A stretch of DNA of 64,000 bases from Amycolatopsis sp. cg9. GTDB lineage: Bacteria; Actinomycetota; Actinomycetes; Mycobacteriales; Pseudonocardiaceae. Numbering within the stretch: the first letter of the stretch is position 1; every line of letters begins with the position of its first letter. The notes below the pieces were generated by a model. It was not told the DNA's origin and did no database searches. It saw nothing but the letters and a program-made list of their open reading frames with translations. A program made the position numbers and the translations under genes. This document shows positions 1 through 64,000 of the stretch, one piece after another. Where the stretch lies: the NCBI RefSeq assembly GCF_041346945.1, contig NZ_CP166850.1:7486501-7550500 (forward strand), in the 5' to 3' direction.

Positions 1-2007
1 CCGGACCTGTACGACCTGACCCTCACCGCCGCGATCGGCGCCACCACCAGCGACCGCCGGACCGTCAAGATCGGCCTGCGCGAGATCGGCTACCAGTACG
101 ACCTGCCGATCGTCATCGCCGACGGCCGCGCTACCCAGACCGTCGACCTCGGCCCGCAGAACGCCCGGTTCGTCCGGATGCAGGGCCTCAAGCGCGCGAC
201 CGGCTGGGGGTTCTCGCTCTGGACGCTGGCCGTGCCCGGCAGTTCGGGGACCGATCTCGCGCAGGGCAAGCCGTCCTCGTCGTCGTCGGTGGCCGACGGC
301 AACCCGCCCGAGCGGGCCTTCGACGGCGACCCGGACACGCGCTGGACGTCGGCCTACGAGGACGACCAGTGGCTGCAGGTCGACCTCGGCACCGCGACGG
401 CGTTCGACAAGGTCGTCCTGACCTGGGAAACCGCCTACGCCGCGACCTTCAAGATCCAGGTGTCGCAGGACGGCGAAGCCTGGACCGACGCGGCTTCGGT
501 GGACAACAGCCCGAAGCCGCTGACGTTCCTGGTCAACGGCGTCAAGATCTTCGCCCGCGGCGGCAGCTGGGGCTGGGACGAGCTGCTGCGCCGGATGCCG
601 GCCGAGCGCACCGACGCCGTCGTCGCGATGCACCGCGACATGAACTTCACGCTGATCCGCAACTGGGTGGGCTCGTCGTACCGGCAGGAGCTGTTCGACG
701 CCTGCGACAAGTACGGGATCCTGCTGTGGAACGAGTTCTGGGACGGCTGGTCGACCGACCCGGCCAACCACGACGTCTTCCTGGCGCAGGCGAAGGACAC
801 CGTGCTGCGCTACCGCCACCACGCGTGCGCGACGGTCTGGTTCGGCTGCAACGAAGGCACCCCGCCGCCGGTGATCGACAACGCGCTGCGTGACATCGTC
901 CAGTCGAGCACCGACCTGCTCTACCAGGGCAACTCCGCGGGCGGCGTGATCACCGGCGACGGCCCGTACTACTGGCAGGACCCGAAGCGGTACTTCACCG
1001 GCGAGGCGACCGGCGGCAAGGCCGGGTTCTGGAGCGAGATCGGGCTGCCGACCGTCTCGGTCGTCGAGAGCATGCGCAACCTGGTCGGGAAGGACGACCC
1101 GGGCTGGCCGATCGGCGCGCCGTGGTTCCTGCACGACTGGTCGACCAACGGCAACCAGTCCCCGCAGAGCTACCTGGCGGCGATCGACGCGCGGCTGGCG
1201 CCGTCGACGAGCCTCGCGGAGTTCTGCCGCAAGGCGCAGTTCGTCAACTACGAGAGCATGCGCGCGATCTTCGAGGCGTGGAACGCGAAGCTGTGGGCGG
1301 ACGCCACCGGCGTGCTGCTGTGGATGTCGCACCCGGCGTGGCACAGCACGGTCTGGCAGACCTACGACTACGACCTCGACGTCAACGGCAGCTACTACGG
1401 CGCGCGCAAGGGCTGCGAGCACCACCACGTGCAGGCCGACCTGACGACGTGGCAGGTCCGGGTCATCAACCACACGCCGGGCGCGCTGACCGGCGTGACC
1501 GCGACCGCGCGCCTCTACGGTCTCGACGGCGTGGCCCTGGGCGAGGCGCAGCAGCAGAAACTGGACGTCGCCCCGATTTCGGCCGCCGCGGCGTTCACGG
1601 TCCCGTTCGCCGACGGGCAGCCGGACCTGCACCTGCTGCGGCTGACCCTGACCGACGCCGGCGGCGCGGTGCTGTCGGAGAACACGTACTGGCGCTACCG
1701 GACGGACACGGCGATGCGCGCGCTGAACCAGCTCCCGGGCGCGCGGCTGACGACGTCCCTGCGCCCGGACGGCGACGCGTACACGGCGACGATCCGCAAC
1801 GACGGCCGCACGGTGGCGGCGATGATCCGGCTGTCGCTGCGGGAGAAGAACGGCACCGACCGCGTCCTGCCCACCCGCTACGGCGACAACTACTTCTGGC
1901 TGCTGCCCGGGGAGAGCCGCACGATCCACGTCGAGCCGCGGCGCCGGGTGCCGAACGCGAAACTGCTGGTGGAGGCGTACAACGTGGCGGCGAAGCTGAC
2001 TAGCTGA
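1..2007 (+). CDS. Glycoside hydrolase family 2, exo-beta-glucosaminidase-like, with discoidin (F5/8C) insert; 5' end outside window
   Basis: The reading frame is open from base 1, so the true start lies upstream. The visible part begins in the Ig-like region of a GH2 enzyme (motif GLREIGYQYD). It is interrupted by discoidin-like sequence (residues about 41-145), then enters the GH2 barrel at FLVNGVKIFARGGSWGWDE. WFGCNEGTPPP carries the N-E pair expected for the general acid, and FWSEIGLPT lies in the region of the nucleophile. C-terminal Ig-like domains follow. Such enzymes remove glucosamine or related sugars from chitosan-type polymers and are normally secreted; the signal peptide would be upstream. 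The stop overlaps the convergent small gene by 8 bases. GH2 assignment is firm; the exact substrate is inferred and could be another beta-glycoside. Confidence 0.85.
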   Translation, partial: PDLYDLTLTAAIGATTSDRRTVKIGLREIGYQYDLPIVIADGRATQTVDLGPQNARFVRMQGLKRATGWGFSLWTLAVPGSSGTDLAQGKPSSSSSVADGNPPERAFDGDPDTRWTSAYEDDQWLQVDLGTATAFDKVVLTWETAYAATFKIQVSQDGEAWTDAASVDNSPKPLTFLVNGVKIFARGGSWGWDELLRRMPAERTDAVVAMHRDMNFTLIRNWVGSSYRQELFDACDKYGILLWNEFWDGWSTDPANHDVFLAQAKDTVLRYRHHACATVWFGCNEGTPPPVIDNALRDIVQSSTDLLYQGNSAGGVITGDGPYYWQDPKRYFTGEATGGKAGFWSEIGLPTVSVVESMRNLVGKDDPGWPIGAPWFLHDWSTNGNQSPQSYLAAIDARLAPSTSLAEFCRKAQFVNYESMRAIFEAWNAKLWADATGVLLWMSHPAWHSTVWQTYDYDLDVNGSYYGARKGCEHHHVQADLTTWQVRVINHTPGALTGVTATARLYGLDGVALGEAQQQKLDVAPISAAAAFTVPFADGQPDLHLLRLTLTDAGGAVLSENTYWRYRTDTAMRALNQLPGARLTTSLRPDGDAYTATIRNDGRTVAAMIRLSLREKNGTDRVLPTRYGDNYFWLLPGESRTIHVEPRRRVPNAKLLVEAYNVAAKLTS

Positions 2008-2167
2008 CTTCGTCGTCGTCGTCCTCGTCGTCGGGTGGGGGTACCTGGCGCCGGGCCAGGAAGATCAGCAATCCGATGATCGCCACCGGGCCGGTGAACA
2101 GGGCGATCTCGTCCCAGCCGCCCTGGTGCATCAGCACCACGCGGGCCGCGGTGTCCACTGTGGTCAT
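2000..2167 (-). CDS. Small single-span membrane protein, 55 aa
   Basis: This short gene starts with ATG at 2167 inside the stop of the upstream membrane-protein gene (ATGA overlap), so the two are probably translationally coupled. The protein has one hydrophobic span (about residues 21-38, IALFTGPVAIIGLLIFLA), then RR and a very acidic tail (DDEDDDDEVS). By the positive-inside rule the acidic tail is probably cytoplasmic. I do not recognise a family. The neighbours, a polytopic membrane protein and a cupredoxin-like lipoprotein, suggest a small subunit or accessory of one membrane complex. Confidence 0.7.
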   Translation of the reverse strand: MTTVDTAARVVLMHQGGWDEIALFTGPVAIIGLLIFLARRQVPPPDDEDDDDEVS

Positions 2168-3387
2168 GCGCCCGACACCAGGAAGATGCCGGCCGCGGTG
2201 TAGCCGACCATCAGGGCCAGCAGCGGGTACTGGCCCACCGTCCGGTACCCGGCGCGCAGCAGGCCGAGGGCCCGGTCGTGCGCCGAGCCGACCGCCAGGA
2301 CGTGGCCGAGCACGATCGCGCCCACCTGGACCACGGCGATCACCGCCGTGGACACCAGCGTGTAGTCGACGACCGCGGGGTCGAAGCCGCGCTGGCCTTC
2401 GAAGAGGGCGAACGAGAAGTAGTGGGCCACGGTGTAGCCCACCATGATCGGCACCAGCGTGTGCGCGAACCCGGCGTACGGCTCGGTGCCCTTGCGCAGG
2501 TACGGCCGCGTCAGCCGGATGCCGCCCGCGTACGCCAGTGCGGTGAGGGCGATCGCCGCGAGCAGGCCGGCCGTGGCGAGCGGGACCGACGGGTCCAGGT
2601 CGCTCCAGAACGGGAGCCGGGTCAGGCCGTCGAACGCCGTCGAACCCAGGACGACGAGGATCAGCGGGGTCAGGCCGGGGGAGCCGCCGAGGGCGAGCAG
2701 GCCGTCGAGCGGGGACCGCAGCACGAGCCGGCCGTCGGCGCGGCGGCCGACCGGGGACAGCCCGGCGATCAGCACCGAGTAGACCTCGAACCCGTCGCCG
2801 CGGTCGAACCAGCGCGGCCCGTACGCCGCACCGCAAGCCACGTGTATAACGGCGTACACGGTGACGAACCCGGCGATCAGCCGTGGCGAGTCCGAGTGGC
2901 CGGAAGCCAGCTCCAGCCAGAGGAACGCGAGCAGGCTCACCACCGCGGGCCAGTGGGCGAGCCGGTCCGGCAGCGGCCGGCGGCCGGGGAACAGTGACGC
3001 CAGGGTGCGCAACGGGTTCAGCCGCCGCCAGACCGGGCCGAAGAGCAGCGACAGTGGCACCAGCCCGACCCAGAACCACACGTAGAACCACGCGGGCGCC
3101 GGGTTGGCCGCCGAGGTGCCCGGGCCGAACCACGCCATCGCGAGGAACCCGGCGAGCACCCCCAGCCCGAGTCCTTTGAGGACGAACGACAGCACCCGGG
3201 AGCCGAGGAAGCGCGCGAACGGCAGCGGGCGTCCGGCTGCCGAGCCCCGCAGCCGCGGGGTCTTCCACAGCAGTGTCAGCGCGACGAACGACGCGAGCAC
3301 GGCAGCCGCGCCCGCGTAGAGCGCGAGCCAGAGCGGGACCGGCAGGTCGGACCGCCCGCCGAGCCCGTGGGCCAGGACGATCGTCAC
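2164..3387 (-). CDS. Polytopic membrane protein, 407 aa, unknown function
   Basis: The protein has about 9-11 hydrophobic spans from residue 17 to the C-terminus and no recognisable enzymatic motif. The C-terminal half has a cluster of H, Y and F residues (TVAHYFSFALFEGQRGFD) of the kind seen in metal- or haem-handling membrane proteins. Homologues in actinobacteria are, as I recall, sometimes labelled 'fenitrothion hydrolase'; I would not trust that activity from sequence alone. The GTG start at 3387 overlaps the stop of the lipoprotein gene (GTGA), and its own stop overlaps the small gene below. The three genes are therefore one operon: lipoprotein, this protein, 55-aa protein. Confidence 0.75.
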   Translation of the reverse strand: MTIVLAHGLGGRSDLPVPLWLALYAGAAAVLASFVALTLLWKTPRLRGSAAGRPLPFARFLGSRVLSFVLKGLGLGVLAGFLAMAWFGPGTSAANPAPAWFYVWFWVGLVPLSLLFGPVWRRLNPLRTLASLFPGRRPLPDRLAHWPAVVSLLAFLWLELASGHSDSPRLIAGFVTVYAVIHVACGAAYGPRWFDRGDGFEVYSVLIAGLSPVGRRADGRLVLRSPLDGLLALGGSPGLTPLILVVLGSTAFDGLTRLPFWSDLDPSVPLATAGLLAAIALTALAYAGGIRLTRPYLRKGTEPYAGFAHTLVPIMVGYTVAHYFSFALFEGQRGFDPAVVDYTLVSTAVIAVVQVGAIVLGHVLAVGSAHDRALGLLRAGYRTVGQYPLLALMVGYTAAGIFLVSGA

Positions 3388-3728
3388 GCGCCGACCCGCA
3401 GCTGGGTCAGCTTCGCCCCGCTGTGGTGCAGCTCGACTTCGAACAGTCCCGGGACGTCGGCGGTGAACGACACCGAGCCCGGCTGTCCCGCCGCCAGCTC
3501 GACCTCCTTGTCGTAGCCGTGGACGTGCAGCTCGTCGGCGGTGTCGGAGGTGACTTCGAGCCGGACGGCGCGGCCGGGGGCGACCTCGACGCGTTCGGGC
3601 CCGGCGACCCGCTTGCCGCCCTGGACCGTGAACTGCGCGACCTGCTCACCGGCCGGTGCCGGGGGCGCGGGGGTACCGCAGCCGGCCAGCAGCGCGAGTG
3701 TTGTCACCGGCACCAGGATCCGCCGCAT
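3384..3728 (-). CDS. Cupredoxin-like lipoprotein, 114 aa
   Basis: The N-terminus is a lipoprotein signal (LALLAGCGTP, lipidation at Cys about 20). After a proline-rich tether comes a small beta-rich domain resembling the cupredoxin fold: VEVAPGRAVRLEVTSD, then DELHVHGYDKE, then GLFEVELHHSGAKLTQLRV. His residues in ELHVHGY and ELHHSG sit where copper ligands occur in cupredoxins, but the usual ligand Cys is absent, so it may carry copper differently or not at all. It is first in a leftward operon with two membrane proteins, with a palindrome between it and the divergent membrane gene. Confidence 0.75.
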   Translation of the reverse strand: MRRILVPVTTLALLAGCGTPAPPAPAGEQVAQFTVQGGKRVAGPERVEVAPGRAVRLEVTSDTADELHVHGYDKEVELAAGQPGSVSFTADVPGLFEVELHHSGAKLTQLRVGA

Positions 3729-3810
3729 CGTTGTCCTTCTCCTCGTGCGGGTTGTCCGGTTGCGGGCACCCCGGAGTTGCCCGGGCGGTTCGCCCGGCTT
3801 ATCGTGTGAC

Positions 3811-3834
3811 GAACAGTAACAGTTACTTCTGTTC
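3811..3834. promoter_or_regulatory. Candidate operator between divergent membrane-protein operons
   Basis: An 11-base perfect palindrome GTAACAGTTAC (3816-3826) lies inside an outer pair GAACAG/CTGTTC (3811-3816 and 3829-3834). It sits 83 bases above the lipoprotein start and 24 bases above the divergent 601-aa gene, where a shared regulator would act. It is locally AT-rich against a GC-rich background. No regulator gene is adjacent, so the cognate protein is unknown. Confidence 0.45.
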
Positions 3835-3857
3835 ACGGAATCAGGAAGGCGCACGCG

Positions 3858-5663
3858 ATGCTGCTGGCGCAGGAGAACAGCCCCCCGGCCGGGGGCGCGC
3901 AGTTCGGCCAGATCGTCGTCGCGCTGCTGATGTTCCTGCTGGTCTTCATCCCGCTGGCGATCTTCGTCCTGCGGACCCGGGCCGGCAAACGGACGCTCGT
4001 GGGCCGCCTCGCCGACTGGTCGGGCGAGCTGTCCGGCCTGCCGCGGTGGGCCGCGCTGCCGATGTTCGTCGCCTTCCTCTCCGGGATGTCCGCCCTGATC
4101 GGCGTCTACTGGGACGTCCCGATCCACATGGAGCTCGGCCGCGACGAGGGCCCGCTGGCCAACCCGTCGCACTACCCGATCTACTTCGGCCTGATGGGCA
4201 TCTTCGCCAGCGGCGTGCTCAGCGCCGCGCTGGCCAAGGGGAAGCTGCCGAAGCGCACCTTCAAGCTCGGCCCGCACTGGCGGGTGCCGATGGGCAGCGT
4301 CCAGATGATGCTGACCGGCCTGGTCGGCATCGCCGGCTTCCCGCTCGACGACGTCTGGCACCGGCTCTTCGGCCAGGACGTCACCGAGTGGGGCCCCACC
4401 CACGTGCTGATGATCGGCGGCGGCGTCGGCGTGGTGATCGGCCTGCAGCTGCTGCTGGCCGAAGCCCGCCAGGCGGGCGCCACCGGCCCGTTCGTCCGGC
4501 TGCTCGGGCCGGTGCTGGCCGGCGCCTGGATGATGGGCGCGTCCGCGTTCCTGATGGAGTTCGACCTCGGCGTGCCGCAGTTCCCGATGCTGGCCCAGGT
4601 GGTGCTCGTCGGGCTGATCGGCAGCTGGACGCTCGTCTGCGGCCGCCTTTCGTGGGGTCCGGGCGGCGCGCTCGTCGTGGTCGCCGTGCTGCTGGTCTCC
4701 CGCGCCGTCTTCTCGATCATCCCGCTGGTCGCCGACCTGCACGTCGCTTCGCTGCTGCCGTACGCCGCCGAAGCGGTCGTGATCGAGGTCGTCGCGCTGC
4801 TGGTGCGCGGGCCACTCTTCCCGGTCGTGGCCGGGCTGGCGAGCGGCACCCTCGGCCTGCTCGGCGAGTGGGCGTTCTCGCAGTGGCTGATGCCGGACCC
4901 GTGGCCCGTCGCGGACCTCGGCCTCTTCCTCGCCTTCGGCACGGCCGCGAGCATCGGCGGCGCGCTGATCGGCGCCTGGCAGCACCAGCGGATCGAGGAC
5001 GTCGCCGCGGGCACCCGCCCGCCGCGTGCCTTCGGGGCCCGCCACGCCGCCGGACTGGTGGGCGCCCTCGGCGTCGTCGGGCTGATGGCGGCGGTCGCGG
5101 CCCCGCTCGCCCCGCCGCCCGGGCTCACCGCGGACGTGCGGCTGACCGAAGCCGCGGCGGGCCAGGAGATCTCCAACCCGCACGGCGGCGGGACGCCCCG
5201 CTGGGTGGACGCCACCGTGACGATCAGCCGGCCCGACCTCGCCGACGACGCCGTCTGGCTCACCGGGTTCGCCTGGCAGGGCGGGGACTTCTACTCCGCG
5301 CCGCTGGAGAAGCTCGGCCCCGGCGTCTACCGCACGGCCGAGCCGCTGCCGGTGTTCGGGCAGTGGAAGGCGGGGATCCGCCTGCACGTGGCCAACCGGC
5401 TGATGGCGCTCGCGCCGGTCTACGCGCCCGCCGATCCGGCGGCGAACGCGCAGGTCATCGCCGCCGAATCCGGGAAGCGCGACTTCGTCTCGGAGATCTC
5501 GTTCCTGCAGCGGGAACGCAAGACCGACACCCCGCTCGTGCTGTGGACGGTCGCCTACGCCGTGGTCGGGCTGATCTTCGCCGGGATGTGGGCCGCGTTC
5601 GCGTGGCTCTACGCGGCCGCCGCGGCCGGTGACCCGGCGCGGCGCCGGGAGACCGCCAGTTAG
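3858..5663 (+). CDS. Large polytopic membrane protein with C-terminal extracellular domain, 601 aa
   Basis: After a short N-terminus (MLLAQENSPP) the protein has about 10-12 hydrophobic spans up to residue about 415. A soluble domain of about 130 residues follows (from PGLTADVRLTEAAAG), then a last span (VLWTVAYAVVGLIFAGMWAAF). Conserved-looking polar motifs between spans include YWDVPIHMELGRDEGPLANPSHYPIY, PLDDVWHRLFGQDVTEWGPTHVLM and GDFYSAPLEKLGPGVYRTAEPLP; the His/Asp/Glu content is compatible with metal binding, which is inference. I recognise no characterised family. It is divergent from the cupredoxin-like lipoprotein operon, so the group probably forms one metal-related or respiratory membrane system. 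Confidence 0.75.
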   Translation: MLLAQENSPPAGGAQFGQIVVALLMFLLVFIPLAIFVLRTRAGKRTLVGRLADWSGELSGLPRWAALPMFVAFLSGMSALIGVYWDVPIHMELGRDEGPLANPSHYPIYFGLMGIFASGVLSAALAKGKLPKRTFKLGPHWRVPMGSVQMMLTGLVGIAGFPLDDVWHRLFGQDVTEWGPTHVLMIGGGVGVVIGLQLLLAEARQAGATGPFVRLLGPVLAGAWMMGASAFLMEFDLGVPQFPMLAQVVLVGLIGSWTLVCGRLSWGPGGALVVVAVLLVSRAVFSIIPLVADLHVASLLPYAAEAVVIEVVALLVRGPLFPVVAGLASGTLGLLGEWAFSQWLMPDPWPVADLGLFLAFGTAASIGGALIGAWQHQRIEDVAAGTRPPRAFGARHAAGLVGALGVVGLMAAVAAPLAPPPGLTADVRLTEAAAGQEISNPHGGGTPRWVDATVTISRPDLADDAVWLTGFAWQGGDFYSAPLEKLGPGVYRTAEPLPVFGQWKAGIRLHVANRLMALAPVYAPADPAANAQVIAAESGKRDFVSEISFLQRERKTDTPLVLWTVAYAVVGLIFAGMWAAFAWLYAAAAAGDPARRRETAS

Positions 5664-5672
5664 TGCCGGTGG

Positions 5673-5695
5673 ACGAAATCGGGTGCTGATTTCGT
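5673..5695. promoter_or_regulatory. 8-bp inverted repeat between membrane gene and PucR gene
   Basis: ACGAAATC (5673-5680) and GATTTCGT (5688-5695) form a perfect 8-base stem with a 7-base loop. It lies 9 bases after the stop of the 601-aa membrane protein and about 60 bases before the PucR start. It could be an autoregulatory PucR site or a weak terminator. There is no T-run, so I favour an operator. Confidence 0.35.
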
Positions 5696-5753
5696 GCCCT
5701 CCGACGAACTAGGCTGGGGTCGTCCCGCCTAGCTTCGGGAGGTGCTCGTTTCG

Positions 5754-7382
5754 GTGAACCTGCGCCCGCACGCCAGCCTCGGCCGCGTCCTCGACGACCT
5801 GGGTGGCACCCTCCTGGACCTCGTGCTCGGCGACGGCGACCGCCCGGGCGGCATCGGCGGCGTCGCCATCCACGACCCGCTCGACGAACCCGCGCTGCCG
5901 CAGCACGCCCTGGTGCTCGGGGTCGGGCTGGCCGAGCCCGGCGAGGTCGTGCGGCAGCTGCGCACGCTGGCGCGCCACGACGCGGCCGGGCTCGTGCTGC
6001 GCGCCCCGGTCACGGTCACCGCGGCGATCACCGCGGCCGTCGACGAGACCGGCGTCGCCCTGCTGGGCCTGGCCCGCGGCGCGTCCTGGGCCCAGCTCGC
6101 CGCGATGCTGCGGTCGCTGCTGGCCGAAGGCGACGTCGGCGACGCGGAACCGGAGACCCTCGCCGGGCTCCCGTCGGGCGACCTCTTCGCGGTGGCCAAC
6201 GCGATCGGGGCGCTCATCGACGCGCCGGTCACCATCGAGGACCGCCGCTCGCGCGTGCTCGCGTTCTCCGGCCACCAGGACGAAGCCGACCCGTCGCGGG
6301 TGGAGACCATCCTGGGGCGGCGGGTGCCGGAGCGGTTCTCGCGGATGCTGGCCGACCGCGGGGTGTTCCGCGAGCTCTACCGCACCGACCAGCCGGTGTT
6401 CGTCGACCGGCCGCCGGAGAGCCTCGACGGCTTCACGATCCCCCGGGTGGCGGTCGCGGTACGGGCGGGCGACGAGATCCTCGGCTCGATCTGGGCCGCG
6501 GTGCGCGAACCGCTGACCCCCGACCGCACCCAGGCCCTCTGCGACGCGGCCCGCCTGGTGGCGCTGCACCTGCTGCGCGTCCGGGCGGGCGCCGACGTCG
6601 AACGGCGGCTGCGGGCGGACCTGCTGAGCACGGCGCTGGAGGGCGGGGCCGCCGCGCGCGAGGCGCTGAGCCGGCTGGGGCTGGCCGACCAGCCGGTCGT
6701 CGTGCTGGCGCTGGCGGTACTGGAGGACGGCGCCGAGGACGCCGAGATCGCGACCGAACGCCAGCGTCTCGCCGACGGCCTGGCGATGCACCTGAGCGCG
6801 GTCCACCCCCGCTGCGCGGCGGCCCTCGTCGGCGACACGGCGTACGGCCTGGTCCCGGTGACCCGCGACGCCGACGGCGAGCGGCGCGCCCTCCGGATCG
6901 CGAAGGACTTCCTGGACCGGGTGGGCGACCGCGTCCGGGCGGTGGTCGGCATCGGCCCGGTGGCCCGCAGCGCGGCCGAGCTGCCGGAAGCCCGCGCGAG
7001 CGCGGACCGGGCGCTCCGGGTGCTGCGATCGGGCAGCGGCGCGGGCCGCCGGGTGGCGTCGCTGGCCGACGTCCACGTCGAAGCGCTGCTGCTGGAACTG
7101 CAGGATCTGGTGGCCGTGCGGGGAGACCGCCCGACCGGTCCGGTCGCGCGGCTGATCGAGTACGACGAGCAGCACCACGCGCACCTGGTCGAGACCCTCC
7201 GGGCCTGGCTCGACGCGTTCGGCGACGTGATCGCGGCCTCGGCGGCGGTTCACGTGCACCCCAACACGTTCCGGTACCGCTTGCGGCGGCTGGCGGAGGT
7301 GGGCGGGTTCGACATGACGGACCCGGAGGCGCGGTTCGCGGCGATGTTGCAGCTGCGCGTGGTGGCTCCGCCCGCTTCCTGA
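5754..7382 (+). CDS. PucR/CdaR-family transcriptional regulator
   Basis: This is a cytoplasmic activator-type regulator of about 542 aa. An N-terminal PucR-like sensory region (LGRVLDDLGGTLLDLVLGD) is followed by a GAF-like middle and a GGDEF-like CdaR segment. The C-terminal helix-turn-helix is ASAAVHVHPNTFRYRLRRLAEV, matching the HTH_30 signature HxNTxxYRLxR. The reading frame extends to a GTG at 5742, but GGGAGG at 5737-5742 is correctly spaced for the GTG at 5754, so I chose that. The family often controls purine, amino-acid or sugar catabolism; nothing nearby identifies the ligand. It stands alone between the membrane gene and a protease. Confidence 0.88.
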   Translation: MNLRPHASLGRVLDDLGGTLLDLVLGDGDRPGGIGGVAIHDPLDEPALPQHALVLGVGLAEPGEVVRQLRTLARHDAAGLVLRAPVTVTAAITAAVDETGVALLGLARGASWAQLAAMLRSLLAEGDVGDAEPETLAGLPSGDLFAVANAIGALIDAPVTIEDRRSRVLAFSGHQDEADPSRVETILGRRVPERFSRMLADRGVFRELYRTDQPVFVDRPPESLDGFTIPRVAVAVRAGDEILGSIWAAVREPLTPDRTQALCDAARLVALHLLRVRAGADVERRLRADLLSTALEGGAAAREALSRLGLADQPVVVLALAVLEDGAEDAEIATERQRLADGLAMHLSAVHPRCAAALVGDTAYGLVPVTRDADGERRALRIAKDFLDRVGDRVRAVVGIGPVARSAAELPEARASADRALRVLRSGSGAGRRVASLADVHVEALLLELQDLVAVRGDRPTGPVARLIEYDEQHHAHLVETLRAWLDAFGDVIAASAAVHVHPNTFRYRLRRLAEVGGFDMTDPEARFAAMLQLRVVAPPAS

Positions 7383-7528
7383 TCGTCCGAAATGTCGGTG
7401 ATTAACTACCGGAAACTCGACCAGAGATGGTGAGTTACCTACTTTCGACCGGTGTGCGACCCCTTCGGGGCATGTGAACCTGCACGGACTTCACGTCAGG
7501 TGATCAAGCTTCCACGGAGGTGTACCGG

Positions 7529-8968
7529 GTGTCACGCAAACGGGTCATCGCAGGGACTGCGGCGGTGAGCGCGGCCGTCGTCGCGGTGTCGCTGCTCACG
7601 ACCGGCTCGCCGGCCTACGCGACCATCGCCCAGCCGTCGATGCACGCGCTGAACCCCCTCGCGATGCCGTTCGGCAGCGTACTGCGGTCGCAGCAGGAAA
7701 TCGGCGGCGTGCCGGTGTTCGGCGGCCAGCTGATCCAGGTCCGCGACAAGGCGGGCGCGGTGCTCGCCACGCACGGCCGCACCACGAAGAAGACCGCCGG
7801 GGCCTTCCCGGCGAGCGACGCGGGGGCCACCGAGGCCGCCATCGCCGACGTCGCCAAGCGCACCGGCCTCGCCGCGAACACGCTGAAGGCCGACGCGCCC
7901 CGCGCCTACTGGTACGACGCCACCCTCGGTGGTGCGAAGGGCAACGGCGTCGCGGTGCCGACCTACCAGGTCACCGTGCACGGCAAGAAGCTGAACGACA
8001 AGTGGACCGAGGTCGTCAAGGCCGGCACGCACGACGTCGTGACGTCGTGGTCGGAGGTCCGCGAGGCCAACCGGGACGTCTGCGACGCGAACCACAAGGT
8101 GGTCAGCGGCAGCTCCGCGTCGGTCCGCTGCGGCACCGCCTTCGACGTCACGCGCAAGGAAGGCGGCGCCGAGTCGAGCGTCGCGGACGTCAACAACGTC
8201 TACACCTTCTTCGGGCAGGCGTCGGACTTCTACCAGAAGTACGTGAACGTCGACCTGACGAGCCTGATCGGCGCGGACTACTCCGACGGCACCGGCAAGG
8301 CCCTGCGTGGCACGGTCCGGATCTGCGTCGACGGCGAGTGCCCGTTCGCCAACGCCTTCTGGGACGGCGAGCAGATGGCCTTCGGCGAGGGCGTCACCAC
8401 CGACGACATCACCGGCCACGAGCTGACGCACGGCGTCACGCAGCACACGTCCGGGCTCAGCGGCGGCCAGGCCGACTCGATCAACGAGGGCCTGTCCGAC
8501 GTCTTCGGCAAGTTCATCGGCATCACGTCGAACGACCCCAACGACACCGGCGACAACCGCTGGCTGCTCGGCGCGGGCTCGTCGCTCGGCGCCATCCGGA
8601 ACATGAAGGACCCGCGGTCGTCGCTCACCCCGCAGCCGGACATGGTCAACGGCCCGGGCTGGGACACGAACAACCCGGACGAGCACATCAACGACGGCGT
8701 CGTGAACAAGGCCGACTACCTGATCACCGACGGCGACACCTTCAACGGCCAGACCGTCCGCGGCCTCGGCCTCGACAAGTCCGTCCAGATCTGGTGGGGC
8801 GTCGAGAACACGCTCACCCAGAGCGCGACCTTCAAGGACGTCGGCGAGGCGCTGAACTCCTCGTGCGCCGCCCTCGCGAAGGCCGGGACCGCCGGCATCA
8901 CCACCGACGACTGCGCCCAGGTCGGCAACGCGGTGAAGGCGACCCAGCTGGACCAGGACCCGAAGTAG
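7529..8968 (+). CDS. Secreted M4-family (thermolysin-like) zinc metalloprotease
   Basis: An N-terminal Sec signal (MSRKRVIAGT, hydrophobic stretch, then SPAYA) is followed by a propeptide with the FTP-type segment GVPVFGGQLIQVRD. The catalytic domain has the zinc motif HELTH at residues 297-301 and the third ligand Glu about 320 in SINEGLSD, as in M4 peptidases. It should be exported as a zymogen, then cleave extracellular protein for nutrition. The total of about 479 aa is typical of actinobacterial members without extra C-terminal domains. A GTG at 7520 is also in frame, but GGAGG at 7516-7520 fits the GTG at 7529. It is monocistronic and converges with the next gene 3 bases away. Confidence 0.93.
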   Translation: MSRKRVIAGTAAVSAAVVAVSLLTTGSPAYATIAQPSMHALNPLAMPFGSVLRSQQEIGGVPVFGGQLIQVRDKAGAVLATHGRTTKKTAGAFPASDAGATEAAIADVAKRTGLAANTLKADAPRAYWYDATLGGAKGNGVAVPTYQVTVHGKKLNDKWTEVVKAGTHDVVTSWSEVREANRDVCDANHKVVSGSSASVRCGTAFDVTRKEGGAESSVADVNNVYTFFGQASDFYQKYVNVDLTSLIGADYSDGTGKALRGTVRICVDGECPFANAFWDGEQMAFGEGVTTDDITGHELTHGVTQHTSGLSGGQADSINEGLSDVFGKFIGITSNDPNDTGDNRWLLGAGSSLGAIRNMKDPRSSLTPQPDMVNGPGWDTNNPDEHINDGVVNKADYLITDGDTFNGQTVRGLGLDKSVQIWWGVENTLTQSATFKDVGEALNSSCAALAKAGTAGITTDDCAQVGNAVKATQLDQDPK

Positions 8969-8971
8969 CCG

Positions 8972-10174
8972 TCAACGCGGGAGCGACGCCAGCCCGGCGA
9001 GCAGCCGGTCGACGTCGCCTTCCGTGGTGTAGGGCGCGATGCCGGCCCGGACCGCGCCGGTGTCGCCCAGCCCGAGGTGCCGCGAGCACTCGATCGCGTA
9101 GAAGCTGCTGGCCGGGGCGTTGACCCCCTGCGCGCCGAGGTGCTCGTACACCGCCTGAGACCGCACCCCGGCGACCGAGAACAAGGTCGTCGGGGTGCGG
9201 TGGCGGTCCGGTGAGCCGTACCGGGTCACGCCGGAGATCGCCGAAAGGCCCGCGTCGAGCCGGCCGAGCAGCGCGGTTTCGTGCCCCTCCAACGCATGCA
9301 GGGACTCGACGAGCCGCGAACGGCGGGAGCCCGTCCCCGGCACGAGCCCGGCGAGGAAGTCGATGGCCGCCGTCGTGCCCGCGAGGAGCTCGTACGGCAG
9401 CGTTCCCAGCTCGAAGCGTTCCGGGACGGCGTCGGTCGAAGGCAGCAGCTTGTCCGGGTGCAGCGTCTCGAGCAGAGCCGGCGCCGCCGCGACCAGGCCC
9501 AGGTGCGGCCCGAGGAACTTGTACGGCGAGCAGGCGTAGAAGTCGGCGCCGAGCGCGGCCACGTCGACCACCGCGTGCGGGGTCAGGTGGACGCCGTCGA
9601 CGTAGAGGAGCGCGCCGGCGTCGTGCACCGCCGCCGCGATCGCCGGGAGGTCCGGGCGGGTGCCGAGCAGGTTCGACGCCGCCGTGACCGCGACCAGCCG
9701 CGTCCGCTCCGACAGCAGGGCCGCGATCGCCGCCGCGTCGAGCTCGCCGGTGGCGGGGTCGAAGTCCGCCCAGCGCACGGTCGCACCGGCCGTCGCCGCG
9801 GCCTGGACCCACGGCCGGATGTTGGCGTCGTGGTCGAGCCGGGTGACGACGACTTCGTCGCCGTCGCCCCAGTCCTTGGCCAGCGCGCGGGAGAAGTCGT
9901 AGGTCAGCTGGGTCATGCTGCGGCCGAAGACGACGCCGGCCGGGTCGGCGGCGAGCAGGTCGGCCGCGGCCTGCCGGGCCTCGGCGACCACCGCGCCCGC
10001 CCGGCGCTCGGCCGCGGTGACGGTGCCGCGGTTGGCGATCGCGGCGCAGAGCGTTCCGGCGACCGCTTCCCCGACGACGTCGGGGACCTGCGAGCCGCCG
10101 GGACCGTCGAAGTGGGCGGCCCCGTCGGCGAGGGCGGGGAAGTGCTTGCGGATCGTGCGCACGTCGTAGGTCAC
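8972..10174 (-). CDS. Cysteine desulfurase-like class V aminotransferase
   Basis: This 400-aa PLP enzyme of fold type I has FDGPGGSQVP at the N-terminus, YVDGVHLTPHAVVDV carrying the PLP-interacting Asp and His, and CSPYKFLGPHLG with the Schiff-base lysine. It matches the cysteine-desulfurase-like group (VC1184 type) rather than housekeeping IscS or SufS, and no scaffold or Fe-S assembly gene is nearby. It may release sulfur from cysteine or act on another amino acid. It is leftward and alone, separated from the acyltransferase by 31 bases and possibly co-transcribed with it. Family is confident; substrate is unknown. Confidence 0.85.
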   Translation of the reverse strand: MTYDVRTIRKHFPALADGAAHFDGPGGSQVPDVVGEAVAGTLCAAIANRGTVTAAERRAGAVVAEARQAAADLLAADPAGVVFGRSMTQLTYDFSRALAKDWGDGDEVVVTRLDHDANIRPWVQAAATAGATVRWADFDPATGELDAAAIAALLSERTRLVAVTAASNLLGTRPDLPAIAAAVHDAGALLYVDGVHLTPHAVVDVAALGADFYACSPYKFLGPHLGLVAAAPALLETLHPDKLLPSTDAVPERFELGTLPYELLAGTTAAIDFLAGLVPGTGSRRSRLVESLHALEGHETALLGRLDAGLSAISGVTRYGSPDRHRTPTTLFSVAGVRSQAVYEHLGAQGVNAPASSFYAIECSRHLGLGDTGAVRAGIAPYTTEGDVDRLLAGLASLPR

Positions 10175-10205
10175 GGCGCCAGCATGCCCACCGCGGCGAT
10201 CGACC

Positions 10206-11339
10206 TCAAGATCTCCGCAGGGGCGCGGCGGCGGTGGCGGGCACCTGCGGCGGCGCGGGCACCGGCCGCCGGACCGGGGCCGGCGCCTTCAGGTACCGCC
10301 GCAGCCGCTGCGTGGGCTTCTCGACGTAGTTCCAGGACAGCTGCCCGACCAGGTACGCCGACGGCACGGCGAGCAGGATCAGCAGCCACACCTGCCGCAC
10401 GCCGGCGAGGATGTACAGCTGCTGGATCGGGAAGCCCCAGATGTAGGTGCCGTAGCTGCCGTAGACCCACGGGCCCGCGACCTCGAGCTTCCGCGGCCAG
10501 TGCATCGCGAGGGTGATCGCGCCGTACGCCGCGCTGAGCGCCAGCAGGTACCGGCTCGCGGGCGTCTGGCTCAGCGCCAGGTAAGCGCCGAACAGGACGA
10601 GCGCGACCCACGGTTTGAGCGGGATCCGGTCGCGGTAGGCGTGCAGCACCATCCCGATCACGAACGGCACCAGGAACGACACCGTCGAGCCGATCGGGAC
10701 GACCAGCAGCGAGCCGCCGAGGCCGTGCTGCTCGAACGTCGCGTGCAGCACCGTGTCGGTGTAGACCATGCCGCCGAGGACGAGGAACAGGACCAGCCGC
10801 GGCAGGCCGATCAGCACGACCACGCCGACGACGAGGACCAGCGCGTAGCCGAGCAGTTCCATCGGCAGCGTCCAGATCGCGCCGTTGACCGAGAACGGGT
10901 ACGGGTTGCCCGCGAACACGCCGGGCAGGTCGTGCTGCATGTAGAAGAGCACGGTGGTGCCGACCAGGTAGCGCCACGTCTGGATGTGCGTCCAGTAGTC
11001 GTGCGCGGGCCATGTCGTGACCAGCGGGCCGATCACGAACACGGTCACCAGCAGCACGACGACCAGCGGCGGCATGATCCGCAGCAGCCGCCGCGCGGAG
11101 AACCGCCACCACGACGGGTCGCGCGCCCAGCTGTCCTGGATCTGGTAGCCGCTCATCGCGAAGAACCCCATCAGCGCGATGTACCCCGGCGACATGTGCC
11201 AGGACGCGGGGAAGATCGTCAGCCGCTGCGGGTGCAGCAGCGGCATGCTGTGGTCGACGATGACCGTGATCGCGCCGATCATCCTCAGCCACGCGAAACC
11301 GACGTTGGGATTGGCGTGAATTTTTGGCGAGCTCGGCAC
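10206..11339 (-). CDS. Acyltransferase family 3 membrane protein (OafA-like)
   Basis: The protein has about ten hydrophobic spans and the family start FAWLRMIGAITVIVDHSMPL, whose His-Ser after the first span is the conserved catalytic-type His. GFFAMSGYQI and the C-terminal SWNYVEKPTQRL are hallmarks of the family. Members transfer acetyl or other acyl groups to cell-surface sugars or secreted metabolites at the membrane. A proline-rich cytoplasmic tail follows the last span. The start used is GTG at 11339; no strong ribosome site is visible, so a few residues are uncertain. Confidence 0.87.
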   Translation of the reverse strand: MPSSPKIHANPNVGFAWLRMIGAITVIVDHSMPLLHPQRLTIFPASWHMSPGYIALMGFFAMSGYQIQDSWARDPSWWRFSARRLLRIMPPLVVVLLVTVFVIGPLVTTWPAHDYWTHIQTWRYLVGTTVLFYMQHDLPGVFAGNPYPFSVNGAIWTLPMELLGYALVLVVGVVVLIGLPRLVLFLVLGGMVYTDTVLHATFEQHGLGGSLLVVPIGSTVSFLVPFVIGMVLHAYRDRIPLKPWVALVLFGAYLALSQTPASRYLLALSAAYGAITLAMHWPRKLEVAGPWVYGSYGTYIWGFPIQQLYILAGVRQVWLLILLAVPSAYLVGQLSWNYVEKPTQRLRRYLKAPAPVRRPVPAPPQVPATAAAPLRRS

Positions 11340-11394
11340 GGGGGCAGATGCTAACCCATCCAGTCGCGGCCCTTGACCCGAACGGGCGAGAAAC

Positions 11395-11622
11395 TCACCG
11401 GTCCCGGTTGCGCGGGTGCTCGCGGGCGCGCCGTTCGGTGCCGTGCTTGTAGTTGCCGGTCACGCGGGCCATCAGCTGCTGCGGGTCGTCGCCCCGCGCC
11501 ACCGCGGCCAGGAACCGGGCCGCCGCGGCCCCGCGGAGGGTGCCCGCGGGCCGGCCGTGGTGCGTGATCGTCACGTCGCCGCGCTCGCCGACGCGGTGCG
11601 CGAAGCCGTCCGGGGTCCCCAT
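11395..11622 (-). CDS. Small conserved actinobacterial protein, 75 aa
   Basis: I start this at the ATG at 11622 (MGTPDGFAHRVGERGD), not the longer upstream frame, because the conserved part begins there: GDVTITHHGRPAGTLRG, then AARFLAAV, then QQLMARVTGNYKHG. The pattern resembles a small family seen in many actinomycetes with no known function. The protein is basic at the C-terminus and has no signal or membrane span. It is divergent from the mannosyltransferase gene and upstream of the acyltransferase. Confidence 0.7.
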   Translation of the reverse strand: MGTPDGFAHRVGERGDVTITHHGRPAGTLRGAAAARFLAAVARGDDPQQLMARVTGNYKHGTERRAREHPRNRDR

Positions 11623-11710
11623 CCGCCCAGGGTGGCACGGCGGGCAACCGGTTTTCCCGGGGTCCGGTCCGGGGGATACCCGGATGGCGCTCGCGCGGCG
11701 ACCCGACAGA

Positions 11711-12937
11711 ATGCGAGTGATGCGGGGGAGACACCTACTGGCGGGCGCGCAGGTCCTGGTGGCGGCGGCGCTGCTGGTTTCGTACAACGGCGGGCGGTGG
11801 CGGTTCCCGGCCTACCGCGTCGACCTGGACGTCTACCGGCTCGGGTCGGCCGCGCTGCTGCACGGCCACGACCTCTACGGCACGCTGCCGCCGACCGGGG
11901 ACGGCCAGTCCCTGCTGTTCACCTACCCGCCGTTCGCGGCGATCCTGCTGGCCCCGTTCGCGGTCCTGCCGTACTGGGCCGCCTGCCTCGCCCTCACCGT
12001 GCTGACGCTCGGGGTGCTGGCGCTGGTCCTGAGGACCGTCCTCCGCGCGCTCGGGGCGCGGTGCGACTGGTGGCGGGTGGCGGCGTTCCTGCTGGCCGCC
12101 GAGGCGCTGGAGCCGGTGCTGCGGACGCTGTACGCGGGCCAGATCGACCTGCTGCTGCTCGCGCTGGTCGTCCTCGACGCTCTCGTGGCCGCGCCGAAGT
12201 GGCCCCGCGGGCTTCTGATCGGCGTCGCCGCCGCGATCAAGTTGACCCCGGCGGTGTTCGTGCTCTACCTCCTGCTCCGCCGCGACACCCGGGCCGCGGT
12301 GACCGCCGCGGTCACGTTCCTGGCCGCGACGGCGCTGGGGTTCCTGGTGGCCGGCGCGGACTCGGTGCGGTACTGGACCGGCGCGCTGTGGGACACCGGT
12401 CGCGTCGGCGAGCCGACCTACGCCGGCGACCAGTCGCTGCTCGGGCTGCTTGCCCGCCTGGGGGTGCCGCCCGGGGCGCGGACGGCGTGGTGGCTGCCGC
12501 TGGTGGCGGTGGTGCTGGTGCTGACCGCGCTGGGCGTGCGGCGCGCGCTGGCCGCGGGGGAACCCGTGCTCGCGCTCGGCCTCACCGCCGTCGGCGGGCT
12601 GCTGGTGTCGCCCATCTCCTGGACGCACCACTGGGTCTGGGCGGTGGTCGTGCTGCTCGGCTGGGCGGAGCCGGCCCGCCGCACGCGGCGGCGCGGGTTC
12701 GCGCTCCTGGCCGGCGCCGGTGCCGTGCTCTTCGTCGCGGGACCGCAGTGGTGGTGGCCGCGCGGTGGCGGAGTGGAGCGGCAGTGGAACTTCGGCCAGC
12801 AGCTCACCGGCAACGGTTATGTCCTCTTCGGACTCGCGGTGCTGGTCACGGCGGTGCTGGTGCGCTTCCCCCGGCCGGCCGCCGGCTTCAGCGGCGCCGT
12901 TCCGGCCCGCGCTGCAGCCAGCCCGCTCCCAGGATGA
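11711..12937 (+). CDS. GT87-type membrane mannosyltransferase
   Basis: This polytopic protein (about 408 aa) has the GT87 (polyprenol-phosphate-mannose-dependent alpha-mannosyltransferase) pattern: YRVDLDVYRLGSAALLHGHDLY with the acidic catalytic pair after the first span, then TYPPFAAILLAPF. AAIKLTPAVFVLYLLLRR and SPISWTHHWVW are later family signatures. It would use a lipid-linked mannose donor on the outer face of the membrane for lipoglycan synthesis. ATG codons at 11711 and 11720 are both possible starts. Its 3' end overlaps the convergent DUF4383 gene by 50 bases. Confidence 0.85.
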   Translation: MRVMRGRHLLAGAQVLVAAALLVSYNGGRWRFPAYRVDLDVYRLGSAALLHGHDLYGTLPPTGDGQSLLFTYPPFAAILLAPFAVLPYWAACLALTVLTLGVLALVLRTVLRALGARCDWWRVAAFLLAAEALEPVLRTLYAGQIDLLLLALVVLDALVAAPKWPRGLLIGVAAAIKLTPAVFVLYLLLRRDTRAAVTAAVTFLAATALGFLVAGADSVRYWTGALWDTGRVGEPTYAGDQSLLGLLARLGVPPGARTAWWLPLVAVVLVLTALGVRRALAAGEPVLALGLTAVGGLLVSPISWTHHWVWAVVVLLGWAEPARRTRRRGFALLAGAGAVLFVAGPQWWWPRGGGVERQWNFGQQLTGNGYVLFGLAVLVTAVLVRFPRPAAGFSGAVPARAAASPLPG

Positions 12938-13313
12938 GCATGGCCGTCCCGAGGCCGAGGGCCAGGCACACCCCGGCGTTGTTCATCGGCAGCACCTCGG
13001 CAACCGTGTCCGGCAGCGGGAGCAGCCCGGCCAGGCCGACCACCGCGTAGACGGCGCCGGCGGCGAGGAGGAAGCGGGCGGCCAGCCGCGGCGAGCGCGT
13101 GCAGAACACCGCGGCGGCGCCGGTCAGCAGGTGCGTGAGCGCCCACGCCCCGGAGGCGGCGAAGACCCCGAACAGTTCGCGCGGGCCGCCGCCGTCCGCG
13201 ACGCCCGACATCAGCTCCAGTGCGGCGAGCACGAGGAACAGCAGGCCGATCAGCATGCCGATGCCCTGCACGGGGGCGGGGCCGCGCCGGGCCTCGGGTT
13301 CGGTGGCGGTCAT
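12888..13313 (-). CDS. DUF4383 four-span membrane protein
   Basis: The 141-aa protein begins with a short cytoplasmic segment (MTATEPEARRGPAP). It then has four hydrophobic segments with the DUF4383 pattern: GIGMLIGLLFLVLAALELM, FGVFAASGAWALTHLLTGAAAV, VYAVVGLAGLLP and LPMNNAGVCLALGLGTAMLILG. Function is unknown; members are common in actinobacteria near cell-envelope genes. The start is the ATG at 13313; the much longer upstream frame is antisense noise. It is divergent from the SRPBCC gene. Confidence 0.85.
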   Translation of the reverse strand: MTATEPEARRGPAPVQGIGMLIGLLFLVLAALELMSGVADGGGPRELFGVFAASGAWALTHLLTGAAAVFCTRSPRLAARFLLAAGAVYAVVGLAGLLPLPDTVAEVLPMNNAGVCLALGLGTAMLILGAGWLQRGPERRR

Positions 13314-13391
13314 GTCTTCCGGGTTCCCCGCGCGGGCCCTTTTAATGCACGGCTTCCGGGGTAACCGGGGTGCCGACGAAAGGTTGAGCCG

Positions 13392-13853
13392 ATGACCGAG
13401 TACCGCCACACCGCGACCGCCGACATCCCCGCCGACGAGCTGTTCGCGTTCCTGAGCCACCCGGAGAACCTGCCCCGGTACTTCCCGGAGATGAAGGTCG
13501 CCGAGCCGCGGGGCGGCGACACCGTGCACGTCGAAGCCGAGGTGCACGGCGAGCGCGTCGCGAGCGAGGCCTGGCTGCACACCGACGCGGGCACGCGGTC
13601 GCTGAAGTGGGGTGCCGAAGGCCCCGACGACTACCACGGCGAACTGCGGATCGCCGAAGCCGGCCCGGCGTCCTCGGAAATCACCGTGACGCTGCACAGC
13701 GTCCGCGAGGCCGGCAGCGGCGAAGTCCAGCGGGGCCTCGAGGAGACCCTCGCCGCGATGACCCACGCGGCGACCGCCGACGCCGACGTCGAAGCCGCCG
13801 AGGGCGAGGGCGGCTGGAGTTCCTACGACGCCAAGAGGGACTCGTCCAGCTGA
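13392..13853 (+). CDS. SRPBCC-fold (polyketide cyclase-like) protein
   Basis: This 153-aa cytoplasmic protein starts with the fold's usual opening (YRHTATADIPADELFAFLSHPENLPRYFPEM) and continues through the beta-sheet (VHVEAEVHGERVASEAWLH) to the long C-terminal helix (RGLEETLAAMTHAA). An acidic, Ser-rich tail follows. Such proteins bind small hydrophobic ligands or act as general stress proteins; no specific ligand can be read. Its 3' end overlaps the convergent monooxygenase gene by 31 bases. Confidence 0.8.
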   Translation: MTEYRHTATADIPADELFAFLSHPENLPRYFPEMKVAEPRGGDTVHVEAEVHGERVASEAWLHTDAGTRSLKWGAEGPDDYHGELRIAEAGPASSEITVTLHSVREAGSGEVQRGLEETLAAMTHAATADADVEAAEGEGGWSSYDAKRDSSS

Positions 13854-15019
13854 GGCGGGAAGGGGCCGTAGGCGTTGGCGCGGGCCCCGCGGGTGCGCAG
13901 CGCCGGGATCGCGAACAGCAGCTTGAGCAACGCCGGCGGCGCGGTGCCGCGCCCCCGGGCCCGCGCCGCGGCGGCCCGCTGCTCCACCCGCACCTGGTCG
14001 GCCTGCACCCGCTCGATCGCGCGGATCCGGTCGGCCTGCACGGCCGCGAGGTCGTCGTCGGTGACCGCGCCCCGGCGCAGCGCCGGGATCAGGCGGTTCG
14101 CCGCGGCGACGGCGTCCTGCACCGCCATCAGGATGCCGTTGCCGCCGACCGGGGAGATGACGTGCGCGGCGTCGCCGAGCAGCAGCAGGCCCGGGCGGTG
14201 CCACCGGTCGACCCGGGAGATGTCCACCGACAGCAGCGTCGTCTGCGAGAAGCCGGTGAGCAGGTGGGCCCGGTCGGCCAGCCACGGCACGCGGTCGCGC
14301 ACGAAGGCGCGGATCTCCTCGACCCCGCGCTCGCGCAACGCCGGGTACGCGCCCTTCTCGATGCTGTAGCCCACCTGCCAGTCGCGGACGCCGCCGAGGA
14401 CGCCGACGTAGGCGTCACGGCCGAAGTAGAGGTCGAGGTCCGCGTCGGGCGGGTCGCCGGGGGAGCGGGGCAGCCGGAACCAGAGCAGGTCGGTGGTGGC
14501 GCCGAGCGGACGCGCTTCGAGCCCGGCCAGGCGCCGGACGGTGGAGAACCGGCCGTCCGCACCGACGACGAGCGACGTCGCCAGCTCGCCGCCGCGGAAG
14601 CGGACCCCGGTGACGGTGCCGTCCGCTTCACGCAGGCCGGTCACCTTGGCGCTGGTCCGCAGGGTGAACGTCGGCAGCGCGTTCGCGCGCTCGGCGAGGA
14701 AGTCGAGGAACCGCACCTGGGGCATCAGCGCGACGTAACCGAACGGCGTGCGGAGGCGGTCGTAGTCGGCGCAGCTGTAGACGCCGGCCGGGGTGTGGAA
14801 GCGGAACGAGCGCGCCTTGAAGTGGTCGAGTTCCAGCAGGCCCCCGGCGAGGCCGAGCCGGTCGAGCAGCTCGAGCGTGTACGGGTGCAGTGAGTCGCCG
14901 CGGAAGTCGCGGTCGAAGTCCGACCGCGCTTCGAGCACGGTGACCTCGATCCCGGCGCGGGCGAGCAGGTAGCCGAGCAGCAGCCCGCCGGGGCCGCCGC
15001 CCGCGATCGCGACGCTCAC
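13823..15019 (-). CDS. FAD-dependent aromatic-type monooxygenase
   Basis: The 398-aa flavoprotein has the class A monooxygenase motifs: VAIAGGGPGGLLLGYLLARAG for ADP binding near residue 3, VVGADGRFSTVR in the middle, and LLLLGDAAHVISPVGGNG for flavin/ribose contact. It would use FAD and NAD(P)H with O2 to hydroxylate an aromatic or polyketide-like substrate. The GTG at 15019 overlaps the stop of the upstream deazaflavin-type oxidoreductase (GTGA). The two are therefore co-translated and may act on one compound, perhaps under the divergent MarR regulator. Confidence 0.9.
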   Translation of the reverse strand: MSVAIAGGGPGGLLLGYLLARAGIEVTVLEARSDFDRDFRGDSLHPYTLELLDRLGLAGGLLELDHFKARSFRFHTPAGVYSCADYDRLRTPFGYVALMPQVRFLDFLAERANALPTFTLRTSAKVTGLREADGTVTGVRFRGGELATSLVVGADGRFSTVRRLAGLEARPLGATTDLLWFRLPRSPGDPPDADLDLYFGRDAYVGVLGGVRDWQVGYSIEKGAYPALRERGVEEIRAFVRDRVPWLADRAHLLTGFSQTTLLSVDISRVDRWHRPGLLLLGDAAHVISPVGGNGILMAVQDAVAAANRLIPALRRGAVTDDDLAAVQADRIRAIERVQADQVRVEQRAAAARARGRGTAPPALLKLLFAIPALRTRGARANAYGPFPPQLDESLLAS

Positions 15020-15468
15020 GCCGGGTCCACTGTGGACAGGCGGAACACCGCCATCCCCGGCACGTGCTCGAGGATCTGCTCGTGGCCGGCGTCCTGGGGG
15101 ACCGGGAACGCCTTGATCGCCCACGGCACGGACATCGCGGCCAGGTAGGTGGCGACCACCCCGGCGGCCTCGTCGCCGCCGACCGGTTCGGCCCGGCGCT
15201 CGGCCCGCTCGCCGGCCGCCAGCAGCGCGCACTCCGGCGTGGCCAGCAGGTTCACCACCCAGTCGCGGTCGCGGACCGGCGAGACGAGGTAGTGCCCGCC
15301 GTCCTTCGCGACGACGGCCAGGGGTACCCGGCGCGGGCTGCCGGAGCTGCGGCCGCGGGTCTCGACGACCCGCAGCGCGTACCCGCCTTCGGGCGGCGGC
15401 TCCGCCGGGGCGCCGATCAGCTTCGCGGTCATTTCGGCGTTCATCGCTCGGACGTCCACGGGCTCCAC
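15016..15468 (-). CDS. Deazaflavin (F420)-dependent nitroreductase-family oxidoreductase
   Basis: The 150-aa protein matches the split-barrel family that includes mycobacterial Ddn: LRVVETRGRSSGSPRRVPLAVVAKDGGHYLVSP, with the RxSG element, then RDRDWVVNLLATPECALL, where W-V-x-N is typical. These enzymes usually bind F420 and reduce quinones or other hydrophobic acceptors. A second start (MNAEM) lies 8 codons in. It is first in a two-gene operon with the FAD monooxygenase and is divergent from a MarR gene across a 45-base gap holding an operator-like palindrome. Confidence 0.85.
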   Translation of the reverse strand: MEPVDVRAMNAEMTAKLIGAPAEPPPEGGYALRVVETRGRSSGSPRRVPLAVVAKDGGHYLVSPVRDRDWVVNLLATPECALLAAGERAERRAEPVGGDEAAGVVATYLAAMSVPWAIKAFPVPQDAGHEQILEHVPGMAVFRLSTVDPA

Positions 15469-15482
15469 GGTAGCAAAACTCG

Positions 15483-15505
15483 CTAGATTGTCTAGCTAAA
15501 CTAGA
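15483..15505. promoter_or_regulatory. MarR operator candidate
   Basis: TCTAG-ctaaa-CTAGA (15491-15505) is an inverted repeat, and an overlapping CTAGA...TCTAG pair begins at 15483. The block is AT-rich against the flanks and fills the 45 bases between the divergent oxidoreductase and MarR starts. MarR proteins usually bind such sites and repress both directions. Confidence 0.55.
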
Positions 15506-15513
15506 ATGGCCTG

Positions 15514-15972
15514 GTGGAAGACGTTCCGGTCGCCCTTCGGGTGAACTTCGCCCTGCGCGAGCTGCTCTCGCTCGCGCACGACGTCCAGGCCGCGCTCGCC
15601 CGCCGGCTCGGGCTGGGCGCCACCGACGTGCAGGCGCTGCAGCACCTCGCGTTCGGCGCGCCGATGGGCACGGTCGACCTGGCGCACGCGCTGAAGATCC
15701 GCTCGGCGTCGGCCACCGTGCTGGTCGACCGCCTCGAAGCGGCCGGGCACGTCCGCCGCGGCCCGCACCCCAGCGACGGCCGCCGGATCACGCTCGTCCT
15801 CAGCGAAGCCGCCCGGGACGAAGTCCGGGTCGCGCTCGCGCCGCTCGTCGCCGCGATCACCCGGTTGACGGACGGCCTGGCGCCGGAGCACGCCGAGGTC
15901 GTCGCGCGATTCCTGGGGGACGCCACGGCGGTGCTGCGGGCGTACGCTGCGGAGCCGCCGGAAGCGGGTTAG
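15514..15972 (+). CDS. MarR-family transcriptional regulator
   Basis: This 152-aa winged-helix protein has a dimerisation helix (RVNFALRELLSLAHDVQAALARRL) and a recognition region (VDLAHALKIRSASATVLVDRLEAAGHV). The wing is RRGPHPSDGRRITLVLSEAA, where D-x-R is the family signature. It starts at GTG 15514. It probably represses itself and the divergent F420-type oxidoreductase/FAD monooxygenase pair, responding to a phenolic or redox-active compound. The photolyase gene begins 9 bases after its stop, so the two may be co-transcribed. Confidence 0.9.
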   Translation: MEDVPVALRVNFALRELLSLAHDVQAALARRLGLGATDVQALQHLAFGAPMGTVDLAHALKIRSASATVLVDRLEAAGHVRRGPHPSDGRRITLVLSEAARDEVRVALAPLVAAITRLTDGLAPEHAEVVARFLGDATAVLRAYAAEPPEAG

Positions 15973-15981
15973 CGTTCCCGC

Positions 15982-17478
15982 ATGCGAGACGAGCCCGCGC
16001 TGTGGCTGTTCGCCGACCAGCTCGGGCCGCACTTCCACAGCACGCCCGAGCACCGGCACCGGGACGTCCTGGTGATCCGCTCGGCCGCGGCCTTCGCCGC
16101 GAAACCCTTCCACCGCCAGAAACTGCACCTGGTCCAGGCCGCGCTGCACCGGCTCGCCGCCGACCTCGGCGACCGCGTCACGCTGATCGACGCTCCCGAC
16201 TACCGCACCGGCTTGCGCCGCTTCGGGCGGCCGGTCGTGGTGCACGAACCGACGTCGCACGCGGCCGACGCCTTCGTCCGGCGGCTGCACGGCGAAGGCG
16301 TGGTGGCGGAAATCCGGCCGACGCCCGGGTTCGTGCTGTCCAAAGCGGACTTCGCGGAGTGGGCCGCCGGGCGGACCCGGTTCGTCATGGAGGACTTCTA
16401 CCGCGACCAGCGCCGGAAGTTCGGGGTGCTGCTCGAAGCCGACGGCGAACCCGAAGGCGGGCAGTGGAACTACGACCACGACAACCGGCAGCCCCCGCCG
16501 AAGACCACCCGCCTCGACGTCCCCGCGCCGTGGCACCCGCGGGAGAACGAGATCGACGACCGCGTCCGCGCCGGCCTCGACGCGGCCGAGCGCGCGGGGG
16601 AGATCCACCCGGTCGGCGTGGACGGGCCGCGGCAGTTCGCCGTCGGGCACGACGAAGCCCAGCGTGCGCTCAAGCGGTTCCTCGACCACCGGCTGCCGGT
16701 GTTCGGGCCGCACCAGGACGCGATGCTGACCCACGACTGGGCGATGGCGCACGCGCTGCTGTCCGTCCCGCTCAACCTCGGGCTGCTCGACCCGCGGGAC
16801 GTCGTCCGGAAGGCGGAGGAGCGGTACCGGGCCGGTGACGCGCCGCTGAGCAGCGTCGAGGGGTTCGTCCGGCAGGTGCTGGGCTGGCGTGAATGGGTGT
16901 GGCACCTGTACTGGCACCACGGGCCGGAGTACCTGCGCCGCAACGCTTTGCAGGCCCGGCGGAAGCTGCCGGAGTGGTGGCGGACGCTGGACGCCGACGC
17001 CGTCGAAGCGGCCTGCCTGCGCACCGCGCTCGCCGGCGTCCGCGACCGCGGCTACGCCCACCACATCGAGCGCCTGATGGTGCTGGGCAACCACGCGCTG
17101 CAGCGCGGCTACGACCCGGGCGAGCTCAACCGCTGGTTCGCGACGGCGTTCGTCGACGGGTTTCCCTGGGTGATGCCGGCCAACGTGATCGGCATGAGCC
17201 AGTACGCCGACGGCGGGGTCGTCGGGACCAAGCCGTACGCCGCCGGGGGCGCCTACATCAACCGGATGAGTGACCACTGCCCGGGATGCGTGTTCGACCC
17301 GAAGAAACGGACCGGGCCGGACGCGTGCCCGTTCACCGCGGGCTACTGGGCGTTCCTCGACCGGAATGCCGGGCGGCTGAAGGGAAATCACCGGATGCGG
17401 CAGCCGTTGAGCGGCCTCGAGCGGCTGGCGGACCGGGCCGAGGTGGTCGCCCGGGAGGCGGAGCGCGACCACTTCTGA
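15982..17478 (+). CDS. Iron-sulfur bacterial cryptochrome/photolyase (PhrB-type)
   Basis: The 498-aa protein belongs to the FeS-BCP group of prokaryotic (6-4) photolyases. It has the N-terminal antenna domain (ALWLFADQLGPHF) and the FAD-binding helical domain (WREWVWHLYW, LMVLGNHALQRGYDP, WVMPANVIGMSQYADGG). Four cysteines, C345, C433, C436 and C449, have the same spacing as the [4Fe-4S] ligands I recall for Agrobacterium PhrB (350, 438, 441, 454). It would repair UV photoproducts with light. The tail is basic. It follows the MarR gene by 9 bases, so stress or light regulation through that gene is possible. Confidence 0.93.
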   Translation: MRDEPALWLFADQLGPHFHSTPEHRHRDVLVIRSAAAFAAKPFHRQKLHLVQAALHRLAADLGDRVTLIDAPDYRTGLRRFGRPVVVHEPTSHAADAFVRRLHGEGVVAEIRPTPGFVLSKADFAEWAAGRTRFVMEDFYRDQRRKFGVLLEADGEPEGGQWNYDHDNRQPPPKTTRLDVPAPWHPRENEIDDRVRAGLDAAERAGEIHPVGVDGPRQFAVGHDEAQRALKRFLDHRLPVFGPHQDAMLTHDWAMAHALLSVPLNLGLLDPRDVVRKAEERYRAGDAPLSSVEGFVRQVLGWREWVWHLYWHHGPEYLRRNALQARRKLPEWWRTLDADAVEAACLRTALAGVRDRGYAHHIERLMVLGNHALQRGYDPGELNRWFATAFVDGFPWVMPANVIGMSQYADGGVVGTKPYAAGGAYINRMSDHCPGCVFDPKKRTGPDACPFTAGYWAFLDRNAGRLKGNHRMRQPLSGLERLADRAEVVAREAERDHF

Positions 17479-17561
17479 GTTCGCACCATCGTGTGACTAG
17501 CCGGGTGGGGCGGGCTCTCTTACGGTTGTTGTCTCCCATTCCCCGGCGAAGGCGATCCCCC

Positions 17562-18704
17562 ATGCCCGACGCAGATCCGCGCGCCGGCGTGCTGTCCAAG
17601 CGCGCCCTCGTGACCGCGTCCCACGCGGTGGAGCGCGCGGCACTGGCCGAAGGTGCGGGCGCCGACACGGTCGTGTTCGCGCTGTTCCAGCGGCTCCCGT
17701 ACTTCGAGCGCGAACGGGAGGTGTACGCCCGGATCGCGCGGCGGGCGGCGGTCACGGTGGTCGGCATGGTCGACTCCGGCCGCCCCGACCTGCCGCACGG
17801 CGTCACCCCGGTGCTGCTGCGCCCGGACGAGCCGATGGCACGGGAGTGGTCGGTGGCCGTGCTATCGCCGACGTTCGGCGCGTCCGTCGTCGCGCAGGAC
17901 CTCGACGAGATCGACCCGCAGGCGTCCGCGGTCGAAGCGGCCCGGCTGTTCCGCGGCCGCTGGGGACTGCGCCGCGACGAGGCGTACGCCGAAGTGGTCC
18001 GCCTCCGCGACGCGATGGGCGACCGCCTGCCCCCGGCGGTCCGGCGCAAGGTCGGCGAAGTCCTGGCCTCGGTCGAGACCCCGGCCGCGCTCGACGTCGA
18101 AAGCCGCGCCGAGGCCGCGCTGCGGCACGTGGCGGCCAGGCTGGACAAAGCCCGGTCGCGCGCGGAACCGCGTCCGGCGACCGGCCCGGCCGTCGACCCG
18201 GACACCGGCCTCGACACCATGGCGGGCATCCAGTCCTGGCTCGGCGACGCGACCGACACCGTCCCGCTGGGCCTGGTCTTCGTCGCGGTCGACGACCCCG
18301 TGGCGGTCGAGCGGCGGCACGGCACCCGCATCCGCATGCACACCGAGCAGAACATCGCCGATCTCCTGCGCGACGGCCTGCGCCCGCTCGACCGCGCGGT
18401 CCGGCTCGGGCCGGGGGAGTTCCTGGTCGTCCAGCCCGCGGTGCACCCGGCCGAGCTGACCGACCGCAGCCGCCGCCTGGAACACCGCCTGGCGGCGCTG
18501 CACGCGACCTACCCGTTCGTCGACCTGCACCCCCGCACGACGACGTTGCTGACCCGACGCCGTCCGCTGCCGCTGCAGAGCCTGCGGGCCCAGCTGCGCG
18601 AGGTCCCGGCGGTGACGCTGTGGCCGCCGAGCCAGGGTTCGCTCCCGCTCCCGGTAGCCCGCCCGGTCGCGCTGCGGTCGGGAGCGGGCGAGTGGTTCCG
18701 CTGA
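17562..18704 (+). CDS. DICT sensory domain protein with degenerate GGDEF domain
   Basis: I chose the ATG at 17562 (MPDADPRAGVLSKRALVTAS), since the longer frame runs back into the photolyase gene. Residues 1-200 fit the DICT domain (LFQRLPYFEREREVYARIARRAAVTVVG, then WSVAVLSPTFGASVVAQDL, then AVEAARLFRGRWGLRRDEA), linked with light and nucleotide signalling. Residues about 205-350 look like a GGDEF domain (DPDTGLDTMAGIQSWL, then LGLVFVAVDDPVAVERRHG). The catalytic loop reads LGPGEFLVV, so cyclic-di-GMP synthesis is doubtful and it may bind GTP or c-di-GMP instead. It follows the photolyase by 83 bases. Confidence 0.78.
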   Translation: MPDADPRAGVLSKRALVTASHAVERAALAEGAGADTVVFALFQRLPYFEREREVYARIARRAAVTVVGMVDSGRPDLPHGVTPVLLRPDEPMAREWSVAVLSPTFGASVVAQDLDEIDPQASAVEAARLFRGRWGLRRDEAYAEVVRLRDAMGDRLPPAVRRKVGEVLASVETPAALDVESRAEAALRHVAARLDKARSRAEPRPATGPAVDPDTGLDTMAGIQSWLGDATDTVPLGLVFVAVDDPVAVERRHGTRIRMHTEQNIADLLRDGLRPLDRAVRLGPGEFLVVQPAVHPAELTDRSRRLEHRLAALHATYPFVDLHPRTTTLLTRRRPLPLQSLRAQLREVPAVTLWPPSQGSLPLPVARPVALRSGAGEWFR

Positions 18705-18716
18705 GCGTATAACGGC

Positions 18717-20177
18717 CTATACGGCGGGCGAGGTTTCCACCCGCGTTTTCCGGCCACGGCACAGCACAGAGGCGCCGACCGCGAGCGCGAACAAGCCCGC
18801 CGCGACACCGGCCGCTACCTGGACCCCCGCCGTGCAGGCCGCGCGGGCCGCCGCGAGCAGCGCGTCCGCCGCCGCCAGCCCCCGCGAAGCCGCTTCCGCC
18901 TGGGCCGGACCGGCCGCCGCCAGCCGCGCCGCCGCCTCCGGGACCCCCGGCGGCAGCACCAGCCGCCCCGCGTACACCGCTGCCGCGAGGGAACCGAACA
19001 CCGTCGTGCCCAGGCCCGCGCCCAGCTCGTAGCCCGTCTTCTCGACCGCCGCCGCGCCTCCCGCCCGCTCGGCCGGGGCCGCCGCGAGCAGGGTGTCCGT
19101 GCTCGACGTCAGCGACAGCGCCATCCCGAACCCGGCCGCGACGAGCCACCACGGCGCCGTCACCGCCCCGGTGGCCGGCGCCAGCAACGCCCCCGCCGTC
19201 ACGGCGAAGCCGGCCGTGCGGACCCGCGCGTTGCCGAAGCGGGAGAGCAGGCCGGGTGCCACCACGCTGCCGGCCGCCGACGCCCCGAGCACCAGCAGCA
19301 GCCGCGCCGCCGCGGCCGTCGGGGACAGGCCGAGCACCACCTGGAGGTACTGGGCCAGCAGCAGGCCGAGGCCGACTAGCGTGCTCATCACCAGCAGCAC
19401 CCCGCCCACCGCGCCCGGCACCCCCGGCCGCCGGAACAACGTCAAGTCCAGCAACGGGACCGCCGCCCGGCGCTGGCGGCGCACGAAGAGCCCGAGGAGG
19501 ACACCGCCGGCCGCCGCGGCCGCGAAGCCGCCCCCCGACGGCCCGGCCGCGAAGGCGATGCCGAGCACGCCGCCGGCGGCCAGCAGCGCGCTGAGCGCGT
19601 CCCACGGCTCCCGCCCCGGCGGAGACCGCGGCAGCCACCGCAGCGCCGCGACGACCGCGGCGAGGATCACCGGCGGGTTGACCAGGAACGTCGCCCGCCA
19701 GCCCCACGCCTCGACGAGCACCCCGCCGAGCACCGGCCCGAACACCGAGCCGGCGCCGGCGACTCCGCTGCACACCGCGATCGCCGTACGACGCTGCCGC
19801 TGCCCCGGGAACAGCTCCCGCAGCAGCGACATCGTCACCGGCATGATCATCGCCCCGCCGCAGCCGAGCACCGCCCGCGCGGCGAGCAGCGCCGGGACCC
19901 CGGGCGCGAACGCGCACCCGAGCGAGGCCAGCCCGAACACCGCGTAGCCGGCGACGAGCACCCGGCGCCGTCCGCAGCGGTCGCCGAGCGTGCCGGCCGG
20001 CAGCAGCAGCGGGGCCGCGGTGAGCGGGTAGATCGCGACGATCCACACCTGCGCGGCGGCGCCCGGCCGCAGCTGCCGCACGAGGTCGGGCAGCGCCACG
20101 TGCAGCACGGTCGCGTCCACCGCCACCAGGAACAACCCGGCCCCGAGCACGGCCAGCAGCGGCCAGGCGCGGGTCAC
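18717..20177 (-). CDS. MFS exporter, EmrB/QacA type
   Basis: The 486-aa transporter has about 14 membrane spans. Family motifs include VAVDATVLHVALPDLVRQL in span 1, GTLGDRCGRRRVLVAGY (motif A) and GSVFGPVLGGVLVEAWGWRATFLVN (motif C, antiporter group). It would export a hydrophobic product using proton motive force. The GTG start at 20177 overlaps the stop of the polyketide synthase (GTGA), so it is almost certainly co-expressed. Its likely cargo is the product of the synthase, or a precursor. The last part (VAAGLFALAVGASVLCRGRKTRV) is a final span and basic tail. Confidence 0.9.
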   Translation of the reverse strand: MTRAWPLLAVLGAGLFLVAVDATVLHVALPDLVRQLRPGAAAQVWIVAIYPLTAAPLLLPAGTLGDRCGRRRVLVAGYAVFGLASLGCAFAPGVPALLAARAVLGCGGAMIMPVTMSLLRELFPGQRQRRTAIAVCSGVAGAGSVFGPVLGGVLVEAWGWRATFLVNPPVILAAVVAALRWLPRSPPGREPWDALSALLAAGGVLGIAFAAGPSGGGFAAAAAGGVLLGLFVRRQRRAAVPLLDLTLFRRPGVPGAVGGVLLVMSTLVGLGLLLAQYLQVVLGLSPTAAAARLLLVLGASAAGSVVAPGLLSRFGNARVRTAGFAVTAGALLAPATGAVTAPWWLVAAGFGMALSLTSSTDTLLAAAPAERAGGAAAVEKTGYELGAGLGTTVFGSLAAAVYAGRLVLPPGVPEAAARLAAAGPAQAEAASRGLAAADALLAAARAACTAGVQVAAGVAAGLFALAVGASVLCRGRKTRVETSPAV

Positions 20178-23100
20178 GGCCACAGCAGGCCCGCCAGGTG
20201 CCGCGCGACGACGTCGACGTGCGGCGGGTCGATCACCGAAAGGTGGTGCGCGGCCACCGGGACGATCTCCAGCCGCGGGCACAGCTCCGCCCACCCCGCC
20301 GCGAGGTCCGTGCGCGAGTACCGCGGTTCCATCGCGAGCCCGGCGGCGTACGGCTCGGTCGCCCGGTAGAGCACGACCCGGCCGTCGTAGCGGCGCGGGG
20401 TCCCGCGTTCGGCGGCCAGGGTGTCCAAAAAGGACTGACGCTGGTGCCGCAGCACGCCGGGGCTGAGCAACCCGGCTTCGGCCACCCGCCGCATGGTCAG
20501 CTCGATCTGGTCTTCCTCGGGCAGCGGCGCGAGTTCGTCGTGCCCGAGCCGGACCGCGCGGCCGTAGGTGCCTTCGACGTACCCGGTGAACCGCAGGAAC
20601 CGCCGCGCCGACGACGCGCGCGGGTCGAGGTCCGGTTCCGGCAGCGGCAGCATGGTGTCGATCAGCGCGACGAGCTCGACCGGTTCCCCTTCGTCGGCGA
20701 GCCGGGCGGCGACGCCGTAGGCCAGCGCCCCGCCGAACGACCACCCGGCGAGCCGGTAGGGCCCGTGCGGCCGGCGCGCGCGGACCAGCGGGAGCAACCG
20801 TTCGACGCGCTCTTCGATGCTGGTCCCCGGCACGCGTTCGAACCCGGCGCACGGCACGCCGGCGGGGAGCCGGTCCAGCAGCGGACGGTAGACGGCGCAG
20901 GTGCTGCCGCCGGGGTGGAACAGCAGGAGCGGGGCGGTTCCGGCGTCCCCGGGTTTCAGGACGCGTTCTTGCCGCGTGTCGAGGATCGCCCGCGCGACCT
21001 CGGCGATGGCGGCGAGCGAGTCGTGCTTCAGCAGCTCGGCGGGTTCGACGGGGGTGTCGAGTTCGGCGGTGAGGCCGTCGGCGAACAGCCGCGCGAGCTG
21101 TTCCGGCTGCGCGGTGCCGGTCAGCCGGAGGTGCGTGCCGCCGGGGTCGGCGCCGGTGTGTTCGCGCCACAGCCGGAGGACGAGCCGGTCGGCGGCGTCC
21201 CAGGCGCGGCCGCGGGCCGGCCGGGGCGGGTCGTCGGCGCGGGGTGCGAGATCGCGGTTGAGGTCGGCGAGGGTGGCGCCGCGGAGGAAGGCGGCGGGGT
21301 CGGGGTCGGCACCGAGGTCCCGCCGGACGGCTTCGCGGATCCGGTTCGCCATCAGGGAGTCGAGGCCGAGTTCGACGAGGGGGACGTCGGCGTGGAGGCG
21401 GTCGGGGGTGAGGCCCATGACGGCGGCGACGATCTCGGTGAGCCGGTCGCCACCGGGCGGCGCGGTCCCCGGATCGGCGGCCGGCGGTGCCGGCGCGGCC
21501 GGAGCGGACTCTTCGGTGTACCAGTGCCGCACGTGGCGCCACGGCATCGGGGGCACGTCGGTCACCCGCGCGCCGTCGCCCGGCGCGGAGAGGGTGATCC
21601 GGGTGCCCGCGCAGTACAGCTCCGCCGCGGCCGCGGCGAACGCGCGGACCTCGTCCTGGCCGCGGCGCAGGGTGCCGGTCACGACCGCGTCCGCGCCGAG
21701 GGTGCGGGCCAGCGACCCCCGCAGGATCGGGTGCGGCGAGACCTCCACGAACACGCGGTGCCCGTCCGCGGCGGCCGCCGCCACGGCCTGCCGGAACCGC
21801 ACCGGGCGGCGCAGGTGCGCGGCCCAGTACCCGGCGTCGAAGTCCGGCAGCTCGCGCGGGTCGGCGAGGACCGTGTCGTACCACGGCACCAGCGGCCGCC
21901 GCCCGCCCAGCTCGGCGAGCGCGGCGCGCAGCGCGGGCAGGACCGGCTCGACCCCGCCCGAATGCCCGGCGACGTCCACCGGCAGCCGCCGCGCGCTCCG
22001 CCCGGCCGCCGTCAGCTCGGCGACGAGCCGGTCGACCGCCGCCGCGTCCCCGGCCACCGTCACCTGCCCCGGCGCGGAATCGACGGCGAGCTCGACACCG
22101 GGCCAGGCGTCGGCTTCGTCCGGCGTCAGCTCGACGGCGGCCATCGCCCCGCCCGCGTCGACGGCGCCGAGCAGCCGCGCGCGGGTCGCGACCAGGTGGA
22201 CGGCCTCGTCGGCGCTGAGCACCCCGCTCACCACGGCGGCGGCCGCGGACCCGAGCGAATGCCCCACGACGGCGGCCGGCCGCACCCCGAGGGCCTCCCA
22301 CCGGGCGGCCAGCGCGACCTGCGTCCCGAAGATCGCCAGCTGCGTCCCGGACAGCGAACCGGGCTCGCCGGAGGTGAGCAGCGCGCGCAGCGACTGCCCG
22401 GTGTGCTCGGCGAACGGCGCACCGAGCTTGTCGACCTGCGCGGCGAACGCGGGTTCGGCCGCGAGGAGGCCGCGCCCCATCCCGGCCCACTGCGAACCGT
22501 GACCGGAGAAGACGAACACCGGCCCTTCCCCGCCGACGGCACTCCCGGCCGCAGCACCGGCGGGCAGCGGATCGGCCCCCGCCCCGACCGCGCGGAGCAG
22601 CGCGCCGAGTTCACCGAGATCCCCGGCGACGACGGCGGCCCGGTGCGGACCGCCGTCGTCCCGCCGGAAGAGGGTGTGGGCGACATCGGCGAGGTGAGCG
22701 CGCTGCCCTGCGGGGGAGTCGAGCCACCGGGCGAGCTGGGCGGCCCGCTCGGTGAGCCGGTCCCGGGTACGGGCGGACAGCAGCCCGATCCGGACGCCGT
22801 CGCTTCCGGCTGGGGGAACGGGGCCGCCGCCGGGGGTGGGGCGGTGCCTGTGGTCTTCGGACGCGGTGGGGCGGCCGGCGGCTCGCGGTTCGTTGGGCGC
22901 GGTTGTGCCGCTGGGCCGAGCCGAGCCGGTGAGCCTCGCTGTGCCGCCGCCGGGGGTGGGGCGGCGCCCGTGCTGCTCGGTTGCGGTGGGGCGGCCGGCG
23001 GCTCGCGGCTCGCTGGTCCGGGCCGTGGCGCTGGGCTCGGCGGTGTCGCTGAGCCGGACCGAGCCGGCGAGCCCGGTCGTGCCGCGGTCGGCCGTGCGGC

Positions 23101-24643
23101 GGCGCTCGGCTGACCGCGGCCCACCACAAGCCACCGGGGCGGCGGCCTCCTCCAGCACCACGTGCGCGTTCGTCCCGCCGAACCCGAACGCCGACACCCC
23201 GGCGACCGCGCGTCCGCCGCGGCGTGGCCACGGAGTCGCCTCGCGGACCACCCGCAACCCGAGCTCCTCGAACGCGATGTGCGGGTTCGGCGCGGCGAAG
23301 TGCAGCTGTGGCGGGACCTCGCCGTGCACCATCGCCAGCACCACCTTGATCAGCCCGGCGATCCCCGCGGCGGCCTCGGCGTGCGCGATGTTCGTCTTCA
23401 CCGACCCGATCAGCAGCGGCGACCGCTCGTCCCGCCCCGCTCCCAGCACCGCGCCGAGCGCCCGGGCCTCGATCGGATCGCCGAGCAGCGTGCCGGTCCC
23501 GTGCGCCTCCACGTAGTCCACTGTGGACGGATCGAGCCCGCGGTAGGCCTCCCGGAGCATCGCCTGCTGCGCCGCCGGGTTGGGGGCGGCCAGCCCGTGG
23601 GAACGGCCGTCGGAATTGACCGCCGACGCGCGGATCACCGCCAGCACGCGGTCGCCGTCGAGTTCGGCGTCGGCCAGGCGCTTGAGCACCACGACGCCGC
23701 AGCCCTCGGCGCGGGCGATGCCGTCCGCGGCCGCGGAGAACGTCTTGCAGCGGCCGTCCGCCGCGAGCAGGCCCGCCGCGGAGAACGCCGCCGTAGGGCC
23801 GGGCAGCAGCATCAGGTTGACGCCGGCGGCCAGCGCCACGTCGGCGTCGCCGTCGCGCAGCGCGCGCACCGCGTGGTGCACCGCCACCAGCGAAGACGAG
23901 CACGCGGTGTCCACCGCCACGCTCGGCCCGCGCAGGTCGAAGACGTACGACAGCCGGTTCGCCGCGATGCTGCCCGCCGCGCCGGTCGCCGTCCACAGGT
24001 CCGGGGCGCCGCCGGTCATCGTGAGGTGGCCGTAGTCGTGCGTGGCGATGCCGGTGAACACGCCGGTGCGGCTGCCGCGCAGCGACGACGGCGCGATCCC
24101 GGCGTGCTCCAGCGCCGCCCACGTCACCTCCAGGAGCATCCGCTGCTGCGGGTCCATCGTCGCGGCTTCGCGCGGGGTGATGCCGAAGTGCTCGGCGTCG
24201 AACCCGGCGACGTCGTCGAGGAACCCGCCCAGCACCGGGGCCGCGCCGGCGGTCCACCGCCCCGGCGGCGCGGTCCGGACGGCGTCCCGCCCGGTCCGCA
24301 GCAGGTCCCAGTACTCCTCGACGCCGTCCGCGCCGGGGAAGCGGCAGCCGAGACCGACGACGGCGACCGGGTCGGTCCGGCGGCGGTCGGCGGCCGGGGC
24401 GACGGGTTCGGGGCCGGCGCCCGCGGTGAGGCTGCGGGCGAGGTGGTCGATCGTCGGGCTTTCCCACAGCAGCGTCGCGGGCAGCTCGGTGCCGAGCAGG
24501 TCTTCGAGCTCGGCGGCGATCCCGACGGCCTGGCGGGAGGACAGGCCGTAGTCGCCGAGGGGCCGGTCGGGCTCGGCGGTCAGGCCGGTGTGCTCGGCGA
24601 CCGCGTCGAGGAGCCAGCGGCGCAGGGTGTCCGGGTTTCTCAT
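20174..24643 (-). CDS. Pks13-like polyketide synthase, ACP-KS-AT-ACP-TE
   Basis: The 1489-aa cytoplasmic megasynthase has, in order: ACP (Ser36 in DYGLSSRQAV); KS (about 90-500, Cys248 in DTACSSSL, His381 in EAHGTGT, His421 in KTNIAHAEAAAG); AT (about 705-1015, Ser796 in GHSLG); ACP (Ser1096 in LGLDSLMA); and thioesterase (about 1235-1489, Ser1302 in GWSFGG, His1466/1467 in VAAHHLSVIDPPH). This order is that of mycobacterial Pks13, which joins an acyl chain from FadD32 to a carboxyacyl chain and releases it onto a sugar. There is no KR, DH or ER, so a beta-keto product is expected. The AT specificity box reads VAGH (891-894), unlike malonyl HAFH or methylmalonyl YASH. The KS-AT linker holds a tandem repeat. 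It overlaps the FAAL upstream and the MFS downstream. Confidence 0.92.
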   Translation of the reverse strand: MRNPDTLRRWLLDAVAEHTGLTAEPDRPLGDYGLSSRQAVGIAAELEDLLGTELPATLLWESPTIDHLARSLTAGAGPEPVAPAADRRRTDPVAVVGLGCRFPGADGVEEYWDLLRTGRDAVRTAPPGRWTAGAAPVLGGFLDDVAGFDAEHFGITPREAATMDPQQRMLLEVTWAALEHAGIAPSSLRGSRTGVFTGIATHDYGHLTMTGGAPDLWTATGAAGSIAANRLSYVFDLRGPSVAVDTACSSSLVAVHHAVRALRDGDADVALAAGVNLMLLPGPTAAFSAAGLLAADGRCKTFSAAADGIARAEGCGVVVLKRLADAELDGDRVLAVIRASAVNSDGRSHGLAAPNPAAQQAMLREAYRGLDPSTVDYVEAHGTGTLLGDPIEARALGAVLGAGRDERSPLLIGSVKTNIAHAEAAAGIAGLIKVVLAMVHGEVPPQLHFAAPNPHIAFEELGLRVVREATPWPRRGGRAVAGVSAFGFGGTNAHVVLEEAAAPVACGGPRSAERRRTADRGTTGLAGSVRLSDTAEPSATARTSEPRAAGRPTATEQHGRRPTPGGGTARLTGSARPSGTTAPNEPRAAGRPTASEDHRHRPTPGGGPVPPAGSDGVRIGLLSARTRDRLTERAAQLARWLDSPAGQRAHLADVAHTLFRRDDGGPHRAAVVAGDLGELGALLRAVGAGADPLPAGAAAGSAVGGEGPVFVFSGHGSQWAGMGRGLLAAEPAFAAQVDKLGAPFAEHTGQSLRALLTSGEPGSLSGTQLAIFGTQVALAARWEALGVRPAAVVGHSLGSAAAAVVSGVLSADEAVHLVATRARLLGAVDAGGAMAAVELTPDEADAWPGVELAVDSAPGQVTVAGDAAAVDRLVAELTAAGRSARRLPVDVAGHSGGVEPVLPALRAALAELGGRRPLVPWYDTVLADPRELPDFDAGYWAAHLRRPVRFRQAVAAAAADGHRVFVEVSPHPILRGSLARTLGADAVVTGTLRRGQDEVRAFAAAAAELYCAGTRITLSAPGDGARVTDVPPMPWRHVRHWYTEESAPAAPAPPAADPGTAPPGGDRLTEIVAAVMGLTPDRLHADVPLVELGLDSLMANRIREAVRRDLGADPDPAAFLRGATLADLNRDLAPRADDPPRPARGRAWDAADRLVLRLWREHTGADPGGTHLRLTGTAQPEQLARLFADGLTAELDTPVEPAELLKHDSLAAIAEVARAILDTRQERVLKPGDAGTAPLLLFHPGGSTCAVYRPLLDRLPAGVPCAGFERVPGTSIEERVERLLPLVRARRPHGPYRLAGWSFGGALAYGVAARLADEGEPVELVALIDTMLPLPEPDLDPRASSARRFLRFTGYVEGTYGRAVRLGHDELAPLPEEDQIELTMRRVAEAGLLSPGVLRHQRQSFLDTLAAERGTPRRYDGRVVLYRATEPYAAGLAMEPRYSRTDLAAGWAELCPRLEIVPVAAHHLSVIDPPHVDVVARHLAGLLWP
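22823..23011 (-). repeat. 120-bp tandem repeat in the KS-AT linker
   Basis: Two near-identical units, protein residues 545-567 and 585-607, both run from EPRAAGRPTA to RPTPGGG with a 40-residue period. The DNA copies are 120 bases apart (for example a shared run starting near 22863 and 22983). A weaker third unit precedes them. The linker is otherwise Pro/Gly/Thr-rich and probably disordered, so copy number can vary without breaking the enzyme. Confidence 0.75.
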
Positions 24644-26355
24644 CGCGCCAGCGCCTTCCCGTAGTCACCGGCGAGGTAGCGGTCGCGGCAGGCGCTGCGC
24701 GCGATCTTGCCGCTCGACGTGCGCGGCACCCGCCCGGCCGGGAGGAGCAGCACGTCCCGCAGCGCGAGCCCGTGCGCGTCGGCGACCAGCCGGCGGACCG
24801 TCGTGGCCAGCGCGCGTTCCGCGGCTTCGGCGAGGTCGGCGTGCGCGCGGTGCTCGGCGACCACGACGACCGCTTCGGTGTCCGCACCCTCGATCGCGAA
24901 GGCGGCGACGCTGCCGGGACGGATCGCCGCGTCGGCCGACGCGGCGGTCGCTTCGACGTCCTGCGGGTAGTGGTTGCGCCCGTCGACGATGATCAGGTCC
25001 TTGATCCGGCCGGCGATGTAGAGCTCGCCGTCGTGCCGGAGGCCGAGGTCGCCGGTCCGCAGCCACGGCCCCGCGGGCAGGCCGCCGTGATCGCCCGCGA
25101 GGCGCGCGCCGAAGGTTTCGGTGCTCTCCAGGGGCTTCTGCCAATACCCCTCGCCGACGTTGGGGCCGTGCACCCAGATTTCCCCGACCGAGCCGTCGGG
25201 GAGCGCGACGGCGGTCGCCGGGTCGACGAGCGCGACCAGCTGCCCGGCCGGGACACCGCAGGCGACCAGCCGGACCCCGGCTCCGGCGGGCCGCGAGGTG
25301 CCGGTCGCGAGGGCGTCGCGGTCGAACGTCGTGACGCGCGGGGCGGCGGCGGGCCCGGTGGTGACGAAGACGGTCGCTTCGGCCAGGCCGTACGCCGGGC
25401 GCGTCTTGTCCGGGGTGTAGCCGGCGTCGGCGAAGGCGGCGTGGAACCGGTCGAGGACGTCCGGGTTGATCGGCTCGGCGCCGTTGACGATCGCCGTGAC
25501 GCGGCCGAGCCGCAGCCGGGCGCGGTCGGCGTCGCGGATCCGGCTCGCGCAGTAGTGGAAGGCGAAGTTGGGGGCGGCGCTCCACGCGCCGGCGTGGTCG
25601 CCGAGCAGCTCCAGCCAGCGGACGGGCCGCTCGATGAAGGCCAGCGGGTCCAGCAGCACCGACCGCAGGCCCAGCGCCAGCGGCGTGAGCAGGCCGAGCA
25701 CGAGGCCCATGTCGTGGAACAGCGGCAGCCACGAGACGGTGGTGGCCGCGGCCGGGTCCAGGCCGAGGCCGCGGACGGCCTGGGTGACGTTGGCGAGGAC
25801 GTTGGCGTGCGTCAGCACGACTCCGGCCGGGGTGCGGGTCGACCCCGACGTGTACTGCAGGTACGCGACGTCGGCCGGGACCGCCGCGGGAGCCGGCCAC
25901 GAGCGCACCGGGCCGGGGCGGTCCGCCGCGACGACCGGGACGTCGCCGACGAAGTCTTCGACCGCGGTCTGCGCCGACGTCGTGGTGACGACGGCCGCGG
26001 GCGCGCAGTCGGCGAGCACCGCGGCGAGCCGTCCCGCGTGGCCGGGCAGGCCCGGGTCGAACAGCGGCACCGCGATCGCGCCGGCCGTGATCGCGGCGAG
26101 GAAGCCCACGACGTAGTCCGTGCCCTGCGGGCAGAGCACGGCGACCCGGTCGCCCGGCCGGACCGGGAGCGCGCCCGCGACGGCGTCGACGCGTTCACGC
26201 AGCTGCCGCCAGGTGAGGGTGCGGCGCCGCCCGGCGCGGTCGGTGGCGTAGTCGGCGAAGGTCAGGGCGGGGGCGTCGGGGGTGGTCGCGGCCCAGTGGT
26301 GCAGGCACGCGGTCAGGGTGCCGCCGCCGATCGCCGGGAAGTTCTCGTCGGACAT
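24640..26355 (-). CDS. FadD32-like fatty acyl-AMP ligase
   Basis: The 571-aa ANL enzyme adenylates a fatty acid and passes it to the N-terminal ACP of the partner synthase. Seen motifs: LQYTSGSTRTPAGVVLTHANV (FAAL form of the P-loop), SWLPLFHDMGLVLG, RPAYGLAEATVFVTTG, VGEIWVHGPNVGEGYWQKP, WLRTGDLG, IAGRIKDLIIVDGRNHYPQDVE and the catalytic C-terminal Lys in PRTSSGKIAR. These are FAAL rather than acyl-CoA-synthetase features and match FadD32 closely. The start has a clear AGGAGG 5 bases upstream. Its stop overlaps the polyketide synthase start (ATGA), which supports a dedicated pair. Confidence 0.92.
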   Translation of the reverse strand: MSDENFPAIGGGTLTACLHHWAATTPDAPALTFADYATDRAGRRRTLTWRQLRERVDAVAGALPVRPGDRVAVLCPQGTDYVVGFLAAITAGAIAVPLFDPGLPGHAGRLAAVLADCAPAAVVTTTSAQTAVEDFVGDVPVVAADRPGPVRSWPAPAAVPADVAYLQYTSGSTRTPAGVVLTHANVLANVTQAVRGLGLDPAAATTVSWLPLFHDMGLVLGLLTPLALGLRSVLLDPLAFIERPVRWLELLGDHAGAWSAAPNFAFHYCASRIRDADRARLRLGRVTAIVNGAEPINPDVLDRFHAAFADAGYTPDKTRPAYGLAEATVFVTTGPAAAPRVTTFDRDALATGTSRPAGAGVRLVACGVPAGQLVALVDPATAVALPDGSVGEIWVHGPNVGEGYWQKPLESTETFGARLAGDHGGLPAGPWLRTGDLGLRHDGELYIAGRIKDLIIVDGRNHYPQDVEATAASADAAIRPGSVAAFAIEGADTEAVVVVAEHRAHADLAEAAERALATTVRRLVADAHGLALRDVLLLPAGRVPRTSSGKIARSACRDRYLAGDYGKALAR

Positions 26356-26368
26356 GGGTCCTCCTTGG

Positions 26369-27034
26369 CTAGCGGCCCAGCCGCGAGGCCGCGTGCTGCC
26401 ACGCGGCGACGGCCAGGGCGTCGAGGTCGAGGTCGGTCGCGCCCGCGTCGCGGAGCACGACCAGGACGTCGTCGGCGGCGATGGCGACGGTGCGCAGGCG
26501 CAGCCCTGGCAGCTCGGCCGGCTGCCCGGGCAGGGTCAGGACCTGCTGGTAGGAAAGGGTTTCCGCGCCGGGGACGCTGGGCGCGGTACCGGTGGTGAGT
26601 GTCGAGACGGTGGGGATGTCCTCGTCGGACAGCGTGACGCTCGCGCACTGGCGCAGCTTCGCGGTCCACGCGGCGAGGCCGGGCGGGTGCGGGGTGCGCG
26701 CGACCAGTTCGCTCAGCTGACCGCCGGGGACGGCGGTCTGGAAGCCCTGGCCGGTGGCGGCGGCCCGGAGCAGCCTGCCGTGCACGACGTCGGCGCAGTC
26801 GCCGCCGGCTTCCTTCGGGTCCAGAGTGGACAGTGCGGTGGCGACGTCGAACGCGGCACGCGGCGCCGGTGGGCCGGGGATCGCCCCGACCGGCAGCAGC
26901 GCGGCCGGGGGGACCGGCGGCGGCGCGGGAGGGCCCGGCGCGCCTTCGGCGGGTCCGCTGGAGCCGGAAATGGCGGCGGCGGCGACCACGAGCGCGGCCG
27001 CGCGGAACGGGGGGAAACGATTTCGGGCGGCCAT
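26369..27034 (-). CDS. Secreted protein of unknown function at the head of the synthase operon
   Basis: The 221-aa protein has a signal peptide (MAARNRFPPFRAAALVVAAAAISGSS) and a Pro/Ala-rich linker. A C-terminal domain of about 150 residues follows, with two cysteines (GGDCADVV and LRQCASVTL) likely to form a disulfide. The fold is not recognised; the layout faintly resembles mycobacterial sensor-type exported proteins, which is only an impression. It lies 13 bases upstream of the fatty acyl-AMP ligase and is first in a four-gene leftward operon, so it may help move or sense the lipid outside the membrane. Confidence 0.75.
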   Translation of the reverse strand: MAARNRFPPFRAAALVVAAAAISGSSGPAEGAPGPPAPPPVPPAALLPVGAIPGPPAPRAAFDVATALSTLDPKEAGGDCADVVHGRLLRAAATGQGFQTAVPGGQLSELVARTPHPPGLAAWTAKLRQCASVTLSDEDIPTVSTLTTGTAPSVPGAETLSYQQVLTLPGQPAELPGLRLRTVAIAADDVLVVLRDAGATDLDLDALAVAAWQHAASRLGR

Positions 27035-27409
27035 GGACGACCCTTTCGGAAGTATTCTCGGGGGATTTCGGGTCCCTGCGCTGGGACACCCACCCGGGCG
27101 GCGGTGAGGACGGCCGAACCCGGCGACAGGGCGAGGCTAGGGCAAGAAATCGGTTACCGGAAGGATCTCAAGATCGCGTAAACGCCACTCGTGTACACCG
27201 TGTGACCTGCTAGATCGCAGGTTACTGGCGAGTTACTGGCACGGGCGTCCGACTTTGGTGACCGAGCGTGCTCGTGGACTCACCCGTCCGGGGGAGTTTG
27301 TTTGCCTGCAATTCACATTGTCCGGTCGTGTGGTGAACGAGACAATTGCGGTTCGCGGCCTGATCACCTTAACTGGGCCGAACCGTCGGGAGTTCGGAAA
27401 GGAAAGCGC
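27035..27409. promoter_or_regulatory. 375-bp bidirectional promoter region of the lipid locus
   Basis: No gene is seen here. The region separates the leftward synthase operon from the rightward esterase-SDR-glycosyltransferase operon. Two copies of GTTACTGGC (27221-27229 and 27232-27240) lie 11 bases apart, one helical turn, and a related CGGTTACCGG palindrome is at 27151-27160. A relatively AT-rich stretch (27296-27395) precedes the esterase gene. These are candidate binding sites of a shared regulator; none is encoded next to them. Confidence 0.45.
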
Positions 27410-28405
27410 ATGCGCATGTTTTCGAGATGGCTCGCCGCGCTGGTGGCCGGGGCGTGCGTGCTGCCCGGTCTTCCCGCCGCGGCGGCGGACGGGCCGCGCG
27501 CCGACGACGGCTCGCACGTCGTCGCCGAGACCACTGTGGACGGTGACGCGCGGGTGCTCGACCTCACCGTGCGCTCCGCCGGGGTCGGCGCCTACGCGAT
27601 GGTCCGGCTGATCCTGCCCCGGGACTGGGCCGGTCACCCGGACCGGAAGTGGCCGGCGGTGTACCTGCTCGCGGGCGAAACCCGGCTGCAGGACTACCGC
27701 GGCTGGAGCGCCAACACCGACGTGCGGCGGCTGGCCGACGACGCGGACGTGCTGGTGGTGATGCCGGGTTCCGGCCCGGCGGGGTTCTTCAGCGACTGGT
27801 GGAACTACGGCAAGGACATCGCGATGAACCAGTGGGAGACCTTCACCGCAGTCGAGCTCCCGCAGCTGATCGACCGCGGCTACCGCGGCGACGGCCGGCG
27901 CGCGGCGGCGGGGCTCTCCCTCGGCGGCTACGGCGCGATCGAACTCGCCGCGCGGCGCCCCGGCGTCTTCCGCTACGCCGCTTCCTACAGCGGGAACCTC
28001 AACCCGACCGGCCCGACGGGGGAGCTGCTCACCGACGCGATCGTCGCTTCGGCGCACCTGGACCCGGAAGCCCTGTGGGGCGACCGGCGCCGCGAATCCG
28101 CGCGCTGGGAAGCGCACGACCCGCTGGTGAACGCCGAGCGGCTGCGCGGCACCGAGCTGTACCTCTCCGCGGGCAACGGCCTGCCCGGGCCGCTCGACGC
28201 CAAGCTCCCGATCGACGTCCTGCCCGGCGCGATGCTCCTGGAGTTCCTCTGCGGCGGCCAGACCACCGCGATGGCCGAGCGGCTGCGCGCGCTCGGCGTC
28301 CCGGTGACCGCGGACCTCTACGGGCCGGGCACCCACCAATGGGCGTACTGGCAGGAGCAGCTGCACCGGACGTGGCCGCGGATGCTGCAGGTCGTGGCGT
28401 CGTGA
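27410..28405 (+). CDS. Antigen-85-like secreted esterase/acyltransferase
   Basis: The 331-aa protein has a Sec signal (MRMFSRWLAALVAGACVLPG, cleavage near PAAAADG) and an alpha/beta-hydrolase domain. It matches antigen 85 mycolyltransferases: VVMPGSGPAGFFSDWWNYG, QWETFTAVELPQLI, GLSLGGYGAIELA with Ser170, MLLEF with Glu278, and YGPGTHQWAYWQEQL with His309. The GTH-W-YW-QL pattern is characteristic. Ser-Glu-His spacing is close to that of Ag85C. Antigen 85 moves mycolates between trehalose and arabinogalactan outside the membrane; here the likely acyl group is the product of the neighbouring synthase. A GGAAAGGAAAG ribosome site fits the ATG at 27410. Confidence 0.85.
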   Translation: MRMFSRWLAALVAGACVLPGLPAAAADGPRADDGSHVVAETTVDGDARVLDLTVRSAGVGAYAMVRLILPRDWAGHPDRKWPAVYLLAGETRLQDYRGWSANTDVRRLADDADVLVVMPGSGPAGFFSDWWNYGKDIAMNQWETFTAVELPQLIDRGYRGDGRRAAAGLSLGGYGAIELAARRPGVFRYAASYSGNLNPTGPTGELLTDAIVASAHLDPEALWGDRRRESARWEAHDPLVNAERLRGTELYLSAGNGLPGPLDAKLPIDVLPGAMLLEFLCGGQTTAMAERLRALGVPVTADLYGPGTHQWAYWQEQLHRTWPRMLQVVAS

Positions 28406-29235
28406 CGCGCGCGTCCTACGTGGTCACCGGCGCGTCGAGCGGCATCGGGCGCGCGTGCGTGGCGGAGCTGGTCCGCCGGGGCGCCCACGTGTGGGCGAGC
28501 GTCCGGACCGACGGCGACGAGGCGGAACTCGCCCGCGCGTACGGCACCGCGGTCACGGTGCTGCGGATGGACCTGCGCGACGCGGCATCGGTCGCGGCGT
28601 GCGGCGAGCGGGTCGCGGCCGGGGGACCGGTGCGCGGCCTGGTGAACAACGCCGGCCTCGCGCGGCCGGGCCCGCTCGAGTACGTACCGCTGGAGGCGTT
28701 CCGGGAGCAGCTGGACGTGAACGTCACCGGCCAGCTCGCGGTCACCCGCGCGATGCTCCCGGCCCTGCGCATCGCCGAGACGGCCCGGGTGGTGACGGTC
28801 GGCTCGATCGGCGGCCGGATCGCCGGGCCGATGGTGGGGCCCTACCACACGTCGAAGTTCGCACTGGTCGGCTTGACCGACAGCCTGCGCGCGGAGCTGG
28901 CCCCGGAGGGCATCGAGGTGGTCCTGGTCGAGCCGGGCGCGGTGGCGACGGAGATCTGGCCCCGGGCCCGCGCGGCGGCGGAGGAGGTGCGCGCGGCCCT
29001 CCCGGCGGCGGGCCTCGAGCGCTACTCGGCACAACTGGCGGCGGCGGAGCGAAGCGCGGCCCGTTCGGCACGCACGGGTGTACCACCGCGGCGGGCGGCG
29101 GAGGTGGTGGTCCGCGCGTTGACCACCCGCCGCCCGGCGCCGCGGTACCTGGTGGGCACGGACGCCCGGGTGGCGGCGGTACTGGCGAACCTGCCGTTCC
29201 GCCTGCGTTACCGGTTGACGGCGGCGAAGCGATGA
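28402..29235 (+). CDS. Short-chain dehydrogenase/reductase of the lipid locus
   Basis: The 277-aa classical SDR has the NAD(P) motif TGASSGIG (residues 8-15), NNAG, a catalytic Ser in VTVGSIGGR and YHTSK, then VEPGAVATEIW. It starts at a GTG overlapping the stop of the antigen-85-like gene (GTGA), so both are made together. In mycolate pathways the beta-keto ester released by Pks13 is reduced by an SDR (CmrA); this gene could supply that step, since the synthase lacks a ketoreductase. That role is inferred from context only. Confidence 0.85.
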   Translation: MTRASYVVTGASSGIGRACVAELVRRGAHVWASVRTDGDEAELARAYGTAVTVLRMDLRDAASVAACGERVAAGGPVRGLVNNAGLARPGPLEYVPLEAFREQLDVNVTGQLAVTRAMLPALRIAETARVVTVGSIGGRIAGPMVGPYHTSKFALVGLTDSLRAELAPEGIEVVLVEPGAVATEIWPRARAAAEEVRAALPAAGLERYSAQLAAAERSAARSARTGVPPRRAAEVVVRALTTRRPAPRYLVGTDARVAAVLANLPFRLRYRLTAAKR

Positions 29236-29297
29236 CCCGCCGTGTGGTGGCGGGTGGCCGACCGATGCCGCGCCTGGGCCGCGGGCGTGGCGGCCGC

Positions 29298-29467
29298 GCG
29301 ATGACTCGCCCGGCGGCGGTCGCGCGTGCGGCGCGGCCGAGTGATGGCGCGCCCGGCGGCGGTCGTGTGTGCGGCGGCCAAGCGATGACGCGCCCGGCGA
29401 GGGTGCGTGCCTGGGGCGGCCGCGCGCTGACCCGCCCCGCCGCGGTCGCTCGTGCGGCGGCCACCCG
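29298..29467 (+). repeat. Degenerate 41-43 bp tandem repeat before the glycosyltransferase start
   Basis: A start-like core (GATGACNCGCC and variants) recurs with its ATG-equivalent base at 29301, 29344, 29385, 29427 and finally at 29468, the real start. Between cores are GCGGTCG, GTGCGGC and GGCCG segments. The spacings are 43, 41, 42 and 41. Weaker copies may lie at 29265 and 29232. The whole stretch separates the SDR stop from the glycosyltransferase. Confidence 0.65.
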
Positions 29468-30688
29468 ATGACCCGCCGGGTCATGATCATCGCGCCCGGC
29501 TCGCGCGGCGACGTCCAGCCCTGCGTCGCGCTCGGCCGGGGGCTCGTTGCCGACGGTGATCGGGTCAAGATCCTTGCCGCGCCGCGGTTCCGATCCCTCG
29601 TCGAAGACCACAACCTCACCTTCGCGCCGCTCTCCGCCGATCCTGCGGCCATCCTCGGCTCGGCCGCGGGGCGAGCGTGGACCGCGGGCGGCCCGCTGAA
29701 GTTCGTGAGCGGGCTGCGCGAAGTCCTCCGCCCCGTGCTGGCCCGGCTGCTCGCCGACGCCCGCACCGGCACCGCCGGGGCGGACCTGATCCTCGCGCCC
29801 ACCCTCGGCTTCCTCGGCACGCACCTGGCCGCCCACCACGGTGTCCCGCACGCCGAACTGCACTACCAGCCCAGCGTGCCGACCCGAGCCTTCGCCCACC
29901 CGCTGCTCCCCGGCGCCGCCCGGCTGGGGCCGTGGGGCCGGCAGCTGAGCTTCCGGGTGGTCGACGCGCTGGCCTGGCAGCTCCTGCGGCCCGAAATCGA
30001 CCGCTGGCGCAGCGGAACGCTCGGCCTGCCCGCCGCGGGGGTGCGCGGGCCGCGGCGGGGGGCGCCGGTGCTCTGCGGGTTCTCCGGCGCCGTCGTGCCG
30101 CGGCCGCCGGACTGGCCCGCGCACGTCCACGTCACCGGCTACTGGTTCCTCGACGCCGGTCGGTGGCGCCCCGGCCCGAAGCTGCGCGACTTCCTCGCCG
30201 CCGGTCCGCCGCCGGTGTACGTCGGGTTCGGCAGCATGCGCCCGGCCGAAGCGGCGAAGACGTTCGAGGTCGTCCGCACTTCCTTGCGCCGCGCGGGGGT
30301 GCGCGGCCTGCTCGCCACCGAAGGCGACTTCGACGCCGACGACCTGCTGACCGTCGCCGACGTCCCGCACGACTGGCTGTTCCCGCGCACGGCGGGCGTC
30401 GTCCACCACGGTGGTGCCGGGACCACCGCGGCGGCTTTGCGCGCCGGGGTCCCGGCGCTGGTGTGCCCGGTCTTCTCCGACCAGCCCTACTGGGGCGAGC
30501 GGGTGTCCCGGCTCAGCGCCGGGCCGAAACCGTTGCCGCTCAAGGCACTCGACGCGGACCGGCTGACCGCCCGGCTGCGGGAGCTCACCGGCAACCCGCT
30601 CTTCCGGCGCGGCGCGCAGTACGTCGGCGCGCGGCTGCGGGCCGAGGACGGGGTGGCCCACGCCGTTTCGGTGCTGCGGCGGGCTTAG
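29468..30688 (+). CDS. GT1-family (sterol/MGT-type) glycosyltransferase
   Basis: The 406-aa GT-B enzyme begins MTRRVMIIAPGSRGDVQPC, the opening typical of lipid and macrolide glycosyltransferases. It contains the nucleotide-sugar binding region VYVGFGSM, DVPHDWLFPRTAGVVHHGGAGTTAAAL and PVFSDQPYWGERV. The HHGGAGTT motif places it with UDP- or dTDP-sugar enzymes acting on hydrophobic acceptors. It is last in the operon after the esterase and SDR and probably glycosylates the lipid or polyketide. Longer frames upstream run through the tandem repeat and are not believable. Its stop overlaps the convergent regulator gene by 4 bases. Confidence 0.9.
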   Translation: MTRRVMIIAPGSRGDVQPCVALGRGLVADGDRVKILAAPRFRSLVEDHNLTFAPLSADPAAILGSAAGRAWTAGGPLKFVSGLREVLRPVLARLLADARTGTAGADLILAPTLGFLGTHLAAHHGVPHAELHYQPSVPTRAFAHPLLPGAARLGPWGRQLSFRVVDALAWQLLRPEIDRWRSGTLGLPAAGVRGPRRGAPVLCGFSGAVVPRPPDWPAHVHVTGYWFLDAGRWRPGPKLRDFLAAGPPPVYVGFGSMRPAEAAKTFEVVRTSLRRAGVRGLLATEGDFDADDLLTVADVPHDWLFPRTAGVVHHGGAGTTAAALRAGVPALVCPVFSDQPYWGERVSRLSAGPKPLPLKALDADRLTARLRELTGNPLFRRGAQYVGARLRAEDGVAHAVSVLRRA

Positions 30689-31017
30689 GTGGTCCGCGGC
30701 CGCGCCGGGACCGCGCGCTCGACCGCCGACACCAACGCCCGCAACGCGGCCACCTCCGCGGCGAGCGCCTTGCGGCCCGCCGGGCTGATCGTGATCCAGG
30801 TGCGGGGCCGCTTGCCCTCGTACCCCTTCTCGACGTCGATCAGCCCGGCCTCCTCGAGGATCGTGACGTGCCGGGACAGGTTCCCGGCCGTCATGTCCAA
30901 CGTCCGGCGCAGGTAGCCGAAATCCACCTTCCCGGCCTCGGCGGCGATGGTGAGGATGCCGAGCCGGTGCCGCTGGTGGACCGTTTCGTCCAGGCCCGCC
31001 GCGGGGTGCTCGCTCAC
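30685..31017 (-). CDS. Winged-helix transcriptional regulator
   Basis: The 110-aa protein is a compact winged helix: RLGILTIAAEAGKVDFGYLRRTLDMTAGNLSRHVTILEEAGLI, then VEKGYEGKRPRTWITISPAGRKAL. This is the ArsR/PadR-like HTH_34 pattern of repressors acting on membrane-protein operons. The GTG at 31017 overlaps the stop of the upstream membrane-protein gene (GTGA). The perfect palindrome at 31870-31890 before that operon is its likely target, so it would be autoregulatory. Confidence 0.88.
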   Translation of the reverse strand: MSEHPAAGLDETVHQRHRLGILTIAAEAGKVDFGYLRRTLDMTAGNLSRHVTILEEAGLIDVEKGYEGKRPRTWITISPAGRKALAAEVAALRALVSAVERAVPARPRTT

Positions 31018-31847
31018 GCGCGCACCCGCCGCTCGTACCAGGCCGCGAAGGCGCCGCCGGCGAGCAGCACCAGCCCCGGGGGCAGCGTGTTCGTGAACGC
31101 CATCGTCACTTCCCCGTCGTAGCGCGGGAAAAGCCCGAGGTGGAAGAACACGTGCTGCACGTTGTAGAGGTTCACCAGCAGCGCCGAGGCCGCGAAGAGC
31201 CCGCTGACGACGCCGAGCACCCGGCTGCGCTCCAGCCACGCCAGCCCGAGCAGGCCGAGCGCGATCGTCAGGAGCGGCGCGTAGGGCCGGGCGGGGGCGA
31301 GCGCGAGGTCGAGCATCGCCAGCACGACGAAGCCGGCGACCATCGCGACCGCCGTGGCCGCACCGCGCGCGCCCCGGTTGCCGAGCCGCGGCCGCAGCCA
31401 CAGCACCCCGCCGGCGGCCAGCGCGGCGACGGCCGCGACCGGGACGGTGAACGACGGCTGCGCGTACGGCGACCGCCCGACCCGGTAGGCGAAGGACTCC
31501 ACCACCGGCAGCCCGAACGAAATCGCGAGGACGCCGAGCAGCCCGATCGCGAGGTAGCCGCGGATCGGCGTCCGCACCCCGCTGCGGCGGCCGCGGTGGA
31601 GGTACCAGGCCGCGGTGGCCAGGAACCCGCCGACGACCACGACCAGCCAGTACAGCTGCAGCGGCGTCCCGAACCAGACGCCGGCCACGCCGAACCGCGG
31701 CGGCCCGCCTTCGGCCCAGAGCGGCGCCAGCAGCACGAGCACGCCGAACAGCAGCAGCGGCGGCACGTAGGCGTGGCGGTCCGCCCTGGCCCGGGCGCGC
31801 AGCCGGGTCATCTCGTCGAGCAGGGCGGCCGGCGGCAGGTCGGTCAC
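31014..31847 (-). CDS. Seven- to eight-span membrane protein, unknown function
   Basis: The 277-aa protein starts with a cytoplasmic stretch rich in Arg (LDEMTRLRARARADRHAY). Hydrophobic spans follow at about 29-45, 65-85, 97-115, 133-150, 165-182, 190-205, 210-230 and 250-265. No transport or enzyme motif is recognisable. It is first in a two-gene operon with a winged-helix regulator, an arrangement common for small stress- or drug-sensing membrane proteins. Confidence 0.75.
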   Translation of the reverse strand: MTDLPPAALLDEMTRLRARARADRHAYVPPLLLFGVLVLLAPLWAEGGPPRFGVAGVWFGTPLQLYWLVVVVGGFLATAAWYLHRGRRSGVRTPIRGYLAIGLLGVLAISFGLPVVESFAYRVGRSPYAQPSFTVPVAAVAALAAGGVLWLRPRLGNRGARGAATAVAMVAGFVVLAMLDLALAPARPYAPLLTIALGLLGLAWLERSRVLGVVSGLFAASALLVNLYNVQHVFFHLGLFPRYDGEVTMAFTNTLPPGLVLLAGGAFAAWYERRVRA

Positions 31848-31869
31848 GGTGGTCTCCCCAGATCCGTAA

Positions 31870-31890
31870 CTGGTTTGTTTGGCAAACCAG
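31870..31890. promoter_or_regulatory. Operator palindrome of the regulator/membrane operon
   Basis: CTGGTTTG (31870-31877) and CAAACCAG (31883-31890) are perfect 8-base arms around a 5-base centre. The site begins 23 bases upstream of the membrane-protein start and is AT-rich against its flanks. The regulator in the same operon is the obvious ligand. Confidence 0.6.
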
Positions 31891-31933
31891 ATCTGCGGGT
31901 GAACTTAGCGCACGGCGGGGGTGGCGCGGAAGC

Positions 31934-32902
31934 CTAGGCCGCGATCGCCAGCACCAGGCCGGTCCCGGCGATGGCCACGCAGGCCGCGATCGTCGTCCGG
32001 CGGTAGTGGAGGATCAGCGCCGCGAACTCGCGCAGCAGCGCGCTCGGCAGGAAGTACCCCGCGGTCGGCGATCCCGTCGCGTGGTAGGGCAGGTGCAGCC
32101 GGCGGCACTCCACCGCCGCCCGGAAGACGTGGTAGCTGCTCGTCACCGCCACCACCCGGTGGGCGCCGCCGGGCAGCAGCGCCGCCGAGAAGCGCAGGTT
32201 CTCCTCGGTCGTGGTGGCCTGGTCTTCGCGCAGGATCCGCTCGTCCGGGACCCCGCGCTCCCGCAGGTACGCGTGCATCGCTTCGGCTTCGGTGACCGCC
32301 TCGCCGGGACCGCGCCCGCCCGACACCACCAGCAGCGGCGGCTCGGCCTCCCGCGCGGCGAGCCGGAGCGCGCGCTCGAGCCGCCCGGCCAGCAGCGGCG
32401 GCACCCGATCCCCGGCCAGGCCGGAGCCGAGCACGATGATCGCGTCGATGCCGCCGCGCCGGCCGATCCGGCTGTACACCACGGAATACACCAGCAGCGA
32501 CAGGAACAGGAACCCGAAGTAGCACGCGAGCACCGCCGCGATGGCCACCAGCGCCGAGCCCCACCGCCCGAGCGGGGCGAAGAACAACGCCTCCAGCGCG
32601 AGCAGGCCGGCGCCGAGCGCGAGCGACAGGAGGTTCCCGGTGCTGCGCCCTTCGCGGCGCCACATCTGGACGCCGTTGACGAGCAGCGCGACGGGCAGCA
32701 CCAGCGCGGCGAGCGCCACCGCGGCCCCGGCCACCGCCAGCAGCACCGGCGTCTCCCGCAGCAGCCACAGCGTGGCCAGCAGGAGCGCCACGCCCAGCCA
32801 GACGGCGTTGCCGAGCCGGCGCGGCTCGCGCGCCAGCCGCACGGCGAACACCAGCAGCGCCACGGCGGCCGCGACCGGCAACACCGCACCGGCGACGTTC
32901 AC
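31934..32902 (-). CDS. YdcF/ElyC-family (DUF218) membrane protein
   Basis: The 322-aa protein has four or five N-terminal spans, then the DUF218 domain: IDAIIVLGSGLAGDRVPPLLAGRLERAL, PLLVVSGGRGPGEAVTEAEAM, DQATTTEENLRFS and VVAVTSSYHVFRA. A C-terminal span follows. The family (YdcF, SanA, ElyC) is linked to envelope biogenesis and lipid-carrier metabolism, and its biochemical activity is not settled. AGGGAGG 6 bases before the GTG at 32902 supports that start. The gene is monocistronic. Confidence 0.88.
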   Translation of the reverse strand: MNVAGAVLPVAAAVALLVFAVRLAREPRRLGNAVWLGVALLLATLWLLRETPVLLAVAGAAVALAALVLPVALLVNGVQMWRREGRSTGNLLSLALGAGLLALEALFFAPLGRWGSALVAIAAVLACYFGFLFLSLLVYSVVYSRIGRRGGIDAIIVLGSGLAGDRVPPLLAGRLERALRLAAREAEPPLLVVSGGRGPGEAVTEAEAMHAYLRERGVPDERILREDQATTTEENLRFSAALLPGGAHRVVAVTSSYHVFRAAVECRRLHLPYHATGSPTAGYFLPSALLREFAALILHYRRTTIAACVAIAGTGLVLAIAA

Positions 32903-32978
32903 TGCGGCCTCCCTGGCTGTTCCCCCGCGTGGAGGTCCAACCTAGCCCGTGCGCCGCCGCCGGGTGCGGGGAGCGCCG

Positions 32979-34502
32979 CTAAGCCTTGCGCTGCATGCTC
33001 GACCGCGCCGGGTTCCCTTGGTCGGCGGCCTTCGGGTCGGCCTCGTCCTGCTTGGCCCGCACGCCGGACTCGATCCGGTCGCCGAGGTCCTTGTCGACGT
33101 TGCGCCAGTAGTCGAACGCCCGCGCCAGCACCGGCTCGCCGACGCCGTTGAGCAGGTGCCCGACGACGTTGTCGACCAGCCGCTCGCGGGCGGCGTCGTC
33201 GAGGACCTCGCGGACCATCGTGCCGGCCTGGCCGAAGTCGTCGTCGTCCTCGCGCAGCGTGTAGGCGGTGCGGACCATGTCGCCGTCGGTGTGCCAGCCC
33301 GCCGGCTGCCCGTACCGCGCGACGTCGGCGTGCGGGCCGCCCTTCGAGTTCGGCGCGTACACCGGGTCGGACACCTTCGTGTACCGCATCGCGCCGTCCT
33401 TGCTGTAGCTGTGGACGGGCGCGACGGGCGCGTTGACCGGCAGCTGCCGGTAGTTCGCGCCGATCCGGTAGCGGTGTGCGTCCGGGTAGGAGAACAGGCG
33501 GCCGAGCAGCATCTTGTCCGGGCTGGCGCCGATGCCGGGCACGAGGTTGCTCGGCTCGAACGCGGCCTGCTCGATCTCGGTGTGGTGGTCGGTCGGGTTC
33601 CGGTCCAGCGTCATCCGGCCGACGTCGATCAGCGGGTAGTCGCCGTGCGGCCACACCTTCGTGAGGTCGAACGGGTTGAACCGGTAGGTCTTGGCGTCGT
33701 CGAACGGCATGACCTGCACCTTGAGCGTCCAGCTCGGGTGGTCGCCGCGCTCGATCGCCTCGTACAGGTCACGAGTGTGGTAGTCGGTGTCGGCCGAGGC
33801 CATCTGGTCGGCTTCGTCCTGGGTGAAGTGCTCGACGCCCTGGTCGGTCTTGAAGTGGTACTTCACCCAGAAGCGTTCACCCGAGGCGTTGACCCACATG
33901 AACGTGTGGGAGCTGTAGCCGTTCATGTGCCGCCAGGTCCGCGGGATGCCGCGGTCGCCCATCAGCCACGTCACCTGGTGCGCCGATTCCGGCGACAGCG
34001 TCCAGAAGTCCCACTGCATGTCGTGGTCGCGCAGGTTGTTGTCCGCGCGGCGCTTCTGCGACCGGATGAAGTGCTGGAACTTCAACGGGTCCCGGATGAA
34101 GAAGACCGGGGTGTTGTTCCCGACCATGTCGTAGTTGCCTTCGCTGGTGTAGAACTTCACCGCGAAGCCGCGCGGGTCGCGCCAGGTGTCGGGGCTGCCC
34201 CGCTCCCCGGCGACGGTGGAGAACCGGATCAGCAGGTCGGTCTTCGTCCCCGGCTGGAACACCGCCGCCTTGGTGTACGCGCTGACGTCGCCGGTCACCT
34301 CGAACCGCCCGAACGCGCCGCTGCCCTTCGCGTGCGGCTGGCGTTCCGGGACGCGTTCGCGGTTGAACTGCGCCATCTGCTCGATGAGGTAGCTGTCCTG
34401 CAGCAGGATCGGGCCGTCCGGGCCGACCGTGAGCGAGTGCTCGTCGCTTTCGACCGGGATCCCGGCGTCGGTGGTGGTCGGTTCGGGAGGGGACTGCGTC
34501 AT
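32979..34502 (-). CDS. katA: Monofunctional haem catalase
   Basis: The 507-aa protein is a small-subunit catalase that breaks down hydrogen peroxide in the cytoplasm. It has the distal His segment [17 protein letters not shown], the distal Asn segment [24 protein letters not shown], and the proximal Tyr in [14 protein letters not shown]. The catalase immune-responsive C-terminal helices follow, ending in a basic Lys-Ala. It starts at ATG 34502 inside the stop of the Fur-type gene (ATGA), so both come from one mRNA. This is the classic regulator-catalase pair, presumably induced by peroxide or metal limitation. Confidence 0.96.
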
Positions 34503-34933
34503 TGCGGTGTCTCTTTCCGCGGTGTGGCGCGGCATTCGGGGCACTGGCCCCAGAACACCACTTCCGCTTCGTCGATCAGGAAGCCGTGCGCGTCGTCCGG
34601 GGCCAGGCACGGAGCCGCGCCGACCACGCAGTCGACGTCCTCCGTCCGCCCGCAGATGCGGCACACGACGTGGTGGTGGTTGTCCCCGGCTCGCCGTTCG
34701 AACCGGGCGGGGTGTCCCGGCAGTTCGATCCGCCGGATCAAGCCGGCCTCCGTGCACGCGCCCAGGACGTCGTAGACGCCTTGGGTGGACACCGAGCCCA
34801 GCACCGACCGGACCCCGGTGCCGATTTCGTCCACTGTGGAGTGAGGATGCCCGGCCAGCCAAGCGAGCACTGCCCGCCGGGGCGCCGTGACCCGCAGGCC
34901 GGCGGCCCGCAGCGCGGTGGTCACATCGCTCAT
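34499..34933 (-). CDS. furA: Fur-family peroxide/metal repressor of the catalase operon
   Basis: The 144-aa protein has the N-terminal winged helix ([26 protein letters not shown], then [23 protein letters not shown]). The metal-binding half follows: [20 protein letters not shown], with an HHH sensor region and the first CxxC, then [11 protein letters not shown], the second CxxC that holds structural zinc. This is the FurA/PerR/CatR type. It lies directly upstream of the catalase with an ATGA overlap and probably represses both genes until oxidised. Confidence 0.93.
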
Positions 34934-34939
34934 GGCCCC

Positions 34940-34968
34940 ACCGTGCGCGCTTCTTCGGAACGAGTCAA
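34940..34968 (-). promoter_or_regulatory. Possible furA-katA promoter
   Basis: On the minus strand TTGACT (34968-34963) matches a -35 box, and 17 bases later CACGGT (34945-34940) is a weak -10. The start codon at 34933 is so close that the mRNA could be leaderless. A Fur-type operator would be expected to overlap this region, but I see no clean palindrome. Confidence 0.3.
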
Positions 34969-35036
34969 GTCCACGGATGGAGTGTTTGGCGGCGCGGAAA
35001 ACGGGTAGGGACAGGAAGTTCTGGCATCGTGGCGGG

Positions 35037-35387
35037 GTGAGCGAGCGACCGGCCTTCGTGCTGCACGAGCACTGGCGGCCGCGGCACCACTTCGACCTCC
35101 GGCTGGAGGAAGACGGCGTGCTGCGGTCGTGGGCGGTGCCGCGCGGCCTCCCGCCGGACGCGGGCGGGGACCGGCTGGCGGTCGCCGTGCCCGACCACGA
35201 GCTCGACCACCTCGGCTACGAGGACGAGACCAAGAAGATCGCCGACACGGGCTGGTGGGAGGAGCACGACCGGACGGCCAAGCGGATCCTGTTCACGTTG
35301 CACGGCCGGACGTCGTCGGTGCGGTACGCGCTGATCCGCACCGCGCGGGACTGGCTGCTGCACCGGACCCGGGAGCAGCCGGACTGA
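35037..35387 (+). CDS. Free-standing LigD-type 3'-phosphoesterase domain protein
   Basis: The 116-aa protein equals the N-terminal phosphoesterase domain of the NHEJ ligase LigD: FVLHEHWRPRHHFDLRLEEDGVLRSWAVPRG with the conserved H-x-H...HFDLR catalytic residues, then VPDHELDHLGYEDE. LigD-type enzymes trim 3' ribonucleotides or phosphates at broken DNA ends. Here it is separate from any polymerase or ligase domain; no ku or ligase gene is in the window. I chose the GTG at 35037, where the family alignment starts. It is divergent from furA-katA, suggesting a shared oxidative-damage context. Confidence 0.85.
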   Translation: MSERPAFVLHEHWRPRHHFDLRLEEDGVLRSWAVPRGLPPDAGGDRLAVAVPDHELDHLGYEDETKKIADTGWWEEHDRTAKRILFTLHGRTSSVRYALIRTARDWLLHRTREQPD

Positions 35388-35391
35388 GCGC

Positions 35392-36069
35392 CTACGCGCC
35401 GGACGGGGCCGGGCGCATGGCCCGGTGCGCCCACTGCCCGAGCACGGCGAGCAGCGCGATCTCCAGCACCATCATCAGCCGTTCCACCAGGCCGGTCGCC
35501 ACCGTCGGCAGGTGCCCGCCGAGCACGACGTTCACCGCGAACGGGACGATGAACGGCAGGTAGAACGGGATCGCGGCCAGCGCCAGCCGCCGGGACCAAG
35601 CGGCGAAGCGGCGCCAGCGCGGGTCGTCGCGGTGCCGTCGGCCCAGCGCCCAGCCGACGACCGGCAGGCTCAGGCACGTCACCGCGGACGCGTAGAGGTG
35701 GATCTTGCCCGTCGCCGTGATCGCCCCACCCTGCGGATCCTTCGCGAACACCGCCACCGCCAGCAGGCTCACACACCACAGCGCCTTCGCCGCGACGAGC
35801 GCCGGGTTCGCCAGCAGGCCGCGGCGGTACAGCGCGACCAGCAGCAGCGCCGAGCCGGTGCTGGTCAGCAGCAGCGCGCCGTCCCACAGCCAGCGGCCCG
35901 GGCTCAGTGCGTAGTCGCTGAGCATCGTGCTGACCGGGTCGAGTGCCGCCACCCGCCGGTCGAGGTGCAGCACGGCCAGGAGCACGACAGCGCCGGCGAA
36001 GGCGGCCAGCGCCCCGGGGACGAGCAGCCGGGCGCGCAGGGACGGACGGGTGGGTGCGGGGCACAGCAT
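35392..36069 (-). CDS. DUF998 membrane protein
   Basis: About 225 aa with six hydrophobic spans. It has the DUF998 pattern DPVSTMLSDYALSPGRWLWDGALLLTSTGSALLL, and KIHLYASAVTCLSLPVVGWALG with the conserved His in span 4. A TTG-initiated frame extends to 36105, but the ATG at 36069, with GGGAG 11 bases upstream, is better supported. Function is unknown. The upstream region carries two identical-core palindromes next to the NAD kinase gene. Confidence 0.78.
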   Translation of the reverse strand: MLCPAPTRPSLRARLLVPGALAAFAGAVVLLAVLHLDRRVAALDPVSTMLSDYALSPGRWLWDGALLLTSTGSALLLVALYRRGLLANPALVAAKALWCVSLLAVAVFAKDPQGGAITATGKIHLYASAVTCLSLPVVGWALGRRHRDDPRWRRFAAWSRRLALAAIPFYLPFIVPFAVNVVLGGHLPTVATGLVERLMMVLEIALLAVLGQWAHRAMRPAPSGA

Positions 36070-36184
36070 GTAAGGGGACACTCCCGGGCGGGTCGGCTGG
36101 TTCAAGCGCAGCCGCGCACGCTACCCGTGACCGTTCCGTGACCAGCGCGCGACACTTCCGAGATGTGACCTGGAGCACAAGCCT

Positions 36185-36240
36185 GCACTTTCACGTGAAA
36201 GTGCTGACCTGGGGGCCGCACTTTCACGTGAAAGTGCGGC
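36185..36240. repeat. Twin perfect palindromes with identical 20-base core
   Basis: The same palindrome (arms GCACTTTCAC and GTGAAAGTGC) occurs at 36185-36204 and 36218-36237. The second copy is extended by three matched bases on each side, giving 26 bases (36215-36240). They end 1 base before the NAD kinase stop and lie upstream of the DUF998 gene. They could form RNA hairpins acting as a terminator, or be protein-binding or REP-like elements. There is no T-run. Confidence 0.8.
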
Positions 36241-36241
36241 T

Positions 36242-37108
36242 TCAGTGGTCGCCCTCGGCCGGGATTTCCGCCGAGTCGGTGAGGCGGAGCTTGCGCCGGG
36301 CCCGCTGGTAGAACGTCGTCATCCCGAGCCGCACCACCCGCGCCGCACTCGGGCGGGCGCTCAGGTCGAGCCGGTCGCCGGGGGAGACGTACCCCTGCAC
36401 CTGGCCGTCGACCTCCACCGCGAGCCGGCCGCTGGTCGGCAGCAGTTCCAGGGTGACCTCGTCGTGCACCGAGAGCACCACACCCCGGCTGTACGCCGAG
36501 TGCGGCGCCGCCGGGGTGACCAGCAGCGCTTCCACCGACGGGCTGGTGATCGGCCCGCCGGCGGAGAAGCTGTACGCCGTCGAGCCGGTCGGGGTCGCCA
36601 CGACCACCGCGTCCGCCGAGTAGCTGACGAACGGCTGGCCACCGACGCGGACCGCGACGGCCGCGCTGCCGTCGCCGGGCACGCGCACCACCGCGATGTC
36701 GTTGAACGCCGTGATCCGCCGCCCGGCGAGCACCGCGTCCACGGCCAGCCGCGGCTCGACGGTGAACTGGTGGTCGTCGATCGCCGAAAGCGCGCCCGGC
36801 AGGTCCGGGACGTCGACCTCGGCGAGGAAGCCGAGCTTGCCCAGGTTCACCCCGAGCACCGGCGCGCGCTGCCCGTCGGCCAGCCGCATGGCCCGCAGCA
36901 TCGTGCCGTCACCGCCGAGGCTGACCACGAGGTCGGCGCGCCGCCCGAGCTCTTCGGGCGTCACCCCGATCGCGGCGCAGTCCAGCCGGACGATCTCGTC
37001 CTCGATGCCGAGGATCTCGATGCCCCGGTGGCCCGCCCAGCCCAGCACGGCCTCGACGGCGGCCGCCGAGTCGCGGCGGGGGTGCAGCACCAGTCCCGCG
37101 GAGTGCAT
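36242..37108 (-). CDS. nadK: NAD kinase
   Basis: The 288-aa enzyme phosphorylates NAD to NADP in the cytoplasm. It carries the family motif VVSLGGDGTMLRAM (GGDGT, residues about 65-69), NLGKLGFLAEV, FNDIAVVR, and TPTGSTAYSFSAGGPI. All expected motifs are present and the length is normal. It is leftward, with the BVMO-type gene ending 33 bases upstream of its start, and is followed by two palindromes that could end its transcript. Confidence 0.96.
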   Translation of the reverse strand: MHSAGLVLHPRRDSAAAVEAVLGWAGHRGIEILGIEDEIVRLDCAAIGVTPEELGRRADLVVSLGGDGTMLRAMRLADGQRAPVLGVNLGKLGFLAEVDVPDLPGALSAIDDHQFTVEPRLAVDAVLAGRRITAFNDIAVVRVPGDGSAAVAVRVGGQPFVSYSADAVVVATPTGSTAYSFSAGGPITSPSVEALLVTPAAPHSAYSRGVVLSVHDEVTLELLPTSGRLAVEVDGQVQGYVSPGDRLDLSARPSAARVVRLGMTTFYQRARRKLRLTDSAEIPAEGDH

Positions 37109-37141
37109 GTCAGCGGCCCCGGGCGGGGGCGGTTCCGAGCG

Positions 37142-38617
37142 TCATGCGCCCAGTCTGCCCGCTCCCGCCCGCCGCCGCGAGAACCGCAGCGCGCCGTCGT
37201 CGATCTTGCCGTGCCGGAGCTTGACGACGTCGTGCGCGTAGCTCATGCCCAGCTGCCACGGCGCCCGCGAGCCCGCCTTCGGGAACTCGTCGATCGACCG
37301 CAGCACGTACCCGGCGTCGAAGTCCAGCAGCGGCCGCTCGGTGACCGCCGGGTCGTCGTTGACCGGCACGGCCTGGTCGTACCCGCCGCGGTCGAGGTGG
37401 CGCAGCAGCCGGACGAAGTACTCGCCGACGAGGTCGGCCTTGAGCGTCCAGGACGCGTTCGTGTACCCGATCGTGAAGATGAAGTTCGGCACGCCGCTGA
37501 GCATCATCCCCTTGTACGCCATGGTTTCCGGCAGCTTGACCGGCTCGCCGTCGACGACCAGGTCGATGCCGCCGAAGGCGAGCAGCCGCAGCCCGGTGGC
37601 GGTCACGACGACGTCCGCTTCGAGCTCGCCGCCCGACTCGAGCCGGATCCCGGTGCCGGTGAAGGAGGCGATCCGGTCGGTGACGATCGAGGCGTCACCG
37701 TGCTTGATCGAGCGGAACAGGTCGCCGTCCGGGACCAGGCAGAGCCGCTGGTCCCAGGGCTGGTAACGCGGCTTGAAGTGGGTGTCGACGGCGTACCCGG
37801 GCGGCAGCTGCTTCATCGCGGCCTTGCGGATCAGCGCCTTGACCACGCCGGGGCGGCGCCGGCTGAGCTGGTAGATCAGCGTGCTGACGGCGACGTTCTT
37901 CCAGCGCGCGATCGGGTACGCCAGCCGCGGGCCGAGCAGGCCGCGCAGCCGGTTGGCCAGCGCGTCCTCCGACGGCAGCGACAGGATGTAGGTGGGGGAG
38001 CGCTGCAGCATCGTCACGTGCCCGGCGCGGTCGGTCATCGCCGGGACCAGTGTCACGGCGGTCGCGCCGCTGCCGATCACGACGACCTTCTTGCCGGTGT
38101 AGTCGAGGTCCGCCGGCCACTGCTGCGGGTGCACCACGGTGCCGCCGAAGTTCTCGATGCCGGGGAACTCCGGGGTGTGGCCGCCCGCGTAGTCGTAGTA
38201 GCCGCTGCACAGGTACAGGAACTTCGCGGTGAACTCCACGGGCTCGCCGTCGTGCACCGCTTCGACCGTCCACAGTGCGTCCTCTGTGGACCACGCGGCG
38301 CGGACGACCTTGTGCCCGAACCGGATGTGCCGGTCGATCCCGGCTTCGGCCGCGGTGTCGCGGACGTACTGCAGGATCGACGGGCCGTCCGCGATGGCCT
38401 TCGCGTCGGTCCACGGCCGGAACCGGTAGCCGAGGGTCTGCATGTCCGAATCGGACCGGACACCCGGGTAGCGGAACAGGTCCCAGGTGCCGCCGATGGC
38501 GTCGCGGGCTTCGAGGATCGCGTAGGTCTTGCGCGGGAACGCCGTCCGCAGGTGGTGGGCCGCGCCGACGCCGGACAGCCCCGCGCCGACGATCAGGACT
38601 TCGACGTGCTCGGTCAT
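37142..38617 (-). CDS. EthA-like flavin (Baeyer-Villiger-type) monooxygenase
   Basis: The 491-aa flavoprotein has two Rossmann motifs: VEVLIVGAGLSGVGAAHHL for FAD and KKVVVIGSGATAVTLVPAM for NADPH. The Baeyer-Villiger-type stretch WDLFRYPGVRSDSDMQTLGYRF is typical of the EthA/Rv3083 group. Such enzymes insert oxygen next to ketones to give esters. The start overlaps the stop of the SDR gene (ATGA). It is the fourth gene of an operon P450, hydrolase, SDR, monooxygenase, which suggests one oxidative pathway. Confidence 0.9.
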   Translation of the reverse strand: MTEHVEVLIVGAGLSGVGAAHHLRTAFPRKTYAILEARDAIGGTWDLFRYPGVRSDSDMQTLGYRFRPWTDAKAIADGPSILQYVRDTAAEAGIDRHIRFGHKVVRAAWSTEDALWTVEAVHDGEPVEFTAKFLYLCSGYYDYAGGHTPEFPGIENFGGTVVHPQQWPADLDYTGKKVVVIGSGATAVTLVPAMTDRAGHVTMLQRSPTYILSLPSEDALANRLRGLLGPRLAYPIARWKNVAVSTLIYQLSRRRPGVVKALIRKAAMKQLPPGYAVDTHFKPRYQPWDQRLCLVPDGDLFRSIKHGDASIVTDRIASFTGTGIRLESGGELEADVVVTATGLRLLAFGGIDLVVDGEPVKLPETMAYKGMMLSGVPNFIFTIGYTNASWTLKADLVGEYFVRLLRHLDRGGYDQAVPVNDDPAVTERPLLDFDAGYVLRSIDEFPKAGSRAPWQLGMSYAHDVVKLRHGKIDDGALRFSRRRAGAGRLGA

Positions 38618-39459
38618 CGGACGGCCTCCGTCCGCCGCGGGCGCTTCATCACGCGCGAAAGCACGGCGTTGTAGTGGGTGGGGGTGATGCGGGCGAGCGC
38701 GTCGAACAGGTAGGCGTCCGGGCCGACCAGGATGCGGGCCTTGCCGCGGTCGACGCCGGCGTGGATGATCGCCGCGGCCTTGTCCGGCGACGTCATGGTC
38801 ATCGCTTCGAACTGCGCGGCCATCTCTTCGCGGCTGCGGCCCAGCCCGGTGGGGTCGCGCCGGACGCGCGCGTTGCGGGCGATGTTCGTCGTGATGCCGC
38901 CCGGGTGCACGGTGATCGCGCGGACCGCGGAGCCGTGCAGCTCCTGCCGCAGCGATTCGGTGAACCCGCGCACGGCGAACTTGGCCGCGCAGTACGCGCT
39001 CTGGTTGGGCATCCCGAGCAGGCCGAACACGCTGGAGGTGTTCACGATCGCGCCTTCGCCCTGCTCGACGAGGATCGGCAGGAACGCGCGCGTCCCGTGG
39101 ACGACGCCGTGGAAGTTGATGTCGTGCAGCCAGTCGTCGTCCTCGATCACCGCGTCGAGCACGCTGGAGGTGACCGCGACCCCGGCGTTGTTGAACACCG
39201 CGGCCAAGGGCGCCGGGAGCCAGCCCTGCACTTCCGCGGCGAAGCGGAGCTGGTCTCCGGCGTCGCGGACGTCGAGCACGCGGGTCAGCACCTTGCCGTG
39301 GAGGGCGGCCGCGGTGGCCTTCAGGCCGTCCTCGTCGACGTCGGCCAGCGCGACCGGCGAGCCGAGCCGGGACAGCCGGGTCGCCAGCGCGCGACCGATG
39401 CCGGAGGCCGCACCGGTGATCACCACCGGGCGTCCGGTGATGCTACGGGGCCGTGACAT
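38614..39459 (-). CDS. Short-chain dehydrogenase of the P450 operon
   Basis: The 281-aa SDR has VITGAASGIG (residues 13-22), FNNAGVAV, VNTSSVFG and the catalytic YCAAK, with VHPGGITTNIA after it. The C-terminal part (DAYLFDALARITPTHYNAVL) is long for the family and resembles membrane-attached SadH-type enzymes. A GAGGAGC site lies within the end of the hydrolase gene, whose last 17 bases it overlaps. A role in oxidising the alcohol made by the P450 to a ketone is inferred from the operon order. Confidence 0.88.
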   Translation of the reverse strand: MSRPRSITGRPVVITGAASGIGRALATRLSRLGSPVALADVDEDGLKATAAALHGKVLTRVLDVRDAGDQLRFAAEVQGWLPAPLAAVFNNAGVAVTSSVLDAVIEDDDWLHDINFHGVVHGTRAFLPILVEQGEGAIVNTSSVFGLLGMPNQSAYCAAKFAVRGFTESLRQELHGSAVRAITVHPGGITTNIARNARVRRDPTGLGRSREEMAAQFEAMTMTSPDKAAAIIHAGVDRGKARILVGPDAYLFDALARITPTHYNAVLSRVMKRPRRTEAVR

Positions 39460-40333
39460 CGCTGCTCCTCGCGTGCTTGTCGATGAGGTCGAGGATCGTG
39501 GGCCACGCGCCTTCGGGCAGGTCGTGGCCCATGCCGGGGACGGTTTCGCGGCGGGCGCCGGGGATCGCGCGGGCGGTCGCGCCGCCGCCGGTGGGGTGGA
39601 CCATCCGGTCGCGGTCGCCGTGGATCACCAGCGTAGGCGCGGTGATCTTGCGCAGCAGCGGGGTCCGGTTGCCGGACTTCATGATCGCGGCGAGCTGGCG
39701 GCCCACACCGCCGGCCGTAGGGTCGCGGTCCCAGCCCGTCCCGGCCGTCTCGCGCACCCGGGCCTCGTCGAACGGGAAGCCGTGCGAGCCGATGTGCCGG
39801 AACATCCGGACCGCGCTTTCGACGGCCTCTTCCCGCGACTTCGGCGGCTTCCCGCCCATCATCCGCAACGTGGAGAAGGCGGGGCGGCCGAGCAGGCGCG
39901 ACCCGGTCGTCGACATGATCGACGTCAGCGTGCGGATCCGCTCCGGGTGCAGCGCCGCCACCGTCTGGGAGATCATCCCGCCCATGGACACGCCCGCGAT
40001 GTGCGCGGTTTCGAGGTCGAGCGCGTCGAACAGGCCGACGGTGTCGGCGGCCATGTCCTTCAGGTCGTACTGCTGCGCGGGGAACCGCCCGGCGAGCATG
40101 CCGAGCAGGCTCGGCGGCCGGAAGCGCGGGTGCGTCGAGCGTCCGGCGTCGCGGTTGTCGAACCGGATCACCTCGAAGCCGCGGTCGGCCAGCTGCGCGC
40201 AGAAGGCGTCCGGCCAGCTGTGCAGCTGCTGGCCGAGGCCGGCGACGAGGACCAGCGGCTCGGCGCCGGCGTCCCCGATCCGTTCGTACGCCAGGGAAAT
40301 CCCCCGGCCCGCGTCGGCGGTCTGTTCGGTCAC
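39443..40333 (-). CDS. Alpha/beta-hydrolase (esterase-like)
   Basis: The 296-aa hydrolase has VLVAGLGQQLHSW (oxyanion region), FDNRDAGRS, the nucleophile Ser in IAGVSMGGMISQTVA, Asp in IHGDRDRMV and His in PGMGHDLPEG. These form a full catalytic triad. The GTG at 40333 overlaps the P450 stop (GTGA). It likely cleaves an ester or lactone in the same pathway as the adjacent monooxygenase. Some homologues are annotated as aclacinomycin methylesterase or carboxylesterase. Confidence 0.88.
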   Translation of the reverse strand: MTEQTADAGRGISLAYERIGDAGAEPLVLVAGLGQQLHSWPDAFCAQLADRGFEVIRFDNRDAGRSTHPRFRPPSLLGMLAGRFPAQQYDLKDMAADTVGLFDALDLETAHIAGVSMGGMISQTVAALHPERIRTLTSIMSTTGSRLLGRPAFSTLRMMGGKPPKSREEAVESAVRMFRHIGSHGFPFDEARVRETAGTGWDRDPTAGGVGRQLAAIMKSGNRTPLLRKITAPTLVIHGDRDRMVHPTGGGATARAIPGARRETVPGMGHDLPEGAWPTILDLIDKHARSSDVTAP

Positions 40334-41616
40334 TGCTCTCCTCCGGTTCGGCGGCGCACGACCGCGCGGCCGCCCTTGGCGGGGGCGTAGGCCACGCCCC
40401 TCGAGTGCCAGCGTTCGCCGGGCTCGGTCGTCGGTACGAGCGTGAAGTCCCGGAGCAGCGTCCGCAGCACGACGGTCAGCTCCATGGTCGCGAAGGCGGC
40501 GCCGAGGCAGCGGCGGGTGCCGCCGCCGAACGGGATCCACTGGTAGAGGTCCGGGCGCGCGCCGGCGAAGCGGTGCGGGTCGAAGGTGGCCGCGCGCGGG
40601 AACACGGCGTCGTCGTCGTGGATCAGCGCGATGCTCACCAGCACGTTGTACCCCTTCGGCAGGGTCCAGCGGCCGAGCTGGAAGCCGTCCTGCTTGACCT
40701 GCCGGGCGGTGAGGTCGATGACCGGGCGGCTGCGCTGGACCTCGAGGATCGTCGCGGCCAGGAGCTCTTCGCTTTCGGTGAGCTCGCGCAGGATCGCCGG
40801 GTGGCGGCGGAGGCGTTCGACGGCCCAGGCCAGCGTGGTCGCGGTGGTTTCGTGGCCGGCGGTGAGCAGGGTGAGGAGCTGGTCGGCGATCTCGTCGCGG
40901 GTGAGCCCGGAGCCGTCGTCGTAGCGGGTCTGCAGCATCATCGCGAGAACGTCGTCGCCGTCCGGGCGGGCCTTGGCGATCAGCCGGTCGACGATCGCGT
41001 CGTACTCGCGGCGCATCCGCTCGAAGCGGCGCCACGGGTTGAAGCGGCCCTTCTTCGTGATCGGCAGGACGGCCAGGCGCGAGCCGAGCGTGACGAACGG
41101 GGGGAGCAGTGCGCGCAGTTCCGCGAACTCGGCCCCTTCGGCGCCGAACACCGCGCGGAGAATGGCGTTCAGGGTGATCCGCATCATCGACGGCAGCGTG
41201 GCGAACGCTTTCCCGTCCGGCCAGCTCGCCAGTTCGCGGACGGTTTCTTCCTCGACGATCTGCTCGTAGGCGGCGAGCCGGCGGCCGTGGAAGGGCGGCA
41301 CCAGGAGCTTGCGCTGCCGCTTGTGCTCGTCGCCGGAGAGGGCGAACAGCGACCGCGGCCCGAGCACCCGGCCGAGGTTGACTTCGAGGTTGTCGACGAG
41401 CTCGGGCCCGGACGTGAACAGCTGCTTGATCTCGGCGGGATTGCTGAGCACCACGGCGTTGCCGAAGATCGGCACGTCGACGGTGAAGGCGTCGCCGTAG
41501 TGCTCCTTGAGCCGCCGCATGCCCCGCAACGGTTGCGTGAGCGCGTAGACGCCCTGGACGGCGCGGGGCGCGCTCGGCCCCGGCGGCAGCGTCGCGGGGC
41601 GTGTCATGGTCGTCAT
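40330..41616 (-). CDS. Cytochrome P450
   Basis: The 428-aa P450 shows the I-helix LLTAGHETTATTLAWAV, the K-helix Glu-Arg pair in EVQRSRP, and the haem-binding WIPFGGGTRRCLGAAFA with the axial Cys. It resembles CYP110/CYP138-type actinobacterial P450s acting on fatty or terpenoid substrates; that subfamily is a guess. GGGAGG 5 bases before the ATG at 41616 supports this start over a second ATG at 41607. It is first in the four-gene operon and faces a TetR gene across an operator-like palindrome. No ferredoxin partner is in the operon. Confidence 0.94.
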   Translation of the reverse strand: MTTMTRPATLPPGPSAPRAVQGVYALTQPLRGMRRLKEHYGDAFTVDVPIFGNAVVLSNPAEIKQLFTSGPELVDNLEVNLGRVLGPRSLFALSGDEHKRQRKLLVPPFHGRRLAAYEQIVEEETVRELASWPDGKAFATLPSMMRITLNAILRAVFGAEGAEFAELRALLPPFVTLGSRLAVLPITKKGRFNPWRRFERMRREYDAIVDRLIAKARPDGDDVLAMMLQTRYDDGSGLTRDEIADQLLTLLTAGHETTATTLAWAVERLRRHPAILRELTESEELLAATILEVQRSRPVIDLTARQVKQDGFQLGRWTLPKGYNVLVSIALIHDDDAVFPRAATFDPHRFAGARPDLYQWIPFGGGTRRCLGAAFATMELTVVLRTLLRDFTLVPTTEPGERWHSRGVAYAPAKGGRAVVRRRTGGEQ

Positions 41617-41645
41617 CGACCCTCCCGGAAATGGTGGTACGCGAA

Positions 41646-41665
41646 CGTACCGTCGGTACGGTACG
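41646..41665. promoter_or_regulatory. TetR operator candidate
   Basis: CGTACCGT (41646-41653) and ACGGTACG (41658-41665) form perfect 8-base arms around CGGT. Further GTAC-rich half-sites flank it up to about 41675. It lies between the divergent P450 and TetR starts, where a TetR dimer would repress both. Confidence 0.65.
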
Positions 41666-41703
41666 CCGGTGTACCATCCGGTTTCAAGAGGAAGGGGTAT
41701 AGC

Positions 41704-42291
41704 GTGACTTCCGTGGACGTCGACACCCGCCGGCACCGGCAGCGCCTGCTGGACGGGCTGGCCGCGTCGATCACCGAGGGCGGCTTCCGCGACACGACGG
41801 TGGCCGACGTCGTCCGCCGCGCCCGCACTTCCCGCCGCACGTTCTACGAGCACTTTTCGAGTCGCGAAGAGTGCCTGATCGCGTTGCTGTCCGACGCGAA
41901 CCGCGCGATGATCCAGCAGATCTCCGACGCGGTGGACCCGAGCGCGCCGTGGTCCCTTCAGGTGCGGCAGGCGATCGAGGCGTGGATCGCGTGCGCGGAG
42001 TCAGAGCCGGCGATCACCCTGAGCTGGATCCGCGACGTCCCGGCACTGGGCGCGGCGGCGCGCGACCTGCAGCGCGACGCGATGGAGGGCTTCATCGCGA
42101 TGACGCAGCGGTTGACGGACACCCCGTCGTTGCGCGCGGCGGGAATCAGCCCGCCGTCACGCCAGCTGGCGATCATGCTGCTGGGCGGGCTGCGGGAGCT
42201 GATCGCGACCACGGTGGAGGACGGTGGGCGCGCTGGGGATGTCACGGAGGTGGCGGTGCGGGCGTCGATCGCGTTGCTGGGGCCGGCCTGA
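41704..42291 (+). CDS. TetR-family transcriptional regulator
   Basis: The 195-aa regulator has the N-terminal helix-turn-helix RQRLLDGLAASITEGGFRDTTVADVVRRARTSRRTFYEHFSSREECL, followed by an all-helical ligand domain. It starts at GTG 41704 with AGGAAGG upstream. It is divergent from the P450 operon and, through the palindrome at 41646-41665, probably represses it until the substrate is present. Its stop is one base from the stop of the convergent TPR gene. Confidence 0.92.
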   Translation: MTSVDVDTRRHRQRLLDGLAASITEGGFRDTTVADVVRRARTSRRTFYEHFSSREECLIALLSDANRAMIQQISDAVDPSAPWSLQVRQAIEAWIACAESEPAITLSWIRDVPALGAAARDLQRDAMEGFIAMTQRLTDTPSLRAAGISPPSRQLAIMLLGGLRELIATTVEDGGRAGDVTEVAVRASIALLGPA

Positions 42292-42292
42292 C

Positions 42293-45200
42293 TTACCCCA
42301 GGCGAGGGAGCTCGCCGCGCGGTCCGGTGCCGAGTGGGGACCAGGTCGCCGAACCGTCCGAACTGCTTCCCACGAGCCTGCCGGGACCGATGCTCACCTC
42401 GCCCGTCGGTCCCGACGAGACCTGGTTGAGGCTGGCCGAGAGGTCTGCTTCGACACCGCCGGGCAGTTTGAGCCGAACCAGGAACGGCAGGACGAAGCCG
42501 AGCGCGACCAGGCCCACCAGGATCGGGGTCAGCGTGCTGATCACGACGGTCGTCACCTTGCCGGTGAGGAAGAAGCCCAGCCACAGCGTGACGAGGAGGG
42601 CTCCCGCCACCGCGATCATCGTCGCGCTGCCGGCGAGGCTGTTCCTGGTGATCGCAAGGCTCTCCTCGGCGAGAGCCATCACCCGTCGCGCCTCGATGTG
42701 CTCGGGGTCGTGGTGCAGGCAGCGGCGGAAGTGGTGCAGCGCGCGTCGCCGGTAAAACGGCCGGGCCTGCGCCTGGGGCCCGCTTTCGCCGGCCTTGTAC
42801 GCCGCCACGCCGGCCACGTAGTGGGGGTCTGGTTGGTTCGCCGCCAGCTCGATCGCCTGCCGTGCGGTGCTGAGCGCTTCGAGGTGCAGATCTCGGCGCT
42901 GGGTCTCGTCGCCCCTTCCGATGAGCAGGCGCGCGAGGGCGACGAGCAGTTGCCAGCGTGGCTGATCGCAGTTCGGACGCCGCAGCGCGTCTCGCAGTAC
43001 GCGTTCGGCGGCCAGCAGGTCACCGGGCGACTTGATCAGCGCCAGTGACAGCCCGATGGCGGCGGCTCCCCGGGTCGGTTCGATGACGAGCGCTTGGCGG
43101 AAGTGCCGGGCGGCCCGCCGTGCCTCGGCCGGGTCATCGGTGCCGTCGAGGTCGCGCTGGAGGTGCAGGGCGCCGAGTTCGATGTGCGCCTGGCTGTCGT
43201 ACCAGTTGCGCTCCAGCGCTTTGAGCAGCAGATTCTCGGCTTCCTCGAAGCGGCCCATCTGCGCGAAGAGCGCGCCGAGGTCGACGTAGCTGCCGCCGTA
43301 GGGGTCGATTTCGATGGACCGGCGGAGGTGGTGCTCGGCTTGAGGCAGGTTGCCTTGCCTGGCGTAGAGGACGCCGAGACAAGTGTGGGCGAGGTGCCGG
43401 CGCGGCTTGTCCGCGAGGACGTCGAGGCACAGTTGCTCGGCTTCGTCCTCGCCGTTCGGCTCCCCGCCGTGCACCAATGTCCAGGCGAGACCGACCAGGG
43501 CGTCATTCGACCGGGGCTGCTCGGCGATCGCGGCGCGGAACCGGCTTTCCGCCAGTTCGAGATCGTCGGCGCTGTAGGCGGCCCAGCCCAGGCAGTGGAG
43601 CGCGTCGGCCCGCCCGTACCGGCCCACCGCCAGCGTGAGAGCGCGTTCGAACGCCTGGCGGGCCCGGACGAGTTCGCCGCGGTCGCGAAGCACCCAACCC
43701 CACTCGATCACGACGTCGGCCCGGACGTTCTGGCCATCGAGGCGCGGCGCGAGGAGTCGCTCGGCCTCGCCGAACCGCCCCAGCGAGCGCAGGGCGGCGG
43801 ACTTCGCCGTCAGAGCCCACGTAGACCTGGGAAGCCGCGACAGGCTGCGGTCGAACCAGGTGAGGGCCTCTTCGTGCCGGTTCTGCACGTCCCGGAGCCG
43901 ACCCATTTCCTGCATGAGACCGACGTGGTCAGGAAGCAGGTCGAGGGCGGCGGCCAAGGCGGCTTCTGCGTCTTCGTACCGCCCGGCCAGCCACAGTGCG
44001 TTGGCGTGGTTGACCCGGACCCAGCCGTTGCGCGGATCGACCTCGATGGCCTTCTCGTAAACGGCGATGCCCTCCGCCCGGCGCTCCATCCAGCCGTAGG
44101 TCCAGGCCAATTCGACGCGGAACTCGAGGTAGTTCGGGCGGCGCTCGATTTCTTCGAGCAAGATCCGGACCGCTTCGTCGTAGCGGCGAAGGATCCGCAG
44201 GCAGCCCAGTTTGCCGCGCAATGACGTCCGGTCCGTCGGGTGCAGTGCCAGTACCGCTTCGAAGTCCGTCAGCGCTGTTTCGTACCCACCGAGGTCAGAC
44301 CGGATATTCCCGATGGCGCGCCGGAACTGGGCGTCGCGGGGGAACCGTTCGGCACCGCTCTCGGCGACGGCGATCGCCTGCTGGTGTTCTCGGGTGTCGC
44401 GCAGCAGGCCGATGCGGCGTTTGAGCACATCCGGCTCGTCGGGAAGACTCCAGAGGATCTCGCGTGCTTGCTCGTATTCCCCGGCGATCCGGAGGTACCA
44501 GCTCAGGTCCAGCGCCAGGCTTCGCCGGTGGGGCAGGGCGGCGCAGGCCTCGCGGAGGCTGGCGATGGTGGCGGCGTCGTCCCCCGATTCCTGGTGGAGT
44601 GAAGCCGCTCGGGTGCGAAGGTCGGTGGAGAAGGGGTTGAGAGCCACCGCCGACCGTGCGACCTGCTCGGCTTCCGCGTACCGCCCGCGCTTGGCGAGCA
44701 GCCGGATCCGGCTGTCCCAGGCACTGGTGTAACGTGGCCACCCACGGTTGACCCGCTCGAAGTAGTCGAGAGCCTCGTCGACGGCGCCGGCCTCTTCGCT
44801 GAGGAGGGCCTGCTTGTCGAGTGGTTCGGGGTACTCCGGGAAATCCGCCTGTGCTTCGGTGAGCAGCTGCCGGGCCTCGTCATTGCGGTGGAGCCAGCGC
44901 AGCGCACGGCTGACCTCCACGTGGTAAGTGATTTCGCAAGGGCTCAGTTCCGCCGCGCGGCGGAACCACGAGAGCGCGTCCTCGTCGCGGTCCTGATCGG
45001 CGTACACCCAGCCCAGTTCGCTGTGGAGTTCGGCATCGTGCGGGCAGAGCCCGATCGCAGCCGTGGCCGCCGCTTCGGCCTGGCCGAAACGGCCCGCCTG
45101 CCTCAAGATCCGGGCCTGACAGGCCAGCGAGGCCGGATCAGCCGGAGCGAGCGAGACAGCTTCCCGGGCCGTGGCGATCGCCGCACCGATGTCGGGTAGA

Positions 45201-46171
45201 TCGCGATACCGCCAGGCCTGTTCGATCAGCAGCGCGACGGTATCCGGGCACCGGTCGACCGCGGTGCGAAGGCACTCGACGGCTTCGCTCTTCCGGTCGA
45301 GATTCATCAGCGCGTACGCGCGCCACTGGTAGTAGGCCGCTCGATACTCGTCGAGTTCCACTGCGCGGTCGAACGCTGCCAGCGCTCCGTCGAAGTCGTG
45401 CTGTTCTTGGAGAACGGTTCCCAGTTCGAGGTGGAGGCGACTCGCCTCCGGCAGCCTCGCGACCGTGGTTTCGGCGTGCTCGCGCGCCTCGTCCAGCCGG
45501 TAGGCGTCGGCCAGGATGTCGATCTTCCCGCAATGTGCGGCGACGTATTCAGCCTCGATTTCCAGTGCTCGGTCGTACTTTTCGACCGCCGCGGAAACCT
45601 TGCTGGATCGTGCCAACGCCGATCCCCACGCCACGTACAACTCGGCGGCCCCGGGATGATGCGCCACCGCCAGTTCGGCGGCGGCCGTCGCTTCTTCCGC
45701 ACGATTCAACCACGAAAGCGCTCGGATCCGGCTTTTCAGCGCCTCCAGGTGCGTGGGTTCGACGCCGAGCACCGTCTCGCACTCGTCGAGCAGGTACCGC
45801 TCGTCGTCGGTTTCATCGGCGGTCACCCGGGCTCGCGCGATCCGGACCAAGTGGGCTGCCGGGTTCTCCGCCAGGGCCGCGTCCGCCGCCGCGCGAGCGT
45901 CGTCGTACCGCCGCTGCCTGCTGAGCACAGCCACCCGCCACGCCTGGGCCGATTCGCCGGGCGGATCCAGTCCAGCCGCGCGGTCGAAATGCCCGAGCGC
46001 GATTTCCCAGCGATCCCGCTCGAACGCGATCCGGCCCAGCTCGACGTGCGCCGTGGCGCCGTCGAGGAGCTTTTCGATCGCCATTTCCGCCTCCGCGTAG
46101 CGGCAGGCTCGGCGCAGCGATGTGACCGTTTTCCGGGAATCGGGCGCATTCACCGGCGTAGTGGACACCAC
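42293..46171 (-). CDS. Giant tetratricopeptide-repeat protein with C-terminal membrane anchor, 1292 aa
   Basis: From about residue 10 to 1150 the protein is a run of roughly 30 degenerate 34-residue TPR units (A-x-x-x-F-E-x-A and L-x-x-A-x-x-Y patterns such as HPGAAELYVAWGSALARSS and DPRNGWVRVNHANALWLAGRYEDAEAAL). Two hydrophobic spans follow (MIAVAGALLVTLWLGFFL and VVISTLTPILVGLVALGFVLPFLV), then an extracytoplasmic or soluble tail. It would be a membrane-tethered protein-interaction scaffold. No enzyme domain is seen. It sits next to SEFIR and TIR genes, so it may be the platform of their signalling. The GTG start at 46171 has no clear ribosome site and could be off by a few codons. Confidence 0.85.
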   Translation of the reverse strand: MVSTTPVNAPDSRKTVTSLRRACRYAEAEMAIEKLLDGATAHVELGRIAFERDRWEIALGHFDRAAGLDPPGESAQAWRVAVLSRQRRYDDARAAADAALAENPAAHLVRIARARVTADETDDERYLLDECETVLGVEPTHLEALKSRIRALSWLNRAEEATAAAELAVAHHPGAAELYVAWGSALARSSKVSAAVEKYDRALEIEAEYVAAHCGKIDILADAYRLDEAREHAETTVARLPEASRLHLELGTVLQEQHDFDGALAAFDRAVELDEYRAAYYQWRAYALMNLDRKSEAVECLRTAVDRCPDTVALLIEQAWRYRDLPDIGAAIATAREAVSLAPADPASLACQARILRQAGRFGQAEAAATAAIGLCPHDAELHSELGWVYADQDRDEDALSWFRRAAELSPCEITYHVEVSRALRWLHRNDEARQLLTEAQADFPEYPEPLDKQALLSEEAGAVDEALDYFERVNRGWPRYTSAWDSRIRLLAKRGRYAEAEQVARSAVALNPFSTDLRTRAASLHQESGDDAATIASLREACAALPHRRSLALDLSWYLRIAGEYEQAREILWSLPDEPDVLKRRIGLLRDTREHQQAIAVAESGAERFPRDAQFRRAIGNIRSDLGGYETALTDFEAVLALHPTDRTSLRGKLGCLRILRRYDEAVRILLEEIERRPNYLEFRVELAWTYGWMERRAEGIAVYEKAIEVDPRNGWVRVNHANALWLAGRYEDAEAALAAALDLLPDHVGLMQEMGRLRDVQNRHEEALTWFDRSLSRLPRSTWALTAKSAALRSLGRFGEAERLLAPRLDGQNVRADVVIEWGWVLRDRGELVRARQAFERALTLAVGRYGRADALHCLGWAAYSADDLELAESRFRAAIAEQPRSNDALVGLAWTLVHGGEPNGEDEAEQLCLDVLADKPRRHLAHTCLGVLYARQGNLPQAEHHLRRSIEIDPYGGSYVDLGALFAQMGRFEEAENLLLKALERNWYDSQAHIELGALHLQRDLDGTDDPAEARRAARHFRQALVIEPTRGAAAIGLSLALIKSPGDLLAAERVLRDALRRPNCDQPRWQLLVALARLLIGRGDETQRRDLHLEALSTARQAIELAANQPDPHYVAGVAAYKAGESGPQAQARPFYRRRALHHFRRCLHHDPEHIEARRVMALAEESLAITRNSLAGSATMIAVAGALLVTLWLGFFLTGKVTTVVISTLTPILVGLVALGFVLPFLVRLKLPGGVEADLSASLNQVSSGPTGEVSIGPGRLVGSSSDGSATWSPLGTGPRGELPRLG

Positions 46172-46319
46172 GATCGATGTCCGGCGCTTCGGCCGTTCGG
46201 GGGAGTGACCCGCGCGCCCCGGTCTCGAATTGCGACAGCCGGGCCGGCGGAGACGTACGAGGTGTTCGCCGACGCGCCCGCGATCTCGGCCCTGAACGTG
46301 GTCATCACCTCTTGAGCGG

Positions 46320-47294
46320 TCAGGTCATGGTCGGATCGCCCAGCGCGAGCTCGGGTGGCCGGCCGCCCCGCCGGCTGACGACGACGGTCGCCGATCCGAA
46401 CGGTGATGCCGACGCGCCCGGGCGGGACATCTCCACCCGAAGCAGGCGCGCGCCGGTCACGTCCAGGTCGATGGTGGCCGGTTTGCCGGCCGCGACGTCG
46501 TGCTGGGAGCGGGGGGTCCCGTCGAGCACCACGCGGACGCGGCCGACCTGGAACGCGTCGGCGGCGTCGTCGGGGACCCCGGCGACGGTGCTGAACCGCT
46601 GGTAGTTCCCGCCGAGTTCGAGCTCGACGAAGCCGGTTCCGGTGGCCGTCGGGGAGGTCGGCCGCAAGACGATGCTCTCTTCGTAGCGGGTGCCGCCGAT
46701 CGACGCCGGAGCGCGGCGCACACCGCTGCTGGCGCACAGCCACGGCAGTTCGCCCGCGGGGACCTCGCGTGGCTCGCGGGCTCCGCCGAGCCAGGTCCCG
46801 CGGCGGGGCATCGGGTACTGGCCCTGCCCGGTGATCGCGGCGACGAGGTCTTCCACACCGGCCGGCGTGAACTCGACGACGTGGTACCTCGTCGTCGAGT
46901 GGGCGTTGAGGAAGTCCGGGATCTCCTCGACCGAGCGGCCCGGCAGCACGACGGGCAGCACGCGCTCGGTCTCGCGGCGCAGGTCCCGGGTCAGGTTGTC
47001 GCGGATGATCGCCGCTTCGAACTGGGATCCCCGGCCCTCGTGGGGCATCGCGGTGCCGTCGGCGCGGCTCTTGTAGGCCGGTGACGCGATGACGAGGATG
47101 AAATCCGCCTTGGCGAGGTTTTCGGTGGCCCACAGCGACCAGTCCCGGCGCACGTTGTCGTACCAGAGGTCCAGGTGCACGTCCAGGCCGATGCCGATGC
47201 GCAGGAACGACGCGAACTCGTGCACGAGTTCCTTGTGTTCCGGGTTGTCGTGCGCGTAGGTGACGAACACCCGGGGCGCTTCACGGTCGGTCAC
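46320..47294 (-). CDS. SEFIR-domain protein with C-terminal NPCBM-like domain
   Basis: Residues 8-150 form a SEFIR (TIR-related) domain: RVFVTYAHDNPEHKELVHEF, then GLDVHLDLW, WSLWATENLAKADFILVIASPAY and GSQFEAAIIRDNL. Residues about 190-310 form a beta-sandwich resembling NPCBM/NEW2 carbohydrate-binding modules (YQRFSTVAGVPDDAADAFQVGRVRVVLDG, TIDLDVTGARLLRVEM). SEFIR domains act in protein-protein signalling in bacterial conflict systems. The sandwich may sense glycans or a ligand released on infection; that is inference. The GTG start faces the TIR operon across 181 bases. The TPR giant lies 148 bases downstream on the same strand. Confidence 0.85.
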   Translation of the reverse strand: MTDREAPRVFVTYAHDNPEHKELVHEFASFLRIGIGLDVHLDLWYDNVRRDWSLWATENLAKADFILVIASPAYKSRADGTAMPHEGRGSQFEAAIIRDNLTRDLRRETERVLPVVLPGRSVEEIPDFLNAHSTTRYHVVEFTPAGVEDLVAAITGQGQYPMPRRGTWLGGAREPREVPAGELPWLCASSGVRRAPASIGGTRYEESIVLRPTSPTATGTGFVELELGGNYQRFSTVAGVPDDAADAFQVGRVRVVLDGTPRSQHDVAAGKPATIDLDVTGARLLRVEMSRPGASASPFGSATVVVSRRGGRPPELALGDPTMT

Positions 47295-47475
47295 CGGGAA
47301 AACGATGATGCGCCGATTCCGCGTTTGTCAAGGCTTTCGAGTGGGTCGTCGAGATTGTCCAGTGGTGGCCAGGTATTGGCATGGTTCTGTCCAGTTTCGC
47401 GCCTTTCCCGGCCGCTCGCACCCGGCCTAGGATGGCCGTTGCCTGGTGGGGAGCGGTGAAGGAGCGAAGACACGC

Positions 47476-48039
47476 GTGTACGAGTACGACGTGTTCATCA
47501 GCTACCAACGCACCGGCCGGGACATTTCCGCGTGGGTGAAAAACCATTTCCACCCCCGGCTCGCGGAGGTTCTCGACAACAACCTCTACCGCGACGCGCG
47601 GATATTCTGCGACGACCAGGTCCCGACCGGCACGAGCTGGCCGGTCGAATGGCGCACGGCGTTGCAGCACACGCGGGTGCTGGTGCCGGTGTGTTCGCCG
47701 AAGTACTTCCGGGACGAATGGTGCCTGGCCGAGTGGTATTCGATGGCGAAGCGCGAGGAGCTGACCACGGGCCCGCTGATCTACCCGGTGATCTTCTGCG
47801 ACTCCCGGAACTTCCCGGAGTGGGCGCACCAGCGGCGCATGCGCGACCTGCAGCAGTGGAACCACCCCTTCGAGCACTTCCAGCTGACACCGGCGTACCT
47901 CGAGTTCAACCACAAGATCGCCGAGATCGCCAAGGAACTCGAAGAACTCATCGAACGAGCGCCGGACTGGCGGGCGGACTGGCCGGTGCTCACGCCGGCC
48001 CCCGAGCCGCCGAAGCCGGCGCGGATGCCGAGGTTCTGA
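47476..48039 (+). CDS. TIR-domain protein
   Basis: The 187-aa cytoplasmic protein is essentially one TIR domain: YEYDVFISYQRTGRDISAWV, YRDARIFCDDQVPTGTSWPVEWRTALQHTRVLVPVCSPKYF, then DEWCLAEWYSM with Glu86 in the position of the NADase glutamate. LIYPVIFCDSRNFPEW follows, and a Pro-rich tail ends it. TIR domains with this Glu often cleave NAD+ or make signalling nucleotides. I chose GTG 47476 because GGAGCGAAG lies just upstream; longer frames reach 47446. It is first in an operon with a ParA/MinD-like ATPase, an unrecognised protein and a HerA-like ATPase. Confidence 0.88.
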   Translation: MYEYDVFISYQRTGRDISAWVKNHFHPRLAEVLDNNLYRDARIFCDDQVPTGTSWPVEWRTALQHTRVLVPVCSPKYFRDEWCLAEWYSMAKREELTTGPLIYPVIFCDSRNFPEWAHQRRMRDLQQWNHPFEHFQLTPAYLEFNHKIAEIAKELEELIERAPDWRADWPVLTPAPEPPKPARMPRF

Positions 48040-48042
48040 CGG

Positions 48043-49659
48043 ATGCCGGGCTCGGTGTTCACCTTCTACTCCTACAAGGGCGGCGTCGGCCGCAGCTTCA
48101 CGCTGGCCAACATCGCCGTGCTCCTCGCCCGCTGGGGTCATCGGGTGCTCTGCCTGGACTGGGACCTCGAAGCGCCCGGCCTCGGCGACTACTTCCGGCC
48201 GCAGCTGCCGGGCCGGCCGCGCGGCGGCGTGGTGGACCTCGTCGCGGACTTCCAGGCCGGCCGGTTCGCGCCGAACGCGCACGTCATGCGGCTCCGGGGC
48301 GCCCGCGCGCTCGACTTCATCGCGGCCGGGAGCGAGGGGCCCGGGTACGTCGGCCAGGTCCAGGCGATCGACTGGGACGAGCTCTACGACGAGGGGTTCG
48401 GCGAGTACCTCGAGAAATGCCGGGAGCAGTGGACCGCCGAGTACGACTTCGTGCTCATCGACAGCCGCACCGGGATCTCCGACATCGGGAGCATCTGCAC
48501 CGCGCACCTGCCGGACCACCTCGTGGTGCTGTTCACGGCGAACCGGCAGAGCATCCGCGGCGCGATGGACCTCGCCGGGCGCGCGGACAAGGCGCGGAAC
48601 CTGCTGCCGTTCGACCGGTCCCGGCTGACGGTCCTGCCGGTCCTCTCGCGCTTCGACAACCGGGAGGAGTACGGCCGGTCGGAGGAGTGGCGGAGGATCG
48701 TCGTCGGGGAGACGGCCGAGCTGTACCGGACGTGGCTCGACCAGGGCGTCGCGCCGGAGACGATGTCCCGGCACCTCACGCTGCCGTACGTGTCCTACTG
48801 GAGTTTCGGCGAGCAGCTGCCGGTGCTGTCGGAGAAGACGCCGAGCGCGGACCAGATCGGGTTCGCGCTGGAGACGGTCGCGGCGGTGATCGCCTGCCGC
48901 CTCGACCGCACCGACCTGCTGGCGGAAAACCGTGACGCCTACGTGGCGGCCGTGCGTGCGAGCCGCCAGGAGTTCAAGCACGAACTGCGGGTCAGCATCC
49001 CGAGATCGTCGGTGGGACCGGCCGCCGAGCTGGTGGCGGAACTGGAGAAGCTGAACGTCCGGGTCGTGAAGTCCCTGTCGGGCGACCGTTCCCTGCTGTC
49101 GCGGGCCGAGGACGACGCCCGCCACCTGTGCCTGGTCGTCGACGGCAAGGTGAGCCGCTGGCAGGCGGCGGAGGTGGAGCTGTTCCTGCACCGGACGCTC
49201 GGCCAGGACCGCCGCGTCATCCCGGTCCTGACCTCCGGCACGGAGGCGGCCGGCCTGCCGGGCTACGTCGGCAACCTGCGGTACATCCGCCTCGGCGCCC
49301 GCGGCCCGGCGGAGGTGGCCCGCGACCTGGTCGCCCAGCTGCACGGCTTCACACCGCTGATCGAAGCGGTCGACGTCGCCGAAGTCCTGCACCAGGCCCG
49401 CGACGCCCAGCTGCGCCCCGCCCGCTGGGACCTGGTCGACGAACTGATCGACGGCCTCCGCACGGCGATCGGCGCGGGCGACGACGCCCGGGCCAACGAC
49501 CTCGCGGCCGACCTGGCGGTGGCCACCCGCACCCGCCCCGCGAACGGCGACGCCCGCGACGGGGCACCCCAATCGACCCGCCACGCGATCGAATGGCTTC
49601 TGCTCCTGCTCGACGCCCGCGCGAAAACCACGACGCAGCACCGGAAGGATCTCGAATGA
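48043..49659 (+). CDS. ParA/MinD-like ATPase with C-terminal TIR-like region
   Basis: The 538-aa protein opens with a deviant Walker A, FYSYKGGVGRSFTLANIAVLL (K12, K-GGVGR-S), and has VLCLDWDLEAPGLGDYF and YDFVLIDSRTGISD for Mg and nucleotide binding. This is the KGGVGR-type ATPase found beside TIR and FxsT-like proteins in actinomycetes. Residues about 320-430 look like a degenerate TIR-like sandwich (RVVKSLSGDRSLLSRAEDDARHLCLVVDGKVSRWQAAEVELFL, then DRRVIPVLTSG). It begins 3 bases after the TIR gene and overlaps the next gene (ATGA). It is probably the regulatory switch of the operon. Confidence 0.85.
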   Translation: MPGSVFTFYSYKGGVGRSFTLANIAVLLARWGHRVLCLDWDLEAPGLGDYFRPQLPGRPRGGVVDLVADFQAGRFAPNAHVMRLRGARALDFIAAGSEGPGYVGQVQAIDWDELYDEGFGEYLEKCREQWTAEYDFVLIDSRTGISDIGSICTAHLPDHLVVLFTANRQSIRGAMDLAGRADKARNLLPFDRSRLTVLPVLSRFDNREEYGRSEEWRRIVVGETAELYRTWLDQGVAPETMSRHLTLPYVSYWSFGEQLPVLSEKTPSADQIGFALETVAAVIACRLDRTDLLAENRDAYVAAVRASRQEFKHELRVSIPRSSVGPAAELVAELEKLNVRVVKSLSGDRSLLSRAEDDARHLCLVVDGKVSRWQAAEVELFLHRTLGQDRRVIPVLTSGTEAAGLPGYVGNLRYIRLGARGPAEVARDLVAQLHGFTPLIEAVDVAEVLHQARDAQLRPARWDLVDELIDGLRTAIGAGDDARANDLAADLAVATRTRPANGDARDGAPQSTRHAIEWLLLLLDARAKTTTQHRKDLE

Positions 49660-50309
49660 CCGACCGCTTGGGACAGAAGCAAACCGCGGCGATGTTCACG
49701 CTGATGGTGCTGGGCCGGGAGGTGTCCAACCAGGAGCTGGAGGAGGTCGTGGGGTTCACCCTCACGGGCACCGAGCGGACGGGGCTGAACAAGCTCGGCT
49801 ACGTCGACAGCGACCGGACCGGGCCGAAGCGGAGTTTCGTGCACGAGCTGAGCGAGAGCGGCTGGGCGTGGTGCGAGGAGGAGCTGGCGGCGGGCGGCCC
49901 GCCGCCGCAGCGGGGCCAGAGCCCGCTGGCGGCGGCGCTTTACGTCATCCTCGGCCGGCTGGGGGAGTACCTGCGGCGGGAGAAGCTCCGGCTGGCGGAC
50001 ATCTTCGCCGAGGGCGAAGCCGGCCTGCCTGAGACGACCGCGTCGGGCGGCAGCCTCGAAGACCGGATCCGCGTCGCCTACCGCGAGCTGGTGAAGGAGC
50101 CTCGTGGCTGGGTCGGGCTGGTCGACCTGCGGCCGAAGCTCGACGCGCCCGCCGCGGAAGTCGACGCCGTGCTCAAGGAGCTGAGCCGCGCCGGCACCGT
50201 GCACCTGGTCCCGGAGGACAACCGCAAGGCGCTCACCGCGGCCGACCACGAGGCGGCGATCCGCATCGGCGGCGAGGACAACCACTTCGTCGCGTTCGAG
50301 GCGTCATGA
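49656..50309 (+). CDS. Unrecognised operon protein with winged-helix-like segments
   Basis: The 217-aa protein has two parts. Residues 1-80 (FTLMVLGREVSNQELEEVVGFTLTGTERTGLNKLGYVDSDRTG, then SFVHELSESGWAWCEEEL) look like a helix-turn-helix followed by a wing. Residues 130-217 (LEDRIRVAYRELVKEPRGWVGLVDLRPKL, then VDAVLKELSRAGTVHLVPEDN) look like a second winged helix of the kind found beside AAA ATPases. It is held between the ParA-like and HerA-like genes by 4-base overlaps on both sides. It may be a DNA- or protein-binding adaptor for the HerA-like ATPase. Family not recognised. Confidence 0.7.
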   Translation: MTDRLGQKQTAAMFTLMVLGREVSNQELEEVVGFTLTGTERTGLNKLGYVDSDRTGPKRSFVHELSESGWAWCEEELAAGGPPPQRGQSPLAAALYVILGRLGEYLRREKLRLADIFAEGEAGLPETTASGGSLEDRIRVAYRELVKEPRGWVGLVDLRPKLDAPAAEVDAVLKELSRAGTVHLVPEDNRKALTAADHEAAIRIGGEDNHFVAFEAS

Positions 50310-53300
50310 TGGACGAGCTGAAGGCGCTGGCGACGCTGAGCTTCGACTGGGCGGACACGCCCGACCACGTCTGGCGGGATTCGCCGTACCACGTCGAGGG
50401 CTTGCACGCCGATGCGCTCGCCGCACTCGACACGGGCATCCGGGACGCGGTGACCAGCGACGGGCCCAGCCCGATCGGGCTCGTGCTGCGCGGCTTGAAG
50501 GGGGTCGGCAAGACCCACCTGCTGGGTCTCGTCCGGCGTCAGGTGCACCGCGCGCGGGGGTACTTCTTCCTCGATGACGTCACCGCGGCCGAGGCGTTCT
50601 GGGAGAACACCGCCGAGGCGCTGCGCCGTGGGCTCGCCCGCCCGGATGATTCGGGCGAATCGCAGCTGAAGCGGTTCCTGCTGCGCGTGTGCCTGCGGGC
50701 ACACGTCGACGCCGAGGTCGAGGCGAGGATCCGCCGCGGGCGCGGGCTGACGGTGGCGGATGTCGAGGCGTTCGTCGACGGGGTCGCTTCGCTCGATGAG
50801 ATGGTCGCCGACGAGTGCGGGGACACCGCGCGGGCCCTCGTGCTCATCGCGAGCCGGGATCGCGGCGCGAAGTACATCGGCGAGGACTTCCTCGACGGCG
50901 ACGCGGAGCTGACCTCGGAAGCTCGCCAGTGGAACATCTACTCGCGACCGAAACCGTCCCGCGTCCTCGTTCAGGAGATCACGCGGCTGCTCGCCCTCAC
51001 CGGGCCGGTCGTGATCGCCGTGGACCAGCTCGACACGCTCGTCGCCCGGTCGACGAAGGGCATGATGAGCGAGGGGGTCGGAGACGACCTGCTGGTGGCT
51101 CGGATCGCGGACGGGCTGATGGGGCTGCGCGAAGTCACGCACAAGACCTTGACCGTCCTGGCTTGCTTGCCGTCCACGTGGGAGCAGATCAAGACGAAGG
51201 CGGCGGGAACCGTCCCGGACCGCTTCCGGGAGTCGGTGATGCTCGGCCGGATCACCCACGCCGAAGTCGGCCGGGCACTGGTGGAGAAACGGCTGGGCGT
51301 CGCCTACCAGGCCATGGACTTCACCCCGCCGTACCCCACCTGGCCGGTGGCGCCCGAGGCGTTCGACGAGCCTTGGGAACAGTGGACACCGCGCGAGCTG
51401 CTGAAGCGGATCGGTGCCCACATCGACGCGTGCCTGCGCAGCGGCGAGGTCCGGGAACTCATGTCCTTCGACGAAAAGGCTCCGGTCCCGGTCGCGCCCG
51501 TGCGCACCGCGGTCGAGAGTGATCGGTTCGCCGAGCTCGACAGCGAGTTCGAGAAGCTGCAAGCCGAAGCCGATCCCGGGAAGCTGCTCGCCGAGAAGAC
51601 CGTCGACAAGACCATGCCCGATCTGCTCTCCGCTGCCCTTCGCTGCTGGGTCACCGAAGTCGGGGACGACGACCTCGAGTGGTCGTGCGAGCGCCAGAAC
51701 GGGCGGAGTGAGGTGCACGCCTGGCTCACCCGGACCCTCGACGAGGCCGCGGACCTCCAGGAGCACTGGGCGTTCCGGGCGATCGCGGCCCGCGATCCGC
51801 GCGCGGCACTGAGCCGGTTCCGGAAGGCGCGGTCGGCCGCGGGACAGCGGCAAGGCGCGGACAACCGCCACCTCGTCATCCTTCGCGACGCCTGGGGGCG
51901 CGGGGCCAAGACGCGGGAAGAGGTCGAGAAGTTCACGACCGCGGGCGGCAAGACCATCCCGCCGAGCGTGGCCGACGTCCGGATCTTCTGGGCCCTGGAC
52001 AAGATGCTCACCAACGGTGGCCGTGAGCTGCACGAGTGGTTGATCGATCGCCGGCCCGCGAGCCGGTCCGAGTTGTTGTCCGCCGTGCTGCCGGAGAAGC
52101 CGTCGGGGCAGCCCGCCGAAGGGACGCATCCGCCGCCGGGGGAGGGGGAGATCACGCTCGGGACCGTTGTCGGGTCGGGGGAGCCGGTGCGGGTCGGGCT
52201 TTCCGCGCTGCGCAAGCACGCCGCCGTCTTCGCGGGGTCCGGTTCGGGGAAGACCGTGCTGCTCCGGCGGATCGTGGAGGAGTGCGCTCTCCTGGGGGTT
52301 TCCGCGATCGTCCTGGACCCGAACAACGACCTCGCCCGCCTCGGCGACGCCTGGCCCGCGCCACCGGAGGGCTGGGGGCCCGAGGACGCCCAGCTGGCCA
52401 AGCGGTACCTGGCCGAGACGGACGTCGTCGTCTGGACGCCGGGCCGCGCGACCGGGCGGCCGCTGGCGTTCCAGCCGCTGCCCGACTTCGCCGGCGTTCT
52501 CGACGACTCCGACGAGTTCGCGGCGGCCGTCGAGGTGGCCGTGGCGACGCTGGCGCCCCAAGCCCGGCTGACCGGGACCACGGCGAAGACGAACATCGGG
52601 CTGGCGGTGCTGCGGCAGGCGGTGGTCCAGCACGCGCGGACCGGGTCGCGGAGCCTGCCGGCGCTGATCGAGCTGCTGACCGACCTGCCCGAGGACGTCA
52701 GCAACCTCAACGACGCCAAGCGCATCGCGGCCGGCCTGGCCGAAGTGCTCAAGGCGGCGATGGTCAACGACCCGCTCTTCGCGGGCGGTGGCGAACCCGT
52801 GGACCCGGGCGTGCTGCTCACCCCGGCCGGCGGCAAGCGGGCTCGGGTCTCCGTGATCAGCTTCGTCGGGCTGCAGGCGGAGGAGCAGCGGCAGAACTTC
52901 GTCAACCAGCTGCAGATGGAACTGTTCGCCTGGATCAAGCGCAATCCGGCGGGCGACCGGCCGCTGGGGGCGCTGTTCGTGATGGACGAAGCGCAGACGA
53001 TGGCGTCTTCGGGTTCGCTCACGGCCAGTACGCGCAGCACGATCGTGCTCGCTTCCCAGGCGCGCAAGTACGGGCTGGGACTGCTGTTCGCCACGCAGGC
53101 GCCGAAGGGGCTGCACAACCAGGTGGTCGGCAACGCGATGACGCAGTTCTTCGGCCGCCTCAACAGCCCGGCCCAGATCGCCGCCGCCAACGAGCTGGCC
53201 CGCGCGAAGGGGAGCCCGGTCGCGGACATCTCGCGGCTGGAGCGGGCCCAGTTCTACGTCGCGGGGGAGGCGTTCGGCTTCCGCCAGGTGGCGACGCCGC

Positions 53301-53371
53301 TGTGCTTGAGCCACCACCCGGCGAGCCCGCTGCGGCTGGAGGAGGTGATCGCCCGGGCGCGGGAGGACTGA
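50306..53371 (+). CDS. Double ATPase: N-terminal AAA module plus C-terminal HerA/FtsK-like module
   Basis: The 1021-aa protein has an N-terminal NTPase with Walker A GLKGVGKTH (63-71) and VVIAVDQLDTL as Walker B. After helical linkers comes a HerA/FtsK-like motor with AAVFAGSGSGKTVLLRR (Lys649), VLDPNNDLARLGDAWP, LFVMDEAQTMA and FATQAPKGL. HerA-type hexamers pump DNA and are partners of SIR2, nuclease and TIR effectors in known defence systems. Here it is the fourth gene of the TIR/ParA operon and probably the DNA-engaging sensor or motor. All ATPase motifs look intact. It starts at ATG 50306 (ATGATG) over the previous stop. Confidence 0.87.
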   Translation: MMDELKALATLSFDWADTPDHVWRDSPYHVEGLHADALAALDTGIRDAVTSDGPSPIGLVLRGLKGVGKTHLLGLVRRQVHRARGYFFLDDVTAAEAFWENTAEALRRGLARPDDSGESQLKRFLLRVCLRAHVDAEVEARIRRGRGLTVADVEAFVDGVASLDEMVADECGDTARALVLIASRDRGAKYIGEDFLDGDAELTSEARQWNIYSRPKPSRVLVQEITRLLALTGPVVIAVDQLDTLVARSTKGMMSEGVGDDLLVARIADGLMGLREVTHKTLTVLACLPSTWEQIKTKAAGTVPDRFRESVMLGRITHAEVGRALVEKRLGVAYQAMDFTPPYPTWPVAPEAFDEPWEQWTPRELLKRIGAHIDACLRSGEVRELMSFDEKAPVPVAPVRTAVESDRFAELDSEFEKLQAEADPGKLLAEKTVDKTMPDLLSAALRCWVTEVGDDDLEWSCERQNGRSEVHAWLTRTLDEAADLQEHWAFRAIAARDPRAALSRFRKARSAAGQRQGADNRHLVILRDAWGRGAKTREEVEKFTTAGGKTIPPSVADVRIFWALDKMLTNGGRELHEWLIDRRPASRSELLSAVLPEKPSGQPAEGTHPPPGEGEITLGTVVGSGEPVRVGLSALRKHAAVFAGSGSGKTVLLRRIVEECALLGVSAIVLDPNNDLARLGDAWPAPPEGWGPEDAQLAKRYLAETDVVVWTPGRATGRPLAFQPLPDFAGVLDDSDEFAAAVEVAVATLAPQARLTGTTAKTNIGLAVLRQAVVQHARTGSRSLPALIELLTDLPEDVSNLNDAKRIAAGLAEVLKAAMVNDPLFAGGGEPVDPGVLLTPAGGKRARVSVISFVGLQAEEQRQNFVNQLQMELFAWIKRNPAGDRPLGALFVMDEAQTMASSGSLTASTRSTIVLASQARKYGLGLLFATQAPKGLHNQVVGNAMTQFFGRLNSPAQIAAANELARAKGSPVADISRLERAQFYVAGEAFGFRQVATPLCLSHHPASPLRLEEVIARARED

Positions 53372-53436
53372 GCTGTCGATCCGGGCGGGGGCCGTTCGAC
53401 GCGGGGGTGAAGCGAACGCGACCCGAGGAGCACCCC

Positions 53437-53991
53437 GTGATCCGTCTCTACATGAGCATGTCCCTCGACGGCTACATCGCCGCCCCCGACGACCGGCCGG
53501 GCCAGGAGCTGGGCCGCGGCGGCGGCCGGCTGTTCGACTGGCTCGACGACCGCCACGGCGACGGGCCCAGCGGCCAGGTCTACCGCGAGGCGCTGGCGAC
53601 CGGCGCGATCATCTCGGGCCGGCGGACGTTCGAGCTGGCCGGCCGCTGGGGCGGTGACCACCACGACGGCGTGCCGATCCACGTGCTGACCCACCGCGTG
53701 GACCCGGCCGACCCGGCGCCCGGCAGCACGCGGTACTTCACCGACGTGGCGGCCTGCGCCGAGGAAGCGCGCGCGGCGGCCGGCGAGCGCGCGGTCATGG
53801 TGCACGGCGCGGGCGCGGCACGGGCGTTGCTGGCCGCCGGGCAACTGGACGAGCTGGAGATCCACCTGGTCCCGGTCCTGCTCGGCGGCGGCCGACGGCT
53901 GTTCGGCGAGTCGGACCCGGTCGAACTGCGGCTGGTCCGCCGCCTCGAGGACCGCGGCGTCACCCACCTGCGGTATTCGGTTTGCCGGTAG
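53437..53991 (+). CDS. RibD/dihydrofolate-reductase-like family protein
   Basis: The 184-aa protein has the RibD-C/DHFR-like fold: LYMSMSLDGYIAAPDDRPG at the N-terminus, AIISGRRTFELAGRW, MVHGAGAARALLAAGQLDELEIHLVPVLLGGGRRLF. Members bind NADPH, but most have no proven substrate. The GTG at 53437 has GAGGAG 6 bases upstream. It lies 65 bases after the HerA-like gene and converges with the TIR-CHAT receptor gene, which begins 9 bases beyond its stop. It may be a passenger gene between the two conflict loci. Confidence 0.85.
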   Translation: MIRLYMSMSLDGYIAAPDDRPGQELGRGGGRLFDWLDDRHGDGPSGQVYREALATGAIISGRRTFELAGRWGGDHHDGVPIHVLTHRVDPADPAPGSTRYFTDVAACAEEARAAAGERAVMVHGAGAARALLAAGQLDELEIHLVPVLLGGGRRLFGESDPVELRLVRRLEDRGVTHLRYSVCR

Positions 53992-54000
53992 TCTCGCGAT

Positions 54001-57000
54001 TCAGCTATTCGCCGATGCAATGAAGCGCTCGAGCCAATTCAGTATTTTTGTGCCCTTTGGGGTAATTCTGGATTCTTTTCCGAAAGGTGTCAGGATCGAG
54101 GTAACTCTGGAGGCGCCCGGCTCGATCTCGCCAGTGATTTCGATCAACAGGCACAACGTCGTTGCGAGTTCCTCCGCGAGATCCACGCGGTCAGGCTCCT
54201 GTTGGTTCAGCGCGGACCGGATCGCCAGCGCATCGCGGAGATAGGAACGCGCTTCTTCGGTGTCGCCGTCAGCACGCGCTCGGGCTGCCATGCGCTCGTA
54301 GGAGATAGCGAGGTCGCGTTGGTAGTTTGCACGATCCGGTTCCCGTTTGGCCAGTTGCCGAGTGATTTCGAGGGCGAGTTTTCGGTAATGAAGGGCCTCG
54401 TCGTTGTGGAGGTCAGCGACGAGATCACCGAGTTTGGCGTATGCGATGGCGAGGTCCCGCTGGTGATCTGCGCGGTCCGGCTCGCTCGTGGCGAGCTGAC
54501 GGGCGATATCGAGAGCTTGCCGTTGGTAGCGGAGTGCCTCTTCATCGCGGCCGAGGGCGGCCATCAGGTCGACCAGGCGTTCGTAGGAGACGAAAAGATC
54601 GCGCTGGTAGTCAGTGCGGTCGGGTTCGAGGGCGGCCAGTCGCTCGGCGATGTCAAGGCTCTGCTGGTGAAAAGCCAGAGCGTCTTCTTCCTGTCCTGTC
54701 TGGAACATAATGTCGCCGAGGCGTTCGTACGCGACCGAGATGTCGCGTTGGTAGTCGGCGCGGTTCGGCTCGCGTGCGGAGAGTTCGTGGGCGATGTCGA
54801 GGCTTTGCTGGAAGAGACGGAGTGCATCCTGGCTGCGGCCAAGACTGATCATGAGTTCGCCGAGCTTGTTGTACGAGACGCAGAGGTCGCGCTGGTATTC
54901 CGTGCGATTCGGTTCTTGAGCCACCAGTCGCTTGCGGATGTCGAGACCTTGTTGCTGATAACGGATGGCATCCTGGCTTTGGCCGAGGTCAGCCACGATG
55001 CCGCCCAAGCGTTCGCAGGAGATGGCGACGTCGCGTTGGCGGTCGGCATTTCCGGGTTCGCGTGTGGCGAGCTGCTGGGTGATGTCAAGACTGTTCTGGA
55101 ACAGATCGACGGCGTCTTGCGCTCGCCCGAGACTGATCAGGCGACCACCGATTTTGTTGTAGGCGACGGCGAGGTCGCGCTGGTATTCCGTCCGGTGGGG
55201 CTCACGTGCGGCGAGTTGTCGGGTGATGTCGAGGCTTTGCCGGTGGTAGCGGAGGGCGTCTTGGCTGTGGCCGAGGTCGGCCATGCGGTCGCCGAGGCGT
55301 TCGTAGGAGATGGCGAGGTCGCGTTGGTAGTTGGCGTTGTCCGGTTCGCGGGCGGCGAGTTGTTGAGCGATGCCGAGGCTTTGCCGGTGGTAGCGGAGGA
55401 CCTGTTCGCCGTGGCCGAGGCCGGCTTCCAGATCACCGAGCTTGGTGTAGGCGACGGACAGGTCGTGTTGGTAGCTTGCGTTGCCCGGTTCGCGTTTCGC
55501 CCGGTCGGAGAGCACCGCGGTCACCGACACCCAGCGCTCCTTTGCGGCGCTGGTCAGCCCGAGCGCCATGTTGGCATCGGTTTCTGCCTCGGCGACCAGG
55601 GGCGCACCTGAAGCGGTGAGGGGAATGTCAGCGAGGCAATCACCGGCGAACGACGAGATGGTGACGAGCTGTCGTCGAGTCCGGAGGAACACGCAGATCC
55701 TGGCGGCGTGGACGCCGGCCTCGTCGAAGTCAGTGGCCTCGATCAGGTTCCGGACGGCCTCCATTGCGTCCGCTACGTCGACCATGCCGTCTTGCGGTTG
55801 CAAGCGCCGAGCTGCAACTCGTCGAAGTCGGGCCCGCCAGTCGTCCACACTGGTGAGATCACGCAAGCCTTCGGCCGTCCAGCGCTCGACGAACGACTTC
55901 TTGCCCACCGGAGTCAGCAACGAGAACCGGGCGAGCCGGCGCAGGACGGGTGCCACGTCGAGGTCATTTTCGAGGGTGTCGGTGATCATCGCCGTCGAGA
56001 TCGGGATCGTTGAGACCGAAACCTGCAGCAGGACGTCGCGTTCGCTCGCGGTCAACTCGGCGACCAGATCGTTCAGCGCGATGTCACGCAGCTCGACGAT
56101 GATCGCGTCGGCGACCGCCGTAGCGAGGTCTTTGCGGGGTGCGGAGAGGTCGATGCCCTGCTCCGTCGCGTACGCCTGGAGCCGGTCAGTCATGGACCTC
56201 AACCGATTGGTGTCTCCGCGCAGCGCTGCGTCGACCAGCTCGAGCAGGCGAGGGTGGCCGCCGGTCAGGCGAAAGATCGCGTGGGAATCCGCTTGCGTCA
56301 GCCCAGGGAGGCGAAGGAGCAGCTTGCCGGTCTGAGCGCTGCTGAGCGGAACGAGCCGGATGTCCAGCAGACTTGCTGCAGCCGGGACCGGGTATCGGGA
56401 CGTGATCAGGACCCGTCCGCTGGTCGCCGCCGCGACCAGCTGCCCGAGCAGCGCTTCCGTCGCCGCCTCGGTGAAGCTCTCGCCGCCGGGGCGCAAGTTG
56501 TCCTCGAAGTTGTCCAGGACCAAGAGCAACCGATGCTCGCGCAACGCCCGCGTCAGGCGCCCGATGCGCAGCTTGTCGTCGGCATCTTCCTCGCCCAGCT
56601 GAGTGACCAGGCGTTGCGCGCCGGAGCCGTCGACCGAGTCGAGGGCGTCGCGGACCGCGGCGCACAGGCCAGGCAGGTTCAAGACACCGGCGACCGTGGC
56701 GACGACCCAGCCCCGGTCGACCATGCGCTGCATCACGCGTCCCGCCACCGTGCTCTTCCCGACCCCGCCCATCCCGCACAGCGTCACGCCCTGGTGGTCC
56801 GGGCCGGCCAGCGCGCGGACCGCCGTGCGGACCTCGGGGCGGCGGCCGACCAAGTCGTCGACCCCCAAGAGCGGTACCAAGGCTTCCGTTCCCAACGGAG
56901 GCCGGGCGAGCAGTGGCTTCGGCCGGCCCGGCCTGACCACCGGTTGTGGCACACCGGCGCAGAACACGGTCGCAGCGCTGTATTCGGGACGCTGGACGAC

Positions 57001-58389
57001 ACCCTGTTCGGCGGCTTGCCGGCGCTCCCGCTCCAGCGCCCGGCGCGCGTGAGCCAAAGCCGCCGCTGGATCGCGGTCCGGGGCATCGGCCAACTCTTGG
57101 TAGAACTTCGACGCCAGCGCTGTCGCGTACGAGTCGGTGACGCTGCCGTTCATCGCGATGATCTGGCTCAGCCCCGCATCGAGCAGCCGCTCCGCCAGCC
57201 CGCGCGTCGTTCCTGCACCGGAGGGAGGATCGCAGCACGAGAGGAAGAGCAACGGGAGAGGACGGCCCGCGTCGCGGATCGCCGAGGCCAGCTTGTCGGG
57301 GGTGACCAGAACCGCGTGGCCGTCCTCGTCTTCGAGTTCGATGCCGTCCACGCTGCCGTGACCGGACAGATGAAGCACGTGGTATTCGTCGCGCTTCAGC
57401 GCGGCCGTGATGTCGGCCAGGCCCGCCACCTCGAGTGGCCGGACCTGGGCTGCGTCGGGCTGAGCGTCGAGGATTCGCGCCAGTTCGCGTTCCCCGTCGA
57501 GCACCGACGACGCTGTTGTCCCTTCGTCAGGTGCCGCCACCGCGGCCAGGATCTTGAGGGGCGGGGCGAGCGCGGGGGTCAACCGGGCCGGCGGGCCCAG
57601 TGGCCGGCGGGCCAGCGTGAGGCCGTCCATCGCGATCAGCAGGGGCCAGCCGGTGACCGGGAGCCGGGCCGTTTCGAACGGCAGTCGCAGCAGTTCCGGC
57701 CCGGCCTCGACGACAACGTCGAGGCGGTCGCCGGGGCGGTGGTGCGCGAGGATGGCCTCGACCTCGGAGGCAGCCGCACCCGAGAAGAGGAGCGTTCCGC
57801 AGTCGCGGCCGACCGCGGTCAGCGCGGAATCCGTTTGTGCCGGTGTATAACTCGGGTCGAGCAGGGGCGGGAGCCGGCGGGTCGTGTCCGCGAGCTGCGT
57901 GCCCGACAGCCAAGCCCGCGTACGGACTCCGTCGCTGACTGACGTCAGCTGCACCAACAGCTCCGCGCGGGAACGGTCTGGCAAGGTCCCCATCGGAACA
58001 CGGTCACGGTGGTCGAGCAGGTCGTCCCGAATCGCCTCGTACGCCTCGATCGGCCGCCGCAAATACGCTGTCAACAGCGGTGGCACCGACGCGTCGTCGT
58101 CGATCATCACCGGAATCACCCGCAGGCCCTGGACCGCCTGGTGGGTCAGGTAATTGATCTCGGACCGAGCCCACAACGCCTGATCGATGTGCCGGGAGAA
58201 GAAGATCAACCCAGCTGTAGCCCGTCCCAGGCCGTCGTTGATCTTCTCGACCAGGTCGTCCCCGCCGCCGATCTCCATGCCGTCGACCCAGGCGTCGAAG
58301 CCGTCGGCTCGCAACCGGGCAGCGAAGGCCAGCACCTGCGGTTTGTCCGCCGATGCGTGGCTGCAGAAGACGACCGTTCTACCGGACAT
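54001..58389 (-). CDS. TIR-CHAT-NB-ARC-TPR receptor (STAND NTPase), 1462 aa
   Basis: Four modules occur in one protein. TIR at 1-150: TVVFCSHASADK, DGFDAWVD, and ALWARSEINY with Glu77. CHAT, a caspase-like peptidase, at 230-480: HVLHLSGHGSVDG with His344, and LLFLSCCDPPSGA with Cys385/386. STAND/NB-ARC at about 510-830: GMGGVGKST (Walker A, 539-547), LLLVLDNFED (Walker B), LITSRYP and TGGHPRLLELV. C-terminal nine 48-residue TPR units follow. Such receptors oligomerise on a trigger and activate an effector; here two effectors, a putative NADase and a protease, share one switch. Base composition near the 3' end is more AT-rich than its neighbours, suggesting transfer. It starts at ATG 58389, one base inside the upstream stop (TGATG). 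Confidence 0.93.
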   Translation of the reverse strand: MSGRTVVFCSHASADKPQVLAFAARLRADGFDAWVDGMEIGGGDDLVEKINDGLGRATAGLIFFSRHIDQALWARSEINYLTHQAVQGLRVIPVMIDDDASVPPLLTAYLRRPIEAYEAIRDDLLDHRDRVPMGTLPDRSRAELLVQLTSVSDGVRTRAWLSGTQLADTTRRLPPLLDPSYTPAQTDSALTAVGRDCGTLLFSGAAASEVEAILAHHRPGDRLDVVVEAGPELLRLPFETARLPVTGWPLLIAMDGLTLARRPLGPPARLTPALAPPLKILAAVAAPDEGTTASSVLDGERELARILDAQPDAAQVRPLEVAGLADITAALKRDEYHVLHLSGHGSVDGIELEDEDGHAVLVTPDKLASAIRDAGRPLPLLFLSCCDPPSGAGTTRGLAERLLDAGLSQIIAMNGSVTDSYATALASKFYQELADAPDRDPAAALAHARRALERERRQAAEQGVVQRPEYSAATVFCAGVPQPVVRPGRPKPLLARPPLGTEALVPLLGVDDLVGRRPEVRTAVRALAGPDHQGVTLCGMGGVGKSTVAGRVMQRMVDRGWVVATVAGVLNLPGLCAAVRDALDSVDGSGAQRLVTQLGEEDADDKLRIGRLTRALREHRLLLVLDNFEDNLRPGGESFTEAATEALLGQLVAAATSGRVLITSRYPVPAAASLLDIRLVPLSSAQTGKLLLRLPGLTQADSHAIFRLTGGHPRLLELVDAALRGDTNRLRSMTDRLQAYATEQGIDLSAPRKDLATAVADAIIVELRDIALNDLVAELTASERDVLLQVSVSTIPISTAMITDTLENDLDVAPVLRRLARFSLLTPVGKKSFVERWTAEGLRDLTSVDDWRARLRRVAARRLQPQDGMVDVADAMEAVRNLIEATDFDEAGVHAARICVFLRTRRQLVTISSFAGDCLADIPLTASGAPLVAEAETDANMALGLTSAAKERWVSVTAVLSDRAKREPGNASYQHDLSVAYTKLGDLEAGLGHGEQVLRYHRQSLGIAQQLAAREPDNANYQRDLAISYERLGDRMADLGHSQDALRYHRQSLDITRQLAAREPHRTEYQRDLAVAYNKIGGRLISLGRAQDAVDLFQNSLDITQQLATREPGNADRQRDVAISCERLGGIVADLGQSQDAIRYQQQGLDIRKRLVAQEPNRTEYQRDLCVSYNKLGELMISLGRSQDALRLFQQSLDIAHELSAREPNRADYQRDISVAYERLGDIMFQTGQEEDALAFHQQSLDIAERLAALEPDRTDYQRDLFVSYERLVDLMAALGRDEEALRYQRQALDIARQLATSEPDRADHQRDLAIAYAKLGDLVADLHNDEALHYRKLALEITRQLAKREPDRANYQRDLAISYERMAARARADGDTEEARSYLRDALAIRSALNQQEPDRVDLAEELATTLCLLIEITGEIEPGASRVTSILTPFGKESRITPKGTKILNWLERFIASANS
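54202..55494 (-). repeat. Nine 144-bp TPR-coding repeats
   Basis: Nine consecutive 48-codon units (the eighth is one codon short) encode the signature EP...YQRDLA-x-x-Y-x-x-LG, then ALRY-x-x-Q-SLDI-x-x-x-LA. Several DNA units are similar enough to suggest recent internal duplication. Long near-identical runs favour recombination and copy-number change, a common feature of ligand-sensing repeat arrays. Confidence 0.85.
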
Positions 58390-58937
58390 CAGAGGCGCTT
58401 GGCCTCGTACTGCGCGAGAATCGCGTGCGTCGCGTCGATCAACGCCGGCGCTTCGCACACCTCCGCGAAGATCTCCGCGTACTGCAGCAGCACCAGGCGC
58501 AGCCGTTCAAGCTCCGCCCGCAGTTCCAGCGACCGTTCCCAGGCCGCCTCGTGGACGACCACCGCCGTGCCCTCGGCTCGGGTGGCTTCCCACTCCTGCA
58601 GGGCCGGGTGCCACTGGGCCAGGACCGGGCGCAGCACCGCGTTCAACATCCAGATCGCCAGGTGGCCGAAGCGGTATTCACCCTTCCGAGGCGGCTTCGC
58701 CACGGACGGGCCGTACTTGCGCAGTATCTCGCGCGTGACCCCGAACAGCTGGTAGAGCGAGGTCAGCGCCTCGCGCAGGATGCCGTGGTTCGGGGCGAGC
58801 GGGGCCACCGTGATGCGGGTCACCAGCTCGACGTACAGTTCCCACGCCGCATCGCGTTCTGCCTGGTCCGGGCGCCATTCGCCGGACAGCTTCGCCGGGC
58901 CCCAGCCCAGATCCACCCGCACCTTGTCGATGGGCAT
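58389..58937 (-). CDS. Small partner protein of the TIR-CHAT receptor, 182 aa
   Basis: The protein is mainly helical and soluble (DQAERDAAWELYVELVTRITV, REALTSLYQLFGVTREILRKYGPSVA, WERSLELRAELERLRLVLLQYAEIFAEVCEA). It has no recognised catalytic motif. It is translated just before the TIR-CHAT receptor with a 1-base TGATG overlap, so it is probably made in fixed ratio and may be a regulator, antitoxin-like inhibitor or co-sensor. A ribosome site (GGGAAGG, 6 bases before the ATG at 58937) lies inside one arm of a long inverted repeat. Confidence 0.75.
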   Translation of the reverse strand: MPIDKVRVDLGWGPAKLSGEWRPDQAERDAAWELYVELVTRITVAPLAPNHGILREALTSLYQLFGVTREILRKYGPSVAKPPRKGEYRFGHLAIWMLNAVLRPVLAQWHPALQEWEATRAEGTAVVVHEAAWERSLELRAELERLRLVLLQYAEIFAEVCEAPALIDATHAILAQYEAKRL

Positions 58938-58940
58938 GTG

Positions 58941-59026
58941 CCGCCTTCCCGATCCGCTACCGAACGCAACGGCAGTCTACCTAGGTCGATCACGCCGCCG
59001 GAGCTGTTACGGATCGGGAAGGGCGG
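58941..59026. repeat. Long inverted repeat covering the ribosome site of the TIR-CHAT operon
   Basis: The 16-base arm at 58941-58956 and the 17-base arm at 59010-59026 pair with one unpaired base, separated by 53 bases. The first arm contains the ribosome-binding sequence for the gene starting at 58937. The other lies 5 bases beyond the ketoacyl synthase stop. Read-through RNA from that gene could fold and hide the ribosome site. Confidence 0.6.
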
Positions 59027-59031
59027 TCAGC

Positions 59032-59976
59032 TCAGCCGTGGCGGAAGCACAAGGTGCCCCACTGGAAGCCCGCGCCGATCGACGACACCACGTACGTGTC
59101 GCCGGCCGCGACAGCGCCGGTGGCGAACCGCTCGTGCAGGGCCGTGAACACCCCCGCCGAGCCCGTGTTGCCCAGGGTGTCCACCGTGATCGGGGCGCGG
59201 GACCGGGGGATCGAAAGCTTGTCCAGCGCCGCGTTGAGGATGTTCAGGTTCGCCTGGTGCAGGAAGAAGTGCGTGATCTCCTCCACCGGCACGCCCGCGT
59301 GGTCCGCCGCCCGCAGGATGCTGTCCGGCAGGCACCGCGTCGCCGTGTTCCAGACCGCCCGGCCGTTCATCTTCAAGTACTCGCCCGCCGCCGGGATTTC
59401 GACGTCGTAGGACAACTCGGAGCCGAAGTCCCAGCCCAGGAGACCCGCTCCCGCGGGGCCACGGGTGAGCACCGCCGCGCCGGCCGCGTCGCCGAAGAAC
59501 ACCCTCGTCGTGCGGTCGGCCGGGTTCGTCACCCGGGACGCGCAGTCCGCCGCCAGCACCAGCACCGTGCGCGCGGCCGACGTCTGCAGCAGGTGCGCGG
59601 CCAGGAACAACGCCTGGACACCGTTGGCGCACGCCGCCTGCGTGACGTCCAACGTCAGCGCGCGGTCCGCGCCGAGCTGCTCCTTCACGATCAACGCCGT
59701 CGAGGGTAGGGGCTGGTCGTAGGTGTAGGTCCCGACGATGATCGCGTCGACGTCGCGGGCGGAGACCCCGGCCGCCGCCAGCGCCGGGAGCGCCGCCGCC
59801 ACGCACATGTCCGACGTGGCCCGGTCCGGCGCCAGGTGCCGGCGGGTGCGGATGCCGGTGCGGCTGACGATCCACTCGTCCGACGTGTCCAGCGTCGCCG
59901 CCAGCTCGGCGTTCGTGACGACCTCCGGCGGCAGGTGCACGCCGGTACCCGCGACGGCAACCGGCAGGCCGTTCAC
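59032..59976 (-). CDS. 3-oxoacyl-ACP synthase III-family (FabH-like) protein
   Basis: The 314-aa thiolase-fold protein carries VAVAGTGVHLPPEVVTNAEL, DEWIVSRTGIRTRRH, the active-site Cys in LDVTQAACANGVQAL, His in HFFLHQANLNIL and Asn in LGNTGSAGVFTAL. The full Cys-His-Asn triad suggests an active condensing or acyl-transfer enzyme. KSIII relatives outside fatty-acid synthesis often load starter units or form ester or amide bonds. The GTG start overlaps the stop of the GNAT-ThiF gene (GTGA), so it works with that protein rather than with housekeeping fatty-acid genes. Confidence 0.9.
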   Translation of the reverse strand: MNGLPVAVAGTGVHLPPEVVTNAELAATLDTSDEWIVSRTGIRTRRHLAPDRATSDMCVAAALPALAAAGVSARDVDAIIVGTYTYDQPLPSTALIVKEQLGADRALTLDVTQAACANGVQALFLAAHLLQTSAARTVLVLAADCASRVTNPADRTTRVFFGDAAGAAVLTRGPAGAGLLGWDFGSELSYDVEIPAAGEYLKMNGRAVWNTATRCLPDSILRAADHAGVPVEEITHFFLHQANLNILNAALDKLSIPRSRAPITVDTLGNTGSAGVFTALHERFATGAVAAGDTYVVSSIGAGFQWGTLCFRHG

Positions 59977-61811
59977 CGCGCACCCCCGGCGTAGACGTCG
60001 CGCGAGGGGTGCAGCTGCTGGTCGAGGTCGGTGTAGAACCGGCCCGACCCGCACGGCAGGCCGAGCAGGATGCGGCGGGCCGCCTCCCCGCACAGCGCAC
60101 CGCCGAGCGCCACGCCCGAAGCCAGCTGCGGCCAGCTGCTCAAGGTGCGGCCCAGTTCGCCGAAGGACGCCGCCAGCTGCGGGCTGATCCGGCGCGCGTC
60201 CACCATGGCCAGGATCAGCTCGGTCCGCGACTGCGCGGTCAGCTCCAGGACGTCGACCGACTTCACGTCGCCGAGCAGGCCGTGCAGCAGCGGGCGGTCG
60301 GGTTCGCGGTCGAACCGCTCGACGTCGAGCATGCCGCGGTCGTTGCAGTCCATCACGACCGGCACGCCGAGGTCGCGGGCGTACTCGCGCGCCGCGATCT
60401 TCACCCACGGCGTGTCGCACTCCTCGACGAGCAGGTCGAGCCCGCCGGCGAAGAACCGCTCGATCGTCTCCGGGGTCAGCCCGGCCCGCTCGATCTCGAT
60501 GTCGAGGTAGGGGTCGATCTCGAACATCTGCCGCGCCGAAAGCACCGCCTTGTTGACGCCGAGGTCGTGCAGCCCGCCGCGCAGCCGGTTCAGGTTGGAC
60601 AGCCCGAAGTCGTCGAAGTCGGCCAGCTTGAACGCGCCGCCGATGCCCTCCAGCGCGAAGGTCAGCGCCGCGCTGTTGCCGACCGACAGGCCGATCACGC
60701 CGATCCGCTTGCCGAACAACCGCCGCTGCTCGGGCCGTTCGATCCGGCCGCGGTTGCGGTCGGTGCGCACCAGCCGGAACTCCTCGCGGGGCAGCACGTG
60801 CACCAGCCGCCCCGACCACGGGTACCACGCCCAGGTGCCGTACTCCCACGGCTCGGCGCCGGCCAGCTGCTCGCGCTTCTTGCGCTCCACCTGGGTGGCG
60901 TCGCGGCACGCCGGTTCGCGGCTGCGGACCAGTTCGGTGAGCTGCTCGTCGATCGTGTCGTGGACTTCGCGGACGTCGCCCGAGGCCAGCAGCGCGTCGA
61001 GATCGGCCGCGGTGTGGAGGACCGGCCGGAACGTGTCGCGGTCGGGCGCCGCGGTGGCGCCCAGCGTGACCGGGGTGGCGCGGCGCACCGGCCGTGCGGG
61101 GAGCAGCGGCCCGGCGCCCGCGGCGGCGATCACCGGGAATTCGTCGCGCAGCCGCGTGATCAGGTCGTGGTGCTGGCCGCCGCCGTCGGCGACGCGGTGC
61201 AGCATGATCACGACGTCTTCGGTGTACTGCGGCACGTACCGGCGGGTGCCGCGGACGGGCCGGAAGCCGAAGCGCTCGTGGAAGCGGTCCTGGCCGTCCT
61301 TCGTGCCGGACGTGCCGATCATCGCCCGCGCGCCGAGGTGGTGCGCCGCGCCGATGGCCAGCGCGTTGAGGTGGAGGCCGAGCCCGAGCTTGCGGGCGCG
61401 GTGCTCGACCACGAGCCTGCTGTGCTCGAACACGTCCGCGGCCGGGAACCCTTCGGCGGCGAGGAGTTCCTCGTAGTCCTCGTCGCCGAGGAAGTCCCGG
61501 GACTGGAAGCGCGCGCCGGTGTCCGGTGTGGACAGCCGGATGTAGCCCAGCGGCGGGCCGCCGGGACTGCGCCGCGCGATGAAGTGCCAGGCGCCGAAGT
61601 CGAGGTCCTGGTCGTCGGCGTGGGTGCCGTCCGCGCGGCGGAACGCGGGGCGGCGGCCGTGGTCGAACAGGATGCGGGCGCGCAGCGCGCGGACGGCGTC
61701 GAGCAGCGAGTGGTCGCCGTCGCCCGGCCGCGGTCCGCGGAACGCGGTGACGTGCCAGTCGGGCGTGTCCGGCGCGGGCTCGGGCAGGCCGGGGTGGTTC
61801 AGGTGGGTCAA
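59973..61811 (-). CDS. Rv1355c-like GNAT-ThiF fusion
   Basis: The 612-aa protein joins two domains. Residues about 50-210 resemble a GNAT/acyl-amino-acid-synthase fold (FIARRSPGGPPLGYIRLST, FEHSRLVVEHRARKLGLGLHLNALAIGAA, FHERFGFRPVRGTRRYVP). Residues about 330-600 form an E1-like ThiF/MoeB domain (RIGVIGLSVGNSAALTFALEGIGGAFKLADFD, SNLNRLRGGLHDLGVNKA, LLVEECDTPWVKIAARE), which usually adenylates a C-terminal carboxylate. It matches the uncharacterised mycobacterial Rv1355c family as I recall it. Co-translation with a FabH-like enzyme suggests a small biosynthetic or modification pathway. Confidence 0.82.
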   Translation of the reverse strand: MTHLNHPGLPEPAPDTPDWHVTAFRGPRPGDGDHSLLDAVRALRARILFDHGRRPAFRRADGTHADDQDLDFGAWHFIARRSPGGPPLGYIRLSTPDTGARFQSRDFLGDEDYEELLAAEGFPAADVFEHSRLVVEHRARKLGLGLHLNALAIGAAHHLGARAMIGTSGTKDGQDRFHERFGFRPVRGTRRYVPQYTEDVVIMLHRVADGGGQHHDLITRLRDEFPVIAAAGAGPLLPARPVRRATPVTLGATAAPDRDTFRPVLHTAADLDALLASGDVREVHDTIDEQLTELVRSREPACRDATQVERKKREQLAGAEPWEYGTWAWYPWSGRLVHVLPREEFRLVRTDRNRGRIERPEQRRLFGKRIGVIGLSVGNSAALTFALEGIGGAFKLADFDDFGLSNLNRLRGGLHDLGVNKAVLSARQMFEIDPYLDIEIERAGLTPETIERFFAGGLDLLVEECDTPWVKIAAREYARDLGVPVVMDCNDRGMLDVERFDREPDRPLLHGLLGDVKSVDVLELTAQSRTELILAMVDARRISPQLAASFGELGRTLSSWPQLASGVALGGALCGEAARRILLGLPCGSGRFYTDLDQQLHPSRDVYAGGAR

Positions 61812-62208
61812 GTGTCGCCTTTTCCGGAGATCGGGGCGGCGAGGAGCCGGCCGCCCGCGAGGAGGACCTGGCCGGAGTGGTCCGGACCAGAGCGGCGGAA
61901 CAGTAGCAGCGCACCGCCGTACCCGGCCCGACGACGGCGGAGGGCGCGACCAAACCGGGAAATCCTTTACCCACGCGGAAAATCGACGTCGCGTGACCGC
62001 GCGTGCCCGTTACCGGTGAAGATCATCGGGACAGCGCCACTCGAAGGAGTGGTGAGTGTTCTCCCATTGCGACGGAAGAGAAAAGCGGCCGCGGCGGGTT
62101 CGCGCCCCGGCTTCACCCCGGCGGGGGAGAGATCATCCACCCGGACCGTCCGAAGCGGACGTCCGCGGCGGCGCCCGGTCCCGGATGGTGGGACCGGGCG
62201 CCGGGGGA
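61812..62208. other. 397-bp intergenic region upstream of the GNAT-ThiF gene
   Basis: I see no convincing gene. The stretch around 61959-61990 is AT-richer than the rest. A possible short GTG frame at about 62053 lacks proper ribosome spacing and runs into the Asp23-type gene. The terminator at 62170-62202 ends the leftward Asp23 transcript. The promoter of the GNAT-ThiF gene must lie here. Confidence 0.5.
62170..62202 (-). terminator. Strong hairpin terminator after the Asp23-type gene
   Basis: GGCGCCCGGTCCC (62170-62182) pairs perfectly with GGGACCGGGCGCC (62190-62202) across a 7-base loop, 6 bases beyond the stop of the Asp23-type gene. The 13-base GC-rich stem has no T-run, as is common in actinobacterial terminators. 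Confidence 0.8.
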
Positions 62209-63081
<873 letters not shown>

Positions 63082-63134
63082 GGGTTCCCTTCCCGGGGAG
63101 CGACGACTCACTGTGGGGACGAACAGACGGCGCC

Positions 63135-63169
63135 ACTATAGGGTGAAGCCTGTGACGCGCGGCACAGGC
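63135..63169 (-). promoter_or_regulatory. Candidate Asp23 promoter with inverted repeat
   Basis: On the minus strand TATAGT (63140-63135) is a good -10 box, about 50 bases above the ATG at 63081. Just upstream, GCCTGTG (63148-63154) and CACAGGC (63163-63169) form a perfect 7-base inverted repeat covering the -35 area, so a repressor site is possible. No clear -35 is seen. The rest of the gap to 63318 shows nothing else. Confidence 0.4.
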
Positions 63170-63318
63170 CCCCGCCTTCGAGACTCGCTTGTGTCCCAAC
63201 GGATATCCGGCGCTCGCCGGGGTGATCACGGTCCGTCAGGGCCGGTTCGGCGATCAGTGATGGGTCGCCGGAAATGACGTCCAGGAATTGTCCACTTTCC
63301 GGCCCGCGGACATTTCTT

Positions 63319-64000
63319 TCACCCGTTCCGGAAAAGGTGCGCGGGGACGCTCGAACCCAATGCGCGATATCCGGCCGGGTTGAGGTGCAGGTGGTCACCG
63401 ACGTCGTAGGCCGGCAGCAGCCGCGCCGGCGCGGACGGGTCGCGGGCCACGCGGTCGAAGTCGAGGACCGCGTCGAAATGGCCCGGCTCGCGGATCCACG
63501 CGTTCACCCGCTGCCGCGCCGCCTCGCGTTCCGGGGCGTCGTAACCCGTGTTGCCGCCGAACGGGGTGAGCGTCGCGCCGTACACCTCGATGCCGGCGGC
63601 GTGGGCGCGGACCAGGATCTGGTCGTAAGCGTCGATCAGCTGCGCGGCCACGTCCGCGGCGGCGGCCGGGGTGGCCGTGCCGATGTCGTTCACGCCTTCG
63701 AACACGATCGCCCACGACACGCCGCTCTGGGCGAGCAGGTCGCGGTCCAGGCGGGCCAGCACGTTCGGGCCGAGCCCGTCCTGCAGGACGCGGTTGCCGC
63801 CCGCGGCCTGGTTGAGCACTGCCACCGGCACACGCGAGGCCAGCACGTCCGGCCAGCGGTCGTTGCCGTTCGTCGTCGAGCCGCGGCCGTCGGACAGCGA
63901 GTCGCCGATCACCGCCACCGCCGAAGCCGGGGCCAGCACCTCGACGCCGCTCAGGAAGTACCAGTGGTCCACGGGAGTTGCGCCCGGCAGGTCGACAGCG
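63319..64000 (-). CDS. GDSL/SGNH-family hydrolase, 5' end outside window
   Basis: The frame stays open past base 64000 (AVDLPGATPVDHWYFLSGVEV), so the N-terminus, probably with a signal peptide, lies beyond the window. Visible SGNH blocks are AVAVIGDSLSDGRGS (block I Ser), LNQAAGGNRVLQ (block II Gly), VFEGVNDIG (block III Asn) and DHLHLNPAGYRALG (block V Asp and His). All catalytic residues are present. It is likely a secreted lipase/esterase or acetylxylan-type esterase; the substrate cannot be told. A GTG at 63972 is in frame but lies inside the conserved DHWYFLSG region, so it is not the start. Confidence 0.88.
   Translation of the reverse strand, partial: AVDLPGATPVDHWYFLSGVEVLAPASAVAVIGDSLSDGRGSTTNGNDRWPDVLASRVPVAVLNQAAGGNRVLQDGLGPNVLARLDRDLLAQSGVSWAIVFEGVNDIGTATPAAAADVAAQLIDAYDQILVRAHAAGIEVYGATLTPFGGNTGYDAPEREAARQRVNAWIREPGHFDAVLDFDRVARDPSAPARLLPAYDVGDHLHLNPAGYRALGSSVPAHLFRNG

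Follow-up and report, generated by a model that had tools for sequence, protein, structure and literature searches.

The mycolic acid locus Rv3799c-Rv3804c encodes AccD4, Pks13, FadD32, the Rv3802 cutinase, Ag85D and Ag85A, and is given as conserved in all actinomycetes in a figure legend of its source, the text of which names mycobacteria, corynebacteria, nocardia and rhodococci (PMC2625445). The mechanism of Pks13, CmrA and Ag85 is covered in PMC7261415. A 2018 analysis of envelope genes regards mycolic acids as exclusive to the Corynebacteriales, calls it a mystery how the mycomembrane arose, and reports mycolates to be absent from the Pseudonocardiales in general (PMC6194230). Mycolic acids were absent by TLC from A. 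solani, and arabinose and galactose are listed among the whole-cell sugars of an Amycolatopsis (PMC11004387), bearing out the premise of an earlier note on the present DNA that the host group is reported to be mycolate-free. According to PMC4048454, the genetic basis of mycolic acids was dealt with in the genome paper of A. mediterranei U32. Among the matches listed by our literature search, which covered few subscription journals, none described loci of this kind in organisms other than mycolate makers.

Organisation and conservation of the Amycolatopsis locus

The locus described here lies at positions 18717-30688 of a 64,000-nucleotide stretch of the Amycolatopsis sp. cg9 genome (the window). 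Pfam, NCBIfam and PDB comparisons recovered all six genes of the earlier note and one more, encoding a small secreted protein (Table 1). Domain and PDB matches confirm the proposed architecture, in which an ACP-KS-AT-ACP-TE synthase gene overlaps those of a FadD32-type ligase and an MFS protein and faces the genes for an esterase, an SDR and a GT1 glycosyltransferase. Gene ends overlap by 4 bases between synthase and ligase and between esterase and SDR, and by 10 bases between MFS protein and synthase provided that the chosen start codon is right.

Table 1 Genes of the Amycolatopsis locus (positions in the window)
Feature	Positions	Strand	Basis
MFS exporter (predicted), DHA2/EmrB (SmvA-like) type	18717..20183	-	Pfam MFS_1 2.4e-46
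Pks13-type synthase, ACP-KS-AT-ACP-TE, 1489 aa	20174..24643	-	Pfam, NCBIfam, PDB, motifs, trees
Fatty acyl-AMP ligase, FadD32 kind, 571 aa	24640..26355	-	PDB, NCBIfam, tree
Secreted 221-aa protein, putative PknH-extracellular/TiME-like fold (seventh gene)	26369..27034	-	
Antigen-85/PS1-like esterase or acyltransferase, signal peptide judged by eye	27410..28405	+	Pfam, PDB, motifs, tree
Short-chain dehydrogenase/reductase (SDR)	28402..29235	+	Pfam/NCBIfam matches
GT1 glycosyltransferase, sterol-glucosyltransferase-like	29468..30688	+	Pfam, NCBIfam, PDB

Of the 18 named Amycolatopsis records, 16 carry the same seven-gene arrangement, and in the remaining two the contig ends within the ligase gene. 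The divergent operons thus stay linked in related genomes, which excludes chance adjacency. With regard to taxonomic spread, a point raised by the earlier note, the block is kept across Amycolatopsis and related loci occur in 34 of 120 genomes of the same family.

As in Rv3799c-Rv3804c, a FadD32-type ligase gene adjoins that of an ACP-KS-AT-ACP-TE synthase with an antigen-85-like enzyme encoded nearby, and a similar chemistry may be expected. Unlike that locus, which carries AccD and cutinase genes, the Amycolatopsis block contains neither these nor MmpL, and it differs further in its divergent operons, in having its own SDR, GT1, MFS and putatively PknH-like secreted proteins, in family scores below the respective cut-offs and in belonging to a host that is no known mycolate maker. 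The earlier claim that no accD4 or MmpL gene is adjacent therefore holds for 18717-30688, but both are present in a second locus of the same genome (L021, see below).

The accessory proteins have more general relatives. The best 25 of 209 models matching the SDR are all generic SDR models, and at E <= 1e-35 it was matched in one of six mycolate-type genomes, where CmrA itself was not singled out. The reductase noted earlier is present at the locus, but these matches do not support orthology to CmrA, which is therefore improbable. The best PDB match of the GT1 protein is a sterol 3-beta-glucosyltransferase, and models of antibiotic-type glycosyltransferases match it weakly; the MFS protein is best matched in NCBIfam by an SmvA-type model (293 bits; cut-off of 701 not reached). 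A gene for the 221-aa secreted protein was found at 21 further loci, including three duplicate contigs; a PDB profile search with this protein returned no match.

Kinship of the synthase, ligase and esterase

The synthase comprises an N-terminal carrier, KS, AT, a second ACP and TE and has no KR, DH or ER, which is the domain order of Pks13, and it retains catalytic motifs in the KS (Cys/His/His), AT (GHSLG) and TE (Ser/Asp/His). Its top PDB match is Pks13 (858 bits), in four stretches covering N-ACP/KS, AT, ACP and TE. The best NCBIfam model is likewise Pks13 (NF040607), but the score of 1228.5 bits falls short of its cut-off of 2100. This model is unspecific, as evidenced by matches at E <= 1e-200 in 15 of 16 other genomes, often to modular PKS, and passing its cut-off is no proof of Pks13, since two of the 16 exceed it through summed neighbouring matches in modular PKS. 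No match above the NF040607 cut-off, and hence no canonical Pks13, was found elsewhere in the host genome.

Phylogeny of the KS domains, proposed in the earlier note as a check, groups the synthase with Pks13. A clade of 56 rows, consisting of 10 Pks13, 38 long forms (two of them identical and two nearly so), seven from the Amycolatopsis locus and one from Streptomyces, stands apart from 42 other KS domains (SH-aLRT 97), ruling out an ordinary modular PKS. Relationships within the clade vary with the data set. Amycolatopsis and Pks13 join in two 26-row trees (support 54/96 in one and 96, SH-aLRT alone, in the other), but not in a 47-row tree with a basal polytomy, and many rows differ in letter make-up. 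A constraint placing Pks13, the Amycolatopsis locus and L095 together was not rejected (p-AU 0.50 and 0.53, 26-row sets), and likewise one placing the long forms together (p-AU 0.21, 26-row set). We claim no sisterhood with Pks13, and these trees and tests do not tell a single loss of KR and DH from several. The AT motif, VAGH, resembles the Pks13 form, GA[GS]H, and differs from HAFH and YASH.

The best PDB matches of the ligase are FadD32-type ligases, and it scores 537.5 bits against the NCBIfam FadD32 model, below the cut-off of 975. In the ligase tree, which contains no named FadD26/FadD28-type reference, a 59-row group joins the Amycolatopsis ligase and FadD32 (96), so the ligase also falls with the relative anticipated in the earlier note. 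This grouping is similar to that in the KS tree.

The top PDB match of the esterase is PS1 (3.2e-47), an entry which we take to be from Corynebacterium, followed by antigen 85C (3.6e-26). Like these mycolyltransferases it has the Ser, Glu and His residues and an HxWxYW motif, the latter not universal among relatives, being missing in L034 and in one Ag85 row of L050. Unlike them, it falls outside the Ag85 clade: the tree separates a clade of 26 Ag85 rows (100) from one made up of the six rows of the Amycolatopsis locus (100).

A wider family of related loci

A Pks13-type TE marks 48 loci in the 34 genomes, with a ligase gene within 12 kb in 46 and an esterase gene within 12 kb in 40 of them. 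Such sister loci share the ligase, KS, AT, TE and esterase families in adjacent positions, but differ from the Amycolatopsis block in that KR, and often DH, lies inside a synthase of about 2000-2200 aa (KR motif in 35 and DH motif in 20 of 37), and in that 18 of 38 mapped KR-bearing loci encode an AccD4-type carboxylase. The AccD of sister loci groups with AccD4 (31 rows, 95). No close match to the Amycolatopsis SDR or GT1 was found in the examined stretches of KR-bearing loci, five of which have weak SDR matches (30-34%); linkage of SDR and GT1 to the core was seen in Amycolatopsis alone.

One sister locus, L021, lies in the host genome itself, in the order MmpL, MFS, ligase, synthase (with DH and KR), AccD, Ag85-like esterase and lipase. 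The possibility raised earlier of a separate complete mycolate locus in the host is thus borne out in part, with no match above the Pks13 cut-off but with a fuller, mycolate-like locus present. Loci of Streptomyces type (L095, L179 and L180) resemble the Amycolatopsis block in their KR- and DH-free synthase, ligase and Ag85-like esterase, but form a single operon, AccD-ligase-synthase-esterase, in contrast to the divergent AccD-free block, and have no match to its SDR or GT. In L095, the only one of the three scanned for cutinase, the esterase gene is followed by genes for a PucR-type regulator and a cutinase. Loci of the wider family were found in two of the eight genomes listed for the Streptomyces-like f18 group. 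This patchy spread (34 of 120; two of eight) is more like that of an accessory trait than of an envelope necessity.

A candidate pathway and its implications

We posit that the two operons probably, though by no means certainly, encode a pathway of the Pks13/FadD32/Ag85 kind making an alpha-branched beta-hydroxy lipid that would be transferred outside the cell. This reading builds on the gene content, the catalytic motifs of synthase and esterase, the Pks13 and FadD32 kinship, the conservation of the block and the AccD- and MmpL-bearing second locus; every substrate, product and acceptor, and the extracellular transfer, we infer from these. Further points in its favour are the grouping of the sister-locus AccD with AccD4, the linkage of ligase and esterase across the wider family, the AT motif and the single Emb-type arabinosyltransferase of the host. 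The TLC result for A. solani speaks against it, as do the synthase and ligase scores, the position of the esterase outside the Ag85 clade, a block without AccD or MmpL, an SDR that is probably distinct from CmrA and the patchy spread, and an MFS pump with a GT1 enzyme would suit a diffusible secondary metabolite as well. The ligase would activate a fatty acid and load it onto the N-terminal ACP, the AT would charge the second ACP from an alpha-carboxylated acyl-CoA, and the KS would condense both chains. The extender may be supplied by a carboxylase encoded elsewhere, for example at G000:C1:6586692. The TE would then pass the alpha-alkyl beta-keto chain to an acceptor such as, perhaps, a sugar. 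Reduction of the keto group to a hydroxyl, the role of CmrA in mycolate makers, would be left to the separate SDR, and the GT1 enzyme would attach a sugar, the order of these last two steps being presumed. Export would fall to the MFS pump, and beyond the membrane the Ag85-like enzyme would shuttle the acyl group from one acceptor to another. The interpretation in the earlier note is supported in part: the Pks13/FadD32 grouping and the linked operons bear it out, and of the three outcomes that it named as refuting, just one, a separate mycolate locus in the host, occurred, and that in part (L021); the alpha-branched product and its transfer outside the cell are predictions.

An unlikely, though still credible, alternative is a diffusible secondary metabolite, in which the synthase extends a fatty acid by one malonyl or methylmalonyl unit and the SDR and GT turn this into a glycosylated beta-hydroxy lipid. 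Trimmed or esterified by the esterase, the product would leave through the MFS protein to act as a signal, surfactant or antibiotic. The DHA2/EmrB-type exporter and the weak antibiotic-type matches of the GT1 protein would fit, as would the patchy distribution, a block without AccD and a PKS-rich host with 97 ketoacyl-synthase-family matches. However, the AT carries a motif other than HAFH or YASH, and the esterase retains the mycolyltransferase-type triad and HxWxYW and lies beside the synthase in most loci of the family. We consider it improbable that the locus makes true short mycolic acids, i.e. small amounts of corynomycolate-like acids on arabinogalactan or trehalose missed by TLC. The KR-free, Pks13-like domain order, separate reductase and Ag85-like enzyme would all be compatible with such a product, as would the one Emb-type arabinosyltransferase in the host genome and the arabinose and galactose of Amycolatopsis, but the TLC of A. 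solani, a block without MmpL and the scores of both synthase and ligase under the mycolate-family cut-offs speak against it. An ordinary iterative PKS that merely neighbours an unrelated esterase, SDR and GT is highly implausible: each family taken singly is widespread among actinomycetes and the SDR matches generic models, but the conserved arrangement, the linkage of ligase and esterase across the wider family and the separation of the KS from other KS domains contradict it, and where ligase, synthase and esterase, the core of the locus, are concerned, conservation and family linkage refute chance adjacency.

Returning to the alpha-branched lipid pathway, we tentatively suggest, with rather less than even confidence, that the mycolic-type core of FadD32-type ligase, Pks13-type synthase, AccD4-type carboxylase and Ag85-type transferase extends beyond the mycolate makers. 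Loci in the Pseudonocardiaceae and two other families of the same order, as well as in some Streptomyces, may make alpha-branched, surface-transferred 'proto-mycolates', of which mycolic acids would be one recruited branch and the Amycolatopsis locus another, with a separate SDR and its own GT1 and MFS route. The existence of this wider family suggests that such lipid machinery either predates the mycomembrane or stands apart from it. The same four kinds of enzyme in bacteria without known mycolates would provide living comparators for the origin of the mycomembrane, including soil actinomycetes amenable to growth and knockout, and would make naturally occurring versions of Pks13, FadD32 and Ag85, enzymes that include drug targets, available in tractable hosts.

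A Pks13-type synthase in a divergent seven-gene block

The six genes recognised in the earlier note, encoding an MFS protein, a synthase, a ligase, an esterase, an SDR and a GT1 glycosyltransferase, were all found in the window (C1:7486501-7550500 of the 10.6-Mb genome), and a seventh, for a secreted protein, was added to the block. The proposed synthase domain order, ACP-KS-AT-ACP-TE, was borne out, and Pks13 is the best solved relative, with four matched stretches running from the N-terminal ACP through the TE. Against the NCBI Pks13 model the synthase scored 1228.5 bits (cut-off 2100) and against the FadD32 model the ligase scored 537.5 bits (cut-off 975); by these curated sequence tests the two proteins are relatives of Pks13 and FadD32, not members of those families.

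Genes of the block in the window and the second, mycolate-like locus of the host genome (G000)
Feature	Position	Strand	Remark
MFS	18717-20183	-	
Synthase	20174-24643	-	
Ligase	24640-26355	-	
Secreted 221-aa protein	26369-27034	-	
Esterase	27410-28405	+	Divergent from minus-strand genes
SDR	28402-29235	+	
GT1	29468-30688	+	
L021	G000:C1:6574001-6594000		MmpL, MFS (by similarity only), ligase, synthase, AccD, esterase, lipase

The kinship with Pks13 and FadD32 proposed earlier also held in the trees, whose supports are mostly SH-aLRT values from quick searches. Of 98 KS rows, 56 formed a group (ten Pks13, 38 long forms with a DH-KR stretch between AT and second ACP, seven of this locus and the Streptomyces record L095) apart from 42 other KS (97). 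Ligases of these loci formed a group of 59 among 88 rows (96), which includes four ligases taken alone (L149, L150, L151 and L165); the cluster ligase L032 falls immediately outside (60 rows, 94) and the distant extra ligase of L030 elsewhere. In the AccD tree (36 rows), 18 sister-locus sequences grouped with three Streptomyces-type and ten AccD4 sequences (31 rows, 95), outside which lay four other host carboxylases and one from S. alanosinicus. The esterase tree (80 rows) placed Ag85 in a clade of 26 rows (100) and this locus in a separate clade (100), with no settled order among lineages and one of three outgroup esterases falling inside. A 47-row concatenate gave a basal polytomy of five lineages, and in smaller sets neither a joining of this locus with Pks13 nor a single group of all reductase-free synthases was rejected. 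The comparisons therefore show the window synthase to be a Pks13-type relative and nothing narrower; neither sisterhood to Pks13 nor origin from long forms by loss was established by the polytomy and the smaller-set tests.

The block has a GC content of 0.766 (18717-30688) versus 0.716 elsewhere in the window, with a smaller rise in eight congener loci. Between the SDR stop and the GT1 start, a 41-base unit repeated in tandem about 4.5 times (29289-29477) takes up most of the intergenic stretch. Since its consensus carries ATGACC, the GT1 gene seems to have had its start region multiplied; SDR and GT1 abut with no gap in the compared loci L041, L042, L043 and L044. A 120-base repeat (1.9 copies, 22823-23055) lies within the KS-AT linker of the window synthase, a longer protein (1489 aa) than the synthases of those four loci (1398-1403 aa). 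Downstream of the MFS gene are a photolyase-related and a DICT-domain gene (15982-18704), the former retained next to the block in L074, L075 and L087, the latter in L087.

Related loci in the host, its family and the phylum

Named relatives of the whole synthase came from 18 Amycolatopsis records (79-86% identity over the best segment), in 16 of which the complete seven-gene block is arranged as in the window; the exceptions, L073 and L085, stop inside the ligase gene. Among the matches listed in an order-wide draw, the TE of the block was present at ≥85% identity in 8 of 8 own-genus genomes, host included. Each also has one or more remoter TEs of the same family; in three of these genomes (the host, G054 and G225) this second TE was mapped to a long-form locus. 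That of the host, L021, encodes a long-form synthase (ACP-KS-AT-DH-KR-ACP-TE), an AccD4-type carboxylase, an Ag85-like esterase and a secretory lipase. The host genome encodes two more ligases of the type found in the block (L149 and L150, sequences without surroundings), which group with those of arida-type long loci.

Separate searches with the TE, ligase and esterase of the block in 120 same-family genomes, host included, yielded strong TE matches at 48 loci, spread over 34 genomes and 18 of 46 genera, with a ligase within 12 kb of the TE at 46 loci and an Ag85-like esterase at 40. An AccD-type carboxylase adjoins 18 of the 38 long-form loci mapped (L034 and L094 are the same, on one contig, and L031 and L088 nearly identical), and 15 have an MmpL-family match in the mapped stretch, twelve of these weak (27-38%). 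KR and DH motifs were found in 35 and 20, respectively, of 37 long synthases tested, and Pfam scans of L021 and L029 bear out the domains. The ligase-synthase-esterase cluster of L029 has as neighbours genes for a ferredoxin-type reductase and a fatty acid desaturase (15977-18229), which perhaps modify its lipid. Other same-family genomes also hold nine Ag85-like esterases with no adjoining Pks13-type synthase in the stretch examined (L155-L161, L166, L167); all but L157 form one tree group with L177 (94, not starred).

Across the order, TE matches at E <= 1e-25 occurred in 66 of 249 genomes (host's family 20, f8 40, f13 4, f2 2). All ten f8 loci examined carry AccD, a Pks13-type synthase without DH-KR, a ligase and Ag85-like genes, and on this basis we take f8 to be the family of the mycolate makers. 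In the phylum-wide draw, the TE at E <= 1e-30 was present in 11 of 296 genomes (the host, eight of f8 and two of f18) and absent from at least six further f18 genomes. The two f18 loci, L179 and L180, and L095 have AccD, a ligase, a synthase of 1329-1414 aa and an esterase; their synthases gave no KR or DH matches, and Pfam confirmed the L095 domains. We infer that f18 is Streptomycetaceae because the AccD of L179 and L180 groups with that of L095 (100). A PucR-type regulator and then a cutinase come next in L095; the same regulator is present in L179, and cutinase-sized ORFs in both f18 loci. A cutinase, Rv3802c, is likewise described in the mycobacterial mycolate locus (PMC2625445). Among the matches listed in searches of open-licence literature there was no account of such loci outside mycolate makers, although one may well have been published elsewhere.

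Catalytic motifs and a predicted pathway

The window synthase has the KS Cys/His/His and TE Ser/Asp/His residues and the AT GHSLG motif. At the AT substrate motif, HAFH marks malonyl and YASH methylmalonyl specificity. Among the 30 aligned AT sequences shown, HAFH occurs in none and YASH in one (L027); three sequences of this locus have VAGH, Pks13 has GASH or GAGH (6/6) and second-group long forms have GAGH in 9 of 14. The window esterase shares HxWxYW with mycolyltransferases, along with the positions of Ser, Glu and His. HxWxYW is missing at the aligned place in two outgroup esterases, but also in L034 and in one Ag85 row.

In mycobacteria, the meromycolyl chain is described as reaching the N-terminal ACP through FadD32 and the carboxylated chain as being loaded by the AT together with an acyl-CoA carboxylase, with the KS condensing the two; the TE transfers the beta-keto product to trehalose, CmrA then reduces it and Ag85 mediates transfer to arabinogalactan (PMC7261415). 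The block has a putative counterpart for every step but the carboxylase, which may be supplied by the second host locus (G000:C1:6586692). The MFS protein is the predicted exporter in place of MmpL3. The SDR is predicted to perform the role of CmrA, although it is probably not a CmrA orthologue. Where GT1 acts is a guess: its role might be glycosylation of the hydroxyl, or else synthesis of the acceptor.

The Amycolatopsis species A. solani is reported to have no mycolic acids by TLC, but to have arabinose and galactose (PMC11004387); Pseudonocardiales are described as lacking mycolates, yet making arabinogalactan (PMC6194230). The host genome encodes one Emb-type arabinosyltransferase.
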